DNA of 64,000 nt, taken from NCBI RefSeq assembly GCF_019880545.1, contig NZ_JAINVW010000003.1, forward strand, positions 124,001 through 188,000, given 5' to 3'. Every line of letters starts with the position of its first letter. The first letter of the stretch is position 1. The position numbers and the translations under genes were made by a program. Below the pieces are notes generated by a model. That model ran no database searches and had not been told where the DNA came from. It saw only the letters and a program-made list of their open reading frames with translations. Positions 1 through 64,000 of this stretch are shown piece by piece. This DNA comes from Flagellimonas meishanensis (lineage in GTDB: Bacteria; Bacteroidota; Bacteroidia; Flavobacteriales; Flavobacteriaceae).

Positions 1-75
1 TAATTTTGATAGCATATAAGGCTATTTAAGGTCGTCTTTGCAAACAATCAATGTTTCACTCAAAAGACCTGTAAC

Positions 76-1337
76 ATGCGGAACAACAGTACATTGAAGG
101 TGCTCATCTTTACAAGGGACCACACACACACAATCCAGAAAAACTTACAATCTACGCCCGGATAACCGTGGACGGAAAGAGGGCAGAGATAAGTTTGAAA
201 CGTCGGACTTCGGTGAATGAATGGGACGAGATCAGGGGCAGGGTCATCGGGTTTTCCCAAAAGGCAAGAATCTTGAACAGCTATCTCGATGAAGTCTATG
301 TCCAGATCATGGATGCCCACAAAAGGCTGATGGGAGAGGGGAAGGTTATAACCGCCCAAGCCATCAAGGCCCGTTTTCTGGGGCAGGATGACCAAAACAA
401 AACTTTAAAAGAACTTATATGCTATCACAATACTTCACAGGTTTTGGTACCCAAACCAGGGACCATGAAGAACTACTACTCAACGGAAAGGTATCTCCAT
501 AAATTTTTGGAGAACAAATTGAACCTCTCCGACATCTTCCTGAAACAATTGAACTACAGGTTCATAACTGATTTTGAACAATACTTAAGAACCTATCAAC
601 CCAAAAAAGCGAGAAAGACCTGCTCCAACAATGGGATCATGAAACATTTGGAACGGTTGATGAAAATGGTGAACCTGGCCGTGAAACCGGAATGGCTGGA
701 AAAGGATCCGTTTCGAAACTACAAGCTCAATTTTCATAAGACAGAACGAAGTTATCTGACTGAAAGGGAACTTCGCTTAATTGAGGAAACGACTTTTAGA
801 GGTGCTGGTTATGAGAAAGTAAAGGATGTATTTCTATTCTCCTGCTATACCGGGCTTTCCTATATCGATGTCAAGGAATTAAAATCCCATCAGTTGGTTT
901 TGGGAATTGATGGAAACCTTTGGATACATACCAAAAGGGAAAAGACCAATGAAACAATAAAGATTCCATTATTGCCCAAGGCTAAAATGATACTGGAGAA
1001 ATATAAGAGTGGATTGCAAAAAGATGTCCTTGAAAAAGTATTGCCCGTTTTCAGCAACCAGAAAACGAACAGTTATCTAAAGGTAATTACCAAAGCATGT
1101 GGTATCCATAAGCATGTCACCTTCCATACGGCGAGGCACACTTTTGCCACGACAATAACATTGTCCAATGGAGTACCAATTGAAACCGTTTCCAAAATGT
1201 TGGGCCATACCAAACTCACCACTACCCAGATTTATGCTAGGGTACTTGAAAGGAAAGTGGGAGAGGACATGCAAAACCTTATTACAAAAATGGAAACCAA
1301 AAATAACATTGAGGAAATGCAATATCAGGAAAGGTGA
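76..1337 (+). pseudogene. Tyrosine recombinase (mobile-element integrase), frame broken near the N-terminus
   Basis: Site-specific recombinase of the Bacteroidota mobile-element type: N-terminal arm-binding domain, SAM-like core-binding domain, C-terminal catalytic domain. The natural ATG appears to be at 76 (reads MRNNSTLKVLIFTRDHTH), but that frame is lost in the (CA)6 tract at 121-132. Removing one CA unit joins it to the long downstream frame, giving about 419 residues. Without this, translation could only start at a GTG at 168 (389 residues, arm domain cut). Numbered from that GTG, the catalytic HxxR is H320/R323, followed by GHT and the nucleophile Y356. The usual first catalytic Arg is replaced (TGLSYID instead of TGLRxxD), as I recall for many Bacteroides-type integrases. 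Next to a BfmA-like gene, it marks an integrated mobilisable element. The frameshift may be real, phase-variable or a sequencing error. Confidence 0.75.
121..132. repeat. (CA)6 dinucleotide tract inside the integrase start region
   Basis: Six CA units in a row. One unit fewer restores a continuous reading frame from the ATG at 76 into the recombinase. Tracts like this can change length by slipped-strand mispairing. Confidence 0.8.
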
Positions 1338-1390
1338 AAAGGCATTTCATGTTTTCAGGATTTGATAGTGGAACGGTCAAATTCGGAAAA

Positions 1391-1569
1391 GCAAGAGGGT
1401 AACGCGCTAAAGCGACGTTACGCTATCAAAATTGATTTTAAAACATTGAAAATCAATATTTTAAAAAAGGATTAAAAAGTGACTGGAAAACTTTAATTGT
1501 AACAATTGAACTCAAAACCTTTATAAACAGGGCTTTTGATTGTAACAATAATAGTGGAAAAACAGGAAA
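1391..1569. promoter_or_regulatory. Structured intergenic region upstream of the BfmA-like gene
   Basis: Three inverted structures are visible. GTAACG (1399-1404) pairs with CGTTAC (1416-1421). ATTGATTTT (1431-1439) pairs with AAAATCAAT (1449-1457). The near-palindrome ATTGTAACAAT occurs twice, at 1496-1506 and 1539-1549, 43 bp apart. Such clusters upstream of a mobilisation gene can be an oriT, repressor operators or recombinase arm sites. Which one cannot be told from the sequence. Confidence 0.4.
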
Positions 1570-2121
1570 ATGGATGGATTTGGAACCATACGGCTGCACC
1601 ATAGAACCATTAAAAGGTTCAGGCGATTTTCAAGGAAGATCACAAAATCATATTCCGAGACCTTGGAATCAATCATGGACTTTTTTGAATGGCATGGAAT
1701 CGCCCCTTCAAATAGGTTTCCGAAGCGGGTTGATGAAGACGGGGAGAAGACACGCAAAAGGATAAATGCCCTTATCGCTATCGTAAGGGATATAGAAAAG
1801 ACCCAGACATTGCCAACGAACGAAATGCTATTGGCCCTTTTTGGACATCATGAAATAGTTAAAAAGAATAAAGAACCAATACGGGAAGAAACGATGTTCA
1901 AGAAATTGACCAGGGAGGAATGGAACAAATTGGAAAAAACGGTGCCGAAGGTTAAATATGAGTTTTTGGAACAGGATTATAAAACGGCAACTAGTACAGC
2001 TTTGCATTTTCTGGAAAGGGTGGAGTGGGTCAAGCCACGGTTTGGGACTCCCTATTACAGAGTGGACACAGATGCAGGAGAACCGCACGTTCTTAAAAAG
2101 AGGTTCAAGGACGGATTTTAA
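1570..2121 (+). CDS. BfmA/BtgA-family mobilisation protein
   Basis: A 183-residue basic protein. The N-terminus (MDGFGTIRLHHRTIKRFRRF, a run of Arg/Lys-rich helix) and the following SETLESIMDFFEWHG segment match what I remember of BfmA/BtgA-like mobilisation accessory proteins of Bacteroidota elements, which help the relaxase bind or nick oriT. The ribbon-helix-helix-like start suits sequence-specific DNA binding. It lies 230 bp after the integrase, a common pairing in small mobilisable transposons. No relaxase is present in the window, so any mobilisation would need one supplied elsewhere. The family call rests on memory of the motif, not on a search. Confidence 0.65.
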   Translation: MDGFGTIRLHHRTIKRFRRFSRKITKSYSETLESIMDFFEWHGIAPSNRFPKRVDEDGEKTRKRINALIAIVRDIEKTQTLPTNEMLLALFGHHEIVKKNKEPIREETMFKKLTREEWNKLEKTVPKVKYEFLEQDYKTATSTALHFLERVEWVKPRFGTPYYRVDTDAGEPHVLKKRFKDGF

Positions 2122-2256
2122 TAAGTGCCTCGCTCAGTAGTATTAGTCTTCTATGAGTTTTCCAAATCAAATTCCGATAAAAATGGGTTCATTGTTTTTC
2201 CCATTCAATACACCCCGTCCTTTTGCGGGGGAGATATTGAAGGAAAAAACAATGTG

Positions 2257-2460
2257 TTAAGAGTTGTGCGCATAGACGCTAACGTACGGTGTCCCGCGAT
2301 TGACGGCCGCGAACATTCTGGCGCTGAGCTTGTTCCTTATAATATTGATCGTGCTCATTTTGTTCTTTCCCTCTTCCGTCCTTCTTTCATAATAGCGTTT
2401 CATTTCCGGATTGTACTGTATGGCAGCGGTAGCACACGTGTTCAGGATGCCCTTGAGTTT
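2257..2460 (-). pseudogene. 3' remnant of an IS110-family transposase
   Basis: Read on the minus strand, 68 codons ending in TAA encode the C-terminal tail typical of IS110/IS116/IS902 transposases: a LKGILNTCATAAI segment, then YNPEMKRYYERR, EGKNKMSTINIIRNKL, and RGTPYV near the end. The frame has a stop (TAG) at 2461-2463 and the catalytic N-terminal domain is missing, so it cannot be active. It is a relic left by an insertion and deletion event next to the integrase and BfmA-like gene. The overlapping plus-strand open frame here is noise. Confidence 0.75.
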
Positions 2461-2764
2461 CTACAAAAACTGTTGAGAAGTATATCAATAGCCTTCAAGA
2501 TTCTGGATGAAAAATTAAAAAGAATTGACATCATTCTTTTTTTGCTTTCAAAACGGAGGTGTTTTTTATAGAACTTGAATAACAGATAATATAAAAACCC
2601 TTGCACCTGTGAAAGCTTCTATTTGCTTAGTCGAGAATAACGGAGTCGAACTAATGTCAATCCCTTCACAAACTTCATTCATACAGGAAAGTAACATTAT
2701 CTCTATTTATTCTTATTCTACTTGACCCAATCTCTCAAAATATGTAAATGACGGTGTCAATTTA
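2461..2764. other. Non-coding spacer upstream of the AraC regulator
   Basis: About 300 bp of AT-rich sequence between the transposase relic and the AraC gene. Apart from the promoter element at its right end I see no gene, repeat or RNA. Confidence 0.5.
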
Positions 2765-2772
2765 TATCTTTG
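2765..2772 (+). promoter_or_regulatory. Flavobacterial -7 element (TATCTTTG)
   Basis: Exact match to the Bacteroidota TAnnTTTG element, 13 bp before the ATG of the AraC gene. No clean TTTG -33 box is seen at the usual 19-21 bp spacing. Confidence 0.5.
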
Positions 2773-2785
2773 ATACGTTGACTCT

Positions 2786-3826
2786 ATGTCTTTTGAAAAC
2801 TACATCTTGTTTTTTTTTAGTGCCCTAGGGGTATTCAATGGTCTTGTGCTTACCGTTTACTTTTTGGTTATTGCCAAGCCTTGGCACATTTCAAATGGTT
2901 TTTTTGCATCATTGCTATTAGTATTGTGCATCCGTATCGGGAAATCTCTGTTTTTTTATTTTAATCCCGATCTGGCGAACACCTACATTCAGCTGGGAAT
3001 CTCCGCATGCTTTTTTATTGGTCCACTTTTATACTTTTATAGCCTCTCTATTTTTAAATCTAATAGCTTGGTTTTCAGGTACTGGAAACTTCATTTAATT
3101 CTATTGGCCTTGATCATTTGTATTGCGGGGGTTTATTTTCCATATAGGGGACATTTGGCATTATGGAAAAATTACTTCATGAATATTGTTTATGTACAGT
3201 GGTTCATTTATATGTTATTAACGGCCTTTATAATTTTTCCAACAATTAGAAAAAAATGGCTTCAAAATGATAAAATACCAACAATATATTCCTGGGTTAT
3301 AAATGTGTTTTTAGGAACCCTTGCCGTTTTCGCAGCTTATGTAACTGGCTTTTATACCAGCTACATTGTTGGCGCTCTCAGTTTTTCGGTAATAACTTAC
3401 TTGTTACTATTGTTTTTCATATTTAACAAAAACAAGAAATCAGTTTTGTACTTAAGCAGTTTAAAACTGGAAAAGCGTAAAATCCCGAACGAAAAAGCCT
3501 CAGAACTATTGATAAAGCTTAAACAGCTAATGGATGACGAAAAAGTATATCTAAACCCAAATTTGAAGTCAGAGGATTTAGCGGAAAGGCTTGGTGTGTC
3601 TGTACACGGGTTATCTTCACTCCTCAATGATACAATGGGAAATCGCTTTACGGAAATGGTCAATAATCACCGAATTGAATTTGCCAAGCAATTGATGCTT
3701 TCAAACAAAAATCTAACGCTTGAAGCAATTGGGCATGAATCTGGATTTAATTCCAAGTCTACCTTCTATAATTCCTTCAAAAAAAGTGTTGGTGTCACTC
3801 CTGCCATGTATCTAAAACAACTATAG
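2786..3826 (+). CDS. AraC-family regulator with multi-helix membrane domain
   Basis: 346 residues. The first ~215 form about seven hydrophobic helices. A short linker follows, then a C-terminal AraC/XylS DNA-binding domain (about residues 240-346) with the two helix-turn-helix units: the SEDLAERLGVSVHGLSSLLN region and the LEAIGHESGFNSKSTFYNSFK signature, which is very close to the family consensus. This arrangement is common in Flavobacteriia and senses an unknown signal at the inner membrane. It stands 94 bp before a secreted serine hydrolase on the same strand, which is a likely target, by proximity only. Confidence 0.85.
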   Translation: MSFENYILFFFSALGVFNGLVLTVYFLVIAKPWHISNGFFASLLLVLCIRIGKSLFFYFNPDLANTYIQLGISACFFIGPLLYFYSLSIFKSNSLVFRYWKLHLILLALIICIAGVYFPYRGHLALWKNYFMNIVYVQWFIYMLLTAFIIFPTIRKKWLQNDKIPTIYSWVINVFLGTLAVFAAYVTGFYTSYIVGALSFSVITYLLLLFFIFNKNKKSVLYLSSLKLEKRKIPNEKASELLIKLKQLMDDEKVYLNPNLKSEDLAERLGVSVHGLSSLLNDTMGNRFTEMVNNHRIEFAKQLMLSNKNLTLEAIGHESGFNSKSTFYNSFKKSVGVTPAMYLKQL

Positions 3827-3920
3827 ATCTTTGTTCAAACTTATAAATTGATACTTCTTTGGCACAAAAAAATTAGCTGAGAGATAAAATATATGGCAAC
3901 TTGGCATAAAAACTCCAAGT

Positions 3921-5615
3921 ATGTCCTCTTATCAAAAATGCCTTTATAGTTTATTTGCCATTTTATTTTTTAGTGGATTATTAAAGGCACAACATCTCAG
4001 CAATCAGCAAAAAGAAAAAATAAATTCCATTTTTAATAGCTACAAAAGCGCTCCTGGCTGTGCCGTTGGAATATTTAAAAAGGGAGAAATCATATACTCC
4101 AATGGATATGGATTATCCAATATTGGTTCTCAAGAGTTTGTTAGTGACAGAACAGTTTTTGATATTGCCTCTGTCTCCAAACAATTTACAGCGGCCTGCA
4201 TTTTTTTGTTGGAAGCAGAAGGTAAGCTTTCACTTGAAGATGAAATACAGAAATACCTTCCTTCTATTCCAAAATATAATGGACAAACCATTAGCGTAAA
4301 ACACCTATTAAATCATAGCAGTGGTTTACGCAGTTATTTAAAGCTTCTCTTTGCAAAAGGAATTTCTTGGGATTCAAAATTCACAAATAAAGATGGATTG
4401 GAGCTTATGGCCGAACAGCGTGGGTCAAACTTTGAACCTGGAAGCAAATTCTCTTATAGCAACACAGGGTATATGTTATTGGCAAGCATAATAGAGATTG
4501 CAAGTGGCAAACCTTACCCAGAATATGCCCAAGAAAAACTATTCAATCCCTTGGGAATGACCAACACCTATATTGGTCAGACCAAAAGGAAGAAAGAAAA
4601 AGCTATTGGGTATACAGAAACCGGTGAGGGCTATCAAGCAGCACATTATGATAACAATTCCGTTATTGGGGATGGAGGAGTATATTCCAATATTTTGGAT
4701 TTTTTCAAATGGAGTGAAAATTTTAAAACCGGAAAGGTTGGGGGGGAATTGCTCATAAAAAAAATGACAACCTCTGGATATTTAAAAAACAACCGTCCAA
4801 CCAACTATGGCGGAGGACTCTTTTTAGGGGATTATCAAAATATACCAGGCCTATACACCATTGGACATTCCGGTGAATGGGGAAGTTTTAGGTCTTTGTT
4901 TTTCAAATTTGTTGAACAGGATATTGCCTTTGTACTGTTAAGCAACAATGCAAATACCAATGTTTGGTCTTTATTAAATCAATTGGTCGGTAGTGTAATG
5001 CAAATGGAGGTTGAAGAAGCAAGGAATTCCCTGTTGACAAATGAAACAAAAAAAACAAAAGAAGCATCCGCAGTTGTAATTGATAAAAAAGACCTCTCTA
5101 CATTCTTGGGTCATTATTTTAATCCGGTTGAAGGAAATACCAGAACTATCGGCATTGAAAATGATACACTGGTTTATCAGCGATCAAATGGAGTTGGAAC
5201 CAAACTTATCCCTATGGAAAAAAACAGTTTTCATTTCATGGACATGCCCCATGTAACTGTAAAGTTTGATATGGGGTCCCAACCATGCAGCTTGTCTTTG
5301 GACATCAATGGTCGTACATCCTTTCAGTTTAATAAATATATCCCGCTAGAATATGATTCCAAAGAGATTGAACAATTTACAGGAAACTATTATTCCGATG
5401 AATTGGATACAACTTATCAAATAAAAAGCAAAGGAAAACAGCTATTGGCTCTCATAAAGGATTCAGATACGATTACGTTAAACCCGGTAATGAAAAATAT
5501 ATTCAACGAGGTTCACTTTGGATATTTAAAATTTGAAACAAACAAAAAGGGAAGAATAAATGGTTTTACGGTGAATGACGAACTGATCAACAACATTCAT
5601 TTTGAAAGAATATAA
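3921..5615 (+). CDS. Secreted serine hydrolase, class C beta-lactamase/DD-peptidase fold
   Basis: 564 residues. A signal peptide (about 1-23, ending LLKAQ) sends it to the periplasm. The penicillin-binding-like domain carries the catalytic triad motifs: S84-V-S-K87 (SxxK), Y179-S-N181 (YxN) and a later HSGEWGS in the KTG position. A C-terminal extension of about 180 residues, rich in beta strands, follows, as in many Bacteroidota homologues. Members include esterases, D-aminopeptidases and true beta-lactamases, so the substrate cannot be named. The HSG in place of KTG argues against a typical AmpC. It follows the AraC gene. Confidence 0.8.
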   Translation: MSSYQKCLYSLFAILFFSGLLKAQHLSNQQKEKINSIFNSYKSAPGCAVGIFKKGEIIYSNGYGLSNIGSQEFVSDRTVFDIASVSKQFTAACIFLLEAEGKLSLEDEIQKYLPSIPKYNGQTISVKHLLNHSSGLRSYLKLLFAKGISWDSKFTNKDGLELMAEQRGSNFEPGSKFSYSNTGYMLLASIIEIASGKPYPEYAQEKLFNPLGMTNTYIGQTKRKKEKAIGYTETGEGYQAAHYDNNSVIGDGGVYSNILDFFKWSENFKTGKVGGELLIKKMTTSGYLKNNRPTNYGGGLFLGDYQNIPGLYTIGHSGEWGSFRSLFFKFVEQDIAFVLLSNNANTNVWSLLNQLVGSVMQMEVEEARNSLLTNETKKTKEASAVVIDKKDLSTFLGHYFNPVEGNTRTIGIENDTLVYQRSNGVGTKLIPMEKNSFHFMDMPHVTVKFDMGSQPCSLSLDINGRTSFQFNKYIPLEYDSKEIEQFTGNYYSDELDTTYQIKSKGKQLLALIKDSDTITLNPVMKNIFNEVHFGYLKFETNKKGRINGFTVNDELINNIHFERI

Positions 5616-5810
5616 ATCATAATGGTCACCTAAATAATACCTTAGGATGTTTGAGAAATTTTCATAAAAGTGTAAAAATTATGCGATGCTTCAGTTTAGG
5701 TTACATCCATTGACCCTTATCTTCTTTTGCATGCCAACCTCAAAACCATAAAAATGTGGAAGTGGCACCTTTCAAACAAAAAGGACATTGCTCCATAAAT
5801 GCAATTAATT

Positions 5811-6317
5811 ATGAAAACCTTTTATTATACATTCTTGGTTTCAATTTTGTTTATTCTTACTAGCTGTCAAAAAAATTGTAACGACCCCGTTTGGGCGGTT
5901 GCAATGAAAACCGCTAAAAATGGGGAAATTGTTGAGGGTTCAAAGAAGGCACTGATAAGCGCAATACGAAATGGTGCGGACATTAAAATAGGTTGGGGCT
6001 CCAAAGGGAAAAACCATATTATTGAACATTTGGCAACACCAATTTGGTTGGCAATATTAGATGAAAATGAGGTGCTTGCCCATTTATCTCCCCAAGTTTT
6101 ATCCAATGTTGATTGGGAACATCTTGAAGCCAACTATGAGAAGAAGGAAATGATTCGATGGGAGTGGCGTGTTGTAATCACCTCAAAGGGTAGTTTTGAT
6201 GCCATCTGGTACGACAGAAAGTATGATACTTTAATAAAAAGAATTCCCCAACAACATGCCATGACCTGGTTTATTAAATCCATAGCAACTTCAGCTAACA
6301 AAAACCTATACCAATAG
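5811..6317 (+). CDS. Lipoprotein of unknown function
   Basis: 168 residues from the ATG at 5811, chosen over the ATG at 5799 because it begins a clean lipoprotein signal (MKTFYYTFLVSILFILTSC, Cys19 as the lipidated residue). The mature part contains a conserved-looking GADIKIGWGSKG stretch and ends in an amphipathic segment. I do not recognise the family. It is single, with a 180 bp spacer upstream and a long non-coding stretch downstream. Confidence 0.6.
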   Translation: MKTFYYTFLVSILFILTSCQKNCNDPVWAVAMKTAKNGEIVEGSKKALISAIRNGADIKIGWGSKGKNHIIEHLATPIWLAILDENEVLAHLSPQVLSNVDWEHLEANYEKKEMIRWEWRVVITSKGSFDAIWYDRKYDTLIKRIPQQHAMTWFIKSIATSANKNLYQ

Positions 6318-6431
6318 CCAAAAGATTTGCAAAATGGTAGGTGTAAAGTCACCTGATCTGTTACCTACCTCCAACAAAAGTTGCTGTAATTATATTTTTT
6401 GCATTTTCTTACGGAAATTTCATCTTTATTG

Positions 6432-6439
6432 TATATTTG
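6432..6439 (+). promoter_or_regulatory. Flavobacterial -7 element (TATATTTG) in a long intergenic region
   Basis: Exact TAnnTTTG match, 464 bp before the next gene, so it would start a transcript in non-coding sequence. Confidence 0.4.
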
Positions 6440-6445
6440 CACTCG

Positions 6446-6645
6446 CAAAAACGAAACGAATTTTGCATGGAATTGTACTAATTTGGGTGCAGTTAAGAGT
6501 TCGGTTAAGTCATCTTAGTTTTCAGTGTAAAGCATTGATATAAAATAAGTTATAGGTGGTAAAAACATCCTGCCACCCCGACGAACCAGTTTTCAAGTGG
6601 TATCAAATCCTGCTAATTGACCGATTGACAGGATTTTTCATTTTT
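6446..6645 (+). ncRNA. Candidate small RNA between a promoter and a terminator
   Basis: A transcript starting about 7 nt after the TATATTTG element would run about 200 nt to a hairpin with a T-rich tail. Inside it, GGTGG (6556-6560) can pair with CCACC about 18 nt later, and a further GTGG could compete for the same strand. No open frame of useful length is convincing here. I could not match it to 6S, SRP, tmRNA, RNase P or a riboswitch class I know. It could also be the leader of the nickel permease gene if the terminator is conditional. Confidence 0.3.
6605..6645 (+). terminator. Hairpin with T-rich tail
   Basis: AAATCCTG (6605-6612) pairs with CAGGATTT (6629-6636) around a 16-nt loop, followed by TTCATTTTT. 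Confidence 0.45.
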
Positions 6646-6902
6646 ACCCAAATCATTCAAGATCTTATTCAAGGTTTATAGTGGGATGAATCAATCCAAC
6701 AAAACGGTGTAAGGAGATGAGGTTAAGTTGAATGTAATATTCAGCATCTGATTTTCAACTCAAATATCTATACCAAGTCGTTGTTCCAAGGAAATTCTAC
6801 CCAGTCCATCAAAATATGTTGACAATTGCCCCAAGGTTTTAAGATCTTCCGGTCCCTAAAAGCTGTAAATTTAGGAGAAGAATAATTTCACACCCAAAAA
6901 TC
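6646..6902. other. Non-coding spacer before the nickel permease
   Basis: About 257 bp with no open frame, repeat or strong promoter that I can support. Confidence 0.5.
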
Positions 6903-7604
6903 ATGGAAATGACCTTTCCGTTAACCGCCGGTTTGATAGCCTCCATACTGCATGTGATAACTGGTCCAGACCATCTTGCTGCTGTAGCGCCATTTGCCAT
7001 AGAATCGAAAAGAAAAGCATGGAAAATTGGACTCTTTTGGGGCATTGGCCATTTGGTGGGAATGATGGCCATTGGACTGCTTTTTGCAATTTTTAAAGAG
7101 ATTGTTCCGATTGATGAAATATCAAAATACAGTGAACAATTGGTGGGTTTTGTTCTTGTGGGAATTGGTGTTTGGGCCTTGTTTCGAATTTTTAGGAAAA
7201 AAAACAAGCACGATCATCTACACATCCATGCGGAAAACCCTCCCGTGATTCATTCCCATGAGCATCAACATGATAATGGAACCCATCAACATACGCATCA
7301 AAAGAAATTGGGGCAGAACCACCTGGCTTCATTCTCCGTAGGAGTATTGCATGGTTTGGCCGGTGTATCCCATTTTTTGCTATTTCTCCCAGTATTGGGC
7401 TTCGAGACCCAATTTGATTCGGTTTCCTATATTATTGGTTTTGGAATTGGAATACTTGTGGCGATGGTCACCTTTGCATTTGTAATGGGCAAGGTTTCCT
7501 CACTTGCCAAAAATGGTCACAACGAAGTTTTTTTCAATGGAATCCGCATGGCTGGTGGGTTGTTTGCCATAGTCATTGGGGTGTATTGGTTTTTTAGCAA
7601 CTAA
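6903..7604 (+). CDS. Nickel permease, UreH/NiCoT-like
   Basis: 233 residues with about six membrane helices. Helix 1 carries HVITGPDH, matching the HxxxxDH metal motif of nickel/cobalt permeases and UreH-like transporters. A His-rich cytoplasmic loop (about residues 105-137: HDHLHIH, HSHEHQHD, HQHTHQ) suits Ni(II) handling. It probably brings nickel into the cell for the hydrogenase encoded next door. It is convergent with hypE, and the two coding regions overlap by 4 bp at their 3' ends (7601-7604). The exact family (UreH versus HupE/UreJ versus NiCoT) is uncertain; the nickel role is supported by motif and neighbours. Confidence 0.75.
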   Translation: MEMTFPLTAGLIASILHVITGPDHLAAVAPFAIESKRKAWKIGLFWGIGHLVGMMAIGLLFAIFKEIVPIDEISKYSEQLVGFVLVGIGVWALFRIFRKKNKHDHLHIHAENPPVIHSHEHQHDNGTHQHTHQKKLGQNHLASFSVGVLHGLAGVSHFLLFLPVLGFETQFDSVSYIIGFGIGILVAMVTFAFVMGKVSSLAKNGHNEVFFNGIRMAGGLFAIVIGVYWFFSN

Positions 7605-8626
7605 CAAATCCTTGGCAATTGTTCCCCAATCATGGGGGTTACCATTCGCTTGCCCCCGATGGTGCTTTGCATGACAACTTTTTTGGGATGTTCGGCAGTA
7701 ATTGATCCAATGCAATTGGCCCTCATGCCCTTATCATCATTCCTCATCAATTCCACGACCGCTTCCTCTACCTCGGCATCAACAACGGCAACAAAGATTC
7801 CCTCGTTGGCCACATATAGGGGATCCAGTCCCAAAATTTCGCAGGCCGCCGCAACTTGGTCATCAATAGGGATATGGGCTTCACTTATAACAATGCCTTG
7901 TTGAATGTCATTGGCGATTTCAGAAAGGACACTGGCCAAACCACCCCGTGTTGGATCCCTGAGCAGATGTATTTTGTCTCCAAAAGCATCCAATAGATCA
8001 TTCACCAAATAATTCAAATTGGTGGTGTCACTTTTTAGGGTCGATTCAAATTGAAGACCTTCTCGTTGCGACATAATGGCCATGCCATGCTGTGCAATGG
8101 GACCGCTGATAATAATTTTATCCCCAGTCTTGATGTTGTCAGCTGAGATATTGGCCTTTGGATGTACCTTACCAAAACCGGTGGTGTTGATAAAGATTTT
8201 ATCTCCTTTGCCACGTTCCACAACCTTGGTGTCACCGGTAATAATTTGAACGCCACAATGGTCAGCGGTTGCCTTGATGGAATCCACGATTTTTACAAAG
8301 TCGTTTATTGCCAATCCCTCTTCAACAATAAAGGCCAGGGATAAGTATTTTGGAGAGGCCCCGCACATGGCCACATCGTTTACCGTGCCGTTGATTGCCA
8401 ATTCACCAATATTTCCACCTTTAAAAAAAATAGGCGATATCACAAAACTGTCCGTGGAGATGGCCATGCTTCCTTCAATTTTGATAATTGACCCATCATG
8501 TTTTTGGTCCAGATATGGATTGCTGAATTTTTCAAAAATTATCTTGTCCAGAAGTTCCCTTGTCATCAAACCTCCACTACCATGGCCCAGATTAATGGTG
8601 TCGAACTCAAAGTCTTTAGTATCCAT
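7601..8626 (-). CDS. hypE: HypE, carbamoyl dehydratase of hydrogenase maturation
   Basis: 341 residues, usual HypE length. HypE accepts a carbamoyl group from HypF on its C-terminal cysteine and dehydrates it with ATP to a thiocyanate, the source of the cyanide ligands of the NiFe site. The protein ends in PRIC, with that cysteine as the last residue. The N-terminal GHGSGG and the AIST/GDTKV region are ATP-binding features of the PurM/ThiL fold. Last gene of the minus-strand hydrogenase operon, 3 bp after hypD. Confidence 0.95.
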   Translation of the reverse strand: MDTKDFEFDTINLGHGSGGLMTRELLDKIIFEKFSNPYLDQKHDGSIIKIEGSMAISTDSFVISPIFFKGGNIGELAINGTVNDVAMCGASPKYLSLAFIVEEGLAINDFVKIVDSIKATADHCGVQIITGDTKVVERGKGDKIFINTTGFGKVHPKANISADNIKTGDKIIISGPIAQHGMAIMSQREGLQFESTLKSDTTNLNYLVNDLLDAFGDKIHLLRDPTRGGLASVLSEIANDIQQGIVISEAHIPIDDQVAAACEILGLDPLYVANEGIFVAVVDAEVEEAVVELMRNDDKGMRANCIGSITAEHPKKVVMQSTIGGKRMVTPMIGEQLPRIC

Positions 8627-8629
8627 AAG

Positions 8630-9724
8630 CTAAGACGAAATCAGATTATCGGAAAAATGGTAATATGCGGCACAGGCTCCTTCCGAGGAGACCATAGGTG
8701 CACCCAACGGATTGGATGGTGTGCATGCTTTTCCAAATTGATCGCACTGGTGCGGTTTTTTTATGCCCTTAAGAATTTGCCCGGCGATGCATTGGGGATT
8801 TTCAGGAGTTCCGACTGCACTGATTCCAAACTTGGATTCAGCATCAAAAGCCCCAAACTTGGCAGTGAGGCGATAACCACTGCTCGGTATTTTGCCTATA
8901 CCACGCCATTCCCGATCTCCTATTTCGAAAACAGCCTCAATAATTTTTTTGGCCTCAACATTTCCCTCTTCGCGTACCACCCGTGCATATTGGTTTTCCA
9001 ATTTATATTTACCCTTTTCCAACTGTAGTACGGCCATATAGATTCCCTGGACCAAATCCAATGGTTCAAACCCGGTTATCACAATAGGAATCTTATATTT
9101 TTTAACCAAGGGGTAGTACTCCTGCAAACCCATTATGGCACAAACATGTCCGGCACCCAGAAAAGCATCGATGCTACAAAACTCATCATCCAATATACCT
9201 TCCATTGCCGGAGGCACAAGTACATGGGAAACCAAAATGGAATAGTTTTTCACGTTTTCTTTTTGGGCATGCAGCACGGAAAGGGCATTGGCTGGGGCTG
9301 TTGTTTCAAAGCCTACCGCGAAAAAAACCACTTCTTTTTCGGGATTTTCCTTGGCAATGTTCACAGCCTCCAAGGGAGAGTACAAAATACGAAGGTCCCC
9401 TCCATTGGCCTTGGCTTCCAACAGGCTTTTTTTGCTTCCGGGCACACGTACCATATCACCAAAAGAGCAGAGAATAACCCCATTTTCCAACAACTCTATA
9501 GCTTTGTCGATTAGGTTTAGTGGGGTCACACAAACGGGACAGCCCGGGCCGTGTATCATTCGCACACCATCCGGGAGCAGGTCCAAGATGCCATTCTTTA
9601 CCAGGCCATGGGTTTGCCCACCACAGATTTCCATGATGTTCCAGGTGTTGGTAGTGGCCCTTTCAATCAGCTTTAAATAACTTTTTGTGGCCTCGAGGTT
9701 TCTATATTCGTTCAAATACTTCAT
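8630..9724 (-). CDS. hypD: HypD, iron-sulfur scaffold for Fe(CN)2CO assembly
   Basis: 364 residues. Works with HypC to build the Fe(CN)2CO unit, using a [4Fe-4S] cluster and redox-active thiols. The hallmark MEICGGQTH motif is near residue 31, followed by HGPGCPVCVTP, then the FFAVGFETTAP segment and C-terminal cysteines. All are in expected order. It is separated from hypF by 2 bp and from hypE by 3 bp, so the three are one transcript. Confidence 0.95.
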   Translation of the reverse strand: MKYLNEYRNLEATKSYLKLIERATTNTWNIMEICGGQTHGLVKNGILDLLPDGVRMIHGPGCPVCVTPLNLIDKAIELLENGVILCSFGDMVRVPGSKKSLLEAKANGGDLRILYSPLEAVNIAKENPEKEVVFFAVGFETTAPANALSVLHAQKENVKNYSILVSHVLVPPAMEGILDDEFCSIDAFLGAGHVCAIMGLQEYYPLVKKYKIPIVITGFEPLDLVQGIYMAVLQLEKGKYKLENQYARVVREEGNVEAKKIIEAVFEIGDREWRGIGKIPSSGYRLTAKFGAFDAESKFGISAVGTPENPQCIAGQILKGIKKPHQCDQFGKACTPSNPLGAPMVSSEGACAAYYHFSDNLISS

Positions 9725-9726
9725 CT

Positions 9727-11982
9727 TTAATTTTTTATGTGTTGATGGTACATAATTTGCCCGAAAGAAATATTCTCGTCGTTTGGACTTAAGTTACGAT
9801 TAAAATATAGCTTGTATTCGGTTCCGGACAGTTCTTTTAGCATATCTACCAATGCGGTATTTTGAAATACCCCGCCACTAAATGCGATTTCTTTGATTTT
9901 TAGCGTTGCTGCCACTTTGAAGATACAATCGGCCAGGGTGAACAAGAAATTAACGATGATTTCTTGCTTCGGTACTCCGCTCACATAATCAGAATAGAGG
10001 CTCTTCAATAGTTTTTGGGTTGGGATTGTAGCGTTTTTGATTTCTGGTAGGTAGGATTTGCAATTTTCCTGCTTGTAGTGGTCAATTTGGTTTTCAAGTA
10101 GAATGGCCGCCTCACCCTCATAGGTATTAAAATCGCATAGTCCCAATAATGAAGCGACAGCATCAAAAAGGCGACCCACGGATGAGGTCTTCAGCGTGGT
10201 GTTTTCTTTTAGGTTTTTATAGATGGCAATTTCCCTTTCCGAGAACTTTTTCCTCACCACGGGCTCCATAGTATGCGTTGCAAGCGAGAGCAGGGAGATT
10301 CTCGGTTCCTTGGACATTTTGTCTCCAGCCAACCAATCAAAATAGTCAAAATGTCCAACACGTTCCATACTTTCGGAATGAAAACTGAAGAACTCACCTC
10401 CCCATATTTGGGCATCATCACCATAACCTGTTCCATCCCAAACCACGCCTAAAATGGGAACCTTGCTCTCAAAAAGCCCATGCTCACCCAACACTGAAGC
10501 AAAATGGGCCTTATGGTGTTGAATTTGATAGAGCGGTACGTTCCATTTCTTTGAAAGCTCCACCCCTAAATGTGTGCTTGAGTAGGCCGGATGCCTGTCC
10601 GTTAAAACTAGTTCTGGATTTTGCTCAAAAAGTTCCGTGAATTTGGTGGTGGTCTGCACGTAGCGCTCGTAAACGTCAAAATGATCTAGATTTCCCAAAT
10701 ATTGACTCACATAGAGGTAATCGTTAGGAAGAAAGGCGATGGTACTCTTTAAGTGGCCACCCATGGCCATCACTTTTTTATCGGTTTTGACGGAGGCATC
10801 AAAATTGGGGCTAAGTCCCCTTGAACGCCTAAATAGCACTTTCTCGTTGAATTTGGCACTGAATTTCACCACCGAGTCGTCCTGTGGGTTGGTAATTTTC
10901 AGGTTGTGGTCCAAAAAGCAATCTGCAATACCTTTCAGTTCTTCATGGGCCATTTTTTGGGAACTGATAATGGGTGAGCCATGAATGTTGCCACTTGTGG
11001 CAACAATCGGAATGCCCAATTCAAGGGCCAATAACTGTAAAATGCCAGAGTAGGGGAGCATAATGCCCAATTGGTTCAACCCCGGCGCTAACTCATTTAA
11101 TGCCAAAATTCCTTTAAAACCTTTTTTCGGTAGGATTACTATTGGACTCTCAGGTGAGGTCAACAACTCCTCTTGTTCCTTATTGATGCCCAAATGTTGT
11201 TTCAACAAAGACAAGGAAGGATACAAAATGGCAAAGGGTTTGGTTGGGCGGTTCTTTTTCAAGCGGAGTCTTTGTATCACTGATGCATTCTGGGCATCAC
11301 AGCACAACAAATAACCGCTGGTGTTTTTTATGGCAATTATGGACCCCGTCAGCAATAAATCGGTGGCTTTTTTGAAGATGTTGTCATCAGGAATAACCGT
11401 TCCATCTGAATCGGTCAACTTTAGACTGATTCCACAATCGGAACAGGAATTGGTCTGGGAATGAAACCGCCTGTCCATTGGATTGTGATATTCCTTTGCG
11501 CAACTATCGCACATTTTGAAGGCGTCCATGTTCGTATGGTTCCGCTCGAACGGAAAGGAATTGGTGATGGCCCACCTTGGACCACAGTTTACACAGGTGG
11601 TAAAGGGATACTGGTAACGTTTGTTGTTTTTGTCATTGATTTCTTCCTTGCAATCCTCGCAAATCGCAAAATCTGGGGTGAGTTGCAAATTTAGTTTTCC
11701 GGATTTTTGTGAGGGAACTATGGTGAACTCCTCAAAAGCACGGTAATCAATTTCCAACAAATGATGGTCCACTATTTTTGAAACCTTTGGCGGATTTGTA
11801 ATCAAGTGCTTGTAGAAGTCGTACGCATCATTTTTCGAACCAGAAATGTAAATGATAACGCCTTCTTCATTATTGGAAACTGTGCCCTTCAAATTCATTT
11901 TTTTTGCCAGTTTGAACACGTGGGGCCTAAATCCTACCCCTTGAACACGACCTGTTACCGTTATTTTGAAGGATTTTGACAC
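9727..11982 (-). CDS. hypF: HypF, carbamoyltransferase of hydrogenase maturation
   Basis: 751 residues, normal length. Domains in order: acylphosphatase-like (VTGRVQGVGFRPHVF at the N-terminus), two zinc fingers (CEDC...CVNCG and CDSC...CSDCG), YrdC-like nucleotide-binding domain (about 200-390), and a Kae1-like domain with the HHKAHFAS metal site. Converts carbamoyl phosphate and ATP to carbamoyl-AMP and loads HypE. Start at 11982 abuts the protease gene stop at 11984. Confidence 0.95.
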   Translation of the reverse strand: MSKSFKITVTGRVQGVGFRPHVFKLAKKMNLKGTVSNNEEGVIIYISGSKNDAYDFYKHLITNPPKVSKIVDHHLLEIDYRAFEEFTIVPSQKSGKLNLQLTPDFAICEDCKEEINDKNNKRYQYPFTTCVNCGPRWAITNSFPFERNHTNMDAFKMCDSCAKEYHNPMDRRFHSQTNSCSDCGISLKLTDSDGTVIPDDNIFKKATDLLLTGSIIAIKNTSGYLLCCDAQNASVIQRLRLKKNRPTKPFAILYPSLSLLKQHLGINKEQEELLTSPESPIVILPKKGFKGILALNELAPGLNQLGIMLPYSGILQLLALELGIPIVATSGNIHGSPIISSQKMAHEELKGIADCFLDHNLKITNPQDDSVVKFSAKFNEKVLFRRSRGLSPNFDASVKTDKKVMAMGGHLKSTIAFLPNDYLYVSQYLGNLDHFDVYERYVQTTTKFTELFEQNPELVLTDRHPAYSSTHLGVELSKKWNVPLYQIQHHKAHFASVLGEHGLFESKVPILGVVWDGTGYGDDAQIWGGEFFSFHSESMERVGHFDYFDWLAGDKMSKEPRISLLSLATHTMEPVVRKKFSEREIAIYKNLKENTTLKTSSVGRLFDAVASLLGLCDFNTYEGEAAILLENQIDHYKQENCKSYLPEIKNATIPTQKLLKSLYSDYVSGVPKQEIIVNFLFTLADCIFKVAATLKIKEIAFSGGVFQNTALVDMLKELSGTEYKLYFNRNLSPNDENISFGQIMYHQHIKN

Positions 11983-11983
11983 C

Positions 11984-12517
11984 TTATGTGATTTGGAGGT
12001 GCAATGTTTCCGCCAAATCTACAATCCGTCCAATGGTCTCCGGGATTGCCTTTTTTACGTTGGGCGACAGTTGGATTGTCATGGGACTTACATTTTTTAC
12101 AGAAATCGTAAAGAGGTACAGATCCGGTTTGGTCTCCATAAGGTAGACCGCTTCGATCATATCCTTAAGTCCAACGTCATGAACGCTAAGTGCGGAAGGA
12201 AAGTCACTGGCGAATTTTGGTTGGATCAATGAAATGGCTCCTTCTTCTTTTCCATCCATCGTGGCATCCACAAAAATTATCTTGGAATAACTCTCAAAAC
12301 AGTTTAGCAAAAGGAATCCACCCGTACCCCCATCCAAGATATCAACGTATGGTGGAAGTTCCATGCTGTCCATTTCTTGGATTAAATGGACACCTACACC
12401 TTCATCGCCCATAAGGTAATTGCCAACACCCAGGACCAATATGCTCCTTGACTTGTCTTTTTCAAAGAAAAAGGCGTCGCTAGATATGGCCACGGGTTTT
12501 TTATCCAATTCTGACAT
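11984..12517 (-). CDS. hyaD: Hydrogenase maturation endopeptidase (HyaD/HybD type)
   Basis: 177 residues. Cleaves the C-terminal peptide of the large subunit once nickel is in place. The GVGNYLMGDEGVGVHL motif contains the nickel-sensing Glu/Asp pair, and a later HDVGLKD His is the third expected ligand. It lies between the cytochrome b and hypF genes. About 25 extra N-terminal residues (before RSILVLGVGN) compared with most relatives might mean a later start, but no better-placed ATG is evident. Confidence 0.9.
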   Translation of the reverse strand: MSELDKKPVAISSDAFFFEKDKSRSILVLGVGNYLMGDEGVGVHLIQEMDSMELPPYVDILDGGTGGFLLLNCFESYSKIIFVDATMDGKEEGAISLIQPKFASDFPSALSVHDVGLKDMIEAVYLMETKPDLYLFTISVKNVSPMTIQLSPNVKKAIPETIGRIVDLAETLHLQIT

Positions 12518-12521
12518 GATT

Positions 12522-13274
12522 TTACTCCACTGGTTCCATTACTTCTTTGTCCAAGGGCTCATCTACCACTTCCTCTTCCGGCATCTTTGAGAGACGCTCC
12601 TCCCGAACAAATTTATATCCCCCGAACATGGATGAAACCTCACCTCTTCCTTCAAGCCAATCATGATAGAACACCAAATAAACATGAATCAATGTAAACA
12701 GGATAAAAAGCCAGGTTGCAGCATGGTGTATGGTCCTAACCATAAAGTCACCACCAAAGAGCGGTACTACCCAGTCGAACATTTTTGGCAACCACCAACC
12801 CGCAGTTGAGGAATAGAGTCCAAAGCCCGTGAACACTTGCACCAATGCCAGTAAAAATAGAACGGCATAGGAGAATGCCGCCACACTGTTGTGGCCAATG
12901 CTTATGTTTTTCACATCCGGATTTTTTTCATTTGCAAGAAAAATATCCACCTTGATCACATGCAAAAAATTGCTCCACATTTTTTTATTGAAGGGCCAAA
13001 AGGCTCGCCAACTAGAAAATTTGTTCCCAACAAATGACCAATATATCCTAAGGATCATATTGAAAAAGAAGACATAGGCCGTGGCAAAGTGAATAAAACG
13101 TACTGTGCCGAACCAATAAATCTCGCTTGCTTCCGCATTGGACAGAATGGCTGGTGGATTTGCGATTATGAAACCCGTAATGGCCAGAATGGTAATGGCC
13201 AGTGCATTGATCCAGTGGAAAATCCGAACTGGAAGCTCCCAAACATATACCCGTCTAAATTTTCGTGTTTCCAT
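12522..13274 (-). CDS. hyaC: Hydrogenase b-type cytochrome, membrane anchor and quinone reductase
   Basis: 250 residues with four membrane helices. N-terminal VWELPVRIFHWINALA gives a heme-ligand His in helix 1; the NMILRIYWSFVGNKF and HHAATWLFILFTLIHVYLVFYHDW segments are typical of HyaC. It passes electrons from the periplasmic hydrogenase to menaquinone. The C-terminal tail (about 25 residues, rich in Glu and Pro) is an acidic extension. The position just after the large subunit is the standard order. Confidence 0.92.
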   Translation of the reverse strand: METRKFRRVYVWELPVRIFHWINALAITILAITGFIIANPPAILSNAEASEIYWFGTVRFIHFATAYVFFFNMILRIYWSFVGNKFSSWRAFWPFNKKMWSNFLHVIKVDIFLANEKNPDVKNISIGHNSVAAFSYAVLFLLALVQVFTGFGLYSSTAGWWLPKMFDWVVPLFGGDFMVRTIHHAATWLFILFTLIHVYLVFYHDWLEGRGEVSSMFGGYKFVREERLSKMPEEEVVDEPLDKEVMEPVE

Positions 13275-13287
13275 GGCCTCTTATTTA

Positions 13288-15021
13288 CTAGATTTCGCAG
13301 CTTGAAACATTCTGTACTTGTGAAATATGCTTTCCATGTTCATCATAGAGATGCACCGCACATGCAATGCAGGGGTCAAACGAATGGATCGTCCTGATGA
13401 TTTCCAAAGGCAGTTCGGGATCTGCCACAGGAGTTCCCAGAAGGGTGGATTCGTAAGCGGACCGTTGACCTTTTGGGTCCCTAGGTGATGCATTCCATGT
13501 GGAAGGGACCACCAATTGGTAATTTTCCGTTTTGCCGTCCTTGATTTTGATCCAGTGGGCCAACGACCCTCTTGGAGCCTCTGAGAAGCCCACGCCTTTT
13601 GACTCACTTGGCCAGGATTCTGGTTCCCATTTGTCCATATTGGCCATTCTAGAGTCACCATTTTTGATGTTCTGCAGCAAGGTGTCATAAAACTCCATGG
13701 TCCAGTTGGCCACCAACTGTGTCTCTATGCCCCTGGCAGCGGTTCTTCCTAATGTGGAGAATAGAGCATCAACCGGCACGTCGAGGTGGCTCAGGGCACC
13801 ATTGACAACATCCTGGATTTCTTTGTTTCCACGGGCGTAACCCACTAAAAGTCGGGCTAAAGGGCCAACTTCCATAGGTTTTCCCTGCCAACGTGGAGTT
13901 TTGATAAAGCTGTATTTTTGACTGACATCCAACTGGTCATAAGGGGGTTTGGGACCAGAGTAGTTGATTTTGGTCTCACCATCCCAAGGGTGTTTCCCCT
14001 CGGCCCTTCCTTCCTCATATTCATCATACCATGAATTGTTGACAAATTCGGCTATGTCATCGTTTCTATGGTCCACATCATATACTTTGGATAGGTCTCT
14101 GTCCAAAATGATTCCCTGTGGGAATTTAAAATTGGAAATATCAGCATATCCATTGGTTGGAAAATCACCATAGGACATATAGTTGCCGAATCCTTTTCCA
14201 ATGGCCCCCCAATCTTTATAAAAGGAGGCTATGGCCAAAAGGTCGGGGATATAGACCTGTTCGATGAACTGTTTTCCTTCCTTGAGCAATCTTCCCACAT
14301 AGGCCAATCGCTCGGCATTGATTCCACCAGGGCTTTCTGTATTAATGGCACATGCCATTCCGCCGACCAAATAATTGGGATGTGGGTTCTTACCACCAAA
14401 AATGGTATGGACCTTCACAATTTCTTTTTGCCACTCCAGGGCTTCCAAATAATGCGCAACCGCTAAAAGGTTTACCTCGGGGGGCAGTTTCATTTGGGGA
14501 TGGCCCCAATACCCATTGGCAAAAATCCCCAACTGGCCACTTTCGACAAACTTGGTTATCCTTTTTTTGATATCGGAAAAGTAGCCCGGCGAGCTTTTTG
14601 GCCAATTGGATATGCTTTGGGCAATTCTGGATGTCTCGGCGGGATCGGCTTGTAAAGCGTTGACCACATCTACCCAGTCCAAGGCATGGAGATGATAAAA
14701 ATGAACGGTATGGTCATGCATGTACAGCGCACCTTCCATAATGTTTCTTACCATTTCCGCATTGGGTGGAATCTGGATTCCCAAGGAATCCTCAACAGAT
14801 CTTACCGAGGCCAGTGCATGCACGGTAGTGCACACCCCACAAGCTCGTTGCACAAAGGCCCAAACATCTCTGGGATCTCTTCCTTTAACAACATTTTCAA
14901 GACCCCGAACCATAGGGCTGGAGCTGTAGGCATCGGTTATCTTTCCATCCTTTACCTCAACTTCTATCCTCAAATGCCCTTCGATTCTGGTAATGGGGTC
15001 TACTACAATTCTATTTGCCAT
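13288..15021 (-). CDS. hyaB: [NiFe]-hydrogenase large subunit, group 1 uptake type
   Basis: 577 residues. Carries the NiFe active site. L1 motif RACGVCTTVHALASVRSVE gives C61 and C64; L2 motif DPCIACAVH gives C551 and C554. The 20 residues after His557 are the C-terminal peptide removed by the HyaD protease. RIEGHLRIEV at the N-terminus is the usual family start. The Ala in RACGVC is usually Ile. Together with the small subunit, cytochrome b and Tat signal, this is a membrane-bound, periplasm-facing H2-uptake enzyme. Confidence 0.96.
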   Translation of the reverse strand: MANRIVVDPITRIEGHLRIEVEVKDGKITDAYSSSPMVRGLENVVKGRDPRDVWAFVQRACGVCTTVHALASVRSVEDSLGIQIPPNAEMVRNIMEGALYMHDHTVHFYHLHALDWVDVVNALQADPAETSRIAQSISNWPKSSPGYFSDIKKRITKFVESGQLGIFANGYWGHPQMKLPPEVNLLAVAHYLEALEWQKEIVKVHTIFGGKNPHPNYLVGGMACAINTESPGGINAERLAYVGRLLKEGKQFIEQVYIPDLLAIASFYKDWGAIGKGFGNYMSYGDFPTNGYADISNFKFPQGIILDRDLSKVYDVDHRNDDIAEFVNNSWYDEYEEGRAEGKHPWDGETKINYSGPKPPYDQLDVSQKYSFIKTPRWQGKPMEVGPLARLLVGYARGNKEIQDVVNGALSHLDVPVDALFSTLGRTAARGIETQLVANWTMEFYDTLLQNIKNGDSRMANMDKWEPESWPSESKGVGFSEAPRGSLAHWIKIKDGKTENYQLVVPSTWNASPRDPKGQRSAYESTLLGTPVADPELPLEIIRTIHSFDPCIACAVHLYDEHGKHISQVQNVSSCEI

Positions 15022-15031
15022 GATGTTTTTG

Positions 15032-16156
15032 TTAAGAATCTATTTTCTTTTCGTTTTGTTTGCCGCGGGATGTGCGGCTTCTGAGTTCTTTTCTTTTTGA
15101 AATATTGGCTGCCACGGCATGTACGGCCAAACCTCCTGCCACGACCCCAGCGGCCACTTTGCCGATGGTATCTGCAGAACTTTCTATTCCGAAGCCTGCC
15201 AAGCCCGTCAATCGCTCGTAGAAAGGCCCATTGTCCCAAAAATCCTCTTCACTACAGCCAATGCACCCATGGCCGGACTGTATGGGAAAACTGACCCCAT
15301 TGTTCCATTTTATGGTACCACAGGAATTGTAGGTCATTGGACCCCGGCATCCAACTTTGTACAAGCAGTAGCCCTCTTTGGCATTTTGGTCATCAAAGGT
15401 TTCAGCGAAAAGACCCGCATCATAGTAAGGTCTTCTATAGCAGGAATCGTGGACCCTTTTTGAATAGAAAGCCTTGGGCCTTCCCAATCCGTCCAATTCG
15501 GGTAGGCGCCCGAAAGTGATAAGATGCACAATGATGCCTGCCATTACCTCTCCGATGGGCGGGCAACCTGGAACCCGGATTATGGGTTTGTTCTTGATTA
15601 TTTTGTGGATTGGGGTGGCCTCTGTGGGGTTGGGGTATGCGGCTTGCACACATCCGTTGGAGGCGCAGCTGCCCCAAGCAATAATGGCCTTGGCCCCTTC
15701 AGCGGCTTCAATCAGCAAATCCTTCGCTGATCTCCCGGCAATGCAACAATAATTGCCATCATCACCCAAGGGTACGGAACCCTCCACACAAAGAATGTAC
15801 TCTCCCTTGTATTTTTCCATGGTGGCGTGCTTTGCAGCTTCGGCTTGATGTCCGGAGGCAGCCATAAGTGTCAAGGTGTAGTCCAGGGATATTTTGTCGA
15901 GAATGATATCGGAAACAATAGGGTGATCCGATCTTATGAACGATTCGCTGCAACAGGTGCATTCTTGATAATGCTCCCAAATGACGGGAATTCGGAAGGT
16001 GTTCTCCAACGATTTGGCCACTTGGCCGATCATCGAGGTTTCCAAGCCCATATAAGCAGCAATATAGGTGGCAAACTTCATAAAATCGCGCCTACTATAT
16101 CCCTGTTTTATAATGCTTTCATAATAGGTTTCCTTAGTTAGTTTTTCTGTCGCCAT
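15032..16156 (-). CDS. hyaA: [NiFe]-hydrogenase small subunit with six-cysteine proximal cluster
   Basis: 374 residues. A twin-arginine signal (SRRDFMKF at 21-28) exports the folded heterodimer. The proximal-cluster cysteines are C66, C68, C69, C164, C169 and C198. This copies the C-T-C-C plus C-x4-C spacing and the 29-residue step to the last Cys of E. coli Hyd-1 and other oxygen-tolerant enzymes, where the [4Fe-3S] cluster removes oxygen by supplying extra electrons. Medial and distal cluster motifs (CYRRPYYDAG, CLYKVGCRGP, GCIGCSE) follow. A hydrophobic C-terminal helix anchors it near cytochrome b. First gene of the minus-strand operon. Confidence 0.96.
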   Translation of the reverse strand: MATEKLTKETYYESIIKQGYSRRDFMKFATYIAAYMGLETSMIGQVAKSLENTFRIPVIWEHYQECTCCSESFIRSDHPIVSDIILDKISLDYTLTLMAASGHQAEAAKHATMEKYKGEYILCVEGSVPLGDDGNYCCIAGRSAKDLLIEAAEGAKAIIAWGSCASNGCVQAAYPNPTEATPIHKIIKNKPIIRVPGCPPIGEVMAGIIVHLITFGRLPELDGLGRPKAFYSKRVHDSCYRRPYYDAGLFAETFDDQNAKEGYCLYKVGCRGPMTYNSCGTIKWNNGVSFPIQSGHGCIGCSEEDFWDNGPFYERLTGLAGFGIESSADTIGKVAAGVVAGGLAVHAVAANISKRKELRSRTSRGKQNEKKIDS

Positions 16157-16232
16157 GGCCCAATTATTTTACCTAAAAAATCATTTTTTAAGGGTTTAAC
16201 ACTAAAACTACCTAAAAATCAAGGTTTTGAAA

Positions 16233-16246
16233 ATGATAAATATCAT
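16233..16246. promoter_or_regulatory. FNR/DNR-like palindrome between hyaA and hypA
   Basis: ATGATA-AA-TATCAT is a perfect inverted repeat with core TGAT-N4-ATCA, the half-site spacing of FNR/CRP-superfamily boxes (TTGAT-N4-ATCAA). It sits about 80 bp from both divergent start codons. Confidence 0.5.
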
Positions 16247-16291
16247 GTTGTGGAAATTTCATTTTGAATAATATTGTTTCTTATGTAATTC

Positions 16292-16303
16292 TGATTAAGA
16301 TCA
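16292..16303. promoter_or_regulatory. Second FNR/DNR-like site, close to the hypA start
   Basis: TGAT-TAAG-ATCA, same core as the site at 16233. It ends 13 bp before the hypA ATG, so a bound protein would more likely block than activate hypA. Confidence 0.4.
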
Positions 16304-16316
16304 AAAAAGATTAGGT

Positions 16317-16658
16317 ATGCACGAGTTGTCCGTGGCCATGGGTATTGTGAAGATTGCCGAGGACGAAACCAAAAGGGCCGAGGCGGAAAGGGTCACAGTG
16401 ATTGAACTCGAAATTGGTAGACTGGCTGGTATTGAATTTGAATCCCTCGATTTTGTTTGGCCGGCAGCAGTAAAAAATACCGTGCTCGAACATGCGGAGA
16501 AAAAGATTGAAGTAAAAGAGGGGTTGGCCAAGTGTGCGGATTGCGATGAGGTTTTCAAGATCCAACAATTTTATGATTCATGCCCATCGTGCAGTAGCAA
16601 TCTGAAAGTGGTGATACAAGGCAAGGAACTTAGGGTCAAGGCCTTGGAGGTAGTATAA
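16317..16658 (+). CDS. hypA: HypA, nickel-insertion metallochaperone
   Basis: 113 residues. Starts MHELS; His2 is the nickel ligand. Two CxxC pairs in the C-terminal third (CADC and CPSC) form the zinc site. With HypB it inserts nickel into the large subunit. First gene of the plus-strand operon, divergent from the structural genes. Confidence 0.95.
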   Translation: MHELSVAMGIVKIAEDETKRAEAERVTVIELEIGRLAGIEFESLDFVWPAAVKNTVLEHAEKKIEVKEGLAKCADCDEVFKIQQFYDSCPSCSSNLKVVIQGKELRVKALEVV

Positions 16659-16674
16659 CTTAAATTTAAACGAT

Positions 16675-17529
16675 ATGTGCGGCACTTGCGGTTGTGGAAG
16701 CGAAGAAAATGGCGTCAAGATTTTGGCCCCTTCCATCAAAAATGAAGTCCATCATCATGCCAATAAAGAGCATCATTCCCATTCCCATGACCATTCATTG
16801 GGACATGGGCATCATCACTCACACGATTATGGGCATCATCAGCATGATCACGACCATCATCATAAAACGGTGCTTGAGGTGGAAAGGGACATTTTACAAC
16901 ATAACGAGATCATGGCGGCCAGAAACAGGGGGTACTTTGATGCCAAGAACATCTTTGCCCTCAACCTGGTGAGCTCTCCGGGTTCTGGTAAAACCTCAAT
17001 TTTGGAATGCACATTAAAAGATCTCAAGGACAAGATTCCTTTCTATGTGATAGAGGGAGACCAACAGACAGTGAACGATGCCAATCGAATTGCCGCTTTG
17101 GATGTTCCGGTATTGCAGATAAATACGGGAAAGGGGTGCCATCTTGAAAGTGACATGGTACATGATGCGGTGAAAAAACTGAACATTGCAAACGATTCCG
17201 TTTTGATGATCGAAAATGTCGGTAACCTTGTCTGTCCATCCATGTTCAACCTAGGTGAGCACAAGCGTGTGGTAATCGTAAGCACTACCGAGGGCGATGA
17301 CAAGCCCATTAAGTATCCGGATATGTTCCACACCTCGGATGTATGCATCATCAACAAAATTGACCTGGCCCCTTATTTGGACACCAGTATTGAAGAATTG
17401 AAAAAGAACGCCCTAAAGGTGAATCCCAATCTGATATTTTTTGAGGTTTCCGCAACGAAGGGCACTGGAATGGAACAATGGTACCGTTGGCTCGAGGAAC
17501 ACGTAGAATTGATTGCACAAAAACAATAA
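16675..17529 (+). CDS. hypB: HypB, nickel-binding GTPase
   Basis: 284 residues. N-terminal CGTCGCG is the high-affinity nickel motif. A His-rich stretch (about 26-63) can store nickel. The SIMIBI GTPase domain has Walker A SSPGSGKTS (about residue 102), the switch region EGDQQT and NKIDLA as the guanine-specificity motif. It begins 16 bp after hypA and delivers nickel with HypA. Confidence 0.95.
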   Translation: MCGTCGCGSEENGVKILAPSIKNEVHHHANKEHHSHSHDHSLGHGHHHSHDYGHHQHDHDHHHKTVLEVERDILQHNEIMAARNRGYFDAKNIFALNLVSSPGSGKTSILECTLKDLKDKIPFYVIEGDQQTVNDANRIAALDVPVLQINTGKGCHLESDMVHDAVKKLNIANDSVLMIENVGNLVCPSMFNLGEHKRVVIVSTTEGDDKPIKYPDMFHTSDVCIINKIDLAPYLDTSIEELKKNALKVNPNLIFFEVSATKGTGMEQWYRWLEEHVELIAQKQ

Positions 17530-17540
17530 AACCTAGAAGC

Positions 17541-17807
17541 ATGTGTTTGGCAATACCGGGAAAATTATTGGAGATCACCTCTCAGCTTGATGAAACCTTC
17601 AGGATGGGAAAGGTTTCATTCGGGGGAATCAAAAAGGAAGTTAGCCTAACCCTGGTGCCGGAGGCCAAAGTAAATGATTATGTGATGGTTCATGTTGGGG
17701 CGGCCATCAGCATTGTTGACGAAGAGGAGGCAAAAAAGACCTTTGAAATACTGTCACAATTGGGAGAATTGAATGATCTGGAGCATCCACCCGAAAGCAA
17801 CCCATAA
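17541..17807 (+). CDS. hypC: HypC, chaperone of the large subunit and HypD
   Basis: 88 residues starting MCLAIPGK, where Cys2 is essential after Met removal and carries the iron intermediate. The ATG at 17541 is chosen because this motif must be N-terminal. An upstream in-frame ATG at 17478 would extend into hypB and bury Cys2. The start is 11 bp after the hypB stop. Confidence 0.95.
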   Translation: MCLAIPGKLLEITSQLDETFRMGKVSFGGIKKEVSLTLVPEAKVNDYVMVHVGAAISIVDEEEAKKTFEILSQLGELNDLEHPPESNP

Positions 17808-17818
17808 TTTCTTAAAAC

Positions 17819-18502
17819 GTGCCTTACTTTGAACTAAAAAAGGAGGAACTCACTTTTCCACCGGCCTATTTCGCCGATATCGATGGTCTGCTGGCCGTAG
17901 GGGGAACTATGTCCGTGGAACGCTTGCTCTTGGCCTATAACAGTGGTATTTACTATTGGCACTACCCTTTGAAGCACATCAAGTGGTGGTCGCCCGACCC
18001 CAGGACTGTGATACGGCCAAATTTGTTCGAGCTGTCTCAATCCCGATTGGATTTCCTGACCACAGCGTTTAGGGTAACGGTGGATACCCAATTTGAAAAG
18101 GTACTACGAGCCTGTCAAGAAGAGTATAACACTGAAGGCCAGATGGACAATGGATGGCTTACCGAACGGATGGTGCGCATGTTCAAGGAATTGCATCAAA
18201 TGGGCTACGCCCATTCCGTGGAAATTTGGAATAACCATCAACTAGTGGGCGGATTGTTCGGGATAGCAATAGGAAAACTTTTCTTTGGCGAATATTTGTT
18301 CGAAACGGCGGATAATGCTGCGGAGTTTGCCATACTGTTTTTGATTAAAAAATTAAAAGATGAAGGTTACGTATTGATGGACATGCAAAAGGAAACCTTT
18401 TTCTTTCCAGACATTGAACACGATGAGATTCCGAGATTGGAGTATGTGGACATTTGTAAGGAAAATGTCAAGAAGTATGGCGATGAACTTCCCAAATTTT
18501 AA
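17819..18502 (+). CDS. aat: Aat-like leucyl/phenylalanyl-tRNA-protein transferase
   Basis: 227 residues from a GTG start, 11 bp after hypC. Aat adds Leu or Phe from tRNA to proteins with N-terminal Arg/Lys, marking them for ClpAP. Conserved features: DGLLAVGG near residue 22, WWSPDPR, AHSVEIW, LVGGLFG and the D-x-Q pair (MDMQ) that I recall as catalytic in E. coli. Divergent features: IYYW instead of IFPW, GEYLF instead of GESMF, and FFFPDIEHDEIPR instead of the T-x-HL-x-SLGA-x-xIPR motif. These changes touch the substrate pocket. Its place in the hyp operon suggests either a general N-degron enzyme that moved here or a paralogue with a hydrogenase-related job. Confidence 0.75.
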   Translation: MPYFELKKEELTFPPAYFADIDGLLAVGGTMSVERLLLAYNSGIYYWHYPLKHIKWWSPDPRTVIRPNLFELSQSRLDFLTTAFRVTVDTQFEKVLRACQEEYNTEGQMDNGWLTERMVRMFKELHQMGYAHSVEIWNNHQLVGGLFGIAIGKLFFGEYLFETADNAAEFAILFLIKKLKDEGYVLMDMQKETFFFPDIEHDEIPRLEYVDICKENVKKYGDELPKF

Positions 18503-18519
18503 CCCAAAAAAACAAAACA

Positions 18520-20268
18520 ATGAGCCTTTCCTTCCAAGAACAAATCGAAAATGCCAATGTACTTTTGCAGGAAAACCAACTAGAAAAATCCATTGAAAGC
18601 TATTTGGAAGCCTTAAGGCTTGCCTCTTCCCCGCAACAAAAGGTACACCTGCACAGTGTATTGGGCAGATTATACCAAAAAACAAAAAATCCGAAAGGGG
18701 CACTGTCCCAATTTAAAAGTGCTTTGGAACAAGCCGCGCAATTTGCCGAAGCAATGGATAGTGCTGATAGGGCATCCATCCTTAATAATATGGCGGCGAT
18801 TTATGCCGAAATGGATCATCGGAAAGCGATTGACCATTATAAAGAGGCCATACATTTGTATCAAGGCCTTGTGGGAAATGGCAACAAGGGTTTCCTTCCA
18901 CATCTCGCGAATACCCTTTTTGCAAAGGCGGAGGCACATAACAAAAAGAATGACTTTTACTTCGCAAAAAAAAATTATAAGGAAGCCATTACGGTATACG
19001 AAAGTTTGTCCAATATTGCCTATGAACGTTTAAGGGCAAGTGCTCATCACCAGCTGGGAAATATTTATACGGAAGAATTCAATCTGTTTGATGCAAAAGT
19101 GCATTATGGCAAGGCGCTAACACTTTTCAACAATTTGATTGGGGCGGGAGAGGATGCATTGAAACCCTATTTGGCGGCTGCCCTCAATAATCTGGGAGTC
19201 ACTTTTAAATCGATGGGAGAGCCCGAAAAGGCTCTGGAGCAGTATAACAAGGCCCTTGATGTGTACCATGGACTTTCAGATAAGTCCCCTGAAATTTTTG
19301 AGCCCTATGTGGCAGCTACCTTTAACAGTTTGGGCATATTGTATGCGGAAGTGGGCAATTTTGAAAGGGCCGTGGAGCACATACAACAAGCTGTGGTTAT
19401 CTACAATGGGCTTGCGGACATCAAACCAAGGGAATATACACACTATTTGGCTACCGGATTGCACAACCTGGGACTCTTCCATTTTGAGCTCAAGGAGTAT
19501 GAATTGGCGGGGGACTATTTAAGCCAGGCACTTGAAATAAGAAAAAAACTGGCCATGGAACAGCCCAAAAATTTTGATGCCGATTTTTGTGCCACGGCAT
19601 TGAATTTGGTAGAGTTGTACCAAACCGAAATGGAACGTAAATTGGATTTTGATTACAAGGAGAAAGCGTTGGCCCTGTTGAACGATGTGCAGGTAAGACT
19701 GGAAAGATATGATGCCGAAAGCTCCGTTATCAAGAACATGAAAAGTGACTGTGGGCATTATCTGGATTATTTTGAAGGCATCGATACGGAACAGGTGACC
19801 GTAAATGTGATCATGAAAAGGGTAAATGACCTTTATGAGGAAATAGACGGAACCATCTTGCCAGCCGAGAAGCTGGTTTTTCAGCAGGAGATTACAGCTC
19901 TTTTAAATACAAACTCGGAACACTTCCCTAACAGCACCCGATTGAGGAACGAACTTGTCAATGCCCATACCAATCAGAGCTGGCTCTATTTAAGGCTAAA
20001 GGAGTTCAACAAGGCGGAACGCACAGTCCTGGAGGTCCCAAAGCAAGAACGACAGTCTCTAGCGCTACAATGCAATTTGGCCCATGGTTACCTTTTGCAG
20101 GACCAAATGGACCAAGCCCTGGAAATTTACTGTGGACTAAAGGAACAGACCAATGCAGTGAATGAAAAGTTTATGGATATCGTTCTAAAGGATTTTGAGA
20201 TATTACAAAGGGATGGAATTGATCACAAGGGCTTTGAAGTGGTCAAAAAACTGCTTTCTGTGACTTAA
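18520..20268 (+). CDS. TPR-repeat protein in the hyp operon
   Basis: 582 residues, no signal peptide, so cytoplasmic. Many tetratricopeptide repeats of about 34-50 residues: clear A-x-x-x-LG-x-x-Y and A-x-x-x-Y-x-x-AL patterns from residue 1 to about 350 (e.g. LHSVLGRLY, AALNNLGVTF, ATFNSLGILY, GLHNLGLFH). A more divergent helical half follows. TPR proteins are protein-binding scaffolds. It is last in the operon, 17 bp after the Aat-like gene. Its partner is unknown; a role in hydrogenase assembly is only suggested by position. Confidence 0.75.
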   Translation: MSLSFQEQIENANVLLQENQLEKSIESYLEALRLASSPQQKVHLHSVLGRLYQKTKNPKGALSQFKSALEQAAQFAEAMDSADRASILNNMAAIYAEMDHRKAIDHYKEAIHLYQGLVGNGNKGFLPHLANTLFAKAEAHNKKNDFYFAKKNYKEAITVYESLSNIAYERLRASAHHQLGNIYTEEFNLFDAKVHYGKALTLFNNLIGAGEDALKPYLAAALNNLGVTFKSMGEPEKALEQYNKALDVYHGLSDKSPEIFEPYVAATFNSLGILYAEVGNFERAVEHIQQAVVIYNGLADIKPREYTHYLATGLHNLGLFHFELKEYELAGDYLSQALEIRKKLAMEQPKNFDADFCATALNLVELYQTEMERKLDFDYKEKALALLNDVQVRLERYDAESSVIKNMKSDCGHYLDYFEGIDTEQVTVNVIMKRVNDLYEEIDGTILPAEKLVFQQEITALLNTNSEHFPNSTRLRNELVNAHTNQSWLYLRLKEFNKAERTVLEVPKQERQSLALQCNLAHGYLLQDQMDQALEIYCGLKEQTNAVNEKFMDIVLKDFEILQRDGIDHKGFEVVKKLLSVT

Positions 20269-20330
20269 AATATCCTCGTAAGAGGGCTTAGTAAAGTTTT
20301 AAGGTGAATAGATATTCATAAAGTAAATGC

Positions 20331-21101
20331 CTATTGGATAAGCTCACCTTCCTCCACTAGGATGTCGTAGGAATAACCACTACCAAAATCCCGATTTAGC
20401 CGAACTATGCCGCGCATGGTAATTTTGTCCCCCTTCTCAATTTCGGTGGCTGAGGTTATCACCAAATCGAAATCGTCCTGGCTTCCATCCTTGAGATGGA
20501 TCCAATTTTTGCCCATAATACCGTTGTTCACCTTTGCACATTCCCCACTCAGTTCTACAACTTTCCCCGCATACTTTTCTGGGTTTTCCACCAAATCGGA
20601 GACCTTTACGGTGCCGTGGTAGAGTCTATCCCTTTCTTCAGTGGAAACCACGGAATTTTTTATAGTCTCCGCTTTTTTGGAAATGTCGTCCATTTTATTG
20701 TTCATAAGACTTTCCCCTCCATGTTTTTTGGGTATCAGGGTGGTGACCAGGTAGATAGTGTCAAAAACCCGTTGGTGCTCTTTACTCTCAAATGCGGTCT
20801 TCATAAGGGCCTCATTATACAGGTAAGCGGTTCCTTCCTCTATAGGCTGTTTTCTTGCGGAAATCCAAAACTCGCGGCCTCCTTCTTCAACCTTAATATA
20901 GATGTATTTACCGGCCGGAAGTATTTCCTTGGCTACCACCTCATGCATTTCAAGATCCACATCGGACCCAAAATGGCCTTTTTGTGGTATTTGCTTTACG
21001 GCAAAAGGTTCCGTGGTTTTTGGACCCATATTACAGCCAGAAAGCAATGAAACAATCAGTACGACAAGAATATACGCTTTATTTTTTATAGGATGATACA
21101 T
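20331..21101 (-). CDS. Lipoprotein with OB-fold-like C-terminal domain
   Basis: 256 residues. Signal with lipobox LLSGC (Cys near 23). The C-terminal ~90 residues (from about HGTVKVSDLVENPEKYAGKV) look like the OB-fold module found in NrfJ-like periplasmic proteins beside cytochrome clusters: a GKVVELSGE strand, a WIHLKDGS strand and a GDKITMRGIV strand. Last gene of the minus-strand cytochrome block, convergent with the TPR gene. The function is not known; binding of a cofactor or helping cytochrome maturation are possibilities. Confidence 0.55.
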   Translation of the reverse strand: MYHPIKNKAYILVVLIVSLLSGCNMGPKTTEPFAVKQIPQKGHFGSDVDLEMHEVVAKEILPAGKYIYIKVEEGGREFWISARKQPIEEGTAYLYNEALMKTAFESKEHQRVFDTIYLVTTLIPKKHGGESLMNNKMDDISKKAETIKNSVVSTEERDRLYHGTVKVSDLVENPEKYAGKVVELSGECAKVNNGIMGKNWIHLKDGSQDDFDLVITSATEIEKGDKITMRGIVRLNRDFGSGYSYDILVEEGELIQ

Positions 21102-21143
21102 ATTTATACAATTGGGTTGCGGGCATTTAGAACCGCTGGTTTG

Positions 21144-22364
21144 TTAGAGTAGGTTTGCCTGTTGTTCAATCAGAACATCCATTTTTTTGGGTGGTAATTG
21201 TCCCTCTCCGTGCATTACCAACTTTCGGATGACCCTATCGGTGATCAATTTGATTTTTCCTTCATCCATCGGTCCTTGTTGCATCCTTAAATATCTTTTT
21301 ATTTTTTGGTTCAATGTTATTTTATACTCGCCGAGCAATTCCCTCAACGGGGCTTCTTGGTACCATTTTTTGAATTCGGACAGTTCCTCTTCCTTGATGG
21401 CATTGACCTGGTTTATAGCGGCCAACCTTTTTTCGCGATTTTCTTCCAATTCCGTGGAAATGGTATCGAGGTCATAAAACATGGTTTCAACAGGGTCATT
21501 CAAACCTGGGTCGATGTTTCCGGGCAGTGCAAGGTCAATAAGCATTCTGGTCTTCTCGGTTCCGCTGATTTTAGTGATAAGATTGGGACAATTGCTTGCC
21601 GCACTGATGATTACATCAAAGTTCTCAAAATCGTTGGAGAGAACTTTCTCCCAATCGTACCAATCTCCAAGGTATCTATCCGTCAACATTAGTGCTTTGC
21701 TTTTGGTTCGATTGCTGATGAAAATATGCTCAAAACCAAACTTGACATTGTATTTGAACAGTTGCTTGACAATATCACCGGCACCCACGAACAATAGTTT
21801 TTTCTCATTTACCGCAGTCTTCCCAAAGGTGTCCACAATCATCTTGAGTGCTTTGTATGCTGCTGATGTGGTGCCATCCCTGAACAATGTTTCATTGCGG
21901 ATTCTTTTATGGGTCCTAAATACCGTTTGCATGGCGCGCTCCAACAAGGAACCCTGTAGGCTATGGGCAATTGCCAATTGATAGGCCTTTTTGACCTGAC
22001 ACACGATTTCGGCATCTCCCAATACCTTGGAAACCAATCCAGAGGAAACCTCCAACAAGTGTCTTACCGATGTTTCGGTGGAATCGCTTGTGGTGAAAAG
22101 TTGCTCATTATCGGATGATTCCTCTCCCAAAAGATGCGAAACCATGAAGCGCAGTAGCGAAGTTGCAGACGTAGCTTCTGCTTCAAAATAAACCTCTGTT
22201 CTGTTGCATGTAACCAAGAGAAGCAGTCCCGAGATGTCCGGGAAACGGTTGCGCAACAGTGCCATTACCTCTTCCTTTTGGTCATGGGCAATGTAAAACT
22301 TCTCCCGTTGCCTGACGGAAGCCGTCTTATGTGAAATACTTATATAACGCAGTATCTTGGCCAT
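21144..22364 (-). CDS. hemA: Glutamyl-tRNA reductase, divergent copy
   Basis: 406 residues. Makes glutamate-1-semialdehyde, the first committed step of tetrapyrrole (heme) synthesis. It has the catalytic Cys in TCNRTEVY, the GDAEIVCQVKKAY motif (GE-x-QI-x-QVK in the consensus), VFRTHKRIRNET and a Rossmann VGAGDIV segment. The sequence differs clearly from the flavobacterial housekeeping HemA as I remember it, so it may be a second copy that supplies heme for the cytochromes around it. Whether another hemA exists cannot be seen here. Confidence 0.85.
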   Translation of the reverse strand: MAKILRYISISHKTASVRQREKFYIAHDQKEEVMALLRNRFPDISGLLLLVTCNRTEVYFEAEATSATSLLRFMVSHLLGEESSDNEQLFTTSDSTETSVRHLLEVSSGLVSKVLGDAEIVCQVKKAYQLAIAHSLQGSLLERAMQTVFRTHKRIRNETLFRDGTTSAAYKALKMIVDTFGKTAVNEKKLLFVGAGDIVKQLFKYNVKFGFEHIFISNRTKSKALMLTDRYLGDWYDWEKVLSNDFENFDVIISAASNCPNLITKISGTEKTRMLIDLALPGNIDPGLNDPVETMFYDLDTISTELEENREKRLAAINQVNAIKEEELSEFKKWYQEAPLRELLGEYKITLNQKIKRYLRMQQGPMDEGKIKLITDRVIRKLVMHGEGQLPPKKMDVLIEQQANLL

Positions 22365-22439
22365 CTGATTTTTTTTGTTTTCTTGTCACAATATGGTATT
22401 GCAAACAGGCATTATTTGAACACTCTTCCCGCCTGTGTG

Positions 22440-22838
22440 CTATTCTTCCATGGTCCTCATGTAATTCACGATAAGCCATCTGTCCTCATCATCGGGCATC
22501 TTTTTGGTATATTCTGGCATATCGTTTCTACCAAAGGAAGTTTTGTAAAACAGCTCTCCGTCAGTCTGTGCCTGAAATTCCGATGTTGAAAAGTCTCCCA
22601 AGTCACCTTTTTGATCTGCAGCTTTTGGGCCATCCCCATAGCCTTCTTTTCCATGGCACGATTTACAGTGCTTGCTGTACAGGGCTTTTCCAATATCAAG
22701 GTCAACGGAAGGGTCGGTTGGGTTTTTCATGTTCACATATTTTTCGGGAACCACCCATTCTTCCTGCACAGTGGCATTAAAGGAAAAGTAGATAGAGGCC
22801 AGAAGACCAATGATAATTGTTGTTAGAATTGCTTTCAT
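22440..22838 (-). CDS. Monoheme cytochrome c, periplasmic
   Basis: 132 residues. N-terminal hydrophobic signal or anchor (about 4-22), then a class I cytochrome c domain with CKSCHG (heme attachment) and a likely Met ligand in FGRNDMPEY. It ends in a VNYMRTMEE helix typical of the fold. Likely soluble or anchored electron shuttle in the periplasm. Downstream of the NrfD and anchored beta-sandwich genes. Confidence 0.85.
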   Translation of the reverse strand: MKAILTTIIIGLLASIYFSFNATVQEEWVVPEKYVNMKNPTDPSVDLDIGKALYSKHCKSCHGKEGYGDGPKAADQKGDLGDFSTSEFQAQTDGELFYKTSFGRNDMPEYTKKMPDDEDRWLIVNYMRTMEE

Positions 22839-22849
22839 TTTTAGAGATA

Positions 22850-23722
22850 TTAAGATTTAGAAATTTTATATAGATTTCGAATTAAATACAATATTGGCCC
22901 CCAAGTGGCAATAACCAAAAAGAGGGTAAAAAACAGAATGAAAATGGGGGTTTCGCTTCGTGGTCCCCACAGGGTCCTTTCATCAAATGTTGATTCTTCA
23001 ACGATTGGGACTCCGTAGGGAGCATTTGCTATCGCCTTGACCGTGCCATAATCATCACTATCGCTTAGAACGACCTCTAGATTAAGATTGCCATCCAATC
23101 CGGGAATTCCCCCTTCAACAGGGACAAGAATTGTGCCCTCTTCATCGGTATAATTGAATTCCTCACCAATGGGCAAAGGCCGTAGCAAGCGTTGGACCTG
23201 TACTTTCAAGTTGCTTTCCGCTATCGGAATGCCACTTACGGCATCGGTCAAAGTTGCTTCTATGTAATTCACACTATCCCTCGTGACCAGGTTGGTTCTG
23301 ATGTCGGCATCCTTAAAACTAACAGTCTTTGATGCCCTCTTAAAACCATCGTTGCCCTCAAATGCAACACCAATGGTATAGGTATCTGTTGAGTCTGCCT
23401 TAATCCGATCTAAGGACGGTAGGAGAAACCGGCTTTTCCCACTCATGTTGGTCTTGGTAGTGCCCAAGGGAAACTCCTCATCCTCAAATTCATAATAAAC
23501 TTCTAAATCTATATGTGGCACATCGGTCATCTGGTTGTCTATTCTGGAAATTGCCTTAATATCCAAATAGCTCTGTTCGCCCATGACCTTTATATAGTCC
23601 ACTTTTAATCTAACAGTGTTCTTTTTTGCCTTTTGTGCATGCAGACCTTGATGGTGCACTGGGAAAAGGAACATTCCCAAACAAACCAAGAAAATAAGAT
23701 ATAAGTAACCTGCACTTTTCAT
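22850..23722 (-). CDS. Secreted beta-sandwich protein with C-terminal membrane anchor
   Basis: 290 residues from the ATG at 23722, which overlaps the nrfD stop as ATGA and starts a signal peptide (MKSAGYLYLIFLVCLGMFLF). The open frame reaches 80 codons further upstream but that part lies inside nrfD and is not likely translated. The mature part shows repeated beta-strand patterns and GKSRFLLPS, SNLKVQVQR segments of Ig-like domains. Near the end is a single helix (PIFILFFTLFLVIATWGPIL) and a basic tail. No heme motif. Probably a periplasmic domain tethered to the inner membrane as an accessory part of the redox complex. Confidence 0.55.
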   Translation of the reverse strand: MKSAGYLYLIFLVCLGMFLFPVHHQGLHAQKAKKNTVRLKVDYIKVMGEQSYLDIKAISRIDNQMTDVPHIDLEVYYEFEDEEFPLGTTKTNMSGKSRFLLPSLDRIKADSTDTYTIGVAFEGNDGFKRASKTVSFKDADIRTNLVTRDSVNYIEATLTDAVSGIPIAESNLKVQVQRLLRPLPIGEEFNYTDEEGTILVPVEGGIPGLDGNLNLEVVLSDSDDYGTVKAIANAPYGVPIVEESTFDERTLWGPRSETPIFILFFTLFLVIATWGPILYLIRNLYKISKS

Positions 23723-25035
23723 GATTCCGAACTTTGAAGGGTTGCCGATAAATTCTGTTCGTCCGCGGTCCGCTGTATGGGAACGGCGGGTAAGTATCTT
23801 ACCAATAGTGTTATGATCAACAGTGCCATGGCCAAGGTGGCCACGGTTATGGCCCATTCGTGCATGCTTGGGAAGTAAGAATGCCATGATTCGGGAACCC
23901 CTTGTATGGGTAAAAAAGGTTCTAGCAAGGTGGGGGTGATGATGATATAACGTTTCCACCAAGATGCAATAACCACAATCATACCGATAAAAAACATGGG
24001 CAATGGCTTTCTGCCTTTCTTGAACAGTAGGACTATTATCGGCAAAACAAGGCCAGCAATGGTCACGAACCAGAACAAGGGGGCGTAGTGCCCTGTGAAC
24101 AAGGTGGCCAAATGCACCTCTTCGCCTTTCTTTGCGGTGAATGCAGGGATCAAATACTCATTGATATTGAAATAGAGATAGATCAAACAGGCCAAGGCCA
24201 ACAGTTTTCCCATTTTATCGAAGTGATATTCCGTAATGTAGGCCTCCAGTTTTCTGGCCCTTCTTACCACGTAAATAACCGTTACAAGAGCACCGACGCC
24301 AGCCACAAAGGCCCCCGAAATAAAATAAGGTGCAAAATTGGTGCTGTCCCATCCTGTTCTGTATGTGGTTGAAAACAGCCAGGCATCTATGGTCTGCAAC
24401 AAAATCCCTGCTAGGATGATCAACACCGCTATCACCCGTATTGATTTTGTCTGGATTTCCTTTTGGGCAGCATTGCCAGTCCACTTCAATGATAGTTTTC
24501 CATACCATTTGCTAAGTTTCGGCTTGGTTTTGGAATAATACTTCTGGAGTATTGCAAAATCGGGTAACAAGGGAAAATAAAGCAATAATAGACTGATTAC
24601 CAAAAATGTGGGTATAATGATGACGTCCCAGGTAATGGGAGATTGCAACCTCGCATGTATGAACAAGTTCAGCAATCGATCAGGCCTGGCCATATCTATC
24701 ATGATGGTAATGCCAGCCATGGCAATACAAGCTACTGTAATGATCTCGGCAATCCTAACCAGCGGCGTTCTCCATGCATTGTTCGTCAATCTTAGAATGG
24801 CCACCGTAACGGAACCCACGAAACTTGTGGCAACAAAAAACACAAAATTGGAAATATAGATGCCCCAAAGCGCATAATCACGCATATTGGTCACCACTTG
24901 TCCCTTAACCAGTTGGTCCACATATGCAATGATTCCTATAATGATGAGCAACAATAGCAAACCAATCCAGACAGCCCCAAGCCTTCCGAACTTTCGGGGT
25001 GCCAAATCCTGTACTATCACATCATGATTTTTCAT
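23719..25035 (-). CDS. NrfD/PsrC-type membrane quinone oxidoreductase subunit
   Basis: 438 residues, about nine membrane helices. The SVTVAILRLTNNAWRTPLVRIAE and MARPDRLLNLF segments are typical of the larger NrfD proteins (ActC, PsrC, HybB). It binds quinone and exchanges electrons with a ferredoxin partner. The ferredoxin gene directly precedes it and overlaps by 4 bp (ATGA). The usual molybdopterin catalytic partner is missing in this cluster. Confidence 0.85.
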   Translation of the reverse strand: MKNHDVIVQDLAPRKFGRLGAVWIGLLLLLIIIGIIAYVDQLVKGQVVTNMRDYALWGIYISNFVFFVATSFVGSVTVAILRLTNNAWRTPLVRIAEIITVACIAMAGITIMIDMARPDRLLNLFIHARLQSPITWDVIIIPTFLVISLLLLYFPLLPDFAILQKYYSKTKPKLSKWYGKLSLKWTGNAAQKEIQTKSIRVIAVLIILAGILLQTIDAWLFSTTYRTGWDSTNFAPYFISGAFVAGVGALVTVIYVVRRARKLEAYITEYHFDKMGKLLALACLIYLYFNINEYLIPAFTAKKGEEVHLATLFTGHYAPLFWFVTIAGLVLPIIVLLFKKGRKPLPMFFIGMIVVIASWWKRYIIITPTLLEPFLPIQGVPESWHSYFPSMHEWAITVATLAMALLIITLLVRYLPAVPIQRTADEQNLSATLQSSES

Positions 25036-26000
25036 TCTTTGACCGGTTTTTCTACGGATTGAAATTCAGTAAAATGTTCCATGCCATCCTCGAAATCCAC
25101 CAACCTATCCACTGGTGGCAAATAATATACGCTGGGTTCCGTACCCAAACTTTCCAAAAGACGATAGCCTGCCTTTTCTTCCAAAAGTTTGCTCAATCGA
25201 ACCGTTTCTTCGCCATTGGTCACCGTATCCTCATATTTGTCACCAAAATAGAACACCCCATTTGGGCAGGCGGTAACGCAGTGGGGCAATTCGCCCTCTT
25301 TTACCATGTGCGGACAAAAATCACATTTGTCCACAGTGCCTTTCAGACTTGGCATCCCGGCATATTCCGGGGTGGGTTCTACGCCTGTCATATCTAGGTT
25401 TAGCGTAACTTCTTGCCCGGGATCTCCCCAGTTGAAAACTCGAGTTGAATAGGGGCATGCGGCCATGCAGAAACGGCACCCAATACAACGGTCATTGTCA
25501 ATGAGTACAAGGCCATCCTTTCGCTTGAAGGTAGCATCAACAGGGCATACGGTCACACAGGCCGGTTTGTCGCAATGTTGGCAGGTGGTGGGCATCCAGT
25601 AGGGTGCTGTGTCCTCAGATTCCTGCATTTTGTAGACCTTCATCCATGCATTATCACCGGTTATGTAATGTGCCTTATTACAGGCACTCTGACATTTTAG
25701 GGCATTCTTGCATTTCGCCAGGTCTACTACCATGACAAACTTCCTATTGGGAATACCTTCGCGCACGTTATAGTCCATGCCATGCCGATGGCCCATTTCA
25801 ACTACTTCGGATGAATCTACCTGGATGATGGTACCATCGGTCGTCATGAGTTCCATGGTCTCTCCCGAACCTTCCTCGGCGTTGGCTTTCAGGCTGGTAG
25901 ATAATTTGGACAGTGCAACACCACCAATAGCACTAGCAATACCAATTTTCAGACCCTTGTCCAAAAATTTACGCCGCGACTTTTTGCTGTTGTTTTCCAT
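25032..26000 (-). CDS. Four-cluster ferredoxin subunit (NrfC/DmsB/HybA type), Tat-exported
   Basis: 322 residues. Tat signal SRRKFLDKG at the N-terminus. Cys groups for four [4Fe-4S] clusters: C-x5-C-x3-C (CKNALKCQSAC), C-x2-C-x4-C-x3-CP (CQHCDKPACVTVCP), C-x2-C-x2-C-x3-CP (CIGCRFCMAACP) and C-x2-C-x11-C-x3-CP. This is the electron wire between an NrfD subunit and a periplasmic partner. The 55 residues between the Tat signal and the first Cys group are longer than usual and carry acidic stretches. Confidence 0.9.
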   Translation of the reverse strand: MENNSKKSRRKFLDKGLKIGIASAIGGVALSKLSTSLKANAEEGSGETMELMTTDGTIIQVDSSEVVEMGHRHGMDYNVREGIPNRKFVMVVDLAKCKNALKCQSACNKAHYITGDNAWMKVYKMQESEDTAPYWMPTTCQHCDKPACVTVCPVDATFKRKDGLVLIDNDRCIGCRFCMAACPYSTRVFNWGDPGQEVTLNLDMTGVEPTPEYAGMPSLKGTVDKCDFCPHMVKEGELPHCVTACPNGVFYFGDKYEDTVTNGEETVRLSKLLEEKAGYRLLESLGTEPSVYYLPPVDRLVDFEDGMEHFTEFQSVEKPVKE

Positions 26001-26008
26001 ATTCAGAA

Positions 26009-26299
26009 TTACTTGGATGAACCAGATTTTTTACCTAACCAATCCAAGAAGGTCGTGTTGGAGATATTTTTCTTCACGATTTTGGATTTTTTTAAGGCAC
26101 TGATCTTCACCTTTACCGTGGTGCCATCCGGCCTCAAAAGGGTCTCATAACCATCTTCTCCGATATCTTCCTTGTTTTTATCCCCGGACTGATCATAACC
26201 AACAAATGGAATCAGCAATGTGCTTCCCAAAATGGGCAGGATTCCCCTTCTTGAAATTTTTTTCCCTTTGTCAGGTTTCGATGCCATATTTGTTTTCAT
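26009..26299 (-). CDS. Small Tat-exported protein of unknown function
   Basis: 96 residues. Twin-arginine signal (KKISRRGILPILG, about 14-27) and a hydrophobic core, then about 60 charged, Lys-rich residues without Cys, so no obvious cofactor site. It shares the phrase LRPDGTTVKV with the neighbouring ferredoxin's LMTTDGTIIQVD region, which suggests a related N-terminal segment. Its start overlaps the barrel-gene stop by one base. A small Tat protein without a cofactor may ride out with the ferredoxin. Confidence 0.55.
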   Translation of the reverse strand: MKTNMASKPDKGKKISRRGILPILGSTLLIPFVGYDQSGDKNKEDIGEDGYETLLRPDGTTVKVKISALKKSKIVKKNISNTTFLDWLGKKSGSSK

Positions 26300-27204
26300 T
26301 AAAAGTTATAGAGTCTGGTGATGTTGAAACCGATCACGAAATCCCCGCTGAAAAAGTCATTACGATTGAATATGACATTTTTTTGGGGCACAATGCCCTG
26401 ATAGCTCGAGATGAACAGTTGAAATGCATGGGATGAGGTCCTGAATTCCACCCCTAAGCTAAATCCTGGTTCGGGATCTATGAAACCCGTTAAAGGGTCA
26501 TATGCTGTACTGGATCCCTCCAAATAATGTACAAACGGTTGGGTATAATCTACCAAAATAGAGGTTTGCGGACTAATTTTGTAACGTCCTCCCAGCGATA
26601 GGGCGACCACATCATTGGGCATCCTTTCTGGCACAAAGTTGTAATGCGACACACTGCCCGCAGCCTGCAAAGAAAGCTTGGAATTGAATCGGCGGGAAAC
26701 GATCAACTGGTGAAAGAAAGAATATCGATGCTGTTCCACCAAAAAGTTATCCTTTCCGCGTGCATCAATGGTGAAGTTTCCAAAATAGGTAACGTTCACG
26801 GGCATTCTATCGGAACGCGTCTGCCTAAATATGCCCACTTTCCAGTTAAAATCCTGTAAGCGGTCAAATTTTGTGGTCCCATAACCGATGGTAAGCCGTT
26901 CATGCAGCCCATAGGAAAACCCGATACGGATATTGGAAGGGGCCCAAATGCCCAGTAGATCGTTGCTGCCCCCATCCACGAGCCCAAACCTGTGGCCCAT
27001 TTGCACTTCCAGGGTGTTCTTTGAATTGAGAACATCCGTGGGCATTTCAATAATGTACGAGCTTTCGAAGGCAGGACGTTGTGGTTTATCCACTACCGAA
27101 TCCTTTACGGTTCCCTGTTCGCTACCCTGTGCAAGCAGCAATAGGGGGAATAGGAGGAAAAAAACAGATATAAGGTTCAAATTTTTCATAGTAAAGTGTC
27201 TCAC
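26299..27204 (-). CDS. Outer-membrane beta-barrel (DUF5777-like)
   Basis: 301 residues. A signal peptide (MKNLNLISVFFLLFPLLLLAQG; the true start may be the ATG six residues in) is followed by alternating beta strands ending in aromatic residues, with a C-terminal strand ending in Phe (FNITRLYNF). I recall this as the DUF5777 barrel family, often seen with cytochrome genes in Bacteroidota; the label is from memory. It lies between the heme lipoproteins and the Tat proteins and could be an outer-membrane partner of the hexaheme cytochrome. Confidence 0.6.
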   Translation of the reverse strand: MRHFTMKNLNLISVFFLLFPLLLLAQGSEQGTVKDSVVDKPQRPAFESSYIIEMPTDVLNSKNTLEVQMGHRFGLVDGGSNDLLGIWAPSNIRIGFSYGLHERLTIGYGTTKFDRLQDFNWKVGIFRQTRSDRMPVNVTYFGNFTIDARGKDNFLVEQHRYSFFHQLIVSRRFNSKLSLQAAGSVSHYNFVPERMPNDVVALSLGGRYKISPQTSILVDYTQPFVHYLEGSSTAYDPLTGFIDPEPGFSLGVEFRTSSHAFQLFISSYQGIVPQKNVIFNRNDFFSGDFVIGFNITRLYNF

Positions 27205-27207
27205 TAG

Positions 27208-27606
27208 TTAGTTGTTTTCGGCTCCACGGTCTATCCAAGCCCTTATCAAGGCAATTTCATTACTGCTGAGCACAAAACCTGCATCTATGGGATGGGCGTT
27301 GCCCGGTAATTTTTGAAAGAGTTCACTACCTTCGGCATCGCCTGGCACAACATAGTCGGGAACAATTTCACCATAAGCACTACCTACTCTTAGATCGGGA
27401 TTGGCCACCGATCCGTTGTGACAGACCGTACAATCCTTGCCGCTTTGTGAAAATAAGGGCTCAATATCGGTTTGAAATGAAATCTCCTCATCCGGCGGAA
27501 TTTCAGGTCCGGAAGCTTCGGGAAATTCCACATCTTGATCATAGTAGCATGAAAAATTCCAAAGGCCTAAGGCTGCAACCACAAGTAATTGAAATTGCCT
27601 CTTCAT
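27208..27606 (-). CDS. Monoheme cytochrome c lipoprotein
   Basis: 132 residues from the ATG at 27606, which opens a lipoprotein signal (MKRQFQLLVVAALGLWNFSC). A single CTVCHNG heme motif is near residue 71, followed by GSELFQKLPG and ALIRAWIDRGAENN, typical of the short c-type domain seen in many surface proteins. It probably sits on the periplasmic face of a membrane. The next gene up is the hexaheme lipoprotein. Confidence 0.75.
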   Translation of the reverse strand: MKRQFQLLVVAALGLWNFSCYYDQDVEFPEASGPEIPPDEEISFQTDIEPLFSQSGKDCTVCHNGSVANPDLRVGSAYGEIVPDYVVPGDAEGSELFQKLPGNAHPIDAGFVLSSNEIALIRAWIDRGAENN

Positions 27607-27755
27607 TTTTTTGATTTTATTGTATGGTTCTCCGACGTTCATTTTGAATTGAATTTATTGTGGTCCATAGTATACTTGAAACTGAAGGGACACCATGAAA
27701 GCTTCCGAAATGCCTGTGCTGTTGGGTATGCGCTGACATATTGAAGGCTCCATGA

Positions 27756-28874
27756 TCAATCCTGCAAAGCTTCAATGGAATTTTTTAGGAGCGCCCTTAT
27801 ATAAGCTGGGTTATGGATACCCTTGCTCTGGTCTTCGAGGGCGGTCATGTAATTCCAAGCGGCCTGCGCCTCTGCCGTGGTAAAGATCCCTGTTTGCGAA
27901 CGGCCATTGATGATGATGCCCACTACTGGAGTTCCGTTACCGACAGGATTTCCATCTATATCAAATACCGGATTACCATCAACATCTTCCTCATATTCCT
28001 CACCCACCACTTGTGTCAACAATTGACCCAGCGTTTCAAAATCACTGGTGAAACCTCCGATTTCATCTGGAGTACCATTGGGGTGACATGCAATACAGGC
28101 ATCTGCGGTCGGGTTCCATGAGTGCAGTCCCTCGTTGGTGTCCGAAGATGGACCCATGTGACATTCAACGCAAGAGGATCCAGTTCTGTGCGTGGCCGAA
28201 CCTACCCCAGGATATCCCTCGGAACCCGCAATGTTGGCTCCCATTATACCTTCCAAAACGGTGGCTTGCGGTCCATGGTGCGGTCCGAAACGGGTACTGG
28301 TGATCACGTATTTTCCTGTACCATTCTCAGCAGGGATTACATAGCTGTTTCTCGGCTGGTGACAGGTTATACAGTTATTGCTGGAACCGCCAAAGTCGAT
28401 TACCGTGGTTCCATCTATCACCAATGTAACAGGATCGATATTTCTCAGGGCATAATCAAAGCCATCGTTCTCAAAGTCGAACGTGCTGTGCTTGTCATGG
28501 CAAGTGGTACAGTTAATGGGCATCGGATTGGCATATCCTGCGGTATCAACCGCACCGAACGCCAAATAATCGATGTACCCTGCGTTGCCGTGGCATTGGG
28601 CGCAATTGGGTGAAGCTCCCCTAGCAAAGGTGGTGCCCACGCCGTGCATCGATACGGAAAAAGAAGCAATGATCGGCTCTCTTGCCGTATTGGAGTGGCA
28701 TGCGATACAGGAAGCCGTGCCATCTTCTCCATCAATACCGTCAATGCCGTCAACACCGTCCTGTCCGGGCGGACCAGCTATTGGGTCTGGAATTTCAAGG
28801 TCGCTTGTACATTGGACCAGAAAAAAGCCCATAACGGCCAACGACAGAATACTAAGAAACTTGGATTTTTTCAT
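27756..28874 (-). CDS. Hexaheme cytochrome c lipoprotein with collagen-like linker
   Basis: 372 residues. Lipobox FLVQC at about 22. A short Gly-X-Y run (GPPGQDGVDGIDGIDGEDG) separates the lipid anchor from the first heme site. Six CxxCH motifs are present: CIACH, CAQCH, CTTCH, CITCH, CVECH and CIACH. Extra His residues for bis-His ligation are abundant. This is an electron-transfer or surface redox protein. It is the first gene of the minus-strand block, so it probably receives electrons from the NrfC/D pair. The substrate, if any, is unknown. Confidence 0.8.
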   Translation of the reverse strand: MKKSKFLSILSLAVMGFFLVQCTSDLEIPDPIAGPPGQDGVDGIDGIDGEDGTASCIACHSNTAREPIIASFSVSMHGVGTTFARGASPNCAQCHGNAGYIDYLAFGAVDTAGYANPMPINCTTCHDKHSTFDFENDGFDYALRNIDPVTLVIDGTTVIDFGGSSNNCITCHQPRNSYVIPAENGTGKYVITSTRFGPHHGPQATVLEGIMGANIAGSEGYPGVGSATHRTGSSCVECHMGPSSDTNEGLHSWNPTADACIACHPNGTPDEIGGFTSDFETLGQLLTQVVGEEYEEDVDGNPVFDIDGNPVGNGTPVVGIIINGRSQTGIFTTAEAQAAWNYMTALEDQSKGIHNPAYIRALLKNSIEALQD

Positions 28875-28936
28875 TGGAATATTAATTTAGAGTCTTTGGA
28901 TGGGGATAAAACTAGTAATAGCATGGCACCATAAAT

Positions 28937-28950
28937 ATGATATAGATCAG
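28937..28950. promoter_or_regulatory. FNR/DNR-like site upstream of the hexaheme cytochrome gene
   Basis: Core TGAT-ATAG-ATCA at 28938-28949, 64 bp before the start codon. It has the same core as the hydrogenase-region sites. Confidence 0.45.
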
Positions 28951-29250
28951 GTTTGCCAAAAATTTCTTAAAATGAATGAAGACCCTTTAAAAAGTAGAAG
29001 AAGAAAGGAAAATCGAGATTAATTCCTGGCTTACAATCCCAAAAACAAGTAGCGTCCATTTTCGGTCAGGGATTCGGAAGGTCCGGTGCAGTTATTTGGC
29101 GGTGTTAATGGCCTGATTCATTTTTGACTGTTCAGGATGAAGTGTTTTATGAAAAGCGCACCCAGTTATACCTAATATAATAGCATATAAAAATGAAAGA
29201 CACTTACGCCATAGGCAAGTAGCTAAACCGTTTTCAGGCTTTTGTATTTT
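28951..29250. other. Non-coding spacer between cytochrome block and Rrf2 gene
   Basis: About 300 bp with no open frame or repeat that I can support; it should hold the rest of the cytochrome-block promoter and the 3' end of the Rrf2 transcript. Confidence 0.5.
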
Positions 29251-29682
29251 TTATAAAGGCAGTATGGAATTTCCTTGTTTGACGTCCGCAACCAATTCTT
29301 TAATGGTTGTGTTCTCCAGATTGTGGATTACCCCCAATTTTTGATCGCCTACTAAGTTGTGCAGTGGACATGGATTCTCAGAATTGCACTGTTCAAGGCT
29401 CAGCAGGCAAGAACGGAACTTGTCCTCCCCATCGATGATCTCAATAATCTGCATGATATTCATTTGTAGATTCACTTCATCCAGATAGAATCCGCCATGG
29501 GGCCCTTTCACGGAAGATACCATGTTATGTCGGGCAAGTTCCTGCAAAAGTTTGGCGATATAGGGTGCAGGAGCATTGATGGGGGCACTCAGATCCTTGG
29601 CCTGAATCTTATTTTCCACACTGGCATGGAGTGCGAGGTACAGTACTCCTTTAATGGCATACTTGGAAGACCTTGAAAACAT
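29251..29682 (-). CDS. Rrf2-family transcriptional regulator
   Basis: 143 residues from the ATG at 29682, chosen because MFSRSSKYAIKGVLYLALHA is the usual family start; the frame is open 35 codons further but that part is not Rrf2-like. A winged-helix domain with the GPHGGFYL wing. Three cysteines (C-x6-C-x5-C, in FRSCLLSLEQCNSENPC) could bind an Fe-S cluster, as in NsrR and IscR. It is divergent from the nos cluster and close to the cytochrome block, so a nitric-oxide or redox-responsive role in both is plausible. Confidence 0.85.
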   Translation of the reverse strand: MFSRSSKYAIKGVLYLALHASVENKIQAKDLSAPINAPAPYIAKLLQELARHNMVSSVKGPHGGFYLDEVNLQMNIMQIIEIIDGEDKFRSCLLSLEQCNSENPCPLHNLVGDQKLGVIHNLENTTIKELVADVKQGNSILPL

Positions 29683-29734
29683 TGAGGTTGTCTTTCTGCA
29701 AAAATATATAATAAAAGATGTTTTTGTCTTAAAT

Positions 29735-29748
29735 ATGACGAATATCAT
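29735..29748. promoter_or_regulatory. FNR/DNR-like site between the Rrf2 and nos-cluster genes
   Basis: ATGACGAATATCAT, core TGAC-GAAT-ATCA, centred about 60 bp from each start codon. It differs from the hydrogenase site ATGATAAATATCAT at two positions. Confidence 0.45.
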
Positions 29749-29802
29749 GTTTTTCGTAATCCATGACCAATATTTTTGAGCATTCATTTAAAATCACATC
29801 CT

Positions 29803-30312
29803 ATGAAAATCAATTCCATAATTTTCTCGAGTTTGCTCACGGTTTTCCTTCTGGCATGCGGGGGCAAGGAAGAAAAGAAAACTGATGGTTTCAGTGTGGA
29901 GCGAACAAAGGCCACTGAGCAACCGCAGGAAAACACTTCGGCCACGAATGATGTGCCCGCATCGGAGCGGATTACTTTGGACAATAAGGGCGTGGGCCAA
30001 ATCAAATCGCTTTCGCTAGATCCAGAGATAAACATGGAAATGGTTGAGGCCGGTAGTGCCCTTTTCAAGACCAATTGTACTGCCTGTCACAAAGTGGATA
30101 AGCGTTTTATTGGTCCTTCACCCAAGGGAATCATGAAACGTAGGAGTCCGGAATGGATCATGAACATGATTTTGGACCCGCAATTAATGGTTGAACAGGA
30201 TCGCTGCGCCAAAGACTTACTTGTGGAGTTTAATGGTGCGGCCATGGCCAATCAGAACATCACTGTGGAACAGGCAAGATCAATCTTAGAATACTTCAGA
30301 ACTTTAGAATAA
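29803..30312 (+). CDS. Cytochrome c lipoprotein, first gene of the nos cluster
   Basis: 169 residues from the ATG at 29803, which opens the lipoprotein signal (lipobox FLLAC, about 18). A linker rich in Thr, Gln and Glu precedes a small cytochrome c domain with CTACHKV. Likely electron donor to NosZ, as c-type cytochromes in clade II nos loci commonly are. It begins the plus-strand transcript divergent from Rrf2. Confidence 0.8.
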   Translation: MKINSIIFSSLLTVFLLACGGKEEKKTDGFSVERTKATEQPQENTSATNDVPASERITLDNKGVGQIKSLSLDPEINMEMVEAGSALFKTNCTACHKVDKRFIGPSPKGIMKRRSPEWIMNMILDPQLMVEQDRCAKDLLVEFNGAAMANQNITVEQARSILEYFRTLE

Positions 30313-30317
30313 CAATT

Positions 30318-30893
30318 ATGAAAACCATCCATTTAAAAATCGTATTGGGTTCCTTTTTGGCAATTTTCCTTGTTTTGGGATGCAAAGATGGGAACCAGAA
30401 AACACCGGCTGTGACCGATTCAGGCTCCAGTGCGGAAAGTGAAAAGGTAGGACAGGCCTTTATTGCGGATGACGAGTCCACGCCCAATGTCCTTCAAATT
30501 GCATTGGGATCACCTGACCATACCACACTCGTTGCCGCCGTGCAGGCCGCTGATTTGGAAAATGCATTGGTAAACGCTGGACCACTCATGGTCTTTGCGC
30601 CAACCAATGCCGCATTTGACGCACTTCCTGATGGCACCGTGGAAAATCTGTTGAAACCGGAGAACAAAGATGCCTTGGCCAACATTCTCAAACATCATGT
30701 GACACCTGGCAATTACTCCAAGGAATTCCTGAAAAAATTTAAAAAACTGGGGCAGGCCAATGATCAGAACACCACCGTGGAGGTAAAAGATGGAGAGGTA
30801 TACATTGGAGGTGCCAAAATCGTGGCAAGCGTTCCCGCGGGCAATGGCATTGTACATGTGGTTGATGCCGTGATATTACCTCCAGAAAACTAA
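30318..30893 (+). CDS. Fasciclin-domain lipoprotein
   Basis: 191 residues. Lipobox VLGCK (about 22). One FAS1 domain (about 55-190) with the H1 motif (PLMVFAPTNAAFDALP) and the late GNGIVHVVDAVILP motif. FAS1 proteins of nos loci are often found between a cytochrome gene and nosZ in Bacteroidota; the role may be adhesion or complex assembly. Starts 5 bp after the cytochrome gene. Confidence 0.85.
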   Translation: MKTIHLKIVLGSFLAIFLVLGCKDGNQKTPAVTDSGSSAESEKVGQAFIADDESTPNVLQIALGSPDHTTLVAAVQAADLENALVNAGPLMVFAPTNAAFDALPDGTVENLLKPENKDALANILKHHVTPGNYSKEFLKKFKKLGQANDQNTTVEVKDGEVYIGGAKIVASVPAGNGIVHVVDAVILPPEN

Positions 30894-30919
30894 ATCCTAA
30901 TCTAAAAACAAACAAAACA

Positions 30920-32878
30920 ATGAGAAATCTGAATTATTTTTTTAGCTCCATAATGGCAATTGCGTTACTTTTTATTGGATGTAAACCCGGCACAAACGGA
31001 TCCGATGGCGGGGCGCTGGCCTCAAGTGCCGCGGAAAAAGTTTACGTGGCCCCAGGGGAGCAGGATGAGTTCTATGCATTCCTCTCGGGGGGGTATAGCG
31101 GCAACCTGACCGTATATGGTCTTCCCTCTGGTAGGATGTTCAAGGAAATTCCTGTGTTCTCCCAATTCCCAACTTCGGGGTATGGATATTCCGAGGAAAC
31201 CAAACCCATGTTGAACACCTCCCATGGATTCATTCCCTGGGACGATTTGCACCATCCCGATATTTCACAGACCAATGGGGAGCTTGATGGCCGATGGATT
31301 TTTGTGAACGGGAACAACACCCCAAGGATTGCACGGATCAGTCTTAGTACTTTCGAAACCGAGGAGATTATTGAAATACCCAATAGTGGTGGTAACCACA
31401 GTTCTGCTTTCATTACCGAAAACACCGAATATGTAATTGCGGGTACGCGTTTTGCAGTTCCTGTTCCGCAGCGGGATATGCCCATCAACGAATACAAAGG
31501 AAACTTCAAGGGCGCCCTTAGCTTTATAAGTGTTGATCCAGAAAGTGGCCGTTTGGACCTAAAATTCCAGGTGATGATGCCCGGGTTTAACTATGATCTA
31601 TCTCGTCCGGGAAGGGGAAAATCCCACGGTTGGCATTTCTTCAGTACCTATAACACAGAGGAGGCCAATTCATTGATGGAAGTGAATTCCTCCCAAAACG
31701 ACAAAGACTTCATCGCGGCTATCAACTGGAAAAAGATTGAAGATTATGTGAACAATGGGGGAGGCACAAAAATGGCCACCAACTATGCACACAATGTGTA
31801 CGATGAACATACCCACTCAGGCACATCCACAATGAAAAAAGAAGTACTGACCGTGGACCCCACCGAAGTGCCAGGCGCGGTATTTTTCCTACCTACACCA
31901 AAGTCGCCACACGGCTGTGATGTTGACCCCTCAGGAGAATACATCATTGGTGCAGGAAAGCTTTCTGCGGACATAACCGTACACTCATTTACCAAAATGT
32001 TGGAGGCCATTGAGGCAGAAAAGTTTGATGGAGAGGCTTACGGAATCCCAATCCTGAAATTTGAAGATGTCATGACCGGTCAGGTAAAGAGTGGGGGATT
32101 AGGGCCGCTACATACCGAATTTGATAGTAATGGTAACGCCTACACCACATTCTTCATTTCCTCTGAAGTGGTAAAATGGAAATTGGGCACTTGGGAAGTA
32201 GTGGATCGTAAACCCACTTTCTATTCCGTAGGTCACTTGATGATACCTGGTGGAAATTCCCGTAACCCTTTTGGAAAATATCTGGTGGCAATGAACAAGA
32301 TCACCAAAGACCGTTATTTGCCCACCGGGCCTGAAATGGAACATTCCGCGCAGATTTATGATATCTCTGGGGAAAAAATGGAATTGATCTATGATTTCCC
32401 AACACATGGGGAACCCCATTACGCTGCGGGATGTCCGGCAGATTTACTCAGGGCCAACTCCAAGAAAATCTATCGATTGGATGAAAACAAGCATCCCTAT
32501 GCAGTAACATCTCCCGACCAGGCCAGAGTGGAACGAAATGGCAATGAAGTGCATGTGTACATGTCCACCATTCGAAGCCACTTTACACCTGATAATATTG
32601 AGGGCGTCAAAGTTGGTGACAAGGTGTATTTCCACATCACCAACCACGAACAGGATTTTGATGTGCCCCACGGCTTCTCAATATTGGGACAGAACACCTC
32701 CGAAATATTGATAATGCCCGGGCAGACCAAGACTTCGGTTTGGGAGCCCAAACAAGTAGGCGTATGGCCATTCTATTGTACCGATTTCTGTTCGGCATTG
32801 CACCAAGAAATGCAGGGTTATGTAAGGGTTTCCCCTGCCAATGCCAACATGGACCTTTCATGGTCTCTAGGTGAGTAA
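30920..32878 (+). CDS. nosZ: Nitrous oxide reductase, clade II (Sec-dependent)
   Basis: 652 residues. Reduces N2O to N2 in the periplasm. The signal is a Sec lipoprotein type (LLFIGCKPG), not twin-arginine, which marks clade II. A seven-bladed propeller with CuZ ligands (HHPDIS, GNHSSA, HGWHFF, PHGCDVDPSG and others) is followed by a C-terminal cupredoxin with the CuA motif CTDFCSALHQEM. Followed by a strong hairpin and the nos accessory genes. Confidence 0.95.
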   Translation: MRNLNYFFSSIMAIALLFIGCKPGTNGSDGGALASSAAEKVYVAPGEQDEFYAFLSGGYSGNLTVYGLPSGRMFKEIPVFSQFPTSGYGYSEETKPMLNTSHGFIPWDDLHHPDISQTNGELDGRWIFVNGNNTPRIARISLSTFETEEIIEIPNSGGNHSSAFITENTEYVIAGTRFAVPVPQRDMPINEYKGNFKGALSFISVDPESGRLDLKFQVMMPGFNYDLSRPGRGKSHGWHFFSTYNTEEANSLMEVNSSQNDKDFIAAINWKKIEDYVNNGGGTKMATNYAHNVYDEHTHSGTSTMKKEVLTVDPTEVPGAVFFLPTPKSPHGCDVDPSGEYIIGAGKLSADITVHSFTKMLEAIEAEKFDGEAYGIPILKFEDVMTGQVKSGGLGPLHTEFDSNGNAYTTFFISSEVVKWKLGTWEVVDRKPTFYSVGHLMIPGGNSRNPFGKYLVAMNKITKDRYLPTGPEMEHSAQIYDISGEKMELIYDFPTHGEPHYAAGCPADLLRANSKKIYRLDENKHPYAVTSPDQARVERNGNEVHVYMSTIRSHFTPDNIEGVKVGDKVYFHITNHEQDFDVPHGFSILGQNTSEILIMPGQTKTSVWEPKQVGVWPFYCTDFCSALHQEMQGYVRVSPANANMDLSWSLGE

Positions 32879-32904
32879 GGATCGCCATCATTTTTCAAAC
32901 GGAG

Positions 32905-32930
32905 AGCGGGCAGCAAAGCTGCTGCCCGCT
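32905..32930 (+). terminator. Strong hairpin after nosZ
   Basis: AGCGGGCAGCA pairs perfectly (11 bp) with TGCTGCCCGCT across a 4-nt loop, 27 bp after the nosZ stop. The following sequence (TTTACTTAAAC) is only weakly T-rich, so it may be a partial terminator or an mRNA-stabilising stem that keeps nosZ message higher than that of the downstream genes. Confidence 0.6.
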
Positions 32931-32992
32931 TTACTTAAACGGTTCAGGACCGCACCTTGGAATTTTCCGTTCAATATTTGTAAAGTCACATT

Positions 32993-33634
32993 ATGAAAAA
33001 AGCCAGTATCCTCATGATCATAGGCCCCTTATTTCTTTTGGGATTGTATTTCTTCCCCTTATGGAACATCATGCTGGGAGCACCCCAATATCCAGAACCT
33101 TTGGGCATAAACATCCACATTGACGGCTTACAGGGAGTTAACGAATTTGATATCCAGAATATAGATGGCCTTAACCACTACATTGGCATGAAAACCTTGC
33201 CCAAACCGGAAGATATGTGGGAATTCAGTGTTTTTCCCTTGATTATTGGTGTCATGGTCATCCTTGGGGTCCTCATTGGCTTTTTAGGGTTTTTCAAGGT
33301 GGTGTCGCCCAATTGGTTTATAGGATGGTTTGTTGTGATGTCCATACTTGGCATTTTGGGCATGTATGATTTCAATGCCTGGATGGTGGACTACGGAACC
33401 AATCTTGACCCCAATGCCATTATGAAGTTGGCCAATCCGGATGGCACACCCATGACCTACAAGCCACCCTTGTTCGGCCATGCCAAAATGTTGAATTTTG
33501 ATGTAACTTCCCTACCTGCCACTGGCGCGTGGATGATGTTCACGGGGATGATGCTCATATTAATTGCCTTCTTATGGGGCAGAAAAATGTGGAAACCCAA
33601 AAAACAAGAAGTCTTGCAGACCGCAAATTCATAA
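32993..33634 (+). CDS. NosB-like membrane protein of clade II nos clusters
   Basis: 213 residues, about four to five membrane helices, with two periplasmic loops. Clade II loci usually have a membrane protein of unknown function, called NosB, directly after nosZ. The position fits, but I cannot confirm homology by eye. It is 115 bp after nosZ. Confidence 0.6.
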   Translation: MKKASILMIIGPLFLLGLYFFPLWNIMLGAPQYPEPLGINIHIDGLQGVNEFDIQNIDGLNHYIGMKTLPKPEDMWEFSVFPLIIGVMVILGVLIGFLGFFKVVSPNWFIGWFVVMSILGILGMYDFNAWMVDYGTNLDPNAIMKLANPDGTPMTYKPPLFGHAKMLNFDVTSLPATGAWMMFTGMMLILIAFLWGRKMWKPKKQEVLQTANS

Positions 33635-33640
33635 GACACA

Positions 33641-34075
33641 ATGGAATCAATTAGGGCTTTATTGGTTTTGCTGATGCTGGGAGTAATGTCGTGCAACATT
33701 GGACCCAAGCCCATAGCCTATGGTACGGATGCCTGTCATTTCTGCAAAATGACCATTGTGGACAAGCAGCATGCAGCCGAATTTGTCACAAAAAAAGGCA
33801 AAGTGTACAAGTTTGATGCATCGGAATGTATGCTAAATCAATTGAAGGATTTTGAAACCGACAAGGTAGCCCTGTTTCTGGTGAACGATTATGCATCGCC
33901 CGGGGAACTTGTTGATGCCACCAAAGCCACCTTTTTGATCAGCAATAATCTTCCAAGTCCAATGGGCGAATTTCTATCGGCCTTTGAATCCGAACAAGCA
34001 GCGAAGCAGGCAAAGACGGGAAATGAAGGTCAACTTTTTACCTGGGACCAACTGCTAAAAAAGTTCAATCCTTAA
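33641..34075 (+). CDS. nosL: NosL, copper chaperone for NosZ
   Basis: 144 residues. Lipobox VMSCN (Cys18). GTDACHFCKMTI carries the Cys/Met Cu(I)-binding motif of NosL, which supplies copper to the CuZ site. KGKVYKFDASECML is also conserved. It starts 6 bp after the NosB-like gene. Confidence 0.9.
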   Translation: MESIRALLVLLMLGVMSCNIGPKPIAYGTDACHFCKMTIVDKQHAAEFVTKKGKVYKFDASECMLNQLKDFETDKVALFLVNDYASPGELVDATKATFLISNNLPSPMGEFLSAFESEQAAKQAKTGNEGQLFTWDQLLKKFNP

Positions 34076-34091
34076 ATCAAGTCAGCGACCT

Positions 34092-34394
34092 ATGGACATG
34101 TACAGAATTGACTCAACCATTCTCGATTTACCTTTTACCGGACTTACGATTAAAAAGAGCCCAACCACGTCGGGTATTGAAATACTGTGCATATCCCTTG
34201 AAAAAGGGGCGGCTTTTCCGGAACATAGTTCTCCCAAGGATGCCCGACTTATCGTTGTCCAGGGAAATATCGAATTCAACATAGCCAACCAGACTTTTCA
34301 ATTATCGGCCCAACAAAGCTTAAGCTTCCCCAAAGAGGAAATACATTCAGTAAAGGCCAACGAGGATTCTAAATTTTTGATCATTCGCTCATGA
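34092..34394 (+). CDS. Small cupin-fold protein in the nos operon
   Basis: 100 residues, no signal peptide. The strand pattern and motifs (LEKGAAFPEHSSPKDA, VVQGNIEF, LSFPKEEIHSVKA) are those of a single-domain cupin, with two His that could bind metal. It overlaps nosD by 4 bp (ATGA). Its function in N2O reduction is unknown. Confidence 0.6.
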   Translation: MDMYRIDSTILDLPFTGLTIKKSPTTSGIEILCISLEKGAAFPEHSSPKDARLIVVQGNIEFNIANQTFQLSAQQSLSFPKEEIHSVKANEDSKFLIIRS

Positions 34395-35629
34395 GTTTTT
34401 CCCGCTTATTCTTTTTGCTTACGAGTTTGTTTTTTATCAACACGCTATGGGCGACAACCATTGTTGTGTGTGAAACTTGCGAGATAAAATCCATAAAGGA
34501 AGCAATAAGCCTTGCCGCGGACTTTGATACGATTTTGATAAAAAGGGGCACATACAGGGAATTCAACCTATTGGTGAACAAACCCCTTACACTAAAGGGT
34601 GAAGGTTTCCCGACAATTGATGGTGAGGATAAGGGAGAGATCATTCGAGTGGTCTCTGATAATGTGACCATTGATGGATTTTTCATCATCAATGTGGGGA
34701 CGAGCTATACCTCGGACCATGCCGCCATCCGGATGGTGCGCTGCAAAAACTTCTTGATCCAGAATGTGGTGTTGGAACGGCTTTTTTTCGGGATCTACAT
34801 CGAAAAATCGAGCTATGGTAAAATTTACCACAACAAAATCATCGGTGATGCAAAGGATGAATACAATTCTGGCAATGGTATACAATTGTGGTATTCCAAT
34901 CATGTTGAAGTGGAAAAAAATATAGTACAGGGGGTTAGGGACGGGATTTACCTGGAATTTTCGGACAACATTGCCATCAAGGACAACTCCAGCACAAACA
35001 ACCTCAGATATGGTTTGCATTTTATGTTCTCAAACGATGACATCTACACCAACAATGTTTTCCAGAACAATGGGGCAGGGGTGGCGGTGATGTTTTCAAA
35101 ACGGATAGAAATGCGCAACAATACCTTTCGCGAAAATTGGGGAACAGCCTCCTATGGTATGCTCCTAAAGGAGATCAACGATGCGGAAATAGTCGACAAC
35201 GTTTTTGAGGAAAACACCATTGGGATCAATATCGAGGGATCAAACCGCATAGTGTACAGGGGAAACGATTTTAGAAACAACGGATGGGCCATCAAAGTAC
35301 TGGGGGCATGCTATTCCAATACCTTTACCCAGAACAATTTTCTCTACAATTCTTTTGATATATCCTATAACAGCCGATTGAACGATAACGTATTTGATCA
35401 AAACTATTGGAGTGATTATACAGGATATGATCTGGACAAAAATGGCATTGGGGATGTGCCCTATCGCCCGGTTAAATTATTTTCCTACATTGTAAATAGA
35501 ACACCGGAGACGATAGTTCTTTTGCGCAGCTTATTTATGGATATTATCGACTTTTCCGAAAAAGTTTCGCCTGTTTTTACACCGGACAATCTATTTGATG
35601 CTAACCCACTAATGAAAAGGCACCAATGA
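34391..35629 (+). CDS. nosD: NosD, periplasmic maturation factor
   Basis: 412 residues. Signal peptide (about 1-18), then a right-handed parallel beta-helix (PbH1 repeats, e.g. NGIQLWYSNHVEVEKNIV, NNFLYNSFDIS) of the CASH/carbohydrate-binding type. NosD acts with NosF and NosY in supplying sulfur or copper for CuZ assembly. The C-terminal DKNGIGDVPYRP segment is typical. It overlaps the cupin gene and the nosF gene by 4 bp each. Confidence 0.92.
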   Translation: MSFSRLFFLLTSLFFINTLWATTIVVCETCEIKSIKEAISLAADFDTILIKRGTYREFNLLVNKPLTLKGEGFPTIDGEDKGEIIRVVSDNVTIDGFFIINVGTSYTSDHAAIRMVRCKNFLIQNVVLERLFFGIYIEKSSYGKIYHNKIIGDAKDEYNSGNGIQLWYSNHVEVEKNIVQGVRDGIYLEFSDNIAIKDNSSTNNLRYGLHFMFSNDDIYTNNVFQNNGAGVAVMFSKRIEMRNNTFRENWGTASYGMLLKEINDAEIVDNVFEENTIGINIEGSNRIVYRGNDFRNNGWAIKVLGACYSNTFTQNNFLYNSFDISYNSRLNDNVFDQNYWSDYTGYDLDKNGIGDVPYRPVKLFSYIVNRTPETIVLLRSLFMDIIDFSEKVSPVFTPDNLFDANPLMKRHQ

Positions 35630-36336
35630 TAGCGATCACCAACCTTAAAAAAAGCTTTGGCAGAAACGAGGTCCTAAAAGGATTGGACCTCGAAATAAAA
35701 CCAAAGGGCATTATAGCCATACTGGGTCCGAACGGTTCAGGAAAAACCACCCTTATCAAATCCATTTTGGGAATGGTAATTCCTGATGAGGGCAGTATTT
35801 CAATATCGGGGAAGGACATTAAGAATAAATGGGCCTACCGAAAAGAAATAGAATACCTGCCACAGATTGCAAACTTTCCCGGGAATCTGAAGGTAAGGGA
35901 GCTTATCCACATGATCAAGGACCTACACCAAAGGCCCACAAATGATGAACAGCTCATTGACCTTTTTGGGCTGAAACCTTTTTTGGAAAAAAAATTCAGT
36001 ACACTTTCCGGTGGAACCAAACAAAAGGTGAACATCCTGCTCACCTTCATGTTCGACAAGCCTTTGATAATACTGGATGAACCCACAACGGGATTGGATC
36101 CCAGGGCACTGATTCATTTGAAGGAACTCATCCAGTACGAAAAAGCAAACGGGAAAACCATTTTGGTCACTTCGCACATCATGCACTTTGTTGAGGAAAT
36201 CGCCGATGAGATCATCTATCTGTTGGATGGAAGGATATATTTCAAGGGAAGCGTAAAGGACCTGATGGAAAAAACCAAACAAAAGAATGTGGAACATGCC
36301 ATTGCGGCCATAGCCAACAACACGGACCATGCTTAA
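35626..36336 (+). CDS. nosF: NosF, ABC ATPase
   Basis: 236 residues. Walker A GPNGSGKTT, signature LSGGTKQK, Walker B LIILDEPTTGLD and the switch His (TSHIMH). The energising subunit of the NosDFY system. It overlaps nosD and nosY. Confidence 0.92.
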   Translation: MIAITNLKKSFGRNEVLKGLDLEIKPKGIIAILGPNGSGKTTLIKSILGMVIPDEGSISISGKDIKNKWAYRKEIEYLPQIANFPGNLKVRELIHMIKDLHQRPTNDEQLIDLFGLKPFLEKKFSTLSGGTKQKVNILLTFMFDKPLIILDEPTTGLDPRALIHLKELIQYEKANGKTILVTSHIMHFVEEIADEIIYLLDGRIYFKGSVKDLMEKTKQKNVEHAIAAIANNTDHA

Positions 36337-37111
36337 AATCCTAAAATATAGTTTTTATGACCTGATGCGGAGCAGATGGAGCTATGTCTACTTTTTGTTC
36401 TATTTGGCCCTGGGGTTTGTACTCCTCTTTCTCAACAGTGACCTTTCCAAGGCGGTCATCACGTTAATGAACATCATCATTGTACTTGTTCCGTTGATTG
36501 GGACGATTTTTGGGGTGATGTATTTCTACAATTCCAAGGAATTTACCGAGCTGCTCCTGGCACAACCAATCAAGCGCTCATCCATTTTTATGGGACAATA
36601 TTTGGGCGTGGGCTTTTCCCTTACGCTGAGTCTTCTTTTGGGATTGGGCATACCATTTGTCATCTATGGCCTTTTCAGGAGCAATGCTGTGTTCGATTTC
36701 ACCTTGTTGCTCGTAAATGGTGCGTTTTTGACCATGATTTTTACCGCCCTATCATTCAATATTGCCCTTTCCAATGAAAACAGGATCAAAGGTTTCGGTT
36801 ATGCCATATTGGTGTGGTTGTGCCTTGCGGTCATTTATGATGGACTTTTTCTAATGTCGCTTATCGTATTCGAAGAATACCCATTGGACACGTTTTCATT
36901 GATTGCCACGTTGCTCAACCCCATAGATCTTTCCAGAACCCTTATTTTGTTGAAACTGGACATATCTGCCTTATTGGGATATACCGGCGCCGTTTTCAAG
37001 AATTTTTTTGGTACCGACCAAGGATTGATGATCTCTCTTTTTGCGCTTATGCTGTGGACCTTGCTACCAATATGGCGATTGGTCTTCAAGGCCAAGCGCA
37101 AGGATTTTTGA
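36329..37111 (+). CDS. nosY: NosY, ABC permease
   Basis: 260 residues, six membrane helices, with the FYNSKEFTELLLAQPIKRS coupling segment. Partner of NosF; together they move a sulfur or copper species across the membrane for NosZ assembly. The end of the nos operon. Confidence 0.9.
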   Translation: MLKILKYSFYDLMRSRWSYVYFLFYLALGFVLLFLNSDLSKAVITLMNIIIVLVPLIGTIFGVMYFYNSKEFTELLLAQPIKRSSIFMGQYLGVGFSLTLSLLLGLGIPFVIYGLFRSNAVFDFTLLLVNGAFLTMIFTALSFNIALSNENRIKGFGYAILVWLCLAVIYDGLFLMSLIVFEEYPLDTFSLIATLLNPIDLSRTLILLKLDISALLGYTGAVFKNFFGTDQGLMISLFALMLWTLLPIWRLVFKAKRKDF

Positions 37112-37177
37112 GAATTTCTCCCAAAAAAATAGGAGTAAGCTTCTTTTTTTATCTTTAGGGGATTGACTTGAACGCCC

Positions 37178-40078
37178 ATGCGCCTTATACTGACCTTTTT
37201 TTTGTTCTTCACCCTAGGGACAACCGTTTCGGTGTTTGGACAGAAATTCCAATATACTTACCACAAAGGCGACGGCATTCCTTTCAAAAAAGTAAACCAA
37301 ACAATTCAGGATGTAAAAGGCTACGTATGGTTGGCCACTGACCAAGGCCTGTTCCGGTTTGATGGAAAAACCTTTGAGGACCACAACATTGCCTTGAGCA
37401 GCAAGACCATACGGTCGTTTGTACAGTGGGATAACGAGACCTTGCTATTTACCACTGACACGGGAATCCACATTCTAAAATATAATGATGATGATGTTTT
37501 GGTTAACCATTTCATCAAAACCCCGGAGAACGTCTACCCAACCACGCTTTTTAAGGATTCAATGGCCAGGTTGTGGACTGGAAGGATGGATGGATCTATT
37601 GCCGTTTACCAACAACCAGGCTTGGATGCTGCAATTTTTACCCCTGTCGATTTGAAAAAAACAGAACACATTTTCTTCGGTGAAGATGGATTTGGCACTG
37701 TTTGGGCATTGATTCCGGGAGAAGGAGTGTTCTATTTTGATGAAACTTCCAAAGCATTCAAGGTGTTTGGAGGATATGAAGGGGCCAAGCACTTTTTAGT
37801 GGATGATGATGAAATTTGGATTGTTGGCAATACCATTTACAAAATAACCATAGATGGAAATCAAAAAACACAAAACCAAACCGAATTTACCACGGATAAA
37901 AAAATACAACAAATAGCACGCACCAGTTCCGGAACCATTTTTCTTGCCACCGAAACGGAAATCTTCACTTTTTATCCGGAAGAAGGCCGACCAAAACTGA
38001 GCAAGGTCTTTGGTTCCAATGACCCGCACCGGGTGGAGGAATTGCCATTTCAGGGCATAAACCATTTAGCCTTTACATTGAATGAGATGAACCTGAACCA
38101 TGTGGTCTGGGTGAGTTCCAAAAATGGAATATTTCTGTTGTGGTCAAGTTTTTTTCAAAATGTATCGGGCCTTGGATATGACAATGTCATGGGGTTGCAT
38201 ACCACAAGCAACGGACAGATCTTGGTATCACAGGGACCCGTGCACCGCATATACAATCAGGGAGCCTCAGTCAGCTTTAAAAAGGAAAATGAACTGAACG
38301 GGATAACGGGGATTGTCTCCAACAGCACGGATACGTGGTACGGCACCACAGAGGGTTTCATTTATCAATACAGACAAGGAAGGTTAGTGAAAACATACGA
38401 CCTTTCATCAAGGGGAAGCGGTGTTTTTTTCATGTCGATGGATCATGCAGGTGATATTTGGTTTTGTCAAGCAACTTCGGACAAACCTCTGGTAGGGGTC
38501 GGAAAGATAGATTCCAGTGGGAGGGTGGAAGCCTATGGGAGAGATAAAGGATTTGATAGCCGTATTTTGATCATTCGCGAGGGAGGTCGGAACGAGCTTT
38601 ATGCCGCCGGAATAGGTAATGAATCCTATCTTTATAAATACAATAGGGACAAAGATGTCTTCGAAAACAAAAGTCTACCCTTTCCCTTTAAGGTGAGCAG
38701 CAATTTTGAAGTGCACGATATGGCTGTGGATGGTAAAGGTCTTGTTTGGATGGCCACTACCGATGGCCTTATCAAATATGATACGGAAACGGTAAGAAAG
38801 GTGGATTTGGGGAAATTTACGGATGGGGAAGTACGGTCCATTGTGGCAATGCCCAATGGCGTCCTGTGGCTTTCCACGGACACCAACGGTCTTATACATT
38901 TGGATGCGGAGGGAAATTATGTGGTTTTTGATGAAAATAGCGGCACACCATCCAAGGTGTCCTCCTATCGTTGCCTGGCCTTGGACAGCAATGCACAGCT
39001 ATGGGTTGGAACAGCCGAAGGGCTCGTATATTCTTCAGAGACCCTACCTGGGCCCCTACAGACCAAGGCCCCTATTGTGCGGAGCATTCTGGTTGACAAT
39101 GAAGAGGCGTTGTTTAAGGATGTCATCCAAATCAATGAGCAACAGTTGATCCAAGTGGAAATGACCACCTTGGCCTTTCCCAGTGAAGACATAAGATATG
39201 AATACAAGATCATTGAAAATGGCACCCCTAAGGATGAAATCTTCGATATTCCATGGATTGGTTCCCAAGGTGCCTTTCTAGAGCCAAAAAGCATGACCTC
39301 CGGCACATACCAGCTGTGGGTAAGGGCGCAGAAACAAGGCGGTTTTGCTTGGAGCAAACCGAGCAAGTTCGGTTTTAGGGTCGCTGGAAAATGGTACACC
39401 AGCTGGTGGGGTATTTTGCTATGGACTATATTGGGATTTTTGTTCTTTTGGTATTTTGTGCGACACTGGTTTTTAAAGCGGATAAGTGGATTGCAGGCCT
39501 CACTGAATCAAAAACAGAAGGAACTGAAACAAAAGGAAGTAGAGCTGGTATCGCAGTCCCGTTCCCTTCAGGACAAGCAGGAAGAACTGAAAACTACCGG
39601 GGCCAACATTTATCTTTTGCAGCGGCTGATTCGTCAAATACCCAGGAATGCGAGTTGGAAAGATGCGATGCCCGTACTCAGAAAGTTGGTGGACCTTCCC
39701 ACTGGCATAGATGCCTTTGAAATCGCATACAAAAAAGGGGACGATATCGTGTATTTGGGATTCCAGAGGGGGTTGGACGATACTGTGGTAAGACAGCAGG
39801 AATTTAACGAAAAGGAAGATTTGGCCAGTTATGTTTTGGTGACCAATAGACCCCTCACCATAGCGGATTATGATCGGGAAGCTTCCCAATACATCTCCAA
39901 AAAGGCCGATAGGGGGTATGCCTCACGATTGCTATTGCCCTTTGAACAGGCCAAGGGAACCCCAGCTGTGCTATGTGTTAGCAACAAGGATAAAGAGACG
40001 TTTTCGCAACAGGATCTTACGCTTATCCAAATTTTGGGGTTGTTTTTGGGCGCCAGTGTTAAAGATGAACTGAAATAG
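37178..40078 (+). CDS. Kinase-less two-component-style sensor: propeller, Y_Y_Y, transmembrane, GAF
   Basis: 966 residues. Signal peptide, then about 650 residues of two-component-regulator propeller repeats (motifs such as GYVWLATDQGLFRFDG, GLVWMATTDGLIKYD, GVLWLSTDTNGLIHLD), a Y_Y_Y domain (about 680-760), one transmembrane helix (about 765-788), a coiled coil (about 793-835, rich in Gln and Glu) and a C-terminal GAF-like domain. Hybrid sensors with this front half normally end in a histidine kinase, AraC or LuxR domain, and this one has none. The stop is immediately followed by the ATG of a channel gene, so the two are probably translated together. Confidence 0.8.
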   Translation: MRLILTFFLFFTLGTTVSVFGQKFQYTYHKGDGIPFKKVNQTIQDVKGYVWLATDQGLFRFDGKTFEDHNIALSSKTIRSFVQWDNETLLFTTDTGIHILKYNDDDVLVNHFIKTPENVYPTTLFKDSMARLWTGRMDGSIAVYQQPGLDAAIFTPVDLKKTEHIFFGEDGFGTVWALIPGEGVFYFDETSKAFKVFGGYEGAKHFLVDDDEIWIVGNTIYKITIDGNQKTQNQTEFTTDKKIQQIARTSSGTIFLATETEIFTFYPEEGRPKLSKVFGSNDPHRVEELPFQGINHLAFTLNEMNLNHVVWVSSKNGIFLLWSSFFQNVSGLGYDNVMGLHTTSNGQILVSQGPVHRIYNQGASVSFKKENELNGITGIVSNSTDTWYGTTEGFIYQYRQGRLVKTYDLSSRGSGVFFMSMDHAGDIWFCQATSDKPLVGVGKIDSSGRVEAYGRDKGFDSRILIIREGGRNELYAAGIGNESYLYKYNRDKDVFENKSLPFPFKVSSNFEVHDMAVDGKGLVWMATTDGLIKYDTETVRKVDLGKFTDGEVRSIVAMPNGVLWLSTDTNGLIHLDAEGNYVVFDENSGTPSKVSSYRCLALDSNAQLWVGTAEGLVYSSETLPGPLQTKAPIVRSILVDNEEALFKDVIQINEQQLIQVEMTTLAFPSEDIRYEYKIIENGTPKDEIFDIPWIGSQGAFLEPKSMTSGTYQLWVRAQKQGGFAWSKPSKFGFRVAGKWYTSWWGILLWTILGFLFFWYFVRHWFLKRISGLQASLNQKQKELKQKEVELVSQSRSLQDKQEELKTTGANIYLLQRLIRQIPRNASWKDAMPVLRKLVDLPTGIDAFEIAYKKGDDIVYLGFQRGLDDTVVRQQEFNEKEDLASYVLVTNRPLTIADYDREASQYISKKADRGYASRLLLPFEQAKGTPAVLCVSNKDKETFSQQDLTLIQILGLFLGASVKDELK

Positions 40079-41167
40079 ATGTCAAAAAAGAATTTCATAA
40101 CGTTGGTTTTGTTGTTTGCAATTGGGTGCAATACAAATCTGTTTGCTCGCCTGGCTTTGAACGATACCTTATTGGTGGGAATTCATGAGGCACCACCTTT
40201 TGTGATAAAGGACGCGGAAGGTTTTTCAGGAGTATCGGTAGACCTGTGGGAGCATATTGCACAGGAAATGGGAGTCCCTTTTAAATATGAACTATACAGT
40301 GATGAGGTTGGCATTGTACGTTCTTTGGACTATGATGAGCTCGATTTGACAATCAATCCAATGGCTGTGAACAAAACCCGACTGGAGCGCTTTATGGTCA
40401 CCCAACCCTTTTATATTTCCAGTATTGGGGTGGTCACAACAGTAAATAGCCAGAGCAAATTCAGGATATTCATCAACAATTTTTTCTCAAGGGACTTTTT
40501 AAATGTGGTACTGTTGCTGGTTTTGGTGCTATTGACTTTTGGGACGATTCTCTGGTTCGTGGAGCGGCGCAAGAACCAGTATCAGTTTAGGCCCGGCATA
40601 AAAGGCCTTTTTGATGGTCTTTGGTGGGCAGCAGTGACCATGACCACGGTTGGGTATGGCGACAAAGCGCCAAAGACCAATCTGGGAAAGACCATTGCCA
40701 TTATTTGGATGTTCACGGCAATCATTATAATTTCCAGTTTTACGGCGACCATTGCCTCTACCTTAACCGTGAACACCTTGGAAGCGAGCATTGACGGGCT
40801 TGATGATCTCCAAACCATAGAAAGATTGGGAGTGGTAGGGGCATCGGACGGTGAGACCTTTGCATTGCAGCAAGGAATACGACCATTTAGAACCTACAGG
40901 ACCGCTCCGCAAGCGTTACGAGCACTGTCCCGCAAGGAAATTGAAGTGCTCATCCACGATAAAACAGCCTTGGAATACCTTATTCTTACGAATCAACTGG
41001 AAGAGAAGGTAAAATCACTGCCGCTTACCTTCAGCAAACAATACAGAAGCTTTATCATGCCCAAATCCGAACCCCATTTTGATGAGATCAACAAAAAGCT
41101 TATCTCCCGAATTCAATCCTCGGAGTGGGGCGGCATGTTGAAGAAATATAATTTGCACGCTGAATGA
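40079..41167 (+). CDS. GluR0-type ligand-gated potassium channel
   Basis: 362 residues. Signal peptide, then a periplasmic-binding-protein lobe (about 28-135) split by a pore module: helix M1 (about 142-161), a P-loop with the K+ selectivity filter TTVGYGD (189-195), helix M2 (about 204-230), and the second lobe (about 235-350). This is the domain order of prokaryotic ionotropic glutamate receptors (GluR0). The ligand is unknown; residues such as [13 protein letters not shown] match the amino-acid-binding lobe. It has no gap to the upstream sensor gene. Confidence 0.88.
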
Positions 41168-41202
41168 AAATGACGAGGGTTGAGCAACGATTTTCGGTTA
41201 TT

Positions 41203-41856
41203 CTAGAGTTTTTGCCCGTAAGATAAATCGCCAGCATCCCCGAGTCCTGGAATTATATAGCCCTTGGAGGTCAACTTGTCGTCCACAGCCGCGATCCAAA
41301 GCTGGGTTTCCTTTGGAAACACAGTTTCCACATGGGCAAGGCCATCTTTGGAACCAATTACGGAAATAATATGGATTTTTTTAGGAGTTCCATGGTTTTT
41401 TAAAGCTTCCAACACATTTTCAAGGGTTTTTCCAGTGGCCAACATGGGGTCGGTGAGCACCAAAGTTTTACCATCCAGGGAAGGAGCCGCAAAGTACTTC
41501 ACTATCACCTCAAAGTCATCACCTTCGCCAGGGTGGTGGCGGTAGGCTGAGATAAAGGCATTCTCTGCCGAATCAAAATAATTTAATAGACCCTGATGCA
41601 ACGGAAGGCCCGCTCTGAGTACGGAACACAGCACCAACTTGTTCTGTGGAAGGGAAGTTTTCTTTGCGCCAAAAGGCGTTGTGATCACTTCTTCCTTATA
41701 GTCCAAGGTTTTGCTCATTTCATAGGCAAGCACCTCTCCAATCCGCTCAATATTTCTTCTGAACCGCATGGAATCCTTTTGAATTTGGGGATTCCGAATT
41801 TCGGAGATAAAGGTATTTAAAAGTGAACTTTGCGTATCAAATCGGTGGATAATCAT
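41203..41856 (-). CDS. upp: Uracil phosphoribosyltransferase
   Basis: 217 residues. Makes UMP from uracil and PRPP. The PRPP loop LVLTDPMLATGKTLEN and the C-terminal uracil-binding region YIIPGLGDAGDLSYG are diagnostic. Single gene, close to the deoD/deoC genes, so salvage functions group here. Confidence 0.93.
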   Translation of the reverse strand: MIIHRFDTQSSLLNTFISEIRNPQIQKDSMRFRRNIERIGEVLAYEMSKTLDYKEEVITTPFGAKKTSLPQNKLVLCSVLRAGLPLHQGLLNYFDSAENAFISAYRHHPGEGDDFEVIVKYFAAPSLDGKTLVLTDPMLATGKTLENVLEALKNHGTPKKIHIISVIGSKDGLAHVETVFPKETQLWIAAVDDKLTSKGYIIPGLGDAGDLSYGQKL

Positions 41857-42053
41857 TGGGTTATCATCAATATATTGGCGGTTACTCTGCGTTGCAGCAG
41901 GAGTATTTCTTGCCTGGTTTCATTTGTGTAAAGTCGGGATAAAAGCCCATTTATCCAAAATCCGGCAATGTTGTTTTTGGATCAGTTCGCTTTTTTGCAA
42001 TCATTCATTTGGTTACCAAAACAATGGTGTCAAAAATGAAAAAACAGGCAATT

Positions 42054-42758
42054 TCAATCCAATGCAGCGGCAAGCGCTATTTCCACCATATCCCTGAAGG
42101 AAGTTTGGCGTTCTTTGGCGGACAAACGTTCTCCTGTGACCAAAGAGTCGGAGATTGTAAGTATGGTAAGGGCCCTAACATTATATTTGGCGGCAATTGT
42201 ATAGAGTCCGGCGGTTTCCATTTCAACACACAAAATGCCGTATTCTGCCCAAAGTTTGAAATCATTGGGGTTGTCCACATAAAATTCATCCGAGGAAAGC
42301 ACATTGCCCGCCTTGATGTGAATATTATGTTCCCGGGCATAATTGACCGCTTTTTGGAATAAATCAAAATTGGCAGTGGGGGAGTAATCGGAATTGATGA
42401 ACCGTGAGTTGTTTATCCCGGAAGTGGTGGAGGCGGACATGGCCAGGACGACATCGTTAAGTTTCACCTCTTTTTGGTAGGACCCCGCAGATCCCACACG
42501 GATGATGTTTTTTACGCCATATTCGTTGATCAGTTCGTGAAAGTAGATCATGGAGGAGGGCATGCCCATACCACTTCCCTGTACCGAGATGCGTTGGCCG
42601 TTGTAGGTGCCCGTATAGCCCAACATGCCCCGTACCTGGTTGTAGCAAAAGGGATTTTCCAAAAAGGTCTCCGCAATCCATTTGGCCCTTAGTGGATCAC
42701 CAGGCATCAAAACGGTTTCAGCGATTTCCCCTTTTTTGGCCTCTATGTGGATACTCAT
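42054..42758 (-). CDS. deoD: Purine-nucleoside phosphorylase (DeoD type)
   Basis: 234 residues. Splits purine (deoxy)ribonucleosides with phosphate. The [14 protein letters not shown] and [10 protein letters not shown] (phosphate/ribose site) motifs and VEMETAGLY are typical of hexameric DeoD. It follows deoC by 4 bp, in one operon. Confidence 0.94.
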
Positions 42759-42762
42759 ACAC

Positions 42763-43404
42763 CTATGGTTTTACTATTGATGGCCCGGAAGATGTCCCAA
42801 TCCTGGAAGCGCCAAGTTCTATATATTTCAAAGCGGTAAGTCTGTCCCGGATTCCTCCAGAAGCTTTTATCCTTGCATTACTGCCGACAATTCTCTTCAT
42901 CAAGACCACGTCATCAAAAGTAGCCCCTCCACTTCCAAAGCCGGTGGAAGTCTTTACAAAATCGGCACCTGCCTTTACAGCCAGTCTGCAGGCCAACTCT
43001 TTTTCCTCGTTGGTCAGGTAACAGGTTTCGAGGATTACTTTCAAGGGTTTCTCTCCTGCCACATTTTTAATCGCCCCGATTTCACGAAGTACCATGGAAT
43101 CCTGCTTTGATTTGAGCCATCCAATGTTGATGACCATATCGATTTCGTCCGCTCCCTGTTCCATACAATCCCTTGCTTCGGCAATTTTGGCCTGAGTGGA
43201 CATGGCCCCCAGTGGAAATCCAATCACGGCAGCAATCTTGATATCGGAATCTTTCAATTCCGATTTGGCCAGGGCCACATGGCACCCGTTTACACAAACT
43301 GCATAAAATTGATGGATTTTGGCCTCATCGCACAGTTGCTTTATTTCGGAAATGGTTGCCGTAGGTTTTAAAAGGGTATGGTCTATATACTTTGCTGGCG
43401 ACAT
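42763..43404 (-). CDS. deoC: Deoxyribose-phosphate aldolase
   Basis: 213 residues. Cleaves deoxyribose-5-phosphate to acetaldehyde and glyceraldehyde-3-phosphate. The Schiff-base Lys lies in [22 protein letters not shown] opens the TIM barrel. It is 1 bp after the TerB-like gene. Confidence 0.94.
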
Positions 43405-43405
43405 A

Positions 43406-43810
43406 TCAATTGTTGAAGAGTTGTTTCAACTTGAAGATAAGCACTAATTCTGATTTGTTCTTGCCCGCGAAGGAACTGGCAATCGCCTCGGCCGTCCTTA
43501 CAATGAGCGATTTTACCTGGGCATTGAATTTTTCGGGATGGGCTTTGTAAAAATCCTTGAAATCCTTGAAATAATCTTTACCATCCTTTTCCTCCTCCTC
43601 CAACCAATCAAACACAGTTTCAATCTGATAGGCTGAATCCGTTTGAAACTCATCCTCAAAATTGTCCACTTCCAACCAGTGTTGCCTCACATACTTCCTT
43701 AGCCGTTCCACTTCAGAGGGCCTCACTTGCTTGTCGGCCATAGCGACGGCATAGAACAGTTTCCCCAAATTCTGATAGAATTCATTTCCTATTTTTTCTG
43801 AGTTGCGCAT
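43406..43810 (-). CDS. TerB-like helical protein
   Basis: 134 residues, all-helical. The pattern LGKLFYAVAMADKQVRPSEVERLRKYV matches the TerB/DjlA N-terminal domain, where acidic residues bind metal ions. No signal peptide, so cytosolic. First gene of the deoC-deoD transcript. Its function with the deo genes is unknown. Confidence 0.6.
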   Translation of the reverse strand: MRNSEKIGNEFYQNLGKLFYAVAMADKQVRPSEVERLRKYVRQHWLEVDNFEDEFQTDSAYQIETVFDWLEEEEKDGKDYFKDFKDFYKAHPEKFNAQVKSLIVRTAEAIASSFAGKNKSELVLIFKLKQLFNN

Positions 43811-43983
43811 GCCAATGGTTTTTATAGCCTAAATGTAGAACCAAAATAGGGTGTTTTTTATGATATAGGTCATCTAATTGTGGTAGCAAGAATTTCTATT
43901 GACTTTTCCCATAGCCTATATTTGTTGACCTACTCTCCCGATGATAGCTCCAAAAAAATATTTTTTACAATCACATACATTAG

Positions 43984-43991
43984 TATCTTTG
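43984..43991 (+). promoter_or_regulatory. Flavobacterial -7 element (TATCTTTG) before tRNA-Arg
   Basis: TAnnTTTG match 14 bp before the tRNA gene. Confidence 0.6.
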
Positions 43992-44005
43992 CAGCCTCAA
44001 AGCAG

Positions 44006-44079
44006 GGTCGCGTAGCTCAGCTGGATAGAGCATCTGCCTTCTAAGCAGACGGTCGCAGGTTCGAATCCTGCCGCGATCA
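44006..44079 (+). tRNA. tRNA-Arg (anticodon TCT)
   Basis: 74 nt that fold as a full cloverleaf: acceptor GGTCGCG with CGCGATC (one G-U pair), D-arm GCTC...GAGC, anticodon arm TCTGC-CTTCTAA-GCAGA with TCT in the loop, T-arm GCAGG-TTCGAAT-CCTGC. The CCA end is not encoded. A cassette array follows within 150 bp. Confidence 0.96.
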
Positions 44080-44093
44080 CAAGTAAATAAAGT

Positions 44094-44130
44094 GCCTTGG
44101 AGAGTTTTACTTTTCAAGGCCTATTTTTTT
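44094..44130 (+). terminator. Terminator after tRNA-Arg
   Basis: GCCTTG (44094-44099) pairs with CAAGGC (44115-44120), followed by CTATTTTTTT. Confidence 0.65.
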
Positions 44131-44148
44131 GCAAACAAGTTGCAAACA
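44129..44148. repeat. Tandem 9-bp repeat TTGCAAACA
   Basis: TTGCAAACA at 44129-44137 and again at 44140-44148, 2 bp apart, between the tRNA terminator and the cassette array. Purpose unknown. Confidence 0.5.
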
Positions 44149-44220
44149 GGTCTAAATGATGAAAAGTTTAATATTTCTTTTAAAAAATACCTCTAAATAA
44201 CAGGAAACCGAGAGCTGAAT

Positions 44221-44255
44221 GTATACTAACGGTCCTATGCACATTGCTGGCAGAT
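44221..44255 (-). repeat. attC-like site A (short, degenerate), closing the amidohydrolase cassette
   Basis: Read in gene direction: CTGCCAGC, AATGTGCATAGGACC, then GTTAGTAT. It has both outer boxes (AAC-type and GTT-type) and the shared AATGT and GGACC-GTT blocks, but the central variable loop is gone. It is the last site of the array, nearest to tRNA-Arg. Confidence 0.6.
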
Positions 44256-44256
44256 G

Positions 44257-45555
44257 TTATTTTTCGTTTTTGTATATCTTTCCTTCTTTCATTACAAAGG
44301 GTATGTTTTCCAGTAATTTGATATCGGTCAATGGATTCCCCTTTATTGCAATCATATCTGCTAACTTGTCTTTTTCAATGCTTCCTAACTTATCTTCAAC
44401 TCCGAGCAGTTCAGCAGCGGTAAGTGTTGCACTTTTTATAATGTCGATTTCTTTCATTCCTGCATTTTTCATGAGCAAAAATTGTTCAGCATTTCTGCCA
44501 TGGGGATAAACCCCTGCATCTGTTGCAAACACTATTTTCACATTTTGCCGGTAGGCTTTTGAAAAGGTTTCCAATAAAGACGTGAACATTTTATTATTGC
44601 TCATATCAATATCCTTATCATCGTAGTCATTATTCTTTTCTATCAACTCATAATATGCCGACAATAAGTCCATTGACAAATATGCATTTTTTTGAAGCAA
44701 TAGGTCAATTGCCTCATCATCAAGGAAAGTCGCATGTTCGATAGAAGTTACACCAGCTCGTAGCGCATTTTTGATTCCTTCTGCACCATGAGCGTGTGCT
44801 GCGACCTTAATTCCTCTTTTTTCCGCTTCATCCACTGCCGCTTTGATCTCTTGAATCGTATATGATGCAGCTCCTGGTTTTGTTCCGTAGGAACCAAATC
44901 CTCCTGTTGCAAAGATTTTTATCCAGTCAACTTTATATTTTAGATGTTTACGCGTTTCTTTTCGTACTTCATCTTCTCCGTCTGCGATACTTATAAGGTT
45001 TTCACTAAAATTAATTTGAGGGCTTAGCCAATTCCCAAATGCACCATGCCCGCCTGTAATTGTAAGTGCAGGCCCGCTGACATACATTCTTGGTCCAATT
45101 ATCCAGTCTTTATTGATTGCATCCCTCAATGCCACATCGCCATAGAAATAACTATGCAGATCTCGCACAGTTGTAAATCCTGCTTCCAATGTTTTCTTTG
45201 CATTTACGGTTCCAATTATTCCGTAGCTCGCTGCGGGCAACGTGTAAACATCAAAATCATCTTGCTCCATATACCAATTCCCAATTAAATGAGTATGACA
45301 GTCTATTAAACCGGGAAGAATTGTATGGTCAGATAAGTCAATATAGTTTTTCGTCTTGGATAGTTCGGGATTTTTTTCAATTTCAAATATTTTGCCATCC
45401 TTTATTGTAATGAGAACATTTTTTTCTATTCGTTCTGTATTAAAATCTAAAACTCCTCCTGCAAGAATGTATTGATCAGATCCCTGCGCCAGTGTATTTG
45501 TAATGATCAAAACCCAAAAAAATGTAATTCCCCAAATTCTATTTACATTTTTCAT
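44257..45555 (-). CDS. Secreted amidohydrolase (cassette 1)
   Basis: 432 residues. Signal peptide (about 1-23, ending TLAQ). Metal-dependent amidohydrolase superfamily: HxH in DCHTHLIG, the Lys in DWIKIFATGG (bridging, often carboxylated), HAHG, EHATFLD and the catalytic Asp in FATDAG. Closest in feel to imidazolonepropionase-like or prolidase-like secreted hydrolases. The substrate is unknown. It is bounded by attC-like sites A and B, so it behaves as a gene cassette. Confidence 0.85.
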   Translation of the reverse strand: MKNVNRIWGITFFWVLIITNTLAQGSDQYILAGGVLDFNTERIEKNVLITIKDGKIFEIEKNPELSKTKNYIDLSDHTILPGLIDCHTHLIGNWYMEQDDFDVYTLPAASYGIIGTVNAKKTLEAGFTTVRDLHSYFYGDVALRDAINKDWIIGPRMYVSGPALTITGGHGAFGNWLSPQINFSENLISIADGEDEVRKETRKHLKYKVDWIKIFATGGFGSYGTKPGAASYTIQEIKAAVDEAEKRGIKVAAHAHGAEGIKNALRAGVTSIEHATFLDDEAIDLLLQKNAYLSMDLLSAYYELIEKNNDYDDKDIDMSNNKMFTSLLETFSKAYRQNVKIVFATDAGVYPHGRNAEQFLLMKNAGMKEIDIIKSATLTAAELLGVEDKLGSIEKDKLADMIAIKGNPLTDIKLLENIPFVMKEGKIYKNEK

Positions 45556-45571
45556 AAGTGTTCAATTTAAT

Positions 45572-45644
45572 GACTGCCAACGGTGAGTATATGAAGCGTA
45601 GCGACCAAATCGGAGCTATGATTTCATATAACTTGTTAGCATTT
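45572..45644 (-). repeat. attC-like site B, closing the CBM9-like lipoprotein cassette
   Basis: 73 bp imperfect palindrome: outer boxes TGCCAAC and GTTAGCA, inner arms GTATATGAA and TTCATATAAC. Same layout as the other sites (GGT after AAC, short spacer before GTT). Confidence 0.75.
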
Positions 45645-45650
45645 GTTTTT

Positions 45651-46286
45651 TTATCTTATGTTAAACCAATTTTCAGAGTTCATTCTTTCAGAGTTTTTAG
45701 GAAATACAACATCCTTAAACCCTTCTGGCCCTATCATATTTCTTATCTCAATTCTAAGCTTACTCGGTTTTAATTTCCAATAAGACTTTTCAAATTGAAA
45801 TTCAAATCCATCGTAGGGAATGGTAGTATGAGAATAAATATTACCTTCAAAATTCTCACTTCTTAATTTTTCCATTTTCTTTCTGTCGAACTTTACTATG
45901 CTAGATGTCCAAAATTTATTCTGCCCCCAAAGGGTTTCGGGGGATGAATCTGTCCACAATGTATCCTTTAAAATTCTATCGCCCAACTGTGAAGAAGCAT
46001 GAATGTTAACAATAGAATCACCAATATTAACAAACATATCTATATACAATGGTTTTACTAACCCACTTTTCACTGCCATATAAAAATAGTAATCATCTTC
46101 TTTTAGAAAAAGGACATTATTATCATCAATATCCAATGATTGCGCATCTGCCCATTCAGCTCTGTTAATCTGCCCATCGATCAATATAGGTCTAACAGAG
46201 TCGGTTTTTTTTAGATTTTTATCATTCTTTTCATCGCAAGAAGAGCAAAGTAATAAGGGAAGTATAAGCCAGGTTGGAAATTTCAT
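45651..46286 (-). CDS. Lipoprotein with CBM9/DOMON-like domain (cassette 2)
   Basis: 211 residues from the ATG at 46286, chosen because it opens the lipoprotein signal (MKFPTWLILPLLLCSSC); the frame continues 19 codons upstream into site C. The mature part starts with ILIDGQINRAEWADAQ, the usual opening of the CBM9-like sugar- or heme-binding sandwich. Possible sugar- or heme-binding surface protein. Bounded by attC-like sites B and C. Confidence 0.65.
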   Translation of the reverse strand: MKFPTWLILPLLLCSSCDEKNDKNLKKTDSVRPILIDGQINRAEWADAQSLDIDDNNVLFLKEDDYYFYMAVKSGLVKPLYIDMFVNIGDSIVNIHASSQLGDRILKDTLWTDSSPETLWGQNKFWTSSIVKFDRKKMEKLRSENFEGNIYSHTTIPYDGFEFQFEKSYWKLKPSKLRIEIRNMIGPEGFKDVVFPKNSERMNSENWFNIR

Positions 46287-46309
46287 AATTCTTAAAATGT
46301 CTTTAAATA

Positions 46310-46382
46310 AATGCCAACGGTCTGGTGTATGCGATGTGACCAACTTTTGCTGGGCATGACCGTAATATACATTGTTGGCATT
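46310..46382 (-). repeat. attC-like site C, closing the nucleotidyltransferase cassette
   Basis: 73 bp. Outer boxes AATGCCAAC (46310-46318) and GTTGGCATT (46374-46382) are perfectly complementary over 9 bp; weaker inner arms GTGTATG and ATATACA. Confidence 0.8.
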
Positions 46383-46436
46383 TCGTTACTCTTTCTTTTT
46401 ACTTCGTTCCAATTCAAATTCTTTTTTTCTTAGGCA

Positions 46437-47258
46437 TTACCAATCTTCAAGGGATGGTTTGTTATCTCTCCAGGACCATTCCACATCTTCCATAAACCAA
46501 TGAAAAGCTTCAATGTCAGTTACATTCCAATTCCTAAATCCTCGGACGTTTTCAAACAGCCGACTAGCATTTTCCACAGTAGGTTGGTTTAAAACCTGAT
46601 TCATTTCTTTGATCAGGTTCTTGGGCTTGGCATTGCATCTTGACAAGTATTCGTAAAACCACTTGTGATATGGGAAAAATACGCGATTGTATGCGAGAAT
46701 CAATCTCCCGGCAAACAGCACAAGCTGTGATGCGGCGCGGCTTTTCGTATAAATGTTGCCATGTCGCTCAGCTTCACCCATTAGCCAATTCTGAATAAAG
46801 GTCATCGAATAGAATTTTCGTATTTTTTGGTCCCGGTCAGCTTCAGGGTATTGCTGGATAGAATGGATGATGCTGGCCAGATCATCTACTTTTGAAAAAG
46901 CTATGATTGCTCGATCAAATGCCGCTCGGGTGGGTTCATTTCCTCTGTCAACGACTTGCCTGAGGTAGTGCATGTCGATGACTTTTCCATCCACAAAGCC
47001 ACCGGGATAATCTGTCAAGTCCGTTCGGTTGATAAAAAAGTCCCCTACTTTTTGTCGGTTTTTAAATTCCTCATCTGTGGCAACCATCATAAAATCGATA
47101 TCTGATTCCGGCCTGGCGCATCCTTTGGCAACAGACCCGCCGATGATCAACGCCTCAAATCGCTCATCGTCCTGATATTCTTTCACAAGGTTATTGATTG
47201 TACGCTGGTGATGAGGTGAGATACTAGTGTTATGGCTTTTCAAATTCATATCGCTCAA
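46437..47258 (-). CDS. Nucleotidyltransferase (cassette 3)
   Basis: 273 residues. Pol-beta-type nucleotidyltransferase: GGS-x9-DxD in GGSVAKGCARPESDID, the metal site that moves a nucleotide to a hydroxyl. The rest is helical, as in aminoglycoside nucleotidyltransferases (AadA-like size). Integron cassettes often carry such enzymes, so a drug or small-molecule modifying role is plausible, but the substrate cannot be assigned. Bounded by sites C and D. Confidence 0.75.
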   Translation of the reverse strand: MSDMNLKSHNTSISPHHQRTINNLVKEYQDDERFEALIIGGSVAKGCARPESDIDFMMVATDEEFKNRQKVGDFFINRTDLTDYPGGFVDGKVIDMHYLRQVVDRGNEPTRAAFDRAIIAFSKVDDLASIIHSIQQYPEADRDQKIRKFYSMTFIQNWLMGEAERHGNIYTKSRAASQLVLFAGRLILAYNRVFFPYHKWFYEYLSRCNAKPKNLIKEMNQVLNQPTVENASRLFENVRGFRNWNVTDIEAFHWFMEDVEWSWRDNKPSLEDW

Positions 47259-47277
47259 TTTTCTCTAGCTTGCAATG

Positions 47278-47570
47278 AATGCCAACGACCCGCTAAACGT
47301 AGTTCCGGGATTTTTAAGGAAATATAGCGAAATCGTGTAACAATGTTGCAAGAATGACGCTTCCGGTTTGTCTTGTGACATTGTTTGTCAAGTAGGCCTT
47401 GGAGAGGCCGTCACTTGTCGATTTAGCGGTATTGGGAATAAAAATTTCGGGATCAAATTACCGTTTAGTGCCCTGTTATGGCACGTTGCCGCTTGAGCGG
47501 CTCCATAGGCCCGAAGCTGTATGGAGCTTGACCGATGGTAATTTGGTTTAGCGGGTCGTTAGGGCACATT
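47278..47570 (-). repeat. attC-like site D, very long (about 290 bp) and highly structured
   Basis: AATGCCAAC (47278-47286) then GACCCGCTAAAC (47287-47298) on one side; GTTTAGCGGGTC (47546-47557) then GTTAGGGCACATT (47558-47570) on the other. The 12-bp arms are perfect complements. Inside are further hairpins: CAAATTACC with GGTAATTTG, GTGCC with GGCAC, GCCGC with GCGGC, CTCCATA with TATGGAG. Longer than the other sites, as with the largest known attC sites. Confidence 0.65.
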
Positions 47571-47637
47571 TCTTTTGGGGCGGGAGTGCGCAAGCACGTA
47601 GCGACAAAAGTCAGCCGAGGGCTGAATGTGCCCTAAC
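47558..47637 (-). mobile_element. Mini-cassette without a gene
   Basis: Begins GTTAGGGCACATT (47558-47570) and ends AATGTGCCCTAAC (47625-47637), 13-bp perfect complements, as a cassette should. Only about 54 bp lie between, with no open frame. It sits between the nucleotidyltransferase and membrane-protein cassettes. Confidence 0.55.
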
Positions 47638-47764
47638 GGTCTCGTGTATGGCTCGTTGCGGAAAAATCCGTAGGATTCTTTCCGCCGTAGCCCTAAAGAT
47701 AGCTGATTGCGGTGATTTCCGATTAGGAAATCCAACCGCAATGAGCTATACACAATGTTGGGTG
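47625..47764 (-). repeat. attC-like site E, closing the membrane-protein cassette
   Basis: Inner arms GTGTATGGCTCGTTGCGG (47644-47661) and CCGCAATGAGCTATACAC (47736-47753) match over 18 bp with two G-U pairs. Outer boxes: CCCTAAC and GTTGGGT, the latter an exact GTTRRRY. Confidence 0.8.
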
Positions 47765-47821
47765 GCGTTATTTAAATTTTATTTTAGCAATTCCACTGTG
47801 TGAATAATCACTAGAACAGAG

Positions 47822-48178
47822 TTAGTCATTGAATTCCATTACTTTAAAATAAAGTTTGTCTTTGAACGGAAATCCATGAGATTGATACCATTTCGCATAA
47901 AGAGTTGAAATTCCACCATCTTTATTTTTAGCTATTATTTCATAAAATCCAACTCCATAAAATAATGGATTGTTGAAAGGATTAATATCATTTTCGAAAT
48001 TTATATCAAAACGGTCTGCTTTCTCCACTTCTTTATAATTTTCGATTGTCAGTCCATTTCGCTGTAATTCAGTCCTAATTCTGTCCAATGGAATTTTCGT
48101 TTTTTTGTACATGATAGGTCTGAGAAGAGTTATTAATCCAACAACTGCAAAAAATAATATAATTATTCCGAAAACCAT
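47822..48178 (-). CDS. Small membrane protein of unknown function (cassette 4)
   Basis: 118 residues. One N-terminal membrane helix (about 2-20), then a basic/charged soluble domain with a beta-rich second half. No family recognised. AT-rich compared with the neighbouring genes outside the array. Bounded by sites E and F; starts GTTGGGTG (site F) and ends CACCCAAC (site E), complementary as expected for a cassette. Confidence 0.6.
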   Translation of the reverse strand: MVFGIIILFFAVVGLITLLRPIMYKKTKIPLDRIRTELQRNGLTIENYKEVEKADRFDINFENDINPFNNPLFYGVGFYEIIAKNKDGGISTLYAKWYQSHGFPFKDKLYFKVMEFND

Positions 48179-48222
48179 TATTTACTCACAATTCAAATGT
48201 TTATGCTATAAGTTTTTAATGA

Positions 48223-48359
48223 CACCCAACGGTCTCGGCTATGAGTAGTTGCGTGAATTTAGTAATAAATTCCGCAAGTACAAACTGACGGCTGAAATTC
48301 CGAAGGAATTTCCAAAGTAGCCGAGAGTAAGCAATTACTTATAGCCATTGTTGTAGCCA
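48223..48359 (-). repeat. attC-like site F, overlapping the end of the 321-residue gene
   Basis: Inner arms GGCTATGAGTAGTTGC (48237-48252) and GCAATTACTTATAGCC (48331-48346); outer boxes CACCCAAC and GTTGTAGCCA. It supplies the last codons and stop of the 321-residue gene. Confidence 0.8.
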
Positions 48360-49304
48360 GTTTTTATTTCCGTTAATTAGTATATCATTTATGTTTTTTG
48401 TTTCCTTTTTGTTTAAAGTGGATAATTTTCCATTTATAATAAATTCAGTTCGTTGTTTTAAAATCCAAGCTTTCTTAATGAATTCATACTTACAAATTTG
48501 TCTAATAAGTCCATTTTTATAGTAGTCCAATTCAGCTTTGAAATCTTTTTGCTCTTCATCAAATATTCTAGTAAAGATGGTCATTAAATCTCCATTTTCT
48601 GAATAAGAATGTTTTTTTGTGTTTATGCCAAATCCATTTTCTTTTCTGTAAATTATTTTATTCTTTGAATAGACTTCTGTTATATAGGTTTTTGTTGTAT
48701 CACCTTTTTTAGGAAAGTCAAACGAATATTCAATGATTTTTAAGGTGTCATTTTTTCTAATGTAATTTTTAGACCAATTTCCATATTCGCCTGTAGCTAC
48801 AATTTCTTTATTATTATCGTACTTCGAATAGTATTTTCTACTTATTGAATCCCAGTCAGTTGTTACAGTCCATTCAATTGTTTTTTTCTTATTGTTGTAA
48901 GTGAATAAATAGTCAGAATGATTGCTGTTAATCTGTTTTAGCCTTGAATTAACATAAAAATAATTCCAGTAAAATTGAACTTGATTATTTTCAAAAGCCG
49001 TTCCGCTTGCGTAAGTCTTTTCGGAAATCAGTTTATTTTTCTGAAATTCAAAACTTCTGATGTTCCCAATTAATTTTAGGTTCACGTTGTGATGAAATCC
49101 AAATTCGATGTCCTTAATTAATCTGCCTTTTCTATCAAAAATTTTCGTTTCTTTTCTTTCAGGCTCTTTAAATTCCGAGTGGTCAAAAAACCATTCTTGC
49201 GTTATTTCAACCGTGTTTTTTTGTCCAAATAATTCTTGAGAAAAGGATTTATTGAAAGTCGATAATATTAAAAATATGTAAAGAAGTTTTCTCAAAAAGT
49301 TCAA
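48339..49304 (-). CDS. Secreted protein of unknown function (cassette 5)
   Basis: 321 residues. Signal peptide (about 1-22, ending KSFSQ). The mature part has repeated short strands with YSENGD- and YKNGLIRQI-type pieces, reminiscent of YD/RHS-like or MORN-like repeats, but no family can be claimed. The last six residues (WLQQWL) and the stop are encoded inside site F. Clearly AT-rich. Bounded by site F and the array start box at 49314. Confidence 0.6.
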   Translation of the reverse strand: MNFLRKLLYIFLILSTFNKSFSQELFGQKNTVEITQEWFFDHSEFKEPERKETKIFDRKGRLIKDIEFGFHHNVNLKLIGNIRSFEFQKNKLISEKTYASGTAFENNQVQFYWNYFYVNSRLKQINSNHSDYLFTYNNKKKTIEWTVTTDWDSISRKYYSKYDNNKEIVATGEYGNWSKNYIRKNDTLKIIEYSFDFPKKGDTTKTYITEVYSKNKIIYRKENGFGINTKKHSYSENGDLMTIFTRIFDEEQKDFKAELDYYKNGLIRQICKYEFIKKAWILKQRTEFIINGKLSTLNKKETKNINDILINGNKNWLQQWL

Positions 49305-49313
49305 TTTTCAAAT

Positions 49314-49323
49314 TGGCTACAAC
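49314..49323 (-). repeat. Array start box (GTT-type half site)
   Basis: TGGCTACAAC here is the reverse complement of GTTGTAGCCA at site F (48350-48359): the start of cassette 5 and the end of its site F are exact complements. No second half of a site lies beyond it, so the array begins here. Confidence 0.7.
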
Positions 49324-49329
49324 TTAGGA

Positions 49330-49351
49330 ATATAGATCATATGATCTATAT
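49330..49351. repeat. Perfect 22-bp palindrome at the array edge
   Basis: ATATAGATCAT followed by its exact complement. It lies 6 bp outside the first cassette, where an attI site or array promoter would be. Possible operator or promoter-region stem. Confidence 0.6.
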
Positions 49352-49612
49352 ATCTTTTATGTGTGGAACTAAGATAGGAGATCTTTGAGGTTCTTGAATG
49401 AGGTTTTGGTCACTGGGATTTCACGAAATCAAATGTTGTCGCGGCACCGGCTTGCCATGCCACCCGCTCGTGTCTCCGATTGATCAACAGCGGTGATTTC
49501 GAAGAACGGTAACCTTAGCTAACGGCACTCGATCAGAAAAACGACAGGGGAAAATTCCAAAACCCTGTAGGCGTAATAACCACTGGAGAGATCATCAACA
49601 GAATGGATGGTC
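49352..49612. other. Non-coding stretch beside the array
   Basis: About 260 bp with no supported gene. I looked for a truncated integron integrase in all frames and saw nothing I could identify. Confidence 0.4.
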
Positions 49613-50524
49613 TTAATTTAGATCAAACGGTAAGTCCTTAGACTTTAATTGTTGAATATCACTTGGTGATATTCCTTTCGGATCCAAAACTATGGAATGG
49701 AACCTCATTTCATGGATCAATCCATCGCGCGTGGGCAAATATCCCAAACGGTGCGCAAAGGGGACCACAATGCGATCTACCTTTCTAAAATCGTCGAAAA
49801 CAACAAATCCGGCAGCTCTGGGATCTACTACTCTTACGGTATACTGTACAATCTCCAAAAGCTTGGTCTTCTTGTTTATCCAGTAGATATACTGGTCAAA
49901 ATTGTCATTGGCCTTCAAGGTCTTCCAAGTGCCGAAAACCAAATGATAGGTCTTGTTGTTCAGCACTGTATCCTTCACATGGACAGCTATTGGCACCTTT
50001 TTTATCCAATAGGGTAGCTGTATGAAATATTCTTTACCCACCAATGCCGGGATCATGTTCGGATCGTCCACTTTGCCGATATCTCCATTTATTATCTTGT
50101 AAGGAACATTATTGTGGATGCCCCAAACTTCATCTTTGGCAGTGCCCTTGAGCAATGTTACTTTTGAATTACCGAGCCGAAAAGACAGAAAATCGTGTTG
50201 TAATTCTTGTTTTAAATTGGGCCAGTTGTTGTATGGGCGAAGCTGCTCAGGCGCCACGGACCAGTCATCGACATACTTTGTGGAAACTATGCGCGAACTT
50301 CCCCTGATCCATCCATGGGCTTCGGAACATTGGTTTAGAACTTGCCTTCCTTTTTGTTCCCTATCGGAGATTCCCGTGGTTACCCCATTGCCCATATGCA
50401 TGATTTCCACAGGCCTAATGTCCACTGGTTCCGGAGGAGATTGCCCTTGGGCATTCATCAAAGCGCCTACGAACATCAGAAATATGACACAAATAGCTTC
50501 ACTTTTCAATACAGTATTCTCCAT
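49613..50524 (-). CDS. Secreted protein, LolA-like outer-membrane/lipid-handling type
   Basis: 303 residues. Signal peptide (about 1-27, ending NAQGQ). The mature part follows the beta-rich, half-barrel pattern of LolA/outer-membrane lipoprotein-sorting relatives found in Bacteroidota (YKIINGDIGKVDDPNM, YIYWINKKTKLLEIVQYTV, GYLPTRDGLIHEMRF). The assignment is by overall look and is weak. It is 3 bp from the esterase gene, so the two are probably co-transcribed. Confidence 0.5.
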   Translation of the reverse strand: MENTVLKSEAICVIFLMFVGALMNAQGQSPPEPVDIRPVEIMHMGNGVTTGISDREQKGRQVLNQCSEAHGWIRGSSRIVSTKYVDDWSVAPEQLRPYNNWPNLKQELQHDFLSFRLGNSKVTLLKGTAKDEVWGIHNNVPYKIINGDIGKVDDPNMIPALVGKEYFIQLPYWIKKVPIAVHVKDTVLNNKTYHLVFGTWKTLKANDNFDQYIYWINKKTKLLEIVQYTVRVVDPRAAGFVVFDDFRKVDRIVVPFAHRLGYLPTRDGLIHEMRFHSIVLDPKGISPSDIQQLKSKDLPFDLN

Positions 50525-50526
50525 TT

Positions 50527-51393
50527 TTATTGTTTGTGATTGTTGAACAAAGTTTTTAGCCCCCTGGGCAATGCACGGTTAAAATTGGTCACATGTGTTT
50601 CCTCGTAGAGCATCTCGCTCGTGAAGATGATTCCTTCGGGCTTGTTTTGACTGAAATAAGATGTCAATTCGACCCATTTCAGTAGCATTACTTGGAACGA
50701 TTCTTCGGACCCAATGGCCGTGTAAATGGATATGGGCTTTTCGTTTTCCTTCAGTTTGATGCTTTCCATTTTTGGCAACGGTCCATCATACCACCAAAGC
50801 GAGGGACTGGATATCAGGTATTTATCAAAATTTTTAGTGTGTTTCAAGGCTACGTAGGTTGCAAACAGACCACTTAGCGATAGCCCCACCAGGGTTTCGG
50901 AATCTGTGTTGACGCGATAGTTTGTATTTAAATGATTTTTGACTTCGGCCACAAGAAAATCCAGAAACTGGTCGGCCCCTCCCGAGTCGTGCACATGGTT
51001 TACCCCGGAAATCTCAAAAATCTTCTGGGCAGGCCATTTTGTTGGCGTGAAATCCCTAAACCTGTTATTGTGGATGTTTTCGAAATCTTCCGAATAGGAT
51101 ATTCCCACTAATATCAATGGGGGAATCTCCTTCCCAAAGGACATAAGAACACGTGTGTTGTATGCAATTCCAAAGGTAAGATCCCCGTCCAAGATATATA
51201 CCACGGGGAAGGTATCTTCCGAAGCGTTGTATTCTGGGGGCAAGCTGATGTATATTTCGTACTCTTGACCATATTTTGACTTCATTTTGACCACATCTGT
51301 CAATGGAAGGGTTACCTCGCTGTTGGACTGGCCCTGTGCAGTGTATTGCAGCAGTAGAAAAAGAGTCAATATATATTTGGCAAAATATTTCAT
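50527..51393 (-). CDS. Secreted esterase, esterase-D/IroE-like alpha/beta hydrolase
   Basis: 288 residues. Signal peptide (about 1-22). VVYILDGDLTFG near residue 65 and the nucleophile elbow GLSLSGLFA (Ser as catalytic residue) are the marks of the esterase-D family, which cleaves ester bonds of siderophores or sugars. The His of the triad probably lies in EETHVTNFN near the C-terminus. Periplasmic or surface. The substrate is unknown. Confidence 0.75.
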   Translation of the reverse strand: MKYFAKYILTLFLLLQYTAQGQSNSEVTLPLTDVVKMKSKYGQEYEIYISLPPEYNASEDTFPVVYILDGDLTFGIAYNTRVLMSFGKEIPPLILVGISYSEDFENIHNNRFRDFTPTKWPAQKIFEISGVNHVHDSGGADQFLDFLVAEVKNHLNTNYRVNTDSETLVGLSLSGLFATYVALKHTKNFDKYLISSPSLWWYDGPLPKMESIKLKENEKPISIYTAIGSEESFQVMLLKWVELTSYFSQNKPEGIIFTSEMLYEETHVTNFNRALPRGLKTLFNNHKQ

Positions 51394-51404
51394 GGGATTT
51401 TATG

Positions 51405-51806
51405 TTATGAAATCCCCTTTAATGATTTTCGATATTTAACCATCCCTATGGTTTGGAAAGTGGCAAACAACGCAACAAGTAGATTGGTAACTATTATCAG
51501 TACCGTACCACTAGCACTTAGTTCTGAATGCACCAATGACAGATTATAGAACCCAAGCAACACATACAGAATATCCAAAACAATGATTATCCATACGAGA
51601 ACAACAGGCACTTTTTTTCGATAGGCCGCAATCAGTACCAAAGCCCCAAAAATGAACAACTGGATTGAAAAAACCGTGGGTTGGCCATTGGCCATTTCGT
51701 TGATGGCCAAAACCGAACTCCCCAGCAACAGGGTAAGCATTGCGGTAGCCAAAGAAAATAAACCGTTTGCTTTGAGAGCGGTTCTTAGTATTGTCAGTCC
51801 TTCCAT
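51405..51806 (-). CDS. Small four-helix membrane protein of unknown function
   Basis: 133 residues from the ATG at 51806 (MEGLTILRTALKANG). The longer frame adds 26 residues without membrane or signal features. Four hydrophobic helices with charged ends. Not recognised. It shares the divergent region with the AraC gene on the other strand. Confidence 0.55.
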   Translation of the reverse strand: MEGLTILRTALKANGLFSLATAMLTLLLGSSVLAINEMANGQPTVFSIQLFIFGALVLIAAYRKKVPVVLVWIIIVLDILYVLLGFYNLSLVHSELSASGTVLIIVTNLLVALFATFQTIGMVKYRKSLKGIS

Positions 51807-51942
51807 ATCAATTTTAGTTTGATTCGGAACAAGGTTAAGCCAAATAGTGGTGTTTATCGTACCCATAGATTGAGAGTGACCCATTTTATGGACCAGGGCG
51901 AGGTTATGGCCTCGAGTGCTTTAAATTTGTATCCTTAAAAAG

Positions 51943-51950
51943 TATCTTTG
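51943..51950 (+). promoter_or_regulatory. -7 element (TATCTTTG) only 3 bp before the AraC start
   Basis: TAnnTTTG match ending at 51950; the ATG is at 51954. Transcription from it would begin near or after the ATG, so either the message is leaderless or the true start lies downstream. Confidence 0.35.
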
Positions 51951-51953
51951 GGT

Positions 51954-53093
51954 ATGGAACATATTACACTTGATATTTGGTCAGCGCTACTGGTTTTTGG
52001 GCTATTGCAGGGTTTGTTCCTAAGTATTGTCCTAATCACAGGTTTTACGAACAAAAAACCAAAATACTTTTTGATTTCCCTCATTGTGATCGTCTCCCTG
52101 AATTTGTTTAACTACCTCATTATCATTTCAGAGCTTTATGCGAAGGTTCCCCATTTGTCGTATCTGAGCCTCCCATTACTGTTTCTGATAGGACCTTTCT
52201 TTCTTTATTATATAAGGTCAATCATAGATCCGCGATTAAGATTGAAACTCTCCGACCTTTTGCACGCTTTACTATTTTTACTGGCTGTTGTGTTTATGCT
52301 ACCTTTCTTTATGCTGCCTGGAGACATTAAGATTGAGCTACTGCGAGCCCAAATCCATCCAGAGGGTCAGACTTTTGATTTGGGCACTCAAATACTCACC
52401 CTGGCCCAAATTGTCCAAAGCTTTATCTATGTGGCAGTTTCGCTAAGAATACTTTCCCGGAAGATCGCTGGGAATGTGGACAGGGCCCAGGAAAACAAGC
52501 TAAGATGGATGAAAAAGTTTGCCATTGGATTTCTGGCCTTTTGGTTGGTTGATTTTTTGGCTGCACTGTGGTATCTCCAAAAGGGGTTTATAGATATTAG
52601 GGTATACTACCTTACCATGTTTTGTTGCGCCCTTGCAATAAATTTTTTGGTGATTCTTGCTATTACGAACAACAGAACATTCAAGGAAGTGTTCTTGGGA
52701 ATGACAAGGATGAGGTACAAAAGTTCAAATCTTCTGCAATCCGATCTAAAAAGGCATCTTTCGGAAATAATAGCCCATATGGAAGATGAAAAACCTTATC
52801 TAGATCACGAACTGTCCCTGTCCAAACTTTCCAAAGACCTGGACAAACCCAAATATTTGATATCACAGGTATTGAATGTAGAACTGGGCAAAAGTTTTTA
52901 TGAATTTTTGAGTGAATATCGGTATGAAGAAGTAAAATCCCGTTTGACCAATCCACAATATCGCAATCTTACCATATTGGCCATAGCTTATGACTCCGGT
53001 TTTAGCAATAAAAACACGTTCAACAAGGTGTTTAAAAAACTTTCTGGAACTACGCCCACGGAGTTCTTAAAATCGACTTCAAAAAGTGCATGA
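51954..53093 (+). CDS. AraC-family regulator with multi-helix membrane domain
   Basis: 379 residues from the ATG at 51954 (a TTG two codons earlier is less likely). The N-terminal ~240 residues form about seven membrane helices. The C-terminal domain (about 275-379) has two helix-turn-helix units: ELSLSKLSKDLDKPKYLISQVLN and LAIAYDSGFSNKNTFNKVFKK. Same architecture as the regulator at 2786, sequence clearly different. A likely regulator of the adjacent esterase or hydrolase genes, judged by position. Confidence 0.85.
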   Translation: MEHITLDIWSALLVFGLLQGLFLSIVLITGFTNKKPKYFLISLIVIVSLNLFNYLIIISELYAKVPHLSYLSLPLLFLIGPFFLYYIRSIIDPRLRLKLSDLLHALLFLLAVVFMLPFFMLPGDIKIELLRAQIHPEGQTFDLGTQILTLAQIVQSFIYVAVSLRILSRKIAGNVDRAQENKLRWMKKFAIGFLAFWLVDFLAALWYLQKGFIDIRVYYLTMFCCALAINFLVILAITNNRTFKEVFLGMTRMRYKSSNLLQSDLKRHLSEIIAHMEDEKPYLDHELSLSKLSKDLDKPKYLISQVLNVELGKSFYEFLSEYRYEEVKSRLTNPQYRNLTILAIAYDSGFSNKNTFNKVFKKLSGTTPTEFLKSTSKSA

Positions 53094-53283
53094 TCGAACT
53101 ATGTAAGTTTGGCCATTCCCAATTTGATGTGGTTTTCTTGTCACGCTCAACGCATCATGACGATTCCGAGCAATTCATACCATACATTTATCCAGGATAG
53201 GGGAGGGCGCATTAAGGCACTTTCACAGGAAAACTTAAGGATATATCACAAATAACATGATCAGCTTATATATAAACAAGGGA

Positions 53284-54228
53284 ATGAAAAAAATGGGATT
53301 CGTCTATATGACGGGCTTTTTAATGTGTCTGTCAATAAGCCATGGGCAAAAGAACAACCTTCAACCTCCCGGAGAACTTGTGGACCTGGGCGGGTACAAT
53401 CTACATTTTAATGTACAAGGCGATTCAAAAACTACAATGGTCATTGAAGGAGGTACCGGGTCCTGGAGCCTGCAATGGTTGGATTTTCAAAAGGAAGTAT
53501 CCAAACAATTTAAAGTAGTTACCTATGATCGCGCAGGTTACGGTTGGAGTGATGGCTCACCATATTCAAGAACTGCGAGCAACATTGTGGAAGAGCTCAA
53601 CAGTGGATTGGAAAAGCTGGGGATAAATTCATCCATAATTCTCATCGGGCATTCGTATGGAGGTATGATTTTAAGGGCATTTGCCAAAAAGTTCCCAGAG
53701 AAGGTAAAAGCACTCATTCTGGTTGATTCCGCTTCCGAATATCAATTTGACCATTTGCCCCCAATGATTTCCGCCATTTTGGAAGCGGGAAAAGAACAAT
53801 TCAAAAAAACTGGAGCAATGGCCCGAATGGGACACCTTAAAGCGGATCATATCCCAATAGATTCCACCATAAATTCAGAATATTGGCAGGCCTATAGGCA
53901 TAATTCAGCGAAACCTTCCTATTACGACGCGATGTACAACGAAATGGACCTATTACCAGTGACCTACGAACAATGTGAAATAGAAAAACCAATTGATATT
54001 CCACTGTTGGTCATCTCTGCCGGAGACAGTTTTGAAGCATTTTCCAAAATACCAAACCTGCCCAAAGAAGAGAGCAACAAAGTTTGGGCAACCCTTCAAA
54101 AAAAACTGCTGAACATATCAACAAAAAGCCAACACCATATTATTGCAAAAGGAAGCCACGATTTACTGTTGACAGTACCTGACGAGCTAAGAGCTATTAT
54201 AATAAGCTATGCTTTGAGCCTGGAGTGA
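53284..54228 (+). CDS. Secreted alpha/beta hydrolase
   Basis: 314 residues from the ATG at 53284, which follows AAGGG and begins a signal peptide (MKKMGFVYMTGFLMCLSIS). Nucleophile elbow GHSYGG (Ser), Asp in VISAGDSF and His in AKGSHDLL form the triad. FKVVTYDRAGYGWSDGS is the standard lid-side motif. The substrate is unknown. Confidence 0.85.
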   Translation: MKKMGFVYMTGFLMCLSISHGQKNNLQPPGELVDLGGYNLHFNVQGDSKTTMVIEGGTGSWSLQWLDFQKEVSKQFKVVTYDRAGYGWSDGSPYSRTASNIVEELNSGLEKLGINSSIILIGHSYGGMILRAFAKKFPEKVKALILVDSASEYQFDHLPPMISAILEAGKEQFKKTGAMARMGHLKADHIPIDSTINSEYWQAYRHNSAKPSYYDAMYNEMDLLPVTYEQCEIEKPIDIPLLVISAGDSFEAFSKIPNLPKEESNKVWATLQKKLLNISTKSQHHIIAKGSHDLLLTVPDELRAIIISYALSLE

Positions 54229-54262
54229 CCTTTCTGGACTCCTATTTTTTAGGTTAATTGGG

Positions 54263-54370
54263 ATGGATTTTTCGGCTTTCCTTCTACTCATTTCAATATG
54301 GGTTCTTGCAACTTCCCTCACCTTTTTATTCAGAGAATTGTATAAGATAAAAAAGGGAATCATAATTTAA
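54263..54370 (+). CDS. Possible 35-residue membrane peptide
   Basis: ATG at 54263 to TAA at 54370. About 22 hydrophobic residues (AFLLLISIWVLATSLTFLF) followed by a basic tail ending KIKKGII, a positive-inside helix. TTGGG lies 3 bp before the ATG and could serve as ribosome site. Too short for firm support; conservation would decide. Confidence 0.35.
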   Translation: MDFSAFLLLISIWVLATSLTFLFRELYKIKKGIII

Positions 54371-54492
54371 CCCAGAAGGTCCCGTTGGATCGAATCTCCA
54401 AGGAATAGTATTTTGTTCTGTCTTCAAAGGTTTTCACTAAACTTCTGTTAAACAAAGCAATAATTGGCAACATTTTGTAGTTTTGTAGTCGA

Positions 54493-54879
54493 ATGCAACG
54501 ATTTTTTCATCAAATAGTATCATCCCTGATGGCCCTTTTGGTGCTGGTTTCCACCGTATCATGGACAGTGGACAAGCACATTTGCATGGGCAGGGTGATG
54601 GATATTTCCCTTTTTGTACATGCCGACGATTGCGGGATGTCCCAAGACATGGAAAGCACCTGTTGTGACGATGAAACATTCACGGTCAAGGGACAGGACA
54701 ACCTTAAAATATCCTTTGATGACTTTAGTTTGGATCACCAATATTTTGTTGTAAGTCTGATCCAGACATACCTATACCTTTTTGAAAGTGACAGAAAGGA
54801 ACCCAGTTCATTTAATGATTATTCTCCACCCCCTCTGATACGGGACGTCCAAGTGCTCGATCAGACCTTCCTTATTTGA
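54493..54879 (+). CDS. HYC_CC_PP-family protein, head of the metal-efflux operon
   Basis: 128 residues. A hydrophobic N-terminal segment (signal or anchor), then DKHICMG (the HYC-type motif), a TCCDDE Cys pair and a C-terminal SPPPL. These three pieces give the family its name. It is usually found next to CusA-type efflux pumps and may bind metal. It starts 92 bp before cusA. Confidence 0.75.
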   Translation: MQRFFHQIVSSLMALLVLVSTVSWTVDKHICMGRVMDISLFVHADDCGMSQDMESTCCDDETFTVKGQDNLKISFDDFSLDHQYFVVSLIQTYLYLFESDRKEPSSFNDYSPPPLIRDVQVLDQTFLI

Positions 54880-54970
54880 TTTAACATTATCCGGTATACC
54901 CGACCATCTAGGTTGGGCCGACCCTATTGTGCAAAATTTTGCCCACAACTAATGTTTAAATCAAATTCAA

Positions 54971-57900
54971 ATGCTCAATAAAGCAATAAAATTCTTAATA
55001 GAGAACAAACTTGTAGCAGTCCTTATGCTGACCCTCTTCGTGGGTTGGGGCATTGTACACGCACCCTTTAAATGGGATACAGGGATATTGCCAAGCGATC
55101 CCATCGCAGTGGATGCGATTCCCGATATCGGTGAAAACCAACAAATCGTTTTTACCAAATGGGATGGACGTTCCCCACAGGATATTGAGGACCAGATCAC
55201 CTATCCACTTACCACTTCCTTACTGGGTATTCCTGGAGTTAAAACCATACGCAGCTCATCCATGTTCGGATTTTCCAGTATCTATATCATTTTTGAGGAA
55301 GATGTGGAATTCTATTGGTCAAGAAGCCGGATCCTCGAAAAACTCAATTCCCTGCCTTCCGGACTTTTGCCAGATGGCGTAAATCCATCATTGGGTCCTG
55401 ATGCGACAGGATTGGGGCAAATTTTTTGGTATACCCTTGAAGGTCGTGATGATGATGGAAATGTAACAGGAGGTTGGGACTTGAACGAACTGCGCAGCAT
55501 TCAGGATTATTATGTGAAATATGCGCTCTCTTCGGCCAATGGAGTTTCCGAAGTGGCTTCCATAGGCGGTTATGTGCAGGAATATCAAGTTGATGTGGAT
55601 CCCGAACTGATGCGTCAATATGGTATCCATTTAGGGGATGTGGTAAAAGCCGTCAAACAATCCAATCAAGATATTGGGGCACAGACTTTGGAAATCAATC
55701 AAGCGGAATATCTGGTAAGGGGATTGGGATATGTAAAATCCATTGGGGATATTGAAAACGCAGTGGTCGCCTCCGAAAACTTCACCTCCATTAGAATAAA
55801 AGACGTGGCCAAGGTCAGCTTGGGTCCGGCAACCCGTCGTGGTTTGTTGGACAAAGAAGGCGCCGAAGTGGTCGGTGGTGTGGTGGTGGCCCGTTATGGC
55901 GCCAACCCGTTGGAAGTCATCAACAACGTAAAGGACCAGATTGCAGAACTTTCATCAGGTTTGCCTACCAAGCAATTAAAGGATGGTCGCACCTCTCAAT
56001 TGACCATTGTTCCCTTCTATGACCGGACCGAACTGATACAAGAGACCTTGGGAACCCTCAATGAGGCCCTCACCCTGGAAATCCTCATCACGGTTCTGGT
56101 AATAATCGTTATGGTGTTCAACCTGCGCGCATCAATTTTGATTTCGGGATTGTTGCCGGTAGCGGTCTTAATGGTGTTTATTTCAATGAAGTTGTTTGGA
56201 GTGGATGCCAATATTGTTGCACTATCCGGTATTGCCATCGCCATAGGCACTATGGTCGATGTAGGAGTCATTCTTTCTGAGAATATTATAAGGCATTTGG
56301 ACGAGAACAGCGAACGAGGGGAGAAGGAACAGCTTGCGATAAACGCTGTAGTGTACAATGCCACGGCTGAAGTTTCAGGGGCAATATTAACGGCGGTACT
56401 GACCACCATAATTAGTTTTATACCCGTATTTACCATGATTGGTGCCGAAGGAAAGCTGTTCCGGCCATTGGCATTCACAAAAACAATGGCGCTTACCGCA
56501 TCCATTATCGTGGCGCTTTTCTTGATACCGCCTTTCGCCGCATACTTCTTTAGAAAGCAAAGCATAAAATCTTTATATAGGTATGTCATTAACGCTGCCC
56601 TGATTGTCTTGGGCATCTTGGCCATAATTTTTGGCTTTTGGCTGGGACTGCTATTGATTGCTTTTGGTGTTTTGGCCATTCTTTCCATGCGAGGTACACT
56701 ATCGAAAAAGCAATACAACCTTGGCACTATCGCGGCCTCTGCCATTGCCATAGTCTTCCTATTGGCTGTGTATTGGCGACCGTTGGGTTTTGACCGAAGT
56801 GTGTTCATGAACCTCATTTTTGTGGGAATCATAAGCTTTGGCATCCTGGCCACCTTTTGGGTTTTCCGAATGTACTACACCCGTATACTAAGGTGGGCGT
56901 TGAGAAACAAGCTTGCTTTTCTGTCAATACCTACTGTAATTGTTGTTAGTGGCATACTGATTATGCGCAATACCGGCAAGGAATTTATGCCCTCCCTCAA
57001 TGAAGGCTCCTTCCTATTGATGCCCACCTCACTGCCACATTCTGGGGTGGAAGAGAACAAGAGGGTACTGCAACAATTGGATATGGCCGTGGCCAGCATT
57101 CCCGAGATAGAGACCGTGGTTGGAAAGGCGGGAAGAACAGAGTCTGCCCTTGACCCCGCGCCCTTATCCATGTATGAAAACCTAATACAGTATCGCTCGG
57201 AATATGAATTGAACGCGGAAGGAAAGCCGCAGCGTTTCCGCATCAATAAAGATGGCCTTTTTGAGTTGAAAAATGGTAAAGTGGCCGCCAATCCCAATCT
57301 TGATTGGAGTAACGGCAGCGATTATGCGGGGAACAGCGTTCTTGATCCATTCCGAATAGACAGAAACCACTTGATTGTGGATGAAGATGGCGAATATTTC
57401 AGAAACTGGCGTCCCGAGATAACATCACCGGACGATATTTGGAATGAGATCATAAAAGTCACCAAACTGCCAGGAGTAACTTCGGCACCAAAATTACAGC
57501 CCATCGAAACCCGACTGGTGATGCTTCAAACTGGAATGCGTGCACCCATGGGAATCAAGGTAAAAGGACAGGATTTAAGGCAAATTGAGGCCTTTGGCCT
57601 GCAACTGGAAGCGATTCTTAAAACCGCTGAAGGCGTAAAGGAACAGGCTGTTTTTGCGGACCGCATTGTGGGAAAACCGTATTTGCTCATTGATATTGAC
57701 CGGGAAAGATTGGCGCGTTATGGCATCACCATAGAAGATGTACAGCGTGTTATTTCCATTGCGGTGGGCGGGATGCCGTTGACACAGACAGTCGAGGGAC
57801 GGGAACGGTATGCTGTAAGGGTTCGTTATCCCCGGGAACTCAGAAACAATCCAGAGGATATAAAAGGAATCTACGTTCCAGTGGCAAAGGGTAGCCCCGT

Positions 57901-58723
57901 ACCCCTCGGGGAGCTGGTCACTATTAGATATGAACAAGGACCGCAGGTCATCAAAAGTGAGGACACTTTTTTGGTTGGCTATGTCCTGTTCGACAGTTTG
58001 GACGGTTTTGCCGAAGTTGACGTGGTCGAAAATGCCCAGGCTACCATTCAGGCAAAGATTGATGGCGGTGAGCTTGTGGTTCCCAAAGGAATAAGCTATG
58101 CCTTTACCGGAACATACGAAAATCAGCTTCGTGCGGAAAAAACCCTATCCGTTGTGGTGCCCTTGTCACTCATCATCATCTTTTTGATCCTTTACTTTCA
58201 ATTTAGGAGTGTTTCAACTTCGTTGATGGTGTTCACAGGGATAGCCGTCGCCTTTGCTGGAGGGTTTATCATGATCTGGCTTTACGGACAGGATTGGTTC
58301 TTCAATGTCAATCTTTTCGGTGAAAATCTGAGGGGTCTGTTCCAAATGCGGATAGTCAATCTCAGTGTTGCCGTATGGGTAGGTTTTATAGCGCTGTTCG
58401 GCATTGCTACGGATGATGGGGTGGTAATGGCCACTTACCTAACGCAGACTTTTGACCGGAACAGCCCCGGCGACCTCCAAGGCATTCGGGATTCGGTGGT
58501 GGAGGCCGGCGAAAAACGTATTCGTCCCTGTTTGATGACCACCGCCACAACAATTTTGGCACTTCTTCCCATTCTCACGTCCACTGGAAGGGGCAGTGAT
58601 ATTATGATACCTATGGCCATACCAAGTTTTGGTGGAATGCTCATCGCATTGATCACACTCTTTGTGGTTCCCGTGTTGTTTGGATGGAAAAAGGAAGTTC
58701 AACTTAAAAGAGCCGCGAAATGA
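54971..58723 (+). CDS. cusA: CusA/CzcA-type heavy-metal RND efflux pump
   Basis: 1250 residues, longer than E. coli CusA (about 1047). Twelve-helix RND core with the proton-relay helix GIAIAIGTMVDVGVILSEN and the second-half GIATDDGVVMATYLTQT. Two regions appear expanded: the helix-rich segment near 520-620 (extra membrane helices) and the porter-domain stretch near 740-830. Drives metal out with proton motive force. Followed by the outer-membrane channel (TolC) with a 4 bp overlap. Confidence 0.9.
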   Translation: MLNKAIKFLIENKLVAVLMLTLFVGWGIVHAPFKWDTGILPSDPIAVDAIPDIGENQQIVFTKWDGRSPQDIEDQITYPLTTSLLGIPGVKTIRSSSMFGFSSIYIIFEEDVEFYWSRSRILEKLNSLPSGLLPDGVNPSLGPDATGLGQIFWYTLEGRDDDGNVTGGWDLNELRSIQDYYVKYALSSANGVSEVASIGGYVQEYQVDVDPELMRQYGIHLGDVVKAVKQSNQDIGAQTLEINQAEYLVRGLGYVKSIGDIENAVVASENFTSIRIKDVAKVSLGPATRRGLLDKEGAEVVGGVVVARYGANPLEVINNVKDQIAELSSGLPTKQLKDGRTSQLTIVPFYDRTELIQETLGTLNEALTLEILITVLVIIVMVFNLRASILISGLLPVAVLMVFISMKLFGVDANIVALSGIAIAIGTMVDVGVILSENIIRHLDENSERGEKEQLAINAVVYNATAEVSGAILTAVLTTIISFIPVFTMIGAEGKLFRPLAFTKTMALTASIIVALFLIPPFAAYFFRKQSIKSLYRYVINAALIVLGILAIIFGFWLGLLLIAFGVLAILSMRGTLSKKQYNLGTIAASAIAIVFLLAVYWRPLGFDRSVFMNLIFVGIISFGILATFWVFRMYYTRILRWALRNKLAFLSIPTVIVVSGILIMRNTGKEFMPSLNEGSFLLMPTSLPHSGVEENKRVLQQLDMAVASIPEIETVVGKAGRTESALDPAPLSMYENLIQYRSEYELNAEGKPQRFRINKDGLFELKNGKVAANPNLDWSNGSDYAGNSVLDPFRIDRNHLIVDEDGEYFRNWRPEITSPDDIWNEIIKVTKLPGVTSAPKLQPIETRLVMLQTGMRAPMGIKVKGQDLRQIEAFGLQLEAILKTAEGVKEQAVFADRIVGKPYLLIDIDRERLARYGITIEDVQRVISIAVGGMPLTQTVEGRERYAVRVRYPRELRNNPEDIKGIYVPVAKGSPVPLGELVTIRYEQGPQVIKSEDTFLVGYVLFDSLDGFAEVDVVENAQATIQAKIDGGELVVPKGISYAFTGTYENQLRAEKTLSVVVPLSLIIIFLILYFQFRSVSTSLMVFTGIAVAFAGGFIMIWLYGQDWFFNVNLFGENLRGLFQMRIVNLSVAVWVGFIALFGIATDDGVVMATYLTQTFDRNSPGDLQGIRDSVVEAGEKRIRPCLMTTATTILALLPILTSTGRGSDIMIPMAIPSFGGMLIALITLFVVPVLFGWKKEVQLKRAAK

Positions 58724-59952
58724 AAAACATGAAAATCATTATGAAAGTAGTCTTGGTTCTTGGCTCTTTGTTCTTCGTTCTCAAAAGTAATGCCCAACAA
58801 TTGAGCAACTTTATTGAAGAGGCACAGGCGAACAATCCAAGTATCCAGGCATATGAAATACGCTACAATATTGCCCAAGAAAAAGTAAACGAGGCCAATT
58901 GGTTGCCAAATACCGAATTTGGGGCAGGGTATTTTGTAAGTGAACCGGAAACAAGGACAGGGGCGCAAAAAGCTCGGTTTTCTGCCAAACAGATGCTGCC
59001 CTGGTTCGGCACGGTTTCAATAAGGGAAAAGTATGCCAGGGCCATGGCGGAAACCGACTATGTGGACTACACCATTGCCAAAAGAAAATTGACATTGAAT
59101 GTTGCCCAAGCGTACTACACCTTATATGGTCTGAAGGCCAGACAAGAAGTATTGGACCAGAATATCCAGTTACTCCGGACCTATGAACAATTGGCACTTA
59201 CCTCCGTTGAGGTGGGCAGGGCAAGTGCTGTTGATGTATTGCGCCTACAGATACGGCAGAATGAACTGCAACAGCAAAAGGAGGTCCTGCAAGAGCAATT
59301 TTTGGCCGAACAGGCGGCCTTTAATGCTTTATTGAATAGAAGTGGGGGAATAGCGGTTGATGTTGTTTCAGAAATGGTCTTACCGGATACCGACCCTGTG
59401 GTGATGGATAGCCTGGAGTTGAATCCTGAACTGTTGCGCTTTGACAAAATGTATGAGTCCGTTGCCCAGGCAGAATTGCTGAACCAAAAGGAAAGTGCGC
59501 CAATGTTTGGGGTTGGACTTGATTATCTGCCCGTTCAGGAACGACCTGACATGACCTTTAGCGACAATGGCAAGGACATTGTGATGCCCATGGTGTCACT
59601 TTCCATTCCCATTTTCAACAGTAGCTTCAACTCCAGAACAAAACAAAATGAGCTTCGCAAACAGGAAATCGAATTCCAAAAACAGGAACGTTTGAACGCA
59701 CTGGAGACCACCTTTGCCAAAGCGGTAGCGCAACGGAATGAAGCGAGAATTGCCTTCCGCACACAGGAGAAAAACTTGGAACAGGCTATGGATGCCGAGC
59801 AAATCCTGATAAAGAACTATGAAACTGGAACCATCGACTTTAATGATGTGCTCGATATTCAGGAACTACAGTTAAAATTTCAAATAAATCAAATACAATC
59901 GGTGCAGATGTACTACGTACAATCGGCCATAATCAATTATTTAATCAATTAA
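58720..59952 (+). CDS. TolC-family outer-membrane efflux channel
   Basis: 410 residues. Signal peptide (about 1-25), then the alpha-helical barrel of outer-membrane efflux proteins: paired repeats with VEVGRASAVDVLRLQIRQNEL and YETGTIDFNDVLDIQEL motifs. The outer part of the Cus-type system. It overlaps cusA by 4 bp. Confidence 0.88.
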   Translation: MKNMKIIMKVVLVLGSLFFVLKSNAQQLSNFIEEAQANNPSIQAYEIRYNIAQEKVNEANWLPNTEFGAGYFVSEPETRTGAQKARFSAKQMLPWFGTVSIREKYARAMAETDYVDYTIAKRKLTLNVAQAYYTLYGLKARQEVLDQNIQLLRTYEQLALTSVEVGRASAVDVLRLQIRQNELQQQKEVLQEQFLAEQAAFNALLNRSGGIAVDVVSEMVLPDTDPVVMDSLELNPELLRFDKMYESVAQAELLNQKESAPMFGVGLDYLPVQERPDMTFSDNGKDIVMPMVSLSIPIFNSSFNSRTKQNELRKQEIEFQKQERLNALETTFAKAVAQRNEARIAFRTQEKNLEQAMDAEQILIKNYETGTIDFNDVLDIQELQLKFQINQIQSVQMYYVQSAIINYLIN

Positions 59953-59965
59953 TAAATCGTAAAAA

Positions 59966-60235
59966 ATGAACACAAAAATCAAAACTTTCGTATCAATTGT
60001 TTTTGTAACATCACTTATGCTAACAGTATCTTGCAAAGGGAAAACAGAACAAAACAACAGCGCCCCAGCAGAGCAAACAGAAATCGCTGAAAAGCAGGGC
60101 AAGGAATACACTTCCGATTACGTTTGCCCAATGCACTGTGAAGGTAGCGGTAGCGACACGGAAGGAAACTGTCCAAAATGTGGGATGGCGTATGTGGCCA
60201 ACGAAGACCACAAAAAAGATGGGCATAAACATTAA
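59966..60235 (+). CDS. Heavy-metal-binding lipoprotein
   Basis: 89 residues. Lipobox VSCKG (Cys23). The mature part holds the heavy-metal-binding domain YVCPMHCEGSGSDTEGNCPKCGM, with Cys, Met and His ligands, the same motif as in the CusB partner. Probably a copper or silver buffer in the periplasm. It lies 13 bp after the TolC gene. Confidence 0.8.
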   Translation: MNTKIKTFVSIVFVTSLMLTVSCKGKTEQNNSAPAEQTEIAEKQGKEYTSDYVCPMHCEGSGSDTEGNCPKCGMAYVANEDHKKDGHKH

Positions 60236-60244
60236 AAAAGCATT

Positions 60245-60961
60245 ATGGTCAACAGACAGGCTTCAAAATGGATTCGAAAATCGCATAGATACCTGGGTAT
60301 TTTTCTGGGCATTCAGTTTTTAATGTGGACAATCAGTGGGATATATTTCAGTTGGACGGACATTGATGAGATTCATGGAGACCATTTTAAAAATATGGAC
60401 CATGAGCCACCTTCCTTTTCTGGATTGATGGCACCTTCCCAATTGAATGCCCCAAAAGGTATCAAATCGATGGAGATTCGAGACATTGGCAATGTTCCCT
60501 ATTACTGGATCAATAACGACTGCTTGTACAATGCCCTGGATGGAAGACCAAAAACTTCGATAGACCAAGATGAAGCCCTGTATGTTGCCAAGAACCACAT
60601 GACCGATGCACTGGAGGTGGAGGAAATAACACTGGTGGAAAAAGTGGACAAGCACCATGAATATCGTGAAAAACTCCTGCCAGCCTACGTGATTTCTTAT
60701 AGTGGAGAGGAGAATTTAAAGGCCTATGTTTCCGTGGTGGATGGAAAATTTCAGACCGTTCGCCATAGGGATTGGCGCATTTTTGATTTTTTGTGGATGA
60801 CCCATACGATGGATTATGAAGGCAGGGACAATTTCAATACCACGGTGCTCAGAGCTTTTTCCCTTCTGGGATTGATCACCGTTCTGAGTGGATTTTTGTT
60901 ATGGTACATCAGTTCACCGTCCCTAATAAGATTTAAAAAACGATTAAAAGGAAAGAGATGA
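60245..60961 (+). CDS. PepSY-domain membrane protein
   Basis: 238 residues. Two membrane helices, near 16-35 and 197-217, around a PepSY-type periplasmic part (WINNDCLYNALDGRPKTSIDQDEALYVAKNHM). Common in metal-transport loci; may act as a reductase-like partner or a regulator. It overlaps cusB by 4 bp (ATGA). Confidence 0.75.
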   Translation: MVNRQASKWIRKSHRYLGIFLGIQFLMWTISGIYFSWTDIDEIHGDHFKNMDHEPPSFSGLMAPSQLNAPKGIKSMEIRDIGNVPYYWINNDCLYNALDGRPKTSIDQDEALYVAKNHMTDALEVEEITLVEKVDKHHEYREKLLPAYVISYSGEENLKAYVSVVDGKFQTVRHRDWRIFDFLWMTHTMDYEGRDNFNTTVLRAFSLLGLITVLSGFLLWYISSPSLIRFKKRLKGKR

Positions 60962-62709
60962 ATAAGACCAATATTTATATAGGTATTGCCGCTGTTGTTG
61001 GACTTTTGGTGGGATACATGATCTTTGGTAGTGGCAGCTCCAAAAAAGATGCGATGGCTATCCATGACCACGCTACCGAAAAGGCCGACCAACTTTGGAC
61101 TTGCTCCATGCATCCGCAAATTATGCAACCCGAACCCGGCGATTGCCCCATTTGTGGCATGGATTTGATTCCAGCCGAAGCGGGCTCCGATGGTTTGACT
61201 CCCGAACAATTCCGAATGACGGAGAATGCGCTGGCCTTGGCCAATATCCAAACTACCGTTGTGGGAGGCGCTATGGGGAGTACAGAAAATAGCATAAATC
61301 TTTCAGGAAAAATTGCGGTAAACGAGGAGGCGATTGCCATACAGGCCAGTTATTTTGATGGTAGGATAGAACAGTTGAAGGTGAACTATGAAGGACAGCA
61401 GGTCAGAAAGGGACAACTGTTGGCGACCATTTACTCACCGGAATTGGTGGCCGCACAGCAAGAACTATTGATGGCGGCTTCCTTGAAAGCATCGCAACCT
61501 CAATTGTACCAAGCCGTTCGAAACAAATTAAAGCTGTGGAAGCTGTCTGATGACCAAATCAACAACATGGAAAGCTCCGGAAAGATAAAGGAAAACTTCC
61601 CTGTGTATGCCACGGTCTCCGGTACGGTATCCGAGGTGATGAGCGCTGAGGGCGATTACGTAAAAAAAGGCCAGGCCATAGCCAAGGTCAGTAACTTAAA
61701 CACGGTTTGGGCAGCGTTTGATGCGTACGAGAGCCAATTGTCCCAATTCAAGAAAGGGCAAAAAATAACCATTACCACCAATGCCTATCCAACTAAGACA
61801 TTCAATGCCAGTATAACCTTCATTGATCCTGTTCTGAACAACGCCACCCGGACCGTCACAGTTCGAGCGGAGCTCAACAATAAAGATGGACTTTTTAAAC
61901 CAGGGATGTTCGTTGTAGGCAATATTGAAACCGACGAAATTCCCAATGGTGAATCAAGATTGGTGGTGCCCTCCTCGGCGGTTATGTGGACCGGGGAGCG
62001 TTCCCTCGTCTATGTAAGGGTAAGGGCCGATGAACCCATCTTCGAAATGCGTGAGGTAATGTTGGGTTCAAGAAATGGAGAGGAACTGGAAATTATTTCC
62101 GGCCTTTCCAAAGGAGAGGAAATTGTGACCAACGGTACTTTTTCGGTGGATGCGGCTGCCCAACTCAAGGGTAAAAAGAGTATGATGAACAAAACTGGGG
62201 GTAGGACCATGACCGGACACGAAGGTCATTTGGGGATGCAGACCGGGGGTTCATCAGAAATGATGGAAATGAAGTTTCTGCCGGCATTCCAGGAAGGATT
62301 TGAAGAGGCGCTATCGGTCTACTTAAGGCTAAAGGATGCCTTGGTTGCCAGTGATATGCAGCAAACCATGAAAAACGCTAGCGAAATGTTGTCAGTCTTG
62401 GGAAAACTTCCTGTAGCTGGCCTAGGCGCAATGGAGAAAACCCATTTGTCCAAAAGTGTCGAGATGCTAGAGGCCATTGCCGCAACCAATGATTTAGCGA
62501 ATCAAAGGGCACACTTTGTAGTCCTCAATGAAAATATGGTTGCCATCGCCGGAGGGCTGAAATCGTTGAAAAACACTCTCTATGTGCAGCAATGCCCCAT
62601 GGCAAACAGCAACAAGGGAGCGGTCTGGCTAAGTGCCGAAAAGGAAATCCGCAACCCCTATTATGGCGATGCCATGTTGACCTGTGGTAGTGTAATCCAG
62701 GAGTTGTGA
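60958..62709 (+). CDS. cusB: CusB-type periplasmic adaptor with metal-binding and DUF3347 domains
   Basis: 583 residues. N-terminal membrane helix (about 5-25), heavy-metal-binding motif WTCSMHPQIMQPEPGDCPICGM (about 45-65), HlyD/MFP core (barrel-sandwich QASYFDGRIEQLKVNYEGQQV and VYATVSGTVSEV, then beta-barrel), and a C-terminal DUF3347 helical domain (about 430-583). Links CusA to TolC and passes metal. Last gene of the efflux operon. Confidence 0.9.
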   Translation: MNKTNIYIGIAAVVGLLVGYMIFGSGSSKKDAMAIHDHATEKADQLWTCSMHPQIMQPEPGDCPICGMDLIPAEAGSDGLTPEQFRMTENALALANIQTTVVGGAMGSTENSINLSGKIAVNEEAIAIQASYFDGRIEQLKVNYEGQQVRKGQLLATIYSPELVAAQQELLMAASLKASQPQLYQAVRNKLKLWKLSDDQINNMESSGKIKENFPVYATVSGTVSEVMSAEGDYVKKGQAIAKVSNLNTVWAAFDAYESQLSQFKKGQKITITTNAYPTKTFNASITFIDPVLNNATRTVTVRAELNNKDGLFKPGMFVVGNIETDEIPNGESRLVVPSSAVMWTGERSLVYVRVRADEPIFEMREVMLGSRNGEELEIISGLSKGEEIVTNGTFSVDAAAQLKGKKSMMNKTGGRTMTGHEGHLGMQTGGSSEMMEMKFLPAFQEGFEEALSVYLRLKDALVASDMQQTMKNASEMLSVLGKLPVAGLGAMEKTHLSKSVEMLEAIAATNDLANQRAHFVVLNENMVAIAGGLKSLKNTLYVQQCPMANSNKGAVWLSAEKEIRNPYYGDAMLTCGSVIQEL

Positions 62710-62985
62710 AAGCGGACTAAAAGTTGAAATGTTTCAAAAAGATTTCATCCTTGTTTATGGCTTGCTGAGCACCATTTGGAATATGCGAAATGTTTCTGAA
62801 TAGGCTGGAATGCACTGTAGGTGCTCCAATATCAAAAACTTTTACCTATGCCGATAGCCTCCATAATTTGGTGTAACAACACCTAGTTACTAAAAGTCAG
62901 CAATAGACTTTGTATGAAATTGAGATTGCAACCTACTTATTTTCAGAATTTTGCATTTTATTCTGAAACTATGGAAAATTAAAGG
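62710..62985. other. Non-coding spacer after the efflux operon
   Basis: About 276 bp, no supported gene. The sequence GAAATGTTTC occurs at 62726 and again near 62788; significance unknown. Confidence 0.4.
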
Positions 62986-62993
62986 TATCTTTG
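62986..62993 (+). promoter_or_regulatory. -7 element (TATCTTTG) for the cold-shock gene
   Basis: TAnnTTTG match. Transcription from here would give a leader of about 365 nt before the cold-shock ATG. Confidence 0.45.
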
Positions 62994-63366
62994 CACTATC
63001 AAAATTGGGAAAGCCCAGATTAATTAAGTCTTCTAAGATTCAGAATTCATTCAAGCTCTCTTCATTTTTTTAGTAATAGTGCAATAATAATTTTAAGCTA
63101 AAGGCAGGTACAACGACATCTTTTTAGCCGTTGTTCCGAAGAAGTGCAAGTTTTCTTTCTGAATATTCCTTGTTATCTCCGATCCTAGAACTTATTTGTA
63201 GTATTTGAACTATGCGCCAACAGGTTTGGGATAAAAAAACTATTCGTATCACAATCCTGGAGTTTTGAAAAGTGACAAATCCAAATACCCAATTATGGGG
63301 AAAGGGATGTAAACCGCCCTTCAAAACAAAAATCAAAGTAGAATAGTAAACAATAAACAGTAAGTA
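62994..63366 (+). promoter_or_regulatory. Long 5' leader of the cold-shock gene
   Basis: About 370 nt without a gene. Long structured leaders that act as thermosensors are known for cspA-type genes; here only the length and position support it. No clear stem was traced. Confidence 0.35.
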
Positions 63367-63561
63367 ATGAAAGAAGGAACAGTAAAATTTTTTAATAACG
63401 CAAAAGGATTTGGATTCATCAAACCTTCAGATTCCGATGAGGATATTTTTGTGCACCAAAGTGGACTGATAGACGAAATTCGTGAGAATGACAACGTAAA
63501 GTTTACGGTCGAAAGAGGTCAAAAAGGTATGAATGCGGTCAATGTTGAATTGATTGACTAA
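63367..63561 (+). CDS. Cold-shock protein (CspA family)
   Basis: 64 residues, single cold-shock domain. The RNA-binding motifs RNP1 (KGFGFI) and RNP2 (DIFVH) are intact, and GTVKFFN opens strand 1. Binds single-stranded nucleic acids and melts RNA secondary structure. ATG at 63367, short and complete, with a terminator after it. Confidence 0.95.
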   Translation: MKEGTVKFFNNAKGFGFIKPSDSDEDIFVHQSGLIDEIRENDNVKFTVERGQKGMNAVNVELID

Positions 63562-63582
63562 TTCACTTATTATAAAATGATC

Positions 63583-63612
63583 AAAAGCCATCTTTTTAAG
63601 ATGGCTTTTTTT
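63583..63612 (+). terminator. Intrinsic terminator after the cold-shock gene
   Basis: AAAAGCCATCTT (63583-63594) and AAGATGGCTTTT (63598-63609) form a 12-bp stem with a TTT loop, followed by more T. Confidence 0.9.
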
Positions 63613-63646
63613 ATGCCATTTTTTTTGTGCGTCAAACCCCTGAATT

Positions 63647-64000
63647 TTACCGTTTAAACCAATACGCTTGGCCAAAGAAGTTGGGGTCAAAATCGGTGTC
63701 GTTAAGCACCGGGTTGGTGTCAATATCCTTGTAGCGCTCCGTTTGTATGAGTTTGCCATCCACTTTGAACTCAATCCAAGTCTCTATCAAGTGCCCATCT
63801 ATGTCCTGGTAATCGTCATAATTTACCTCATACAGGTCACCTTGTTTCCCTAGGCTAAATCGCCTCAGCACATACAGTTTTTCGGCATCCATCCATATTT
63901 GGGGCTTGTTCACCTCACCCGTTTTGGCCCCGATGATATAAATGGGCCTATCCTTATGGGTTGATTTACTTAAGACCGAGGTGTCTAACCCTAGTTTCTG
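63647..64000 (-). CDS. Partial gene (3' part), probably secreted LolA-like protein
   Basis: The frame is open from the right window edge to the stop at 63647: the last 117 residues of a longer protein. Strand-rich, with IYIIGAKTGEVNKPQIWMD, LIETWIEFKVDG and a C-terminal FDPNFFGQAYWFK pattern that I associate with LolA-like/DUF4292-like lipid-handling proteins of Bacteroidota. The start and signal peptide lie outside the window. Confidence 0.5.
   Translation of the reverse strand, partial: QKLGLDTSVLSKSTHKDRPIYIIGAKTGEVNKPQIWMDAEKLYVLRRFSLGKQGDLYEVNYDDYQDIDGHLIETWIEFKVDGKLIQTERYKDIDTNPVLNDTDFDPNFFGQAYWFKR

Follow-up and report, generated by a model that had tools for sequence, protein, structure and literature searches.

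Integrons are the best-known gene-capture platform. The additional domain of their integrase IntI is regarded as defining and necessary (PMC9668308), and in a described subgroup of integron-like tyrosine recombinases an insertion is called essential for integron function; in the accessible part of the latter report no cassette arrays are tied to subgroup members without the insertion (PMC8138268). Clusters of attC sites that lack an integrase are known as CALINs (PMC9024848).

The stretch of DNA analysed here (the window) comprises 64 kb of Flagellimonas meishanensis and holds a cassette array at 44.2-49.4 kb. We consider it highly probable that what remains here is part of an integron-like platform, one of a class that is spread through the Bacteroidota. 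An earlier note, made from the letters of the window, had reported five minus-strand genes and one gene-less unit, and these are present as claimed. Of its six attC-like sites four match our covariance model R1, two strongly and two weakly, whereas the 277-nt site and the short terminal site escape R1 and are atypical or degenerate. R1 was built from 47 sites that include the two strongest window sites, and the scores of these two are therefore not independent. The parts of the array, in the order in which they are read, are the following (z denotes the DNA folding score):

49369..49401, minus strand: what is left of the integrase gene at its 3' end, 11 codons including the stop (SFKNLKDLLS*), of which the final 6 (49369-49386) are firm
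49321..49352, minus strand: attI, a perfect 22-nt palindrome (49330-49351), 6 nt, then the GTT core
48350..49323, minus strand: cassette 1, secreted protein (ORF 48339-49304), end match 7/7, no Pfam family
48228..48352, minus strand: attC-like site 1, R1 E 3.7e-20, z -5.3
47757..48230, minus strand: cassette 2, small membrane protein (ORF 47822-48178), end match 6/7
47635..47759, minus strand: attC-like site 2, R1 E 3.9e-15, z -6.5
47558..47637, minus strand: gene-less 80-nt unit, end match over 13 nt, z -7.3
47284..47560, minus strand: atypical 277-nt site, perfect 15-bp arms, no R1 match, z -7.7
46374..47286, minus strand: nucleotidyltransferase cassette (ORF 46437-47249), end match 6/7, NTP_transf_2 E 1.1e-4
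46316..46376, minus strand: attC-like site, short form, R1 E 0.0037, z -3.0
45635..46318, minus strand: cassette of a CBM9-like lipoprotein, so named in the earlier note (ORF 45651-46280), end match 6/7, no Pfam family
45579..45637, minus strand: attC-like site, short form, weak, R1 E 0.034, z -2.1
44256..45581, minus strand: amidohydrolase cassette (ORF 44257-45555), Amidohydro_1 E 7.6e-53, end match just 2/7
44228..44258, minus strand: degenerate terminal site, read from the sequence, no R1 match, no fold signal (z +0.6)
44006..44080, plus strand: tRNA-Arg(tct), at the end of the array away from attI

A homologue of the amidohydrolase (41% identical) sits between two sites of another array, L222. 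An Rfam scan of the array returned nothing but the tRNA at gathering score, and a comparison of the window cassettes with a defence library gave weak matches alone, all for the nucleotidyltransferase.

The cassette rule, according to which the first bases of a cassette are complementary to the last bases of its own site, had been put forward for the array as a whole. It holds for five of the six units, the amidohydrolase unit being the exception, and the four end pairs that had been quoted are exact. In the five units with two clear ends, 32 of the 35 positions in the 7 nt beside the GTT/AAC core match; all 120 pairings of these ends yield a mean of 15.0 matches, and two of the 120, the true pairing included, reach 32.

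The head of the array (49.32-49.40 kb) contains attI together with the final codons of the integrase. More specifically, in a database of eight loci the segment 49310-49386 aligns to the integrase 3' end and attI of locus L235 (88% over 77 nt, E 9e-23) and 49328-49386 to locus L232 (93% over 59 nt, E 5e-20); the alignment of 49369-49401 to the integrase of the same-genus locus L288, which ends in SFMKIEDLLS*, is weak (79% over 33 nt, E 0.14). The tRNA-Arg gene, from which the array had been thought to start, does adjoin it, but the start is attI at 49.32 kb and the tRNA lies at the opposite end. Likewise, the window was correctly said to lack an integrase inasmuch as the gene is lost; its last codons, however, survive at the head, as does attI. 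Within the explanation as a whole, and with the same high confidence, we take it that all of the recombinase gene except its 3' end was lost here and that a fixed cassette cluster was left. A search of the genome for an IntI-type recombinase, as suggested earlier, gave none above cut-off, but the enzyme that is missing is an IntI-like one without the IntI-specific domain. No recombinase of this new class was found elsewhere in the genome either, and the window array is therefore probably immobile unless helped. The flanking gene at 49613-50524 is present in four of 60 genomes of the genus, including the one studied. The regions around its homologue in the three other genomes contain no R1 site and no tRNA, and therefore show neither an empty site nor a second array.

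In relatives the sites are associated with a tyrosine recombinase. We collected 41 recombinase loci (722 kb), leaving out matches that were not full-length or that began less than 8 kb from the start of a contig; 34 of them hold 207 R1 sites, and 20 control regions placed at round coordinates in the same genomes (398 kb) hold none. At the seven loci without sites the contig ends 136-206 nt past the recombinase stop, and sites with the recombinase gene at the array head are present in 34/34 loci whose contig continues past the gene. A script placed all 195 sites that it tested downstream of the recombinase and on the opposite strand, a layout with which the remaining 12 (loci L246 and L257) agree by eye. 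Cassettes in numerous other genomes end in sites of this kind, contrary to the outcome that the earlier note had named as a refutation, and R1 sites in many Bacteroidota genomes bear out the proposal of an integrase-less array with a site class of this phylum. A phage collection contained no similar site.

The cassette rule is also apparent in these arrays. In 137 of 163 neighbouring pairs 6 or 7 of the 7 nt match where 5.7 such pairs are expected, although the counts lean towards structure because the sites from which R1 was built were picked partly for arm complementarity. Fewer than 6 of the 7 end bases match in the other 26, for which undetected intervening sites are one possible cause. 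GTT is kept at 159/163 cassette starts and is followed by A or G in 133/136 short cassettes; at these starts the bases after GTT and A/G do not follow the RRY of GTTRRRY. The complementary arm consists of GTT and 7 nt, after which comes an almost invariant mismatch. Predicted folding is better for the bottom strand in 197 of the 207 sites. The longest ORF of 144 cassettes shorter than 1.5 kb runs in the common direction in 121, is reversed in three, and is absent in 20.

Of 32 co-oriented loci, 28 have the attI core 26-135 nt beyond the stop codon of the recombinase gene, and in the other four the rule found none. The layout of the window attI thus has its like downstream of intact recombinases. 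Among divergent loci (six of the 12 were chosen since listings already showed sites beside the gene) attI lies 85-150 nt from the recombinase start in 8/11 and inside a long called ORF in one more; near the gene it was not found in 2/11. The first cassette, which begins behind GTT, differs between relatives. Among pairs of loci whose recombinases share at least 70% identity (17 pairs), mean identity is 73% over the 60 nt that precede GTT and 53% over the 60 nt that follow it, where chance is about 51% and the attI core of 10 loci was set by eye; loci L357 and L363 are 100% identical before GTT and 56% after. Among 121 cassette proteins, three pairs shared between arrays were found at E 1e-10 or better (84, 70 and 47% identity), too few to show exchange.

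The recombinases of these loci, here called the new class, lack the IntI-specific additional domain (patch III region): the distance from KGxKDR to LRHS is 60-66 aa in 83/83 sequences of the new class and 102 aa in 28/28 IntI of the same phylum, where some genes were counted twice and five motif-less sequences (four new, one IntI) were dropped. TIGR02249 aligns to the new recombinases in two stretches and with 208-228 bits, below its cut-off of 265. Three new recombinases remain below the cut-offs for XerD (171-194 bits versus 329.6; the XerD of the F. meishanensis genome scores 344) and XerC (172-194 bits versus 335.15). The XerA model NF040815, with a cut-off of 220 bits, gives 226.0, 236.0 and 219.3 (L172) for three new recombinases and does not discriminate, because the genome's own XerD passes too (224.7). 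The nearest solved structures include XerA and IntI4. An extra N-terminal domain was seen by eye in 40/41 called recombinase ORFs. It matches Pfam HARP in one sequence out of five (E 0.025), gives nothing at E 0.001 or better with Foldseek, and matches XPB with a Z of 7.2, within the range that can be reached without kinship. In a tree built without L257 and without some of the IntI and same-genus sequences, IntI either is the sister group of the new recombinases or arose from among them, and long branches meet there.

R1-class sites occur in 131 of 149 genomes of the same family (one genome per genus; the genome sets otherwise hold one per species). As read off the listings, 51 of 66 genomes without a strict recombinase match (E 1e-90) still carry sites. 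Therefore, the sites outlive the strict recombinase family, spread beyond it, or are served by something else besides.

Could the array instead be a CALIN of the ordinary kind, the residue of a standard IntI integron whose attC sites are taxon-specific? The cassette rule, the AAC/GTT cores and the single orientation are as in integrons, and true IntI exists elsewhere in the phylum, as a looser phylum search that served as positive control found it above cut-off in 105/395 genomes. We nevertheless consider this origin improbable. At E 1e-60 IntI was found in none of the 395 genomes of the order, a threshold at which no control genome gave a match either, and R1 sites were absent both from nine IntI loci (165 kb, most flanks near 10 kb) and from a set of 21 IntI loci that have short flanks in all cases but one (L171 belongs to both sets). 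Moreover, the window's integrase remnant and attI align to the new recombinase class. Movement of the cluster by XerCD or other tyrosine recombinases of the genome has a slimmer chance still. A search of the genome for PF00589 proteins gave XerD, one XerC-like protein, two recombinases of greater length and no others, but none of these is located at the array (the nearest lies at window positions 756-1247), and in relatives a dedicated recombinase heads the arrays; XerCD may act in trans on relic arrays. That the palindromes are transcription terminators or dispersed (REP/MITE-like) repeats is barely credible, for although most are strong predicted hairpins after genes, terminators predict neither unit ends that match over 7-10 nt and differ between units, nor a single orientation, nor attachment to a recombinase and attI, and the cassette rule proved far better than shuffled pairs, the refuting outcome for this view.

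The integron-like platform that we favour would thus consist of a tyrosine recombinase gene, attI beside it, and mostly one-gene cassettes, every one of them closed by a site that resembles attC. It is probably the folded bottom strand of these sites that the recombinase recognises; cassettes would be excised as circles and inserted at attI before the invariant GTT, and the complementary cassette ends would result from pairing within the folded circle. The chemistry, the use of single-stranded DNA and present-day activity are what we infer here. In its working the platform would be integron-like, and yet it falls outside the defining test, that of the IntI-specific domain. Going further, we lean towards the view that it represents a second integron class, whose recombinases lost the IntI domain or never possessed it, and that this class is the main cassette-exchange system of the Bacteroidota, present in most genera of the family, in large arrays and on plasmids, and missed by surveys based on the IntI domain. 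The XPB/HARP-like N-terminal domain may then read the sites in their folded, single-stranded form, and conserved G.T wobbles may show which strand is to be used, in place of the IntI domain and the extrahelical bases of classical integrons. A common class without the IntI domain would change where cassette exchange is thought to occur, raise the question of how a strand is chosen without that domain, and equip surveys with a further model to search by. A further prediction is that many Bacteroidota genes annotated as 'site-specific tyrosine recombinase/integron integrase' are cassette integrases.

That annotation is the name of NF040815 (XerA), the cut-off of which is passed by two of three new recombinases; the model is not specific, however, and its name states no link to such cassette arrays. 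In effect the window array is a CALIN, with several clustered sites (at least two, by R1 and not by IntegronFinder's model) in a genome without integron integrase. What sets it apart is that it can be attributed, as attI and the integrase 3' end remain, and its class is not sought by IntI-based tools. With integrons (IntI/attI/attC) the new class shares an attI beside a tyrosine recombinase gene, co-oriented and mostly one-gene cassettes, and palindromic sites that have AAC/GTT cores, pair across the cassette at its ends and show a bottom strand that is predicted to be more stable. It differs from them in a recombinase without the IntI-specific additional domain and with an extra N-terminal domain, in the layout at the 41 loci, where recombinase, attI and cassettes follow each other on one strand, and in the longer complementary arm.

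The window array, read in the earlier note as an integron-like cassette array without an integrase, adjoins a tRNA-Arg gene and consists of five minus-strand genes and one gene-less unit. The cassette rule was tested in the form that the bases following the initial GTT of a unit should be the reverse complement of those just ahead of the AAC at its other end. Five of the six units follow it, with 32 of 35 positions matching, against an average of 15.0 when every pairing of ends is counted; the sixth unit, on the tRNA side, breaks the rule. R1, a covariance model of the attC-like site class built from 47 sites, matches four of the six window sites, two of them at E <1e-14 (both also belong to the building set of the model) and two weakly. 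No R1 match was obtained for the terminal site or for a 277-nt site at window 47284-47560. The latter has perfect 15-bp arms and closes units by the cassette rule, and possibly represents another site class or a composite.

A hairpin structure was scored on the 47 aligned sites: 94.4% of the cells are paired and 131 cells are changed on both sides, a result matched by none of 500 shuffles, although the counts are biased towards the hairpin, since the sites were selected in part on arm complementarity. Two pairs are nearly always G.T on the strand opposite the genes (41/47 and 46/47) and hence A.C on the other strand. A third strand asymmetry resides in the outer arm: about 99% of the 136 short cassettes have a mismatch at the 8th base past GTT, one side carrying A in 135 of them and the opposite side G in 116. 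Predicted folding favours the bottom strand in 197 of 207 sites, with a mean gain of 2.7 kcal/mol; the bottom strand is also the one used by classical integrons.

A pattern derived from the sites and scanned over the GTDB representatives returned at least 119 stretches, and all 80 titles among the matches listed are Bacteroidota, mainly flavobacteria, as judged by title (the earlier note had suggested a Bacteroidota-specific class). R1 sites are present in 131 of 149 genomes of the window's family, probably Flavobacteriaceae, taken one per genus and with no more than 23 candidates scored in any genome. Over 375 genomes of the phylum, 107 have sites (E 1e-5) and 102 have recombinases of the A4 family (E 1e-75), A4 being a profile of five tyrosine recombinases found at array heads. 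The model probably under-detects short and 190-nt sites, and genome sets of one genome per species hide cassette turnover within species.

Among 395 genomes of the order, none had a match at E 1e-60 to IntI, the classical integron integrase. A less stringent phylum-wide search, performed as positive control, brought 105 of 395 genomes above the cut-off and also flagged half-matching recombinases. Only one of the 105 belongs to the class of the window, IntI being common in other classes of the phylum sample. Five of these were examined (367-403 aa), and all five have R1 sites downstream, 16 in total; the site at locus L172 is weak (E 0.0017). At E 1e-90 the A4 profile matches in 83 of the 149 same-family genomes. 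Compared from the match lists, sites occur in 80 of these 83 genomes and in 51 of the 66 without a match.

Full-length A4 matches that start more than 8 kb into their contig, taken in listed order, yielded 41 loci of co-oriented layout (recombinase, attI, cassettes). These loci contain 207 R1 sites versus none in 20 control regions drawn from their genomes. All the sites are downstream of the recombinase and on the strand opposite to it, as determined by script for 195 and by eye for 12. In the seven site-less loci the contig ends 136-206 nt beyond the recombinase stop, as would be expected if repeats start there. Of 163 pairs, 137 follow the cassette rule, against 5.7 expected; the median site spacing of 675 nt is an upper estimate because some sites were missed. 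Cassette genes run in the common direction in 121 cases and are reversed in 3, and 20 units have no ORF.

In the co-oriented recombinases (loci L169 and L219-L258) the SAM-like domain is preceded by an additional N-terminal domain, roughly 70 residues long. When predicted alone from four aligned sequences, this domain of the L082 protein has a core pLDDT of about 90, and its best structural matches, the seven top-ranking ones, are XPB damage-recognition domains (Z 7.2, with 56 residues superposed at 1.6 A). A weak Pfam match to HARP was obtained for one sequence (E 0.025). Domains of the HARP and XPB kinds bind DNA that is forked or distorted; the resemblance is no more than suggestive.

In 28 of 32 loci the first cassette has its core 26-135 nt beyond the recombinase stop. 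The attI at the array head takes two forms: a palindrome separated from GTT by about 6 nt, or a shorter ATATAAC.A joined to GTT. Flanks of GTT were compared in 17 locus pairs whose recombinases share 70% identity or more. Mean identity is 73% in the 60 nt ahead of GTT and 53% in the 60 nt behind it, with chance at about 51% and some cores placed by eye; loci L357 and L363 are 100% identical before GTT and 56% after. The first cassettes therefore differ from GTT onward. Twelve further loci, six of them picked because sites had already been seen there, have a divergent layout. Most of their recombinases are shorter, with ten called ORFs of 272-306 aa and two of 330 and 355 aa. Eleven of the 12 loci have sites, and all 47 of these lie on the recombinase 5' side and on the same strand; in 8 of 11 loci the distance between attI and start codon is 85-150 nt.

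In gene direction, the first-cassette GTT of the window array begins at 49323, directly preceded by a perfect 22-nt palindrome and then 6 nt. When the window and five more stretches of the own genome (139 kb) were scanned for such palindromes, one further match was obtained, in stretch L027, where no R1 site was found. The window head and the preceding codons align to the recombinase 3' end and attI of L235 (88% over 77 nt) and of L232 (93% over 59 nt), and the remnant reading frame terminates in DLLS, like the recombinases of two genomes of the same genus (loci L287 and L288). The window recombinase gene was thus lost, and just its final codons survive.

The own genome (6 contigs, completeness estimate 100) encodes four PF00589 proteins: XerD, one XerC-like protein (called by length and sequence) and two open frames of 420 and 426 aa. 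Within the window, a tyrosine recombinase domain at 756-1247 lies in a 420-aa open frame more than 40 kb away from the array. No IntI scored above the cut-off in the own genome, and A4 at E 1e-80 had no match there, with matches in 25 of 60 genus genomes. An array-head recombinase as query retrieved the four PF00589 proteins and one 74-aa frame (L178, C1:556410-556553; E 0.042), a weak match to the catalytic end that may be a relic or a chance match. R1 has 19 matches across the genome, ten of them in a single array of about 14 kb, a second and larger cassette array (L023, C3:376000-395999). Further sites are located at C1:41.0/41.8, C1:363.5, C1:1305.2/1305.9 and C3:881.5 kb.

Copies are also found on plasmids. 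The 404-kb plasmid pPP2 of Persicobacter psychrovividus (NZ_AP025294.1 357248-397370, L376) has a very large array, with 40 R1 sites in 40 kb. The sites share one strand and the 38 annotated genes of this stretch all occupy the other; 29 of 39 pairs follow the cassette rule (3.3 expected). A mobilizable 48-kb plasmid of Flagellimonas marinaquae (NZ_CP092416.1 1816-19938, L375) shows, in divergent layout, two sites flanking a dihydrofolate-reductase-family gene, then erm(F) and then a recombinase annotated as xerA; a Tn3-family transposase adjoins this region, which looks like a mobile integron of the new class.

Integrons have already been reported in Bacteroidota (PMC8618304), and in the available text on IntegronFinder 2 the one complete integron named for Bacteroidetes proper is that of Salinibacter (PMC9024848); a taxon-specific attC model set, as described in the part available, is without any Bacteroidetes (PMC8352920). 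No description of this class was found in titles and abstract openings of the literature covered, which excludes preprints and most subscription journals, and the class may already be in print elsewhere. The IntI domain is a requirement in published integron surveys, as far as their available text goes (PMC9668308, PMC2426708). A classification of tyrosine recombinases states, in the part available, that conservation of the insertion is incomplete within the integron-like subgroup, yet terms it essential (PMC8138268), so proteins without it have been seen before. The nearest NCBI name for the new recombinases is 'site-specific tyrosine recombinase/integron integrase', a model that the own XerD also passes. 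Some genomes of the phylum sample (e.g. G417, G428 and G443) carry IntI and the new family together. R1 gave no site at 9 IntI loci with long flanks, nor at 21 with mostly short flanks. The span that holds the IntI-specific domain measures 102 aa in 28 of 28 IntI, whereas all 83 sequences of the new recombinases have 60-66 aa there; some genes entered these counts twice, and five sequences without the motif were dropped. In a tree of 78 proteins the 16 IntI form one group (100/99), with the other proteins outside. By the defining test, the new system is not an IntI integron; its divergent loci share their layout with classical integrons.
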